DNA from: a virus
Length of the DNA stretch: 20,255 bases
IMG/VR virus record: IMGVR_UViG_3300033993_000015
Coordinates: 1-20,255 of that record
Strand: one strand, 5' to 3'
The stretch's first letter is position 1; every line of letters starts with the position of its first letter. The notes below the pieces were generated by a model, which was not told where the DNA came from, did no database searches, and saw nothing but the letters and a program-made list of their open reading frames with translations. The position numbers and the translations under genes were made by a program. Shown here in pieces: positions 1-20,255 of the stretch.

Positions 1-1089
1 AAGCTACAGTCGGACTCGAAGGCGTCTGGTCGCTGGGCGACCGACAAGGGTGGAGAGTACTTCGCCGTAGGCGTCGGCGGGGCTATCGCCGGTAAGGGTG
101 CGGACCTGTTCATTATTGATGACCCGCACACTGAGCAGGAGGCGATTCTCGCCGCCCATGACCCGACGATCTATGACAAGGCCTTTGACTGGTACACGTC
201 CGGTCCCAGACAGCGTCTCCAGCCGGATGCCCGCATTGTGATCGTGATGACCCGATGGGGTAAGCGGGATCTGACGGGCCGTCTAATCCAGACATCTATG
301 GAACGTGGAGACGGAGAGAGCGAGTGGGAGGTAATTGAGCTTCCTGCCATTCTGCCCTCCGGAAGCTCTCTGTGGCCTCAGTTCTGGAAGATCGAAGCGC
401 TCGAAGCGCTCAAGGCTGAGCTTCCGGCACATAAGTGGAACGCGCAGTACCAGCAGCAGCCGACCAACGCCGAAGGTGCGATCCTCAAGAGGGAGTGGTG
501 GAAGCGCTGGCCGCAGTCTCGCCCGCCCGAGTGCGAGTATATTATTATCTCTGCCGACACCGCCTTCACCAAGAACAACCGCTCGGACTACAGCGCCTTC
601 ACGACCTGGGGCGTCTTTGACAAGCCCAACGACAACGGGATCGTGGGGCAGAATCTAATTCTCCTGGACGCCTTCAAGGAGCGGATGGAATTCCCCGATC
701 TGAAGCAGAGAGCCCTTGAGGTCTATAAGGAGTGGCAGCCAGATACCCTGATGATCGAAGGCAAAGCCTCCGGCTTGCCTTTGATTCATGAGCTTCGGCA
801 GCTTGGGATCCCTGTTTCCGAATTCACCCCGACCAGGGCTTCGGGCGACAAGATCATGCGGGCAAATAGTGTTAGCGATATGTTTGCCTCTGGTATAGTC
901 TGGGCTCCCGAAACCCGATGGGCCGATGAGGTCATCGAGGAATGTGCCTCCTTCCCAAATGGGGCTCACGACGACTATGTTGACGCGGTGATTATGGCTC
1001 TGATGCGATACCGACAGGGTGGGTTTGTGCGCCTGCCTTCGGACTACGACGATGAGCCTGATCTTCCGCGTCGCGCAGAGTACTACTGA
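1..1089 (+). CDS. terL: Terminase large subunit, 5'-truncated (packaging ATPase and nuclease)
   Basis: The reading frame is open from the first base, so the N-terminus, including the Walker A part of the ATPase, lies outside the window; 362 residues are present. The protein powers DNA translocation into the procapsid and cuts the concatemer. Seen directly: a Walker B segment LFIIDDP (residues 36-42 of the fragment), the coupling-type motif IVIVMTRW (79-86), then an RNase H-like nuclease domain with acidic residues in SADTAF (D186), MIEGKAS (E253) and HDDYVDA (D324, D325, D328). These are the expected positions of the terminase metal ligands. An ATG at 238 falls in the middle of the ATPase domain and is not the start. 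The gene ends 11 bases before the portal start, the usual head-module order. Confidence 0.97.
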   Translation, partial: KLQSDSKASGRWATDKGGEYFAVGVGGAIAGKGADLFIIDDPHTEQEAILAAHDPTIYDKAFDWYTSGPRQRLQPDARIVIVMTRWGKRDLTGRLIQTSMERGDGESEWEVIELPAILPSGSSLWPQFWKIEALEALKAELPAHKWNAQYQQQPTNAEGAILKREWWKRWPQSRPPECEYIIISADTAFTKNNRSDYSAFTTWGVFDKPNDNGIVGQNLILLDAFKERMEFPDLKQRALEVYKEWQPDTLMIEGKASGLPLIHELRQLGIPVSEFTPTRASGDKIMRANSVSDMFASGIVWAPETRWADEVIEECASFPNGAHDDYVDAVIMALMRYRQGGFVRLPSDYDDEPDLPRRAEYY

Positions 1090-1100
1090 GGGGATTGGCT

Positions 1101-3536
1101 GTGGCTATCGACAAAGCGATGAACCCGCTGGGCAACCCCGCCGACGAGGACGTTGAGATTGAGATCGTGAATCCAGACGCTGTCTCGATTGAGACGGAGG
1201 ACGGCGGGGCTATCATCATCCTTGGTCCTGAGATGTCCCAGGATCTGATGCCGGGTTTCAATGCCAATCTTGCTGAACACATGGACGAGAGCGATCTTGG
1301 GGCTATCGGCCATGACCTGTTGGATGATTTTGAATCTGACAGCCGCTCCCGCGAAGATTGGGAGCAGACTTACAAGAAGGGACTCGACCTCCTTGGACTG
1401 AAGATCGAGGACCGCTCTAGCCCCTGGCCTGGGGCCTGCGGCGTGTTTCACCCGATCCTGTCTGAAGCTGCGGTTCGCTTCCAGTCTCAGGCAATCATGG
1501 AGACCTTCCCTGCGGGCGGTCCCGTAAAGACCAAGATCGTTGGTCGTATTACTCCTGAGCGCGAGCGGCAGGCTCAGCGGGTCAAGGAAGACCTAAACTA
1601 CATCCTGACTGAGAAGATGTCCGAGTACAGGAATGAGCATGAGCGCATGCTCTTCGCTCTCCCTCTTGCTGGGGCAGCATTCAAGAAAGTGTACTTCGAC
1701 CCGACCCTTGGTCGGCCTGCTTCGATCTATATCCCCGCTGAAGACTTTGTTGCCCCTTATGGGGCATCGGATCTCCAGACCGCACCCCGATACACGCACA
1801 TTATGCGGAAGCACCCGAACGAGATTCGGAAGCTTCAGGTCATGGGCTTCTATCGGGACGTTGATCTGTCCGAGCCCGTTCCTGACAGGAACGAGATCCA
1901 GCGCACCAAGGATAAGCTTGCGGGCGAAGAGCAGATCGACACGGACGACCGGCATCAGTTGCTGGAAGTTCACGTTGATCTGGATCTGCCGGGCTACGAG
2001 GATGTAGGCAAGGACGGCGAACCGACTGGGATCGCCCTCCCCTATGTCGTGACGGTCGAGCGTTCGACGGGCGTGGTCCTGTCTATTTACCGGAACTGGA
2101 AGCAGGGCGACGAACTCAAGCTGAAGCGTCAGCACTTTGTTCAGTATGGGTACATCCCTGGTTTCGGTTTCTACCCCTTCGGCCTGATCCACCTGATCGG
2201 TGGTATCGCCAAGTCTGCGACTTCGATCCTGCGTCAGCTTGTGGATGCGGGTACGCTGGCTAACCTTCCCGCCGGTCTGAAGGCTCGTGGCCTTCGTATC
2301 AAGGGCGACAGCACGCCCCTGATGCCGGGCGAGTTCCGGGACGTTGATGTCCCCTCTGGGGCCATCAAGGACAGCATTACCTTCCTGCCCTACAAGGAAC
2401 CGTCTCAGGTTCTTGCTGGTCTCCTTGGCACGCTCGTTGAGGAGGGCCGTCGCTTCGCGTCGATTGCCGATCTTCAGATTGGTGATGCCAACCAGAGTGC
2501 CCCGGTAGGCACGACCCTGGCTCTCATGGAGCGGGCGATGAAGGTGATGTCTGCGGTGCAGGCTCGTCTTCATGCCTCGATGAAGCAGGAACTGGACCTC
2601 CTGGTTGAGATTATCCAGGAGAACATGAAGGGCGACTACGACTACGAGACGGATCTCGGGGCCACTCGAACCGCTGACTATGATGGCAGAATCGACGTGA
2701 TTCCGGTCACTGACCCGAATGCTGCCTCCCTGTCTCAGCGCGTTGTCCAGTACCAAGCCGCGCTTCAGTTGGCCCAGCAGGCTCCGCAGATGTACGATCT
2801 GCCGGAGCTTCACCGGCAGATGCTGACGGTCCTGGGCATTCAGGATCCTGGCAAGATCATCCCCAACACGGATGAGAAGAAGCCTATGGATCCCGTGTCT
2901 GAGAACATGGCGATCCTGTCTGGTAAGCCAGTGAAGGCGTTCCTCTACCAAGATCATGAGGCCCACATTAAGGTCCACATGACGGCGATGCAGGATCCCA
3001 AGATCCTTGCTCTGGTCGGTCAGTCTCCCCAGGCCAGCATGATCCAGGCTGCGGCGATGGCTCACATCGCTGAGCATATCGGCTTCCAGTATCGTCGGGA
3101 GATCGAGAACCAGCTTGGCGTGGAACTGCCGCCTCCTGACGCTCCCCTGCCGGAAGACATCGAGGTGGCCCTGTCTAAGCTGGTTGCAGACGCGGCAGGC
3201 AAGCTGCTTCAGAAGGACCAAGCTGAGGCGCAGCAGCAGGAAATCCAGCAGAAGATGCAGGATCCCGTTGTCATGGCCCAGATGCAGGACGCCCAGAACA
3301 AGCAGGCTGAGATCCAGCGCAAAATGGCGAAGGACCAAGCCGATCAGATGTCGCGTGAGCGTCAGCAGCAGATCGAGGTCGAGCGGATTCGCTCTCAGGA
3401 GCGCATCGCTGGGATGAATGCTGGGATCAAGTCTATGTCTCAGCAGCAGGAGTTTGAGCAGAAGCGCGACTACGACATCGCCAAGCTGAAGCTTGATGCG
3501 ATCCGGGCTGGCGCTGATCTGGCTAGGGGCAAGTGA
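1101..3536 (+). CDS. Portal protein (podovirus / P22-like type)
   Basis: An 811-residue protein of the size and type of the portal ring of short-tailed phages, the DNA channel at one capsid vertex and the docking site for terminase and tail. Residues about 75-280 contain the stretch familiar from such portals: RSREDWEQTYKKGLDLLG, then SSPWPGACGVFHPILSEA and a PAEDFVAPYGA segment. The last ~130 residues are very rich in Gln, Ala, Lys and Arg and look like a long helical coiled coil or barrel. The start is taken as GTG at 1101 because GAGGGG at 1088-1093 is 7 bases upstream; an in-frame TTG at 1095 is too close to that site. It follows the terminase, and its stop overlaps the ATG of the next gene. 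Confidence 0.94.
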   Translation: MAIDKAMNPLGNPADEDVEIEIVNPDAVSIETEDGGAIIILGPEMSQDLMPGFNANLAEHMDESDLGAIGHDLLDDFESDSRSREDWEQTYKKGLDLLGLKIEDRSSPWPGACGVFHPILSEAAVRFQSQAIMETFPAGGPVKTKIVGRITPERERQAQRVKEDLNYILTEKMSEYRNEHERMLFALPLAGAAFKKVYFDPTLGRPASIYIPAEDFVAPYGASDLQTAPRYTHIMRKHPNEIRKLQVMGFYRDVDLSEPVPDRNEIQRTKDKLAGEEQIDTDDRHQLLEVHVDLDLPGYEDVGKDGEPTGIALPYVVTVERSTGVVLSIYRNWKQGDELKLKRQHFVQYGYIPGFGFYPFGLIHLIGGIAKSATSILRQLVDAGTLANLPAGLKARGLRIKGDSTPLMPGEFRDVDVPSGAIKDSITFLPYKEPSQVLAGLLGTLVEEGRRFASIADLQIGDANQSAPVGTTLALMERAMKVMSAVQARLHASMKQELDLLVEIIQENMKGDYDYETDLGATRTADYDGRIDVIPVTDPNAASLSQRVVQYQAALQLAQQAPQMYDLPELHRQMLTVLGIQDPGKIIPNTDEKKPMDPVSENMAILSGKPVKAFLYQDHEAHIKVHMTAMQDPKILALVGQSPQASMIQAAAMAHIAEHIGFQYRREIENQLGVELPPPDAPLPEDIEVALSKLVADAAGKLLQKDQAEAQQQEIQQKMQDPVVMAQMQDAQNKQAEIQRKMAKDQADQMSRERQQQIEVERIRSQERIAGMNAGIKSMSQQQEFEQKRDYDIAKLKLDAIRAGADLARGK

Positions 3537-3733
3537 TGGTCTCTGACGACAGCGTCCTGGAGTATCTTCGCAAGAAGATTCGGGACATGATGAACGAACA
3601 CGCTGACTTCGTGGCTACCGGCGCGGCTCAGGATTGGGCAGAATACCGTCACCACGTCGGCGTGATTGAAGGTTTGGCGAAAGCCGAAAGGGAATTGCTG
3701 GATTTGGAAGAACGTCTTCGCCAGCATGACTAA
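3536..3733 (+). CDS. Small helical phage protein of unknown function, downstream of portal
   Basis: A 65-residue, charged and probably all-helical protein (two helices, roughly residues 5-25 and 35-62; the second is a possible coiled coil rich in Glu, Leu and Arg). It has no cysteine, membrane segment or catalytic motif. ATG at 3536 shares its first base with the portal stop, and AGGGG at 3525-3529 lies 6 bases upstream, better spaced than the in-frame GTG at 3533. Short helical proteins at this place are frequent in podovirus-like genomes. Its tight coupling to the portal gene suggests a role in head assembly or DNA retention, but this is inference from position only. Confidence 0.72.
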   Translation: MVSDDSVLEYLRKKIRDMMNEHADFVATGAAQDWAEYRHHVGVIEGLAKAERELLDLEERLRQHD

Positions 3734-3734
3734 C

Positions 3735-3749
3735 CACCCATCATGGGTG
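3735..3749 (+). other. Short hairpin (6-bp stem, 3-base loop) between two head genes
   Basis: CACCCA (3735-3740) and TGGGTG (3744-3749) form a perfect inverted repeat around a TCA loop just after the stop at 3733. No T-run follows, so it is not a standard intrinsic terminator. It lies in the 58-base gap before the GroES-like gene, whose AAAGGA ribosome site is at 3781-3786. It could mark an mRNA processing or stability site, or be chance; the stem is short. Confidence 0.35.
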
Positions 3750-3791
3750 CAGGGTATCGCACGACCCTAACAGTGCGCTTAAAGGACTACT

Positions 3792-4169
3792 ATGCTTAAC
3801 GTTGATATCAAGATGCCGGATGAAGAGGCTCGGGGCGCAACCCAGCTTCCAGAACCTTCCGGTTTCAGGCTTCTGATCGCCCTTCCGGAGCTTGAAGAGA
3901 AGACCGACTCTGGCATTTACTTGCCGGAACAGGTGCGTGAGAAAGAATCCCTTGCAACGGTTGTTGGCTTCGTCCTAAAGATGGGGTCGCTCGCCTATAA
4001 GGATCCCAACAAGTTCCCTGACGGGGCTTGGTGCAAGGAGGGAGACTGGGTTTTGTTCCGTGCGTACAGCGGCACTCGTATCAAGATTCATGGTCGGGAG
4101 TTCCGGATCATTAATGACGATACGGTCGAGGGCGTTGTCGAGGATCCCAGGGGGATTGCACGGGCATGA
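3792..4169 (+). CDS. groES: GroES-like co-chaperonin (phage-encoded)
   Basis: A 125-residue protein with the Cpn10 pattern. After a 20-residue acidic lead, EPSGFRLLIALPELEEKT resembles the first GroES strand, DSGIYLPEQVREKESLATVV has the mobile-loop layout (a hydrophobic GI-x-L tripeptide that docks on GroEL, residues about 41-44), and CKEGDWVLFRAYSGTRIKI followed by GREFRIINDDTVEGVVE matches the conserved GD-V-F-Y-G-x-x-I core and the terminal strands. Family knowledge: phage co-chaperonins such as T4 Gp31 replace host GroES to help GroEL fold the capsid protein. Placement between portal and scaffold fits that role. Compared with bacterial GroES (about 95 residues) it has an N-terminal extension, a ~10-residue insertion around YKDPNKFPDG and a short C-terminal tail. 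ATG at 3792 has AAAGGA 5 bases upstream. The stop overlaps the next ATG. Confidence 0.92.
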   Translation: MLNVDIKMPDEEARGATQLPEPSGFRLLIALPELEEKTDSGIYLPEQVREKESLATVVGFVLKMGSLAYKDPNKFPDGAWCKEGDWVLFRAYSGTRIKIHGREFRIINDDTVEGVVEDPRGIARA

Positions 4170-5080
4170 GCGCTACACGAAAGGCCGAAGAGGCCGACGA
4201 CGACTTCGAGATCGAGATCGTTGATGACGCGGCTGATGAAGATCGTGGTCGTCCTCTAGCCCCAGAGGTTACGGACAACGACGACGACATCACCGTCAGT
4301 GATGACGAGGTCTCCAATTACAGCGCGAGTGTGAAGAAGCGCCTGAAGGAACTCTCCTTCAAGACGCACTCTGAGCGCCGTGCGAAGGAGTACGCCGCCA
4401 AGGAGCGTGACGAGGCCATTCGTTTGGCTGAGCGCCTTGCGGAAGAGAACAAGAAGTATCGCGAGCTTGCTGGCAACACTGAGCAGTTTGCGGCCAATCA
4501 AGCCAAGGCTCGCGCCGAAGGTGACATCGCCGCCACCAAGCGGGCGATGAAGGAAGCCTTCGAGTCTGGCGATACGGAGAAGTTCCTGGATTACCAGGAG
4601 CAGCTTCAGCGCTTCGTGAACGAACACGAGCGCTACGCTAACTACAGGCCCGCTCCGGTTCCTGAACCGACCTATGAGATTCCGAAGCCCCGCCCTCAGC
4701 CCGATACGAAGGTTGTGGACTGGGCTAATAAGAATCCCTGGTTCGAGGGGCAGAACGAGCTTGAGAAAGAGATGACGGGTTATGCCTACGCGGTCAGCGA
4801 CATGCTGATTCGTGACAGCAAGATCGACCCGCGTAGCGATAAGTACTTTGAGGAACTTAACAAGCGCATCGAGCGCCGGTTCCCCGAGTACTTCCAGAAG
4901 TCTGAGCCGGAAATTGACGCGACGGCAAAGGCATCTCCGGTGGTGGCCGCTGCAACCAGAACGGCCAAGACCACCCGCACAGTGCGTCTAACCCCGACCC
5001 AGGTCTCCGTCGCACGTAGGCTCGGTCTCACGCCTGAGCAGTACTACGCTCAGTATAAGAAGGATTACGGTCATGGCTGA
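4166..5080 (+). CDS. Putative head scaffolding protein
   Basis: A 304-residue, strongly charged protein. Residues 1-50 are very acidic (long Asp/Glu runs). Residues about 55-155 are a predicted coiled coil full of Lys, Glu and Ala. A proline-rich linker (PVPEPTYEIPKPRPQP, about residues 166-181) leads to a shorter helical part. The C-terminus is basic with RRLGLTPEQYYAQYKK, the kind of helix-rich positive tail that binds the inner capsid face in other phages. Location two genes before the capsid gene and overlap ATGA with the co-chaperonin support a scaffold role. Family knowledge: podovirus scaffolds are about 300 residues, acidic and helical. No protease motif is visible. An alternative is an inner-head structural protein. 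Confidence 0.78.
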   Translation: MSATRKAEEADDDFEIEIVDDAADEDRGRPLAPEVTDNDDDITVSDDEVSNYSASVKKRLKELSFKTHSERRAKEYAAKERDEAIRLAERLAEENKKYRELAGNTEQFAANQAKARAEGDIAATKRAMKEAFESGDTEKFLDYQEQLQRFVNEHERYANYRPAPVPEPTYEIPKPRPQPDTKVVDWANKNPWFEGQNELEKEMTGYAYAVSDMLIRDSKIDPRSDKYFEELNKRIERRFPEYFQKSEPEIDATAKASPVVAAATRTAKTTRTVRLTPTQVSVARRLGLTPEQYYAQYKKDYGHG

Positions 5081-5528
5081 CCGCACCCCCCGCGACCTTG
5101 AAACGCGCGAGCAGCAGGCTCGCCCGACTTCTTGGCGTCCTCCTTCTTTGCTGCCCGACCCGAAGCCGGAACCGGGCTATGTCTTCCGCTGGGTCCGCAC
5201 CAGCATGATGAATGCTGCGGACAACACCAACGTCAGCAAGCAGCTTCGCGAGGGCTACGTGCCCGTTCGTGCAGATGACCATCCTGAGCTTATGCTGGCA
5301 GCCGACCCCAATAGTCGCTTCAAGGGCAACATTGAGGTTGGCGGTCTCCTTCTGTGTAAGATTCCGGAGGAGGTCGCGCGTCAGCGTGACGCCTACTACC
5401 GGAATATGGCGCATCAGCAGATGGAAAGCGTGGACAACAACCTTATGCGCGAGAGTGATCCTCGCATGCCCGTCCTCCGCCCGGAGCGGTCATCGAAGAC
5501 CACGTTCGGTCGTGGCCCCAGGGAATGA
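5073..5528 (+). CDS. Head-module protein of unknown function
   Basis: A 151-residue protein starting 8 bases before the scaffold stop, so the two are translationally coupled. The N-terminus is rich in Arg and Pro (residues 1-32), the middle holds PKPEPGYVFRWVRTSMMN and YVPVRADDHPEL, and the C-terminal 35 residues are basic (RPERSSKTTFGRGPRE). There is no membrane segment or signal peptide. I recognise this as a type of protein often found between scaffold and capsid genes of podovirus-like phages, but no function is known to me. A minor capsid or scaffold-partner role is inferred from position. Confidence 0.78.
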   Translation: MADRTPRDLETREQQARPTSWRPPSLLPDPKPEPGYVFRWVRTSMMNAADNTNVSKQLREGYVPVRADDHPELMLAADPNSRFKGNIEVGGLLLCKIPEEVARQRDAYYRNMAHQQMESVDNNLMRESDPRMPVLRPERSSKTTFGRGPRE

Positions 5529-5574
5529 TCTCTTGGGCCGTAAATCCCCAATCTCAGAAGAAAGGTAACGGAAA

Positions 5575-6213
5575 GTGGCATCGACCTCTTCCCCGTACGG
5601 GCTTCGCCCGCTGAACCTTCTGGGTGGTCAGTCGTACGCTGGTTCGACTCGCGAGTACGCGATTCCTGCCAGCTACGGCACGAGCATCCAGTACGGTGAC
5701 CCGGTGATCATCACGAACACCGGCTCGACTCGTGGTACACTGGCTCGCTTCAACGCGACCACGACCGCTGCGACCATCACCTCGACGGGTGGCGGCTTCG
5801 GCTTCGTGGGCGTGTTCGTGGGCTGCACGTTCACCGACCCGACCTACGGTACGGTGTTCCGCCAGAACTACACGTCTGGCAACGCGGCGACGGACATCAT
5901 GGCTTATGTCGTGGATGACCCGGACGCTCTGTTCCAGGTGCAGGCTGACGACACCCTTGGTCAGACGGCTCTGGGCTGCAACGCGGCTCTGATCCAGACG
6001 GTTGCTGGCAACAGCGGCGCGAACATCAACTCTGGCGTTGGCCTCGATGCCTCCAGCATCGCGACGACCAACACCCTTCCGGTTCGTATTGTTGACTTCG
6101 TCAACAGCACGACCAGCCAGATTGGTGATGCGTACACCGACGTGATCGTGCGTATCAACACGCACTTCCACCGCACCGGCAATACCGGCTCTGCCGGTAC
6201 GGCTGCCAGCTAA
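5575..6213 (+). CDS. Probable capsid decoration / minor head protein
   Basis: A 212-residue protein rich in Thr, Ser, Gly and Ala with a beta-rich look and no charged coiled coil. It begins ASTSSPYGLRPLNLLGGQ and contains YGDPVIITNTGST and DPDALFQVQADDTLGQTALG, a pattern I associate with structural proteins encoded just upstream of podovirus capsid genes. Start is GTG at 5575, with GAAAGG at 5560-5565 nine bases upstream; no in-frame ATG gives a sensible N-terminus. AAGGAGG overlapping its stop serves the capsid gene. Its role, a surface decoration or cement protein, is inferred from composition and position. Confidence 0.75.
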   Translation: MASTSSPYGLRPLNLLGGQSYAGSTREYAIPASYGTSIQYGDPVIITNTGSTRGTLARFNATTTAATITSTGGGFGFVGVFVGCTFTDPTYGTVFRQNYTSGNAATDIMAYVVDDPDALFQVQADDTLGQTALGCNAALIQTVAGNSGANINSGVGLDASSIATTNTLPVRIVDFVNSTTSQIGDAYTDVIVRINTHFHRTGNTGSAGTAAS

Positions 6214-6227
6214 GGAGGCTGTGAAAG

Positions 6228-7136
6228 ATGGCTATTTCACGCGCACAGCTTCTCAAGGAACTGCTTCCGGGTCTGAACGCTCTGTTTGGCCTGGAGTACA
6301 AGCGGTACGCTGAGGAGCATAAGGAAATCTACGAGACTGAGAACTCGGAGCGTTCCTTTGAAGAGGAAGTGAAGCTCTCTGGCTTCGCTGCTGCCCCCGT
6401 CAAGAACGAAGGTGCGGCGATTGCGTACGACAACGGCCAGGAAGCCTGGACCGCTCGTTATACGCATGAGACCATCGCGTACGGCTTCTCCATCACCGAA
6501 GAGGCGATGGAAGACAACCTGTACGACAGCCTGTCGGCCCGTTACACCAAGGCGCTTGCGCGCTCGATGGCGTATACGAAGCAGATCAAGGCTGCCTTCC
6601 CGCTGAACAACGGCTTCACCAGCTACCAGTCTGGTGACGGCGTGACCCTGTTCAGCACCCAGCACCCGCTGGTGTCCGGTGGCTACAACAGCAACCGCCC
6701 GGCCACGCCGGTTGACCTGAATGAGACGGCCCTTGAGGCCGCTGTCATTCAGATCGCCGCCTGGACGGACGAGCGCAGCCTGCTTATTGCGGCCCGCCCG
6801 CGTAAGCTGATTGTGCCGCCTGCGCTGATGTTCGTTGCCACCCGCCTGCTTGAGACGGAACTCCGTGTCGGCACGGCTGACAACGACATCAACGCGGTGA
6901 AGTCCAACGGGTCGATCCCCGAAGGCTACACGGTCAACCACTTCCTGACCGACCCGAACGGCTGGTTCCTGACCACCGATGTGCCGAACGGCATGAAGCA
7001 CTTTGTGCGTTCGCCGCTTGCCACGTCGATGGACGGTGACTTCGACACGGGCAATGCTCGCTACAAGGCTCGCGAGCGTTATTCGTTCGGCGTCTCTGAC
7101 CCGCTGGGCATCTACGGCTCGCCGGGTTCGACCTGA
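6228..7136 (+). CDS. Major capsid protein (Mu gpT-like / HK97-fold type)
   Basis: A 302-residue protein of the size and character of a major capsid protein. It opens with AISRAQLLKELLPGLNALFG, has an acidic arm segment (EIYETENSERSFEEEVKLSG), and then TRYTHETIAYGFSITEEAMEDN-like sequence (about residues 80-100), the signature seen in Mu gpT-type capsid proteins. A later part, RKLIVPPALMFVATRLL (about 190-206), is the usual P-domain strand, and SRYSFGVSDPLG-type residues close the protein. A very strong ribosome site (AAGGAGG at 6212-6218, 9 bases upstream of ATG) and a terminator right after the gene fit high expression. It assembles the shell with the scaffold and probably the GroES-like protein. 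Confidence 0.92.
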   Translation: MAISRAQLLKELLPGLNALFGLEYKRYAEEHKEIYETENSERSFEEEVKLSGFAAAPVKNEGAAIAYDNGQEAWTARYTHETIAYGFSITEEAMEDNLYDSLSARYTKALARSMAYTKQIKAAFPLNNGFTSYQSGDGVTLFSTQHPLVSGGYNSNRPATPVDLNETALEAAVIQIAAWTDERSLLIAARPRKLIVPPALMFVATRLLETELRVGTADNDINAVKSNGSIPEGYTVNHFLTDPNGWFLTTDVPNGMKHFVRSPLATSMDGDFDTGNARYKARERYSFGVSDPLGIYGSPGST

Positions 7137-7144
7137 GCGTAAAA

Positions 7145-7177
7145 GGGGAGGGGGCTTCGGCCCCCTTCTCACATTTT
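7145..7177 (+). terminator. Rho-independent terminator behind the capsid gene
   Basis: An 11-bp stem (left arm 7145-7155, right arm 7160-7170, two G-U pairs) closed by the very stable C(TTCG)G tetraloop is followed by ACATTTTC, a short T-rich tail. It lies 8 bases after the capsid stop and should end, fully or partly, transcripts of the head operon. Confidence 0.88.
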
Positions 7178-7180
7178 CTC

Positions 7181-7210
7181 TTGCCCTTGTCTTTTATAGG
7201 CGGGCATAAT
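7181..7210 (+). promoter_or_regulatory. Candidate sigma70-type promoter for the downstream operon
   Basis: TTGCCC (7181-7186) and CATAAT (7205-7210) are separated by 18 bases and lie directly after the terminator, where a new promoter would be needed. Both hexamers are near the consensus (TTGACA, TATAAT). Transcription would start near 7217, leaving a leader of about 80 bases before ATG 7299. Confidence 0.5.
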
Positions 7211-7220
7211 GCGGGCAGTT

Positions 7221-7234
7221 CCGGGTTAACCCGG
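7221..7234. repeat. Perfect 14-bp palindrome just after the candidate promoter
   Basis: CCGGGTTAACCCGG reads the same on both strands. It starts about 11 bases after the -10 hexamer, so it could be an operator covering the start site, or in RNA a 5-bp hairpin with a TTAA loop at the very 5' end of the transcript. A chance occurrence of a perfect 14-bp palindrome here is unlikely but no protein partner is visible in the window. Confidence 0.55.
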
Positions 7235-7278
7235 CTCTACTGACTGTCCCGGCAGACACGCACGAAGACAGTAGAGCC
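7233..7278 (+). repeat. 10-bp inverted repeat in the leader of the 7299 operon
   Basis: GGCTCTACTG (7233-7242) and CAGTAGAGCC (7269-7278) are perfect reverse complements with a 26-base spacer. Inside the spacer a weaker TGTC/GACA pair (7245-7248, 7255-7258) could nest. The structure ends 20 bases before ATG 7299 and sits in the predicted 5' leader, where it may affect stability or translation of the mRNA. Confidence 0.6.
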
Positions 7279-7298
7279 TTGATCGTGCGAGAAGAACG

Positions 7299-7769
7299 AT
7301 GGCTTTTACCTCGTTTTCCGGCCCAGTCCGTTCCGGTACAATTCGTGAAGGCGCTGCGCGCAACACGGGCCTTGTGGTTCTCACCCAGTCCTACGACACG
7401 GGCGTTGTGACGGCTGGCGTCGGCAACGTGGACGCTGCGCTTGGCATTCTGCCCCAGGGTTCGCAGATCGTGGACATCACCGTCGATCAGGTTGTGGTGC
7501 CGGGTGGTTCCTCGACCTCGACCGTGTCTGTCGGTAATGCCTCTGGCGGCGCTCAGCTTATGGCGGCGGTTGCCACCACCGCTGGCGGTCGCTTTCGTGG
7601 CACCACGACGGCGACGACGCAGCTTGCTTGGCAGACCTCGACCTCTGCCGACACGCCGGTCTTTGTCCGCTATGCGGTGGGCACTGAGGCGGGCGTGGGT
7701 CGCGCCATCGTGACCGTCAGCTACGTCCAGCGCGCTCCGAACGGCGCTCAGAACCCCGCCAGCGCCTAA
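7299..7769 (+). CDS. Small virion-type protein, possible head decoration
   Basis: A 156-residue protein rich in Thr, Val, Ala, Gly and Ser, probably all beta. It contains SGPVRSGTIREGAARNTGLV near the start and repeated short strands such as SQIVDITVDQVVVPGG and TSTVSVGNASGG. It has no cysteine, membrane segment or enzyme motif. This is the first gene after the promoter and structured leader; weak purine-rich GAGAAGAA precedes the ATG. Similar Thr/Gly-rich proteins sit after capsid genes in many podovirus-like genomes and are usually virion proteins. That role is inferred. Confidence 0.72.
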   Translation: MAFTSFSGPVRSGTIREGAARNTGLVVLTQSYDTGVVTAGVGNVDAALGILPQGSQIVDITVDQVVVPGGSSTSTVSVGNASGGAQLMAAVATTAGGRFRGTTTATTQLAWQTSTSADTPVFVRYAVGTEAGVGRAIVTVSYVQRAPNGAQNPASA

Positions 7770-7792
7770 CCAGCTAAGGAGGGTTCTGCGTC

Positions 7793-8095
7793 ATGCAGAC
7801 AGATGTCCTTGCTAGCGCCGTCCGCACGACGGACGGCGTGATGAATGACCAAGCGGGCAGGGCCATTGGTCGCTGCCGCGTGAAGGGTATCTACATCGTT
7901 CCCGCTGCTGGGGCTGGCAGTGTCGTCTTTCGAGACGGCACCACCGTGTCTGGTGCCAGCAAGATTACCATCAACACGATCACCGGCTCGACTAGCACCA
8001 ACTGGATCCTCATGCCGGGTGAGGGGCTTCTCTTTCAGACTGGCATCTTTGCCGACCTGACGGACGTTGCCTCAGTGATGGTTATCTATGGCTAA
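7793..8095 (+). CDS. Small beta-rich virion-type protein
   Basis: A 100-residue protein preceded by a strong ribosome site (AAGGAGG about 7775-7781, 11 bases before ATG). The sequence alternates short strands and turns (GIYIVPAAGAGSVVFRDG, SGASKITINTITGST, MPGEGLLFQTGIFADL), a pattern resembling small phage head-fibre or decoration proteins in which a scalar value is wrapped in a jelly-roll-like fold. There are no signal or membrane segments. The gene overlaps the next by 8 bases. The function is inferred from neighbours. Confidence 0.7.
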   Translation: MQTDVLASAVRTTDGVMNDQAGRAIGRCRVKGIYIVPAAGAGSVVFRDGTTVSGASKITINTITGSTSTNWILMPGEGLLFQTGIFADLTDVASVMVIYG

Positions 8096-8342
8096 GACCC
8101 CTGCATGGCAGCGCTCTGAGGGCAAGAACCCGAAGGGCGGTCTAAATGCAAAGGGTCGCGCGTCGTACAACAAGGCCAACCCAGGGAAACCTGGGTTGAA
8201 GCCCCCTCAGCCAGAGGGCGGTTCGCGCAGAGATAGCTTCTGTGCTCGGATGAAGGGCATGAAGAAGAAGCTGACCTCTGCCAAGACGGCCAACGACCCC
8301 AACTCTCGTATCAACAAGTCCTTGCGGGCCTGGAACTGCTGA
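8088..8342 (+). CDS. Small basic conserved phage protein (DUF6321-like)
   Basis: An 84-residue, lysine- and glycine-rich protein. Its pattern, TPAWQRSEGKNPKGGLNAKG at the start, LKPPQPEGG in the middle, then SFCARMKGMKKKLTSAKTAN and DPNSRINKSLRAWNC at the end, is a conserved arrangement that I recall as DUF6321, found in phages and some bacteria; no function is established to my knowledge. Two cysteines (in SFCARM and at the C-terminal residue) are notable. Start ATG 8088 overlaps the preceding stop by 8 bases, indicating coupled translation. The basic charge suggests nucleic-acid or virion-DNA contact, which is only inference. Confidence 0.8.
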   Translation: MAKTPAWQRSEGKNPKGGLNAKGRASYNKANPGKPGLKPPQPEGGSRRDSFCARMKGMKKKLTSAKTANDPNSRINKSLRAWNC

Positions 8343-8343
8343 T

Positions 8344-8541
8344 ATGACCCAAGATACGGAAGCAGTGAAGAACGTTGTTGATGCGGTTTCTATAGGAACT
8401 GTTGTGGCTACTCTAGCTGGCGTTCTGCCGAGCATCGCAGCGATCTTCACGATTTGCTGGACTGGGATCCGGATCTACGAGACAGAGACGGTTCAGAAGC
8501 TTCTTGGGAAGAAGAAGCCTGTCGAAGTGAGCCAGGACTAA
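8344..8541 (+). CDS. Small membrane protein, possible holin-like or lysis accessory
   Basis: A 65-residue protein with one or two tightly packed hydrophobic stretches between residues about 15 and 43 (IGTVVATLAGVLPSIAAIFT, then ICWTGIRIY), followed by a basic tail KLLGKKKPVEV. The segment WTGIRIYETETVQKLLGKK resembles small membrane proteins next to lysis genes of podovirus-like marine phages. It starts 2 bases after the previous stop and is followed at once by two more membrane-protein genes and a muramidase, which makes a role in lysis plausible. A second holin, an antiholin or a virion membrane protein are all possible. Confidence 0.7.
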   Translation: MTQDTEAVKNVVDAVSIGTVVATLAGVLPSIAAIFTICWTGIRIYETETVQKLLGKKKPVEVSQD

Positions 8542-8545
8542 CGCC

Positions 8546-9037
8546 ATGTCGGATTCTGCCAAGCAGGCTCAGATGTCCGAGCAGATGGCAGCCAACGCTT
8601 CTAAGGGGGCGTTGATCGAGAAGGTTGTCTTCGCAGCTATCCCTATCCTGTTTAGCTGCGTCGTGTACCTGATGACCTCCCTGTCATCTGCCAACAATGA
8701 GATCACGATCCTGAAGTCGAGGATCGCTGTGGTGGTGACCCAGGACAACCGGGCCATTCCGCCGCAGGGCACGACCATCGACATGGCTCAGATTCGTGAG
8801 CATCTGTCCAATCGGATCGAACAGGTGGAGCGGGATGCTGCCATCGCTCGTGGCAACATGACGCTTGATCGTGAGCGCAGCATGGCTGGGATTGAGCGTG
8901 GCCGACTGGAGATGGCCGCTGACGCGGCTGCCGCCCGCGCTTCGATCCGGTCTGACCTGACACGCATGATCACCGAACTTGAGCGTCGTGTGGCCCTTCT
9001 GGAGTCCAGAAATGGAAGCCCTGCTCAACCTCGTTAA
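8546..9037 (+). CDS. Membrane-anchored coiled-coil protein, spanin-like candidate
   Basis: A 163-residue protein with a short polar N-terminus, one membrane segment at about residues 27-48 (VVFAAIPILFSCVVYLMTSL), and then a mostly helical C-terminal part (residues about 48-155) rich in Arg, Glu, Ala and Ile with heptad-like spacing (QIREHLSNRIEQVERDAAIA, TRMITELERRVALLES). This N-in, C-out coiled-coil layout, together with the neighbouring holin and muramidase, resembles an inner-membrane spanin of the Rz class. No lipobox-containing outer partner is visible, so the assignment stays tentative. The gene overlaps the holin gene by 26 bases. Confidence 0.72.
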   Translation: MSDSAKQAQMSEQMAANASKGALIEKVVFAAIPILFSCVVYLMTSLSSANNEITILKSRIAVVVTQDNRAIPPQGTTIDMAQIREHLSNRIEQVERDAAIARGNMTLDRERSMAGIERGRLEMAADAAAARASIRSDLTRMITELERRVALLESRNGSPAQPR

Positions 9038-9527
9038 GACGGTAGCCCCGTCTATTGCTACTGCCGTAGGCGGTCCACTGGCAGGGATGGCAACTCGCGC
9101 CATCTCCGAAGCTCTTCTTGGCAAGCCGGATGGGACTGAGGATGAGCTTCTAGAGGCAGCCAAGATCGCCACGCCGGAACAACTGCTAGCCTTGAAGCAG
9201 GCAGAGCAGCATTTCGTGATCCGTATGCGTGAGCTTGATGTTGATCTTGAGCGCATCTCGAACGAGGATCGCAGTTCTGCCCGCGAGCGAGAAGTTAAGA
9301 CAGGCGACCACACGCCAAAGTTCCTTGCGGCTGCTGTGACCTTCGGCTTCTTCGGCGTTCTGTTCTGGATGATTGCCAACGGTCTTCCTGCCAATGGCGG
9401 CGAAGCAATGCTGGTTATGCTTGGCACGCTGGGTACGGCATGGGGCGCTATCGTCTCTTACTACTTCGGCTCTTCGGCTGGCTCTCGCGAGAAGACCCAG
9501 GCCATGAACAGGATCATGGGCAAGTGA
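9012..9527 (+). CDS. Holin of the three-TM gene-transfer-agent type
   Basis: A 171-residue protein. A glycine/alanine-rich helix lies near residues 12-32, a charged amphipathic middle ends in EDRSSAREREVKTGDHTPKF, and two clear membrane segments follow at about 103-124 (FLAAAVTFGFFGVLFWMIAN) and 132-154. The DR-x-SAR-x-REV stretch just before the paired membrane helices is typical of the GTA holin family (GTA_holin_3TM). It would make the inner-membrane lesion that lets the muramidase out. ATG 9012 is chosen because GGAG at 9001-9004 is 7 bases upstream; an earlier in-frame TTG at 8979 lacks such a site. The stop overlaps the endolysin GTG. Confidence 0.85.
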   Translation: MEALLNLVKTVAPSIATAVGGPLAGMATRAISEALLGKPDGTEDELLEAAKIATPEQLLALKQAEQHFVIRMRELDVDLERISNEDRSSAREREVKTGDHTPKFLAAAVTFGFFGVLFWMIANGLPANGGEAMLVMLGTLGTAWGAIVSYYFGSSAGSREKTQAMNRIMGK

Positions 9528-10039
9528 AAGACAACTTTGAGCGCTGTCTGAAGTTCGTCCTGCACCATGAAGGTGGGTGGTCGGACCATCCTCGCGATCC
9601 TGGTGGTGCGACCATGAAGGGCGTGACCCTGGCGGTCTATAAGGAATACCTTGGTCGGGACGTGAGCAAGGAAGAGCTTCGCGCCATTCCAGACGCTCAC
9701 TTCCATGACCTGTACCGTACTCGGTATTGGGATAAGGCCCGCTGCGACGAGTGGGCTCCTGGCGTGGACCTGTCTGTTTTCGATCTTGCGGTGAACGGCG
9801 GGACTGGTCGTGCAGCGAAGCTGCTTCAGCGTTGTGTTGGGGCAGTAGAGGACGGAGCAATCGGTCCAAAGACGGCGGCTGCTGTGAATGCGGTGCCTGC
9901 TAAGGATCTGATTATTCGCTTTGCTGACACCCGGCGTGAGTTTTATAAAAGCCTCAAGGCTTTCGAGACCTTCGGTCGCGGTTGGCTTCGCCGCACTGAC
10001 GAGTGTGAACAGGAAGCCATCAAGATGGCAGGAGAATAG
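9524..10039 (+). CDS. Endolysin: GH108 N-acetylmuramidase
   Basis: A 171-residue, single-chain lysin. The N-terminal half has the GH108 motif HHEGGWSDHPRDPGGATMKG (residues 14-33) with the catalytic Glu at E16. The C-terminal half matches the family's peptidoglycan-binding module: RYWDKARCDEWAPGVDLSVF, DLAVNGGTGRAAKLLQR and VEDGAIGPKTAAAVNA (about residues 66-125). Family members hydrolyse the beta-1,4 bond of peptidoglycan glycan strands. No signal peptide or membrane anchor is visible, so release should depend on the holin just upstream. Start is GTG at 9524, overlapping the holin stop (GTGA); the earlier in-frame ATGs lie inside the holin gene and would add an unrelated N-terminus. Confidence 0.95.
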   Translation: MKDNFERCLKFVLHHEGGWSDHPRDPGGATMKGVTLAVYKEYLGRDVSKEELRAIPDAHFHDLYRTRYWDKARCDEWAPGVDLSVFDLAVNGGTGRAAKLLQRCVGAVEDGAIGPKTAAAVNAVPAKDLIIRFADTRREFYKSLKAFETFGRGWLRRTDECEQEAIKMAGE

Positions 10040-10041
10040 AC

Positions 10042-10329
10042 ATGATGAAGAAGCCGAAGATGCCCAAGGTTGGCGGCGGCATGAAGGATGCGTCGATGGC
10101 GATGCCGCGTTTCGGCGCTCGCGCGATGCGTCCAGGTGGCATGGCGAAGGGTGGCGGCGTTCATCCTGACGCGGCGATGGACAAGAAGCTGATCCGCAAG
10201 GAGATCGCTCGCGCCGAGAAGATGGAAGACAAATCCGAAGGCAAGGGCATGAAGAAGGGCGGCTACGCCAAGATGGCTCGTGGCGGTGGCGTTGAGACCA
10301 AGGGCAAGACCAAGGGGAGGTTCGTCTGA
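10042..10329 (+). CDS. Small basic Gly/Lys/Met-rich protein 1 (KTKGR-tail family)
   Basis: A 95-residue, strongly basic protein of unknown function. Residues 1-45 are glycine- and methionine-rich (PKMPKVGGGMKDASMAMPRF). Residues 45-75 form a charged, probably helical part (KKLIRKEIARAEKMEDKSEG). The end, KGGYAKMARGGGVETKGKTKGRFV, shares the KGGY/KGGS start and KGKTKGR-(F/M)-(V/I) finish with the next two proteins. It has no membrane segment or cysteine. GGAG at 10031-10034 precedes ATG 10042. Similar short genes occur in many tailed phages. The charge suggests binding of packaged DNA or RNA, but nothing in the sequence proves it. Confidence 0.78.
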   Translation: MMKKPKMPKVGGGMKDASMAMPRFGARAMRPGGMAKGGGVHPDAAMDKKLIRKEIARAEKMEDKSEGKGMKKGGYAKMARGGGVETKGKTKGRFV

Positions 10330-10694
10330 TGTTTAGGGGGAAGGTTGGGCGTCCTCGCCCCACTCCGATGCAGGCGAGTCAGGCACTGGCCTCCCTTCAT
10401 GGACGGGGCCAAGCTCCTATGGCGCGACCCGCCATGCAATCTCAAGGAGCCCCCACATCCGCACAGTCCCCCTTGGGCAGTCGAGGGAATCCAAGTGCGC
10501 AACCTGACTTTGGTAATCTTGGACCACCTCGACCTAACTATGCCAACTCTGGGGCTCCGAACGTCGGCGGTCGTATGCCGCCCGGCAGGATGAATAAGGG
10601 CGGCTACGTCAAGAAGATGGCGGCTGGCGGCTCTGCCTCCAAGCGTGCCGATGGCTGTGCCGCTCGTGGCAAAACCAAAGGGAAGTTCATCTAA
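10329..10694 (+). CDS. Small basic Pro/Gly-rich protein 2 (KTKGR-tail family)
   Basis: A 121-residue protein coupled to protein 1 by TGATG overlap. Residues 1-85 look disordered and are rich in Pro, Gly, Ser, Ala and Gln (RGKVGRPRPTPMQASQALAS, then SQGAPTSAQSPLGSRGNPSA). The C-terminal 35 residues carry the family tail: NKGGYVKKMAAGGSASKRAD, then GCAARGKTKGKFI, with a single cysteine in RADGCA. The tail is nearly the same as in the next protein while the N-terminal parts are unrelated, so a shared short module is attached to different disordered arms. Function unknown. Confidence 0.76.
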   Translation: MFRGKVGRPRPTPMQASQALASLHGRGQAPMARPAMQSQGAPTSAQSPLGSRGNPSAQPDFGNLGPPRPNYANSGAPNVGGRMPPGRMNKGGYVKKMAAGGSASKRADGCAARGKTKGKFI

Positions 10695-11002
10695 TGGACC
10701 GCCGTCGTCGCGCGCCTTCCTACGAGGAAGACATGACCCCGCCGCGTGGTATGCGTGGCATGCCCCGCCCAGAGATGGTCCCCACCGACGAGCCGATGCC
10801 GGGTCGTCGTCCTTCTGCCCGTAGCTTCGAGGAGGATATGACACCTCCTCGTGGCATGCGGGATTTCCGCTCGAATGCGGTTCCGACTGATGAGCCGATG
10901 CCCGGTCGTCGTATGGCGAAGGGTGGGTCTGTTAAGTCTTCTGCCAGCAGCCGTGCCGATGGTTGCGCCACTCGTGGCAAGACCAAGGGCCGCATGGTGT
11001 GA
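10694..11002 (+). CDS. Small basic protein 3 with internal tandem duplication (KTKGR-tail family)
   Basis: A 102-residue protein starting at the TAATG overlap with protein 2. Residues 9-39 and 44-73 are two copies of one ~30-residue unit (each running from S-(Y/F)-EEDMTPPRGMR to VPTDEPMPGRR). The tail, AKGGSVKSSASSRADGCATR then GKTKGRMV, matches that of protein 2, including the single cysteine in RADGCA. The repeats are rich in Pro, Met, Asp and Arg and look disordered. No catalytic or membrane feature is visible. Function unknown; its place in the same transcript as the lysis genes and adaptors suggests late expression. Confidence 0.78.
   Translation: MDRRRRAPSYEEDMTPPRGMRGMPRPEMVPTDEPMPGRRPSARSFEEDMTPPRGMRDFRSNAVPTDEPMPGRRMAKGGSVKSSASSRADGCATRGKTKGRMV
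10718..10912 (+). repeat. In-frame tandem duplication inside the 10694 gene
   Basis: Two diverged copies, about 10718-10810 and 10823-10912, encode 31- and 30-residue versions of the same unit, separated by 4 residues. EEDMTPPRGMR and VPTDEPMPGRR are identical at the protein level, while the middle of each copy differs (GMPRPEM versus DFRSNA). Codons differ too (CCGCCGCGT versus CCTCCTCGT), so the duplication is not recent. Confidence 0.85.
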
Positions 11003-11307
11003 AGAAGCAGGAGAAAATCGGGAAGGTCATGAGGGAGTTCAAAGAGGGCTCCCTCAAGTCGTCCAGTGGGCAGAAGGTGAAGAACCCGAAGCAGGCTGTG
11101 GCGATTGCTCTCTCCGAAGCTTCTCGCATGGCAGAGGGTGGGCGGGTCAAGCCGCAGAACCCGAAGCTGTGGGCTGCTGCCAAGAGCGCCGCCAGGGCCA
11201 AGTTCGACGTGTACCCTTCTGCCTATGCGAATGCCTGGGCATCCAAGGAGTACAAGAAGAAGGGTGGCACTTGGCGTGGGTCGGATAACAGGGTGTCTAA
11301 GAAGTGA
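10999..11307 (+). CDS. Small basic two-part phage protein (DUF6496-like N-terminal part)
   Basis: A 102-residue basic protein. The N-terminal half, EKIGKVMREFKEGSLKSSSG then KVKNPKQAVAIALSEASRMA, matches a short conserved module that I recall as DUF6496 (helical, lysine-rich, unknown function). The C-terminal half, NPKLWAAAKSAARAKFDVYP then SAYANAWASKEYKKKGGTW, is a second recurrent phage module in which YPSAYANAWA is the hallmark; these occur as separate genes elsewhere, so a fusion is possible. GTG at 10999 overlaps the preceding TGA (GTGA), and no in-frame ATG occurs before about residue 10 of this reading. No enzyme motif is seen; nucleic-acid binding is an inference from charge. Confidence 0.8.
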   Translation: MKKQEKIGKVMREFKEGSLKSSSGQKVKNPKQAVAIALSEASRMAEGGRVKPQNPKLWAAAKSAARAKFDVYPSAYANAWASKEYKKKGGTWRGSDNRVSKK

Positions 11308-11531
11308 AGGGCGGTCTGGGCAAATGGTTTGGTGAGAAGTGGGTGGACGTAAAGACCGGCAAGCCGTGTGGGCGAAGCGGGTCTGAGAAGTCCAAGCGCT
11401 CCTACCCTGCCTGCCGCCCAGCCGCTGCTGCTGCCAAGATGTCCGCGTCCCAGAAGGCGACGATGTCTAAAAGGAAAACTGGCCCAGCCCGCAAGGCTTG
11501 GCCTATAACACCTAGCGGAAGGACCAAGTAG
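11304..11531 (+). CDS. Small basic conserved phage protein of unknown function
   Basis: A 75-residue, lysine-rich protein starting with GTG in a GTGA overlap with the previous stop. It begins KGGLGKWFGEKWVDVKTGKP and continues CGRSGSEKSKRSYPACRPAA, then a helical AAAKMSASQKATMSKRK and a Pro/Lys end. The two cysteines, in KPCGR and YPACRP, are 21 residues apart. The pattern recurs in tailed phages and large viruses as small orphan proteins of unknown role. The ribosome site is poor, so translation probably depends on ribosomes finishing the upstream gene. Confidence 0.8.
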   Translation: MKGGLGKWFGEKWVDVKTGKPCGRSGSEKSKRSYPACRPAAAAAKMSASQKATMSKRKTGPARKAWPITPSGRTK

Positions 11532-11711
11532 ATGGCCGCGAAGTGGATCCAGAAGGCTATCAAGAAGCCCGGCGCTCTGCGTAAGTCCCTTGGCGTGAAG
11601 GCTGGGCAGAAGATCCCCGCCAAGACGCTGGCGGCGGCAGCCAAGAAGCCGGGTGTCATGGGTAGGCGCGCTCGTCTGGTTAACACGCTTTCCAAGTTTG
11701 GACGCCCGTAA
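11532..11711 (+). CDS. Very small basic phage protein (WIQKAIKKPGALRK type)
   Basis: A 59-residue protein that is one tight block of basic and alanine residues: AAKWIQKAIKKPGALRKSLG, then VKAGQKIPAKTLAAAAKKPG and a LVNTLSKFGRP end. Of its residues, about one in four is Lys or Arg. I recognise the KWIQKAIKKPGALRK start as a recurrent small phage protein of unknown function. KKPG occurs twice, about 30 residues apart, hinting at two repeated helices. ATG 11532 lies just past the previous stop, and its TAA is followed directly by the ATG of the adaptor gene at 11712, so it is part of the same translational chain. Confidence 0.85.
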   Translation: MAAKWIQKAIKKPGALRKSLGVKAGQKIPAKTLAAAAKKPGVMGRRARLVNTLSKFGRP

Positions 11712-12386
11712 ATGACCACCTCCGGCACAGCCGTCTGGAATCTGGAGATCGTTGATCTCATCGAGGAGGCGTATGAGCGTGCTGGCCTGGAGGCTCGCAC
11801 GGGCTACGACTTCCGGACTGCGCGCCGCTCTCTGAACATCCTGTCGGCTGAGTGGTCCAACAGGGGTCTGAACCTGTGGACCGTGCAGGAACACAATGTC
11901 GCGCTCACGCCGGGCGTTAAGACCTACTCCCTGCCTGCCGACACGATTGATATCATCGAGACGATGATCCGGGTGAACACCAGTGGCTCTGCCCTGGACT
12001 ACACCGTGTCTCGTATCGGCCTGGGCGATTATGCTGCCCTACCGAACAAGAACACGACGGGTCGTCCTCTTCAGATTTATGTGAACCGACAGGTGAATCC
12101 TGAGTTCACGCTGTGGCCTGTGCCCGATCTGCCGTACACGATCCTGTATTGGACGATGCGTCGGATTCAGGATGCTACTACGTCAACTGACGTGATGGAC
12201 ATGCCGGTGCGCTTTGTGCCGTGCCTCGTGGCAGGACTGGCGTTTCAGATCGCCATGAAGCGCCCGGAGGCTGCGGCCAGGGTTCCCCTGCTGAAGCAGG
12301 AATACATGGAGCAGTTCCAGCTTGCTGCGGATGAAGATCGCGGTCGTGAGCCTGCTCGCTTCGTGCCCTGGTCGTCCTACCCATGA
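11712..12386 (+). CDS. Head-tail adaptor / tail tubular protein A-like
   Basis: A 224-residue protein. The N-terminal helices (IVDLIEEAYERAGLEARTGY) lead to RTARRSLNILSAEWSNRGLN and LWTVQEHNVALTPGVKTYSL, a layout shared with podovirus gp11-type adaptors: an early helix, an ARR-x-LN-x-x-x-x-x-x-x-RG segment and a strand that precedes a Pro-Ala-D turn. FTLWPVPDLPYTILYWTMRR (about residues 135-155) gives the beta strands, and a C-terminal helix ends the protein. Family knowledge: such proteins form a ring below the portal and seat the tail. The ATG follows the upstream TAA directly and the stop forms ATGA with the endonuclease gene. Sequence similarity to T7 gp11 is weak by eye. Confidence 0.75.
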   Translation: MTTSGTAVWNLEIVDLIEEAYERAGLEARTGYDFRTARRSLNILSAEWSNRGLNLWTVQEHNVALTPGVKTYSLPADTIDIIETMIRVNTSGSALDYTVSRIGLGDYAALPNKNTTGRPLQIYVNRQVNPEFTLWPVPDLPYTILYWTMRRIQDATTSTDVMDMPVRFVPCLVAGLAFQIAMKRPEAAARVPLLKQEYMEQFQLAADEDRGREPARFVPWSSYP

Positions 12387-12865
12387 TCGACATCAAGTCT
12401 CCCCACTTTGATATCTGGGCAGCAGGCTTCTTCGACGGGGAAGGCTGTGTGCTGGTGGCCCGTTGCAAGAACAGCGGCGTTCGTGGTGGGTGGAACTACT
12501 ACCTTCAGGTTTCCATCGCCCAGCAAGACAGAAGGCCGCTTGAGCTAATCAACAACAAGTTTGGCGGGTCCATTCGGCTCAACAAGGGCAAGGCAACCTA
12601 CGAAAAGAAGAAGGACCATGTTTACACATGGGGCCTTGTCCTTTCTGGGACCAACGCCTTTGCCTTCCTGAAGGCTATTCAGCCATACTGCGTCGTGAAG
12701 TACGAACAGGTCACAGAAGCTTTGCGTTGGCCCATCAACGACGGCAAGCAATACAGGGGCTCCTGGAATGCGATGCCAGAAGAGGAGCGTGCGCTTAGGG
12801 CCGAGATACGAGACAATCTTGTCGCCTTGCGTGAGTCTGTAAAGGTGTACGCAAATGGCAGTTAA
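12383..12865 (+). CDS. Free-standing LAGLIDADG homing endonuclease
   Basis: A 160-residue protein with one LAGLIDADG motif, WAAGFFDGEGCVLVARC (residues 12-28), in which E20 of GFFDGEG is the expected metal-binding catalytic residue. The rest has the alternating beta-hairpins of the fold (YYLQVSIAQQDRRPLELINN, then FGGSIRLNK and YTWGLVLSGTNAFAFLK). With one motif it should act as a homodimer and cut a long asymmetric target in alleles lacking the gene. It fits between two virion genes exactly: ATGA overlap upstream, 11-base overlap downstream. No intron boundaries are evident. Homing genes of this kind move by recombination and are usually not needed for growth. GC looks lower than in the neighbours. 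Confidence 0.92.
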   Translation: MIDIKSPHFDIWAAGFFDGEGCVLVARCKNSGVRGGWNYYLQVSIAQQDRRPLELINNKFGGSIRLNKGKATYEKKKDHVYTWGLVLSGTNAFAFLKAIQPYCVVKYEQVTEALRWPINDGKQYRGSWNAMPEEERALRAEIRDNLVALRESVKVYANGS

Positions 12866-13169
12866 GTTTGCTCGTGGCAACAAAGCTTACGCTTTTTGTG
12901 ATCGTTGTTACCAGAGGTACGATCTAAAAGACCTTACTTGGCAGGTCGTCAACCAGATTCCGACCGGCCTAAAGGTGTGCGATGAGTGCAACGACGTTGA
13001 CCATCCACAGTATCAGCTAGGCAAGTTCCCGATCAACGATCCGGTTGCTTTGCAGGATCCGAGACCGGATATTAACCCAGGCCGAAGCCTCTGCGGCTGG
13101 AACCCGGTTGGCAATTCTGCCACCACCACGAACGGCAACGTGGGCAACGTTGCTATCTTTGTAGGATAG
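12855..13169 (+). CDS. Zinc-ribbon-like small virion-module protein
   Basis: A 104-residue protein with CDRC (C15, C18) and CDEC (C42, C45), a CxxC...CxxC arrangement that probably binds one zinc ion. The core reads KFARGNKAYAFCDRCYQRYD, and DHPQYQLGKFPINDPVALQD follows, a combination that I have seen in small proteins beside adaptor genes of podovirus-like phages. The C-terminal 35 residues are Gly/Asn/Thr-rich. It starts inside the 3' end of the endonuclease gene (11-base overlap), with AAAGGTG at 12841-12847 about 7 bases upstream. A structural role in the head-tail junction is an inference from position; no function is established to my knowledge. Confidence 0.82.
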   Translation: MAVKFARGNKAYAFCDRCYQRYDLKDLTWQVVNQIPTGLKVCDECNDVDHPQYQLGKFPINDPVALQDPRPDINPGRSLCGWNPVGNSATTTNGNVGNVAIFVG

Positions 13170-13178
13170 GAGCGTATC

Positions 13179-13469
13179 ATGAAGGGCAAAGCCCACACGC
13201 CGACCAGCATGGACATGAAGAAGTACGGGCGGAACGTTGCTCGTGCCATGAACCAGACGGGCGGTGCCGTTTACGGCAAGAAGACTCCGGACGGCGTGAA
13301 GACGGTTGACGCGAGCGCGTATGACCTGAAGCCGGTTGCCGACAAGGGTATCCAGAAGGCCCCGAACGAAGCCATTGTTGCCAATGAGGGCTCGCCCAAG
13401 AAGGCCACGAAGATTCGTGGGACAGGCGCGGCTACCAAGGGTATTATGGCTCGCGGCCCAATGGGCTGA
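13179..13469 (+). CDS. Small basic protein of unknown function
   Basis: A 96-residue, lysine/glycine/alanine-rich protein with a low-complexity look (MKGKAHTPTSMDMKKYGRN, KKTPDGVKTVDASAYDLKPV, KATKIRGTGAATKGIMARGP). It has no membrane segment, cysteine or enzyme motif. AGGAG at 13168-13172 sits 6 bases before ATG 13179. It resembles in composition the basic proteins at 10042-11711 but lacks their KTKGR tail. It could be a virion DNA-binding or disordered linker protein; nothing seen decides this. Confidence 0.72.
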   Translation: MKGKAHTPTSMDMKKYGRNVARAMNQTGGAVYGKKTPDGVKTVDASAYDLKPVADKGIQKAPNEAIVANEGSPKKATKIRGTGAATKGIMARGPMG

Positions 13470-13484
13470 GGGAAATAGGCAGCC

Positions 13485-14120
13485 ATGAATTACACGACGC
13501 TTGTAGCTCTCCTTCAGGACTACACGCAGAACTCCTCGACGGAGTTCGTGGCTGCCATTCCTGACATCGTTCGGCTGGCTGAGGACCGGATCTATCAGTC
13601 CGCTCAGATCCCAGTCCTCAAGCGCAACGCCACGTCTAACTTCGTGGCGAACAACAAGTACCTTGCCTGCCCCACCGACTTCCTCGCCGCCTACTCTATG
13701 GCGGTGAAGAGCGCTTCCGGCGTGTACTCCTACATGCTGGAGAAGGAGGTTGGGTATATCAACGAGGCCTTCCCGAACCCTTCGGTGACGGGCGTGCCTC
13801 GCTACTACGCGCTGTTCAACGACGCGACGTTCGTGGTTGCGCCTGCTCCGAACGACTTCTTCGAGGTCGAGCTTCACTACTTCTATGAGCCGCCGAGCAT
13901 CGTGGATACAGGCACGTCCTGGCTTGGCGATAACACGGAGAGCGTCCTCTTCTATGGGGCGCTGTGTGAAGCCTACACCTACATGAAGGGTGATGCTGAC
14001 CTTCAGACCCTTTACCGCCAGCGGTACGATGAGGCTCTTGGCAGGCTGAAGAATCTGGGCGAAGGCATGGATAAGCGCGATAACTTCCGCCTCGACATGC
14101 CGCGTATCGCGCCGACCTAG
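13485..14120 (+). CDS. Second adaptor-like head-tail connector protein
   Basis: A 211-residue protein: an N-terminal helical part (TLVALLQDYTQNSSTEFVAA, then IPDIVRLAEDRIYQSAQIPV), a central beta region with the NNKYLACPTDFLAAYSMAVK segment and RYYALFNDATFVVAPAPNDF, and a C-terminal helical part (TYMKGDADLQTLYRQRYDEA). The order helix, strand with a P-x-D-F-L turn, beta, helix parallels the 11712 gene product, and both resemble podovirus connector proteins. Two consecutive adaptor-type proteins are normal in short-tailed phages, where separate rings join portal and nozzle. No DNA-level repeat with the 11712 gene is evident. Start ATG at 13485 lies after a purine-rich GAGGGAAATAGG. Confidence 0.72.
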   Translation: MNYTTLVALLQDYTQNSSTEFVAAIPDIVRLAEDRIYQSAQIPVLKRNATSNFVANNKYLACPTDFLAAYSMAVKSASGVYSYMLEKEVGYINEAFPNPSVTGVPRYYALFNDATFVVAPAPNDFFEVELHYFYEPPSIVDTGTSWLGDNTESVLFYGALCEAYTYMKGDADLQTLYRQRYDEALGRLKNLGEGMDKRDNFRLDMPRIAPT

Positions 14121-14129
14121 GATTAGCCG

Positions 14130-14570
14130 ATGGCAATCGTTCAAGCCTTCTGCACGAGCTTCAAGAAGCAGATTCTCGAAGGCGTGCATGACTTCCGCAC
14201 GGTCGGTGGGGACACGTTCAAGATCGCCCTCTACACTGAGGCTGCGACCCTGAACTCCACGACGGCTGCCTACACCACGACGGGAGAAATCTCCGGAGGC
14301 GGTTACACGGCTGGTGGCCTAGCTCTCACCAACATAGGACCAACCGAGTACAACTTGGCTGGTGTTTGCTCATTCCAGACAGCAACCTGGGCGGCTGCCA
14401 CGTTTTCTGCTCGTGGGGCAGTAATCTACAACACGACCCCGGCGCATACCTACACCAACCCGGCTTGCCTTGTGCTAGACTTCGGCACGACGAGGTTCGC
14501 GGTGAACAATGTCTTCCAGGTGCAGTTCCCTCAGATCACCGATCTCAGCGCGATTGTAAGGATCAACTGA
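14130..14570 (+). CDS. Beta-rich virion protein of unknown role
   Basis: A 146-residue protein with an N-terminal helix (IVQAFCTSFKKQILEGVHDF) and then short strands rich in Thr, Ala and Gly (TFKIALYTEAATLNSTTAAY; SFQTATWAAATFSARGAVIY). The segment SFKKQILEGVHDF followed by FKIALY is one I associate with structural proteins encoded next to the tail fibre genes of marine podovirus-like phages. It is 9 bases behind the second adaptor and 1 base before the first fibre gene. A tail or fibre-base role is inferred from context. Confidence 0.75.
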   Translation: MAIVQAFCTSFKKQILEGVHDFRTVGGDTFKIALYTEAATLNSTTAAYTTTGEISGGGYTAGGLALTNIGPTEYNLAGVCSFQTATWAAATFSARGAVIYNTTPAHTYTNPACLVLDFGTTRFAVNNVFQVQFPQITDLSAIVRIN

Positions 14571-14571
14571 G

Positions 14572-15540
14572 ATGCCTTTCGTAATTGCGGATCGCGTCAG
14601 GGAATCCAGCGTTACCGTTGGCACGGGCAGCATTGCCCTTGCTGGTGCGGTCACTGGGTATCAGACGTTCGACGCGGTTCTCGATACGGGCGACACGACC
14701 TACTACACGGCGGCGGATCAGGGCGGCTCCAACTGGGAAGTTGGTATCGGCACGTTTACGGCTCCGTCCACCCTGGCTCGCACGACGATTCTCTCGTCTA
14801 GTAACGGGGGCAGCATCGTCAACTTCGGCGCTGGCACGAAGGATGTCTTTATCAGCCTGCCTGCCAGCAGGACCGTTCAGTCTGTCAGCGGCGGCTCTAC
14901 CGGCCTTACGCCGTCCACTGATTCGTTTGGGGCAGTAACCCTTGGGGGTACGCTGGCGATTGGCAGCGGTGGTACTGGGGCGACGACGGCTCCTAATGCT
15001 CTGACTGCCCTGGGCGCTGTCGCCAAGGCTGGCGATACGATGACCGGCGTTCTTGGCATTGTGCCAGGAACTGCGGCCTCCCCAGGCTTGACGTTCTCGG
15101 GCGACACCAACACGGGCATCTTCTCCCCAGCCGCCAACACGATTGCCTTTACTGAGGGTGGCGTTGAGGCCCTTCGTATCAACAGCAACGCCCAGGTTGA
15201 GTTCAACCTAGGCTCTGTGTCCCTGCCCTCCATCACAGCGGCGGGGGACATAAACACGGGCATTTTCTTCCCTGCCGCTGACACGATAGCCTTCACTGAG
15301 GGTGGCACCGAGTCTGCCCGTATCGACGGCAACGCCAACTTCATGATTGCTACGAGTACGGCTGTCTCTCGTCTTACGGTCAATGGCGATGTGGCTGGCA
15401 CGTTCTTCGTGAACCCGACTACGGTGTCGGCCAACTACACGATCCCGACCAACTACAACGCCATGACGACAGGGCCGATTTCCGTTAACAGTGGAGTAGT
15501 CGTGACCGTGCCTTCGGGCAGCACATGGACTGTTTTGTGA
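14572..15540 (+). CDS. Short tail fibre protein A with virion-anchoring N-terminus
   Basis: A 322-residue fibre. Residues 1-100 form the anchoring-type domain (DRVRESSVTVGTGSIALAGA, GNWEVGIG-like and ISLPASR segments) seen at the start of many phage fibre genes. A glycine-rich part with SGGTGATTAPNALTALGAVA and KAGDTMTG follows, then two copies of a ~26-residue unit ending ARI/RI (see repeat), and a C-terminal beta strand region ending VTVPSGSTWTVL, a common fibre terminus. It probably trimerises and sits at the tail to hold or be a receptor-binding fibre. No chaperone-type autocleavage domain is visible. Its stop overlaps the ATG of a 13-codon mini-ORF. Confidence 0.83.
   Translation: MPFVIADRVRESSVTVGTGSIALAGAVTGYQTFDAVLDTGDTTYYTAADQGGSNWEVGIGTFTAPSTLARTTILSSSNGGSIVNFGAGTKDVFISLPASRTVQSVSGGSTGLTPSTDSFGAVTLGGTLAIGSGGTGATTAPNALTALGAVAKAGDTMTGVLGIVPGTAASPGLTFSGDTNTGIFSPAANTIAFTEGGVEALRINSNAQVEFNLGSVSLPSITAAGDINTGIFFPAADTIAFTEGGTESARIDGNANFMIATSTAVSRLTVNGDVAGTFFVNPTTVSANYTIPTNYNAMTTGPISVNSGVVVTVPSGSTWTVL
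15103..15324 (+). repeat. Two copies of an NTGIF-type fibre repeat
   Basis: Units at 15103-15180 and 15247-15324 encode two 26-residue repeats of the form D-x-NTGIF-x-PAA-x-TIAFTEGG-x-E-x-x-RI. A third unit of the same family occurs in the 16916 gene (16994-17071). The shared unit shows that these fibre genes are built from common modules. Confidence 0.85.
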
Positions 15541-15581
15541 TGTCTGCTTTCGACCTCATAGGAGGCGACCATTCCTGTTAG
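15540..15581 (+). CDS. 13-codon mini-ORF overlapping a fibre start (possible leader peptide)
   Basis: ATG at 15540 overlaps the previous stop (TGATG) and opens a frame MSAFDLIGGDHSC that ends at TAG 15579-15581, eight bases past the ATT believed to start fibre B. The AGGAGG site (15560-15565) lies inside it. Ribosomes ending fibre A could re-initiate here and stop next to the ATT start, coupling the two genes. It may equally be chance. Confidence 0.4.
   Translation: MSAFDLIGGDHSC
15560..15565 (+). promoter_or_regulatory. Perfect Shine-Dalgarno site pointing to an ATT start
   Basis: AGGAGG, fully complementary to the 16S 3' end, ends 5 bases before ATT 15571. No ATG, GTG or TTG lies at a usable distance in the fibre B frame; the first in-frame ATG is at 15613. 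The site therefore decides the start of the fibre B gene. Confidence 0.75.
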
Positions 15582-16737
15582 ACTCAACTCCTCCGGTGGC
15601 GGCTCCGTCACAATGGACGTGCCTGCTGTCGGCACGACAACGACGCTGAACCTTCCGACTGTCAACGGCACGCTTATCGCGTCCGACAACAGCGGCAACG
15701 TCACCTACTCTGGCACGACGACCTTCTCGGGCAACGCCACCTTCAATGCTGGTCTGGTGCCGAGCAGCAGCTTTCTGCGGAACCGCATCATCAATGGTGC
15801 GATGTCCGTATCTCAACGGAATAGCACGTCTTCGGTGAACGTCAGTTCTGACAGCTACTCGCTTGATCGTTGGCTCAATCGCGTCTCGGGTGGTGGTGTT
15901 ATTGCCAACCAGCAGTCTACGGCAGTTGTTCCGACCGGGTTTGCTTACTCAGCAGCCCTGACTGTACAGACCGCCGACGCCTCAATCGCTGCTGGCGATG
16001 TGTATGATTTTGAGCAGCGCATTGAAGGCTTCAACACCTCTGACTTGGGTTGGGGCACGGCATCGGCCCAGACTGTCACGCTGTCCTTCTGGGTGCGCTC
16101 GTCTGTTACCGGCACTTACGGTGTGGGCATTCAGAGCGCCGCGTACACCCGATCTTATGTCACGACATACACCGTAAACGTGGCGAACACTTGGGAGTTT
16201 AAGACGCTCACCATTCCGGGTGACACCAGTGGCACGCAGAATGTGGGCAATGGTCTGGGCGTTGGCGTCTGCTTTGATTTGGGTTCCGGCTCAAACAGCA
16301 ACACAACGGCAGGAGCTTGGGGCGCTGGCGGCGGCTTTTTCCGCACGTCGGGCTGCGTCAACTGGATCGCTAACGCTGGCGCGACCTTCTACCTGACCGG
16401 CGTGCAGTTCGAGGTTGGCTCTGTAGCCACACCTTTTGAGCGCCGCCAGTATGGGCAGGAACTGATGCTGTGCCAGAGGTATTATGAACGTGGCTTTGTG
16501 TGGCGATTCATAACGACAGGAACCTCAAACCTAGATGCGACAACAGTTTATTGGAAGGTTCAGAAGCGTGCAGCCGCTACCACAACTGTTGCGTTATCGT
16601 CTTCATCTGCACTAGTTTCAGGGCCATTTCTCACGCCCGGCGGTGGAGGGCAGGGAGAATTTGCCGCCGAATACAGCTTTACGCTCAGTAGCAGTGGATT
16701 TTGCCATTCCTCCTGGACAGCTTCGTCGGAGCTTTGA
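15571..16737 (+). CDS. Tail fibre protein B (carbohydrate-binding-type), probable ATT start
   Basis: A fibre of 388 residues if begun at ATT 15571, with a perfect AGGAGG 5 bases upstream. Beginning there gives PVRLNSSGGGSVTMDVPAVG, the usual fibre lead, whereas starting at ATG 15613 would cut the first strand. Residues about 70-85 hold SFLRNRIINGAMSVSQRN, and a jelly-roll-like, likely sugar-binding domain follows up to LTGVQFEVGSVATPFERRQY and GQELMLCQRYYERGF (about residues 275-310). The last ~75 residues are a different, more AT-rich tip ending ASSEL. The domain recurs in the 17721 gene. Role: receptor binding, inferred. It is followed at once by a small partner gene. Confidence 0.85.
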   Translation: MPVRLNSSGGGSVTMDVPAVGTTTTLNLPTVNGTLIASDNSGNVTYSGTTTFSGNATFNAGLVPSSSFLRNRIINGAMSVSQRNSTSSVNVSSDSYSLDRWLNRVSGGGVIANQQSTAVVPTGFAYSAALTVQTADASIAAGDVYDFEQRIEGFNTSDLGWGTASAQTVTLSFWVRSSVTGTYGVGIQSAAYTRSYVTTYTVNVANTWEFKTLTIPGDTSGTQNVGNGLGVGVCFDLGSGSNSNTTAGAWGAGGGFFRTSGCVNWIANAGATFYLTGVQFEVGSVATPFERRQYGQELMLCQRYYERGFVWRFITTGTSNLDATTVYWKVQKRAAATTTVALSSSSALVSGPFLTPGGGGQGEFAAEYSFTLSSSGFCHSSWTASSEL

Positions 16738-16739
16738 CA

Positions 16740-16916
16740 ATGTACTCCAACGCCACCTATCACATAGACCTTTCCGGCAACCAATCAGCCATCCGCTGCG
16801 ACATCAACGGCGCGACCAGCTTCGTGCCCCTAGATGAGGCGAATACCGACTACAAAAATATCATGGCCCTGGTAGCTGAAGGCAAGCTCGTCATCGCTCC
16901 TTCGGAGACCCCCTGA
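16740..16916 (+). CDS. Small fibre-partner protein, copy 1
   Basis: A 58-residue protein beginning MYSNATYHIDLSGNQSAIRC, with DINGATSFVPLDEANTDYKN in the middle and VAEGKLVIAP near the end. ATG 16740 is 2 bases after the fibre B stop. The same protein in another version lies behind the second fibre of this type (18858-19028), so the pair travels together. In many phages a small gene behind a fibre gene encodes a fibre assembly helper or a component of the fibre tip; the NTDY-x-N-I-M-x-LV-x-EGKLVI pattern is typical of short C-terminal parts of such helpers. Helper role inferred; function not established. Confidence 0.82.
   Translation: MYSNATYHIDLSGNQSAIRCDINGATSFVPLDEANTDYKNIMALVAEGKLVIAPSETP
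16790..16828 (+). repeat. 39-bp exact repeat, copy 1 (second copy 18908-18946)
   Basis: The 39 bases in 16790-16828 are identical to those in 18908-18946, both coding IRCDINGATSFVP in the two small partner genes. Codons match over the whole stretch although the flanking codons differ, suggesting recent exchange or gene conversion at this point. Confidence 0.9.
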
Positions 16917-17545
16917 TGCCCGTAATCATTTCCGGAACTACCGGCATCTCTGGCACGGACGGCTCTGCCGCAACGCCTGCCGTGCAGGGCACCGACGCGA
17001 ACACGGGAATGTTCTTCCCTGCGGCTGACACCATCGCCTTTGCAGAGGGCGGCACGGAAGTCATGCGTATCAACGCTACCGGCGTTGTGAACTTTGTCTC
17101 GCCGCCTACAGTTGGTGGTGTTTCGGTGCTTGCTGGGCCTGCGTTCGGAGCATTTGCCAGCACTGCCACAAACACCGCAACGGCAACCTTTACGAAGGTT
17201 GTCCTTGTTTCTGAAGAGTTTGACACCAACAGTTGCTTTGACACAGGGCTGTCTCGCTTCACGCCCAATGTGGCCGGTTATTACCAGTTTAACGGAGCCA
17301 TATTTGGCGGCGCTTATGTTAACCAGTTAGTTGCAATATTCAAGAATGGCTTCGAGTTTAGGCGTGGTGTATGGTCTAGCGTCATAAATGGTCCTTCCGA
17401 GTCAACAGTTGCAAGTCTTGTTTATATGAACGGCACAACCGATTACGTTGAGATGTTTTGGTATCAACAATCTGGCGTAACGGTTAACCTAGGCACGGGT
17501 CAAGCATACACATATTTTAACGGTTTCTTGGCAAGGGCTGCATGA
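16916..17545 (+). CDS. Tail fibre protein C with C1q-like C-terminal domain
   Basis: A 209-residue fibre. It begins MPVIISGTTGISGTDGSAAT, has one NTGIF-type repeat (residues about 27-52), and ends in a ~135-residue domain that resembles phage C1q-like heads: a strand block, EEFDTNSCFDTGLSRFTPNV, then AGYYQFNGAIFGG and a final YTYFNGFLARAA. The P-x-x-AGYYQ motif followed by several strands is the C1q signature. Such trimeric domains can bind receptors or sugars. The gene starts in TGATG overlap with the partner gene and ends overlapping the next ATG. The C-terminal half is more AT-rich than the N-terminal half, a sign of tip exchange. Confidence 0.8.
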   Translation: MPVIISGTTGISGTDGSAATPAVQGTDANTGMFFPAADTIAFAEGGTEVMRINATGVVNFVSPPTVGGVSVLAGPAFGAFASTATNTATATFTKVVLVSEEFDTNSCFDTGLSRFTPNVAGYYQFNGAIFGGAYVNQLVAIFKNGFEFRRGVWSSVINGPSESTVASLVYMNGTTDYVEMFWYQQSGVTVNLGTGQAYTYFNGFLARAA

Positions 17546-17721
17546 TGACCCTCTACGACCGCATCATGGCGATCTACCCAACGCTGGTGACGCAGGACTT
17601 CCTAACCGTCATCCGTCTCCAGAACGACAGCGATGGTCGGGGCGACTACATTGCCGCCTGGAGCCACCCGACGCTGCCACGCCCCACGCAGGAACAGCTT
17701 GACGCTGTGGAGGCCACCTGA
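17542..17721 (+). CDS. Small XkdW-like fibre-associated protein
   Basis: A 59-residue protein starting at the first of two adjacent ATGs (17542, 17545), which overlap the fibre C stop. The reading TLYDRIMAIYPTLVTQDFLT, then RLQNDSDGRGDYIAAWSHPT and LPRPTQEQLDAVEAT matches the short XkdW type of phage protein: an N-terminal helix, a D-x-D-G-x-x-x-YIA-x-W centre and a PTQEQL end. Proteins of this type sit next to fibre genes in phages and phage-like elements; their biochemical role is unknown. The stop overlaps the ATG of the next fibre gene (TGATG). It is separate from the partner protein family at 16740 and 18858. Confidence 0.78.
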   Translation: MMTLYDRIMAIYPTLVTQDFLTVIRLQNDSDGRGDYIAAWSHPTLPRPTQEQLDAVEAT

Positions 17722-18854
17722 TGTCAACAATCCAAGCGACGAACATCAAGTCCGCCGCCTCTGTCTCGAACAACATCGTCCTCGACGCTTCGGGCAACGC
17801 AACCTTCGCGGGCACTGCGGCGATGGCGTCCAGCTTCCTGCGGAACCGCATCATCAATGGGGATATGCGAATCAGCCAGCGGAATGGGACTTCGGCTGGC
17901 ACCTATGGGGCCGGAGCCGCATATTGGCTTGATCGTTGGATAAACTCGGCAAGCATTGCGAACAACATGCAGGTGCAGCAATCAACAATTGCCCCTGCCG
18001 GTTTCAACAACTCGACCATTTTTCGGGCGCTCACGGGGGCAACTATTGGTTCGTCCGACCTGTTTGTCTCTCAGCAACTAATTGAGGGATTTAATGTTGG
18101 AGACTTGGCCTGGGGAACTGCCTCTGCGGTGACCGTTACCTTGTCTTTCTGGGTTCGCTCATCCGTGACCGGCACGTTCGGCGGCTCTATTCGCAACGGT
18201 TCGCTCAACAGGTCGTACCCCTTTACCTACAGCATTGCTTCAGCCGACACCTGGACTTACCGAACTGTCACAATCCCCGGAGACACAACAGGGACATGGG
18301 CAACGGACAATTCGGCTGGGTTGAGCCTGAACTTTGATCTCGGGTCTGGTTCAACGTTTCGCGGAACCGCTGGCACATGGGCGGCAGCCAATTTTATTGG
18401 TGCGACCGGAAGCGTGTCGCCGATGGCTACCAACGGAGCGACCTTCTTCCTGACCGGCGTCCAGCTTGAAGTCGGCAGCGTCGCCACGCCGTTTGAGCGC
18501 CGGCAGTACGGGCAGGAACTGGCGCTGTGCCAGAGGTATTTTCAGAAGACATTTGATCAAGCAACGGCCCCCGCTCAGAATGTCAGCGGTAATGGAGGCT
18601 TGACCGCCTCTGGCTCCGTAACAAATGTTTCTATTAATGCAAGTTGGTGGTTTGCTTGCCCTATGCGGGCAGTTCCTACGATTGTTACTTTTGCCCCAGA
18701 CCAAGCATCAGCAAATTGGAGTGATCAGGGCGGCGCAAGACCTACAGCAGCAGTGACTTCCACAGGACAGTCGTCTGTTGGAATACGGGGCACAGGCTCT
18801 GTGCTTGCTGGCGGGTATTATATTATTCAAGCAACGGCATCTGCGGAACTCTGA
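17721..18854 (+). CDS. Tail fibre protein D (paralogue of fibre B)
   Basis: A 377-residue fibre with the same core as fibre B. The short N-terminus STIQATNIKSAASVSNNIVL is its own; then SFLRNRIINGDMRISQRNGT, DLAWGTASAVTVTLSFWVRS and LTGVQLEVGSVATPFERRQY (with GQELALCQRYF) align with the B protein. At the DNA level 23 bases at 17838-17860 match 15775-15797 exactly, and long stretches near 18438-18540 match 16380-16480. The last ~105 residues, after CQRYFQKTF, are unrelated to B except for the ending ASAEL, so the two genes carry different tips on the same stem. A receptor-binding role is inferred. ATG 17721 overlaps the preceding stop. Confidence 0.84.
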   Translation: MSTIQATNIKSAASVSNNIVLDASGNATFAGTAAMASSFLRNRIINGDMRISQRNGTSAGTYGAGAAYWLDRWINSASIANNMQVQQSTIAPAGFNNSTIFRALTGATIGSSDLFVSQQLIEGFNVGDLAWGTASAVTVTLSFWVRSSVTGTFGGSIRNGSLNRSYPFTYSIASADTWTYRTVTIPGDTTGTWATDNSAGLSLNFDLGSGSTFRGTAGTWAAANFIGATGSVSPMATNGATFFLTGVQLEVGSVATPFERRQYGQELALCQRYFQKTFDQATAPAQNVSGNGGLTASGSVTNVSINASWWFACPMRAVPTIVTFAPDQASANWSDQGGARPTAAVTSTGQSSVGIRGTGSVLAGGYYIIQATASAEL

Positions 18855-18857
18855 ACC

Positions 18858-19028
18858 ATGTACACCAACGCCCAATATTACAATGATCTATTTGGTAACT
18901 CAACAGGCATCCGCTGCGACATCAACGGCGCGACCAGCTTCGTGCCGCTCGACCCGGCGAACACCGACTACCAGAACATTATGCGCCTTGTCGATGAGGG
19001 CAAGCTGGTGATCGAGCCGGCGACCTAA
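18858..19028 (+). CDS. Small fibre-partner protein, copy 2
   Basis: A 56-residue protein starting at ATG 18858, 3 bases after fibre D. MYTNAQYYNDLFGNSTGIRC is followed by DINGATSFVPLDPANTDYQN and IMRLVDEGKLVIEPAT. It matches copy 1 in length, order and most residues; about 39 bases (18908-18946) are identical. The N-terminal 17 residues, which differ most, may fit the specific fibre tip. The frame is short but the strong conservation with copy 1 shows it is real. An assembly-helper role is inferred. Confidence 0.85.
   Translation: MYTNAQYYNDLFGNSTGIRCDINGATSFVPLDPANTDYQNIMRLVDEGKLVIEPAT
18908..18946 (+). repeat. 39-bp exact repeat, copy 2 (first copy 16790-16828)
   Basis: Identical to 16790-16828, see that entry. 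Both copies lie in the same direction, 2118 bases apart, flanking fibre C, the XkdW-like gene and fibre D. Recombination between the two would delete that whole block and leave one fused partner gene. Confidence 0.9.
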
Positions 19029-19039
19029 AGGGAATCCAG

Positions 19040-20255
19040 ATGGCCGATCCGAAAAAGATTTCCGAACTTACGACCGCTGGCCCCCTTACCGGCGTCGAGC
19101 TTCTGCCTATTGTGCAGAACAGCGGCACCTTGCAAACCAACCTAGCTACGGTCGCCATCTTCGCCACCAGCGCCGTCACCAATGACGTGGCTGCTGTTTC
19201 GCTGCGCCTCGACAATGTGTCGGCTGCCGTCTCCGCTAACACGGCCGCCATCACCTCTGTCAATGCGGTTGTCTCGGCGCTTGAGGTTCGTGTCAGTGCC
19301 GTTTCGGCTGCGGCCGTCTCCCTTTCCTCGGCCCTCACGTCCACCAACAACGTGGTGTCGGCTCTCGAAGTTCGGGTCAGCGCGGCCTCCGCAACCGGCG
19401 TGGCTAATGCTGCCGCTATCACGTCCATCAACAATGTTGTCTCCGCTCTAGAAATCCGCGTCAGCGCAGTTTCGGCTACCGGTGTCACCAATGCGGCGGC
19501 AATCACCTCCATTAACAATGTGGTGTCCGCGCTTGAGATCCGCGTAAGTGCGGCCTCTGCAACCGGTGCCGCCAACTCGGCTGCCATCACCTCTATCAAC
19601 AATGTGGTGTCGGTCCTTGATGTGCGGTTGACTGCCGTCTCGGCTTCCGTCTCCGTCCTCAACGTGCAGATGCTGGCAGTCCAAGCCTCCATCTCCGCTA
19701 TCAATTCGGCCCTCGCAGCCATTGACGCCTCCGCTCTGGCTGCCCTTGAACCGCGCGTCTCGGCCCTCGAAATCCGCGTGGCTGCCGTTTCGGCTTCCGT
19801 CTCGGCGCTCCAAGTCCAAGTCAACGCGGTCTCCGTCCTCACCTCCATCAATGCTGCCGCCATCACCTCCGTCAACGCGGTTGTCTCGACCAAAGTCAAT
19901 AGGGTCGGCGACTTCCTGACGGAAGTTCAGTACATCGACTTTGATACGTCGGGCAGTACGGCACCTACGACAGCCGGCGAACTTACTTGGAATTTGAACG
20001 ACGGTACCCTCGACGTTGGCCTATATAACGGCGTGACTCTGCAAGTCGGGCAGGAAACTCTCTTTTATATCAAGAACGGCGCCGCCGTCTCTATTGCCAC
20101 TGGCCAGCTTGTCATGGCTACCAGCGCTCTCGGCGCCTCCGGCAAGATTATCGGCGCGCCCGCCATTGCCGACGGTACTATCTCGCCCGAATATTTCCTT
20201 GGCGTGGCAGCCCAGACCATTGCCCCCAACGACTTCGGCTATGTTGCTGACTTCG
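19040..20255 (+). CDS. Coiled-coil tail fibre E, 3'-truncated by the window edge
   Basis: An open frame from ATG 19040 to the last base (405 codons, no stop). Residues 1-40 (ADPKKISELTTAGPLTGVEL, LPIVQNSGTLQTN) form the ISELT-x-x-x-x-x-G-x-ELLPIVQ type of fibre anchor. Residues about 50-290 are an alanine/valine/serine-rich coiled coil with a 28-residue repeat (four heptads). From about residue 295 (GDFLTEVQYIDFDTS, then GELTWNLNDGTLDVGLYNGV, QVGQETLFYIKNG) begins a beta-rich fibre domain common in phages. GGGAATCCAG precedes the ATG. The long coiled coil suggests a rod that places a distal receptor-binding head, probably encoded beyond the window. It is the only coiled-coil fibre among those seen. 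Confidence 0.87.
   Translation, partial: MADPKKISELTTAGPLTGVELLPIVQNSGTLQTNLATVAIFATSAVTNDVAAVSLRLDNVSAAVSANTAAITSVNAVVSALEVRVSAVSAAAVSLSSALTSTNNVVSALEVRVSAASATGVANAAAITSINNVVSALEIRVSAVSATGVTNAAAITSINNVVSALEIRVSAASATGAANSAAITSINNVVSVLDVRLTAVSASVSVLNVQMLAVQASISAINSALAAIDASALAALEPRVSALEIRVAAVSASVSALQVQVNAVSVLTSINAAAITSVNAVVSTKVNRVGDFLTEVQYIDFDTSGSTAPTTAGELTWNLNDGTLDVGLYNGVTLQVGQETLFYIKNGAAVSIATGQLVMATSALGASGKIIGAPAIADGTISPEYFLGVAAQTIAPNDFGYVADF
19346..19681 (+). repeat. 84-bp (28-residue) tandem repeat in the coiled-coil fibre
   Basis: Units begin at 19346, 19430, 19514 and 19598, exactly 84 bases apart, each starting NNVVS and continuing (A/V)L-(E/D)-(V/I)-R. Units 1-3 hold SATG-(V/A)-x-NxAAITSI; unit 4 has diverged in its second half. 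28 residues equal four heptads. Codons vary among units while protein is conserved. Confidence 0.9.

What the first reader, a model, noticed from the sequence alone, without database searches (positions are those of the whole stretch)
10042..11711. Run of six small, highly basic phage proteins, three with a shared KTKGR-type tail
Seen: six back-to-back genes (95, 121, 102, 102, 75 and 59 residues) joined by 0-4 base overlaps or tiny gaps, all rich in Lys, Arg, Gly and Ala, placed between the muramidase and the adaptor genes. The first three end in KGKTKGRFV, RGKTKGKFI and RGKTKGRMV; two of these also share RADGCA with one cysteine, while their N-terminal parts are unrelated and disordered-looking. 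Known: proteins of these types recur in tailed phages without an assigned function. Inference: a family of late, basic peptides, perhaps packaged and DNA-binding or injected, with the common tail acting as a targeting or binding tag. This is the best candidate here for an undescribed system.
Basis: partly seen in the sequence, partly recalled or inferred. Interest (0 to 1): 0.72.

Follow-up and report, generated by a model that had tools for sequence, protein, structure and literature searches.

The report
C-terminal address tags on phage proteins
A large group of water-dwelling bacterial viruses puts one of four near-identical short tails on the very end of many otherwise unrelated small proteins made beside the virus-shell genes, most simply explained as an address label that loads them into the virus particle.

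Summary
Three adjacent genes (10042-11002) end in the same ~16-residue tail, R[AG]DG[CI]AxRGKTKGRxx. Searching IMG/VR for the tail core with no position constraint gave 136 copies, all at the extreme C-terminus (124 of them 3-4 residues before the stop codon); a wider search gave 333 tagged ORFs in 139 unrelated N-terminal clusters. 257 Gb of prokaryote genomes gave 2 hits. The carriers lie in one 0.1-4.6 kb late-gene island per genome, between the capsid and adaptor genes. Phages of the same clade (portal, GroES, scaffold, capsid homologues; HTVC023P-type) carry three further C-terminal tails: RGTGAATKGxMARGPMA (also in this window), RGxGAAxRGxxFxGxx and ARGCGKVMxxRRKxTKxx. The window's untagged DUF5872 and DUF6321 neighbours have tagged homologues elsewhere; core structural proteins (about 1,150 checked) never do. 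In the nearest relative, gene 1's N-terminus sits on gene 2's tail. Best explanation (inferred): a lineage-specific C-terminal address tag, working like T4's capsid targeting sequence, that loads a swappable set of small basic proteins into the head. No virion proteomics of a tagged protein, and no published description, was found.

The parts
10042..10329 (+). Gene 1, 95 aa, tagged (divergent tag A: MARGGGVETKGKTKGRFV, 10273-10326)
   Evidence: N-terminal part conserved in nearest relative L377 but there joined to gene 2's tail
10329..10694 (+). Gene 2, 121 aa, tag A RADGCAARGKTKGKFI at 10644-10691
10694..11002 (+). Gene 3, 102 aa, tag A RADGCATRGKTKGRMV at 10952-10999; N-terminal part holds two tandem ~37-aa repeats; no confident fold (mean pLDDT 59.8, single sequence)
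10999..11307 (+). Gene 4, DUF6496 + DUF5872 N-half (KFDVYPSAYAN), untagged here; homologues elsewhere carry tag A, C or D
11304..11531 (+). Gene 5, DUF5872 C-half (CGRSGSEKSKRSYPACRP), untagged here; 39 of 105 homologues carry tag D
11532..11711 (+). Gene 6, 59-aa KWIQKAIKKPGALR family, untagged; missing in nearest relative
13179..13469 (+). 96-aa protein with tag B RGTGAATKGIMARGPMG at 13416-13466, downstream of the adaptor
   Evidence: same tail at fixed distance from the stop in about 70 loci
8088..8342 (+). DUF6321 protein ending RAWNC, untagged; upstream of the island; some relatives append tag A after RAWNC
11712..12386 (+). Adaptor-like structural protein, downstream border of the island
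6228..7136 (+). Major capsid protein (candidate docking partner; lineage marker)
1095..3536 (+). Portal protein, phrog_1216 (candidate docking partner; lineage marker)
3792..4169 (+). GroES-like co-chaperonin of the lineage (homologue of the annotated GroES of Pag-Yong1)
4166..5080 (+). Scaffold-position protein (phrog_28737, function inferred from position; candidate docking partner)

Best explanation
The tails are C-terminal address tags. In one clade of aquatic tailed phages (HTVC023P/Pag-Yong1-type, defined by portal, GroES, scaffold and capsid homologues), an island of small, mostly basic, low-hydrophobicity genes in the late region encodes a changing set of cargo domains, each made with a flexible KKGGxVSSASx-like linker and one of four short tags (A-D). 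The tag is read by a head-assembly partner conserved in the clade (scaffold, capsid interior or portal), so that the cargo is carried into the procapsid and probably ejected with the DNA, as T4 internal proteins are by their N-terminal capsid targeting sequence. New cargo is gained by recombination in the linker/tag. Shown here: strict C-terminal position, protein-level conservation, cargo diversity, island location, lineage restriction, one case of tag swapping. Inferred: the partner, packaging, ejection, and what the cargoes do.
For: Position: tag A 136/136 C-terminal; tag C 126/126, of which 125 are 2 aa from the stop; tag D 120/120 within 6 aa; tag B fixed at 8 aa; no DNA scan constrained position. 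Cargo: 333 tag-A ORFs, 139 N-terminal clusters. Selection on protein: 183/187 DNA cores distinct, free synonymous codons, within-genome DNA identity (0.73) close to between-genome (0.72). Location: 277/277 on the adaptor's strand, 272 upstream of it, 141/141 downstream of the capsid gene; in 17 long records 58 matches fall in spans summing to 3.3% of the DNA. Lineage: 116/120 tag-C and 117/120 tag-D loci carry homologues of this window's core structural genes, the 4 tag-C exceptions being pieces of 0.5-5.1 kb. Tag type follows head-protein trees: A versus C/D needs 3 changes on the capsid tree, 2 on the portal tree. Specificity: 0 of ~1,150 core structural proteins tagged, versus 43 of 56 VYPSAYA proteins. 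Swapping: L377 joins gene 1's N-terminus to gene 2's tail at the shared AAGGGCGGCTACG. Virion hint: the commonest tag-A N-terminal domain (83/333) opens CBB_322 of jumbo phage CBB, detected in virions with 30 unique peptides (PMC5259590). [quoted passage not shown]
Against: No virion proteomics of any tagged protein was found. T4's signal is N-terminal and is cut off by a protease after Glu; tag A has no conserved Glu and no cleavage is known. The partner is not identified; lineage restriction is confounded with habitat and descent. The CBB_322 link is to the N-terminal domain, not to the tag. Clade members in which these expressions find no tag (e.g. the HTVC027P stretch L123) suggest that tags A-D are not essential.
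Confidence: 0.5

Rival explanations
1. The tails are DNA-binding or DNA-condensing tails: basic Gly-rich peptides that coat packaged DNA without a specific protein partner.
For: Tagged proteins always have net positive charge (median +13) and few hydrophobic residues.
Against: Charge alone needs no invariant Asp, Ala and Gly, no register with the stop codon and no restriction to one structural lineage. 17% of the N-terminal parts are neutral or acidic.
Confidence: 0.15
2. The tag is read by something other than the head, for example a phage or host protease, a chaperone or a host target, or directs proteins to a place in the infected cell.
For: Strict C-terminal position is typical of many recognition signals; the partner is unknown; a GroES-like gene is conserved in the clade.
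Against: Carriers are confined to the head-tail gene block and to a clade defined by head proteins; essentially absent from prokaryote genomes.
Confidence: 0.2
3. The carriers are one ancient paralogous family whose N-termini diverged; the tail is the remaining conserved part of one fold.
For: Genes are adjacent and small, and several tagged copies lie side by side in one genome.
Against: The same tail is appended after complete domains of other families (DUF6321 after RAWNC, DUF6496), and one domain (VYPSAYA) occurs untagged, with tag C and with tag D. Lengths run from about 25 to over 380 residues.
Confidence: 0.08
4. The tail is only a recombination repeat that spreads by exchange and has no function of its own.
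For: The L377/window junction lies in the repeated linker.
Against: DNA of the tail varies freely at synonymous sites and is hardly more alike within a genome than between genomes; selection is on the peptide.
Confidence: 0.04

Closest known systems
Bacteriophage T4 internal proteins (IPI-III, Alt) with the capsid targeting sequence (CTS)
   Same: A diverse, fast-changing set of proteins that share only a short terminal signal; encoded by a tailed phage (PMC3012670, PMC5694885).
   Different: CTS is N-terminal, 10-20 residues, removed after Glu by the prohead protease; here the tag is C-terminal, has no conserved Glu, and comes in at least four kinds in a different phage clade. Packaging not shown here.
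Encapsulin cargo-loading peptides (own knowledge)
   Same: Short C-terminal peptide after a flexible linker on unrelated cargoes, read by a shell with an HK97-type fold.
   Different: Encapsulins are host nanocompartments; no sequence resemblance was tested.
Giant-phage head propeptides (SPN3US, phiKZ)
   Same: Terminal stretches thought to target proteins to the prohead (PMC5694885).
   Different: Long N-terminal propeptides, cleaved after A-X-E; the only shared sequence found with jumbo phages is an untagged ~45-aa domain (phiKZ 165.1, start of CBB_322).
Pfam DUF6496, DUF5872, DUF6321
   Same: Window genes 4, 5 and 8088-8342 match or partly match these families; by eye, proteins with the same motifs sit near head genes in other phages too (P-SCSP2, HTVC027P).
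   Different: Families without known function; their Pfam entries are domain models and say nothing of the tags.

Membership tests
T4 capsid targeting sequence / internal proteins | Unrelated proteins share a short terminal signal | tested here: met
   139 N-terminal clusters, one tail
T4 capsid targeting sequence / internal proteins | Signal is at the N-terminus | tested here: not met
   Always C-terminal
T4 capsid targeting sequence / internal proteins | Signal removed by prohead protease after Glu | tested here: not met
   No conserved Glu in the 28 tag-A columns; cleavage itself cannot be tested here
T4 capsid targeting sequence / internal proteins | Proteins found inside the head and ejected | not testable with these tools
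   No virion proteomics of a tagged protein found
DUF6496 (PF20106) | Pfam score above gathering cut-off | tested here: met
   Gene 4, 36.4 bits vs 24
DUF5872 (PF19197) | Pfam score above gathering cut-off | tested here: inconclusive
   Gene 5 27.7 vs 27.5 over model 53-100; gene 4 18.4, below, over model 1-39: one family apparently split over two genes
DUF6321 (PF19846) | Pfam score above gathering cut-off | tested here: met
   8088-8342, 73.6 bits vs 28.5
Walker A / P-loop NTPase | GxxxxGK[ST] inside a nucleotide-binding fold | tested here: not met
   Tag A reads DG[CI]AxRGKT, which fits the pattern, but it is a C-terminal tail with almost nothing after it, and relatives have GHT or GRT

The most novel reading that the evidence does not exclude
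A C-terminal cargo-loading code: one clade of common aquatic phages uses at least four interchangeable C-terminal tags, each with its own docking site in the assembling head, to load a rapidly changing payload of small proteins delivered with the genome.
Probability: 0.33. Interest if true: 0.88.

Novelty: new variant of a known kind. Interest (0 to 1): 0.76.

Why it matters
The clade includes HTVC023P-type pelagiphages, described as widespread (PMC9599517). If the tags load proteins into heads, every small tagged 'hypothetical' gene in these phages becomes a predicted virion cargo, recognisable from sequence alone, and a good place to look for counter-defence or takeover proteins. It would also give a portable C-terminal loading tag for phage particles. 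Even without the mechanism, four position-locked tails on hundreds of small proteins are a firm, directly testable regularity for which I found no published description in the library searched.

Tried and rejected
tblastn of the bare tails and short tagged proteins against GenBank phages found nothing, probably because short Gly/Lys-rich queries are filtered or score too low; pattern scans of contigs replaced it. Literature searches for tail strings found no phage paper among those listed. PDB searches with tag A, capsid, portal and adaptor gave no hit, with gene 4 only weak SMAD4 noise. Pfam on 104 tagged proteins, chosen from the clusters, found only DUF6321, so cargo functions stay unknown. 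AlphaFold of gene 3 alone: mean pLDDT 59.8, no secondary structure, which says little without an alignment; gene 4: four helices at modest confidence (pLDDT 71), not taken to a fold search. P-loop reading rejected (see membership test). HTVC027P transcriptomics (PMC12753301) defines temporal classes, but the passages read give no timing for the small basic genes.

Full report
What is in the window. Genes 1-3 share only their tails. Genes 4 and 5 are DUF6496/DUF5872-N and DUF5872-C, gene 6 a small family of unknown function. Upstream lie terminase, portal, a GroES-like gene, a scaffold-position protein, capsid, DUF6321 and a GH108 muramidase; downstream an adaptor-like protein. The record is a 20,255-base viral contig, so the rest of the genome is unseen.

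The tail is a C-terminal tag. The core [RS][AG]DGxAx[RS]GKT[KR]G was scanned as degenerate DNA in IMG/VR with no stop codon in the pattern. All 136 copies are at the C-terminus: 123 exactly 3 residues from the stop, one at 4, 12 in a subtype with a further ..MCGGGM-like end at 10-17. By my own estimate fewer than one chance match is expected; the better control is the same scan of 257 Gb of prokaryote genomes, with 2 hits, one a MAG contig with other tagged genes and DUF6321, the other the end of a contig where the tag is fused to an acyltransferase, probably an assembly chimera. The DNA of the core is different in 183 of 187 copies, with free use of synonymous codons, and copies in one genome are hardly more alike than copies in different genomes: selection is on the peptide.

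The cargo is diverse. A profile and a wider expression gave 333 tagged ORFs in 139 N-terminal clusters. They are Lys-, Gly-, Ala- and Pro-rich and poor in hydrophobic residues compared with core proteins, with median net charge +13. The tag is also appended to complete domains of other families, for example after the RAWNC end of DUF6321.

The genes sit in one island. All 277 tagged genes in loci with an adaptor homologue are on its strand, 272 upstream of it (median 1.0 kb); all 141 in loci with a capsid homologue are downstream of it. In 17 records of 32-67 kb the 58 profile matches fall in one stretch each (74 to 4,611 bases), together 3.3% of the DNA; none of 2,000 random placements was as tight.

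Three more tags. Tag B, RGTGAATKGxMARGPMA, ends one small gene near the adaptor, in this window (13179-13469) and about 70 loci, always 8 residues from KG to the end. Tag C, RGxGAAx[RS]GxxFxG plus two residues, is C-terminal in 126 of 126 copies. Tag D, ARGCGKVMxxRRKxTK plus 2-6 residues, in 120 of 120. A, B and C share R[AG]xGxAx[RK]G. By these expressions A and B occur together in 56 loci, C and D together in 7, and the A/B and C/D pairs were never mixed in one locus. 116 of 120 C loci and 117 of 120 D loci carry homologues of this window's core structural genes, the portal in 91 C loci. So the tags belong to one structural lineage, which includes pelagiphage HTVC023P (tag C on gp32 and gp51) and Pag-Yong1 (tag-A-like tail on UMO75986.1 close to the capsid gene). 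Tag type is clustered on capsid and portal trees, but habitat and near-copies confound this.

Tagged and untagged versions of one domain. The KFxVYPSAYAN domain of gene 4 is untagged here, carries tag C in HTVC023P gp51 and L182, and tag D in many phages; 43 of 56 VYPSAYA proteins are tagged; 39 of 105 gene 5 homologues have tag D; no capsid, portal, adaptor, scaffold or other core protein has a tag among about 1,150. Hence the untagged members of the six-gene run seem to belong to the same pool.

Swapping seen directly. The nearest relative (L377, adaptor 93% identical) lacks about 0.3 kb relative to the window; its single gene has gene 1's N-terminus and gene 2's tail, joined within the repeated AAGGGCGGCTACG linker.

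Link to virions. No proteomics of a tagged protein was found. The commonest tag-A N-terminal domain (83 of 333) matches PHROGs called virion structural protein, is phiKZ protein 165.1 standing alone, and opens CBB_322, found in CBB virions by mass spectrometry with 30 unique peptides and 43.57% coverage (PMC5259590). In other podoviruses untagged proteins with the same motifs also sit beside scaffold, portal or capsid genes (P-SCSP2, HTVC027P).

Mechanism. The simplest reading that fits lineage restriction, fixed register with the free C-terminus, head-gene location and cargo swapping is an address tag read during head assembly, working like T4's CTS (PMC3012670; PMC5694885). It is not a member of the CTS family: it is C-terminal and has no conserved cleavage motif. 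The partner and the packaging step are inferred. I give the address-tag idea in any form about 0.75 and head loading 0.5.

Noticed in passing
window 13179-13469: A fourth tail-bearing protein (tag B RGTGAATKGIMARGPMG) downstream of the adaptor, not listed in the finding.
   Followed up: yes
window 12383-12865: ORF beginning with FDIWAAGFFDGEGC, homing-endonuclease-like by eye, between the adaptor and the 104-aa gene; absent at that place in the nearest relative L377, where the two genes overlap.
   Followed up: partly
window 10694-10920: Gene 3 holds two tandem ~37-aa repeats (..EEDMTPPRGMR..VPTDEPMPGRR), also in L377.
   Followed up: no
window 8546-9037: This 163-aa gene had no homologue in the first set of fetched loci; L377 has a different gene at the same place.
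   Followed up: no
L377 2873-3136: Relative lacks gene 6; its gene 5 is longer and ends SKLGRP, resembling the end of window gene 6 (SKFGRP), as if a deletion fused them.
   Followed up: no
window 8088-8342: DUF6321 aligns to the last ~80 positions of several otherwise different PHROGs, ending at or near their ends, so it may itself be a C-terminal module.
   Followed up: no
L376 3501-3677; L378 2501-2650: A ~45-aa domain (MPSxSKKQHNLMAAVAHNPxFAKKVGVPQSVGKEF) is shared by tag-A proteins, phiKZ 165.1 and the start of virion protein CBB_322.
   Followed up: partly
records OQ594354.1, OL906435.1, PP438419.1: Three 'cyanophage' records with different stated hosts have identical length (65,014) and the same capsid match; probably one phage, so the host labels are doubtful.
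   Followed up: no
L127 162-2003: Patulibacter MAG contig whose end fuses a tag-A peptide to an acyltransferase; probably a chimeric assembly.
   Followed up: partly
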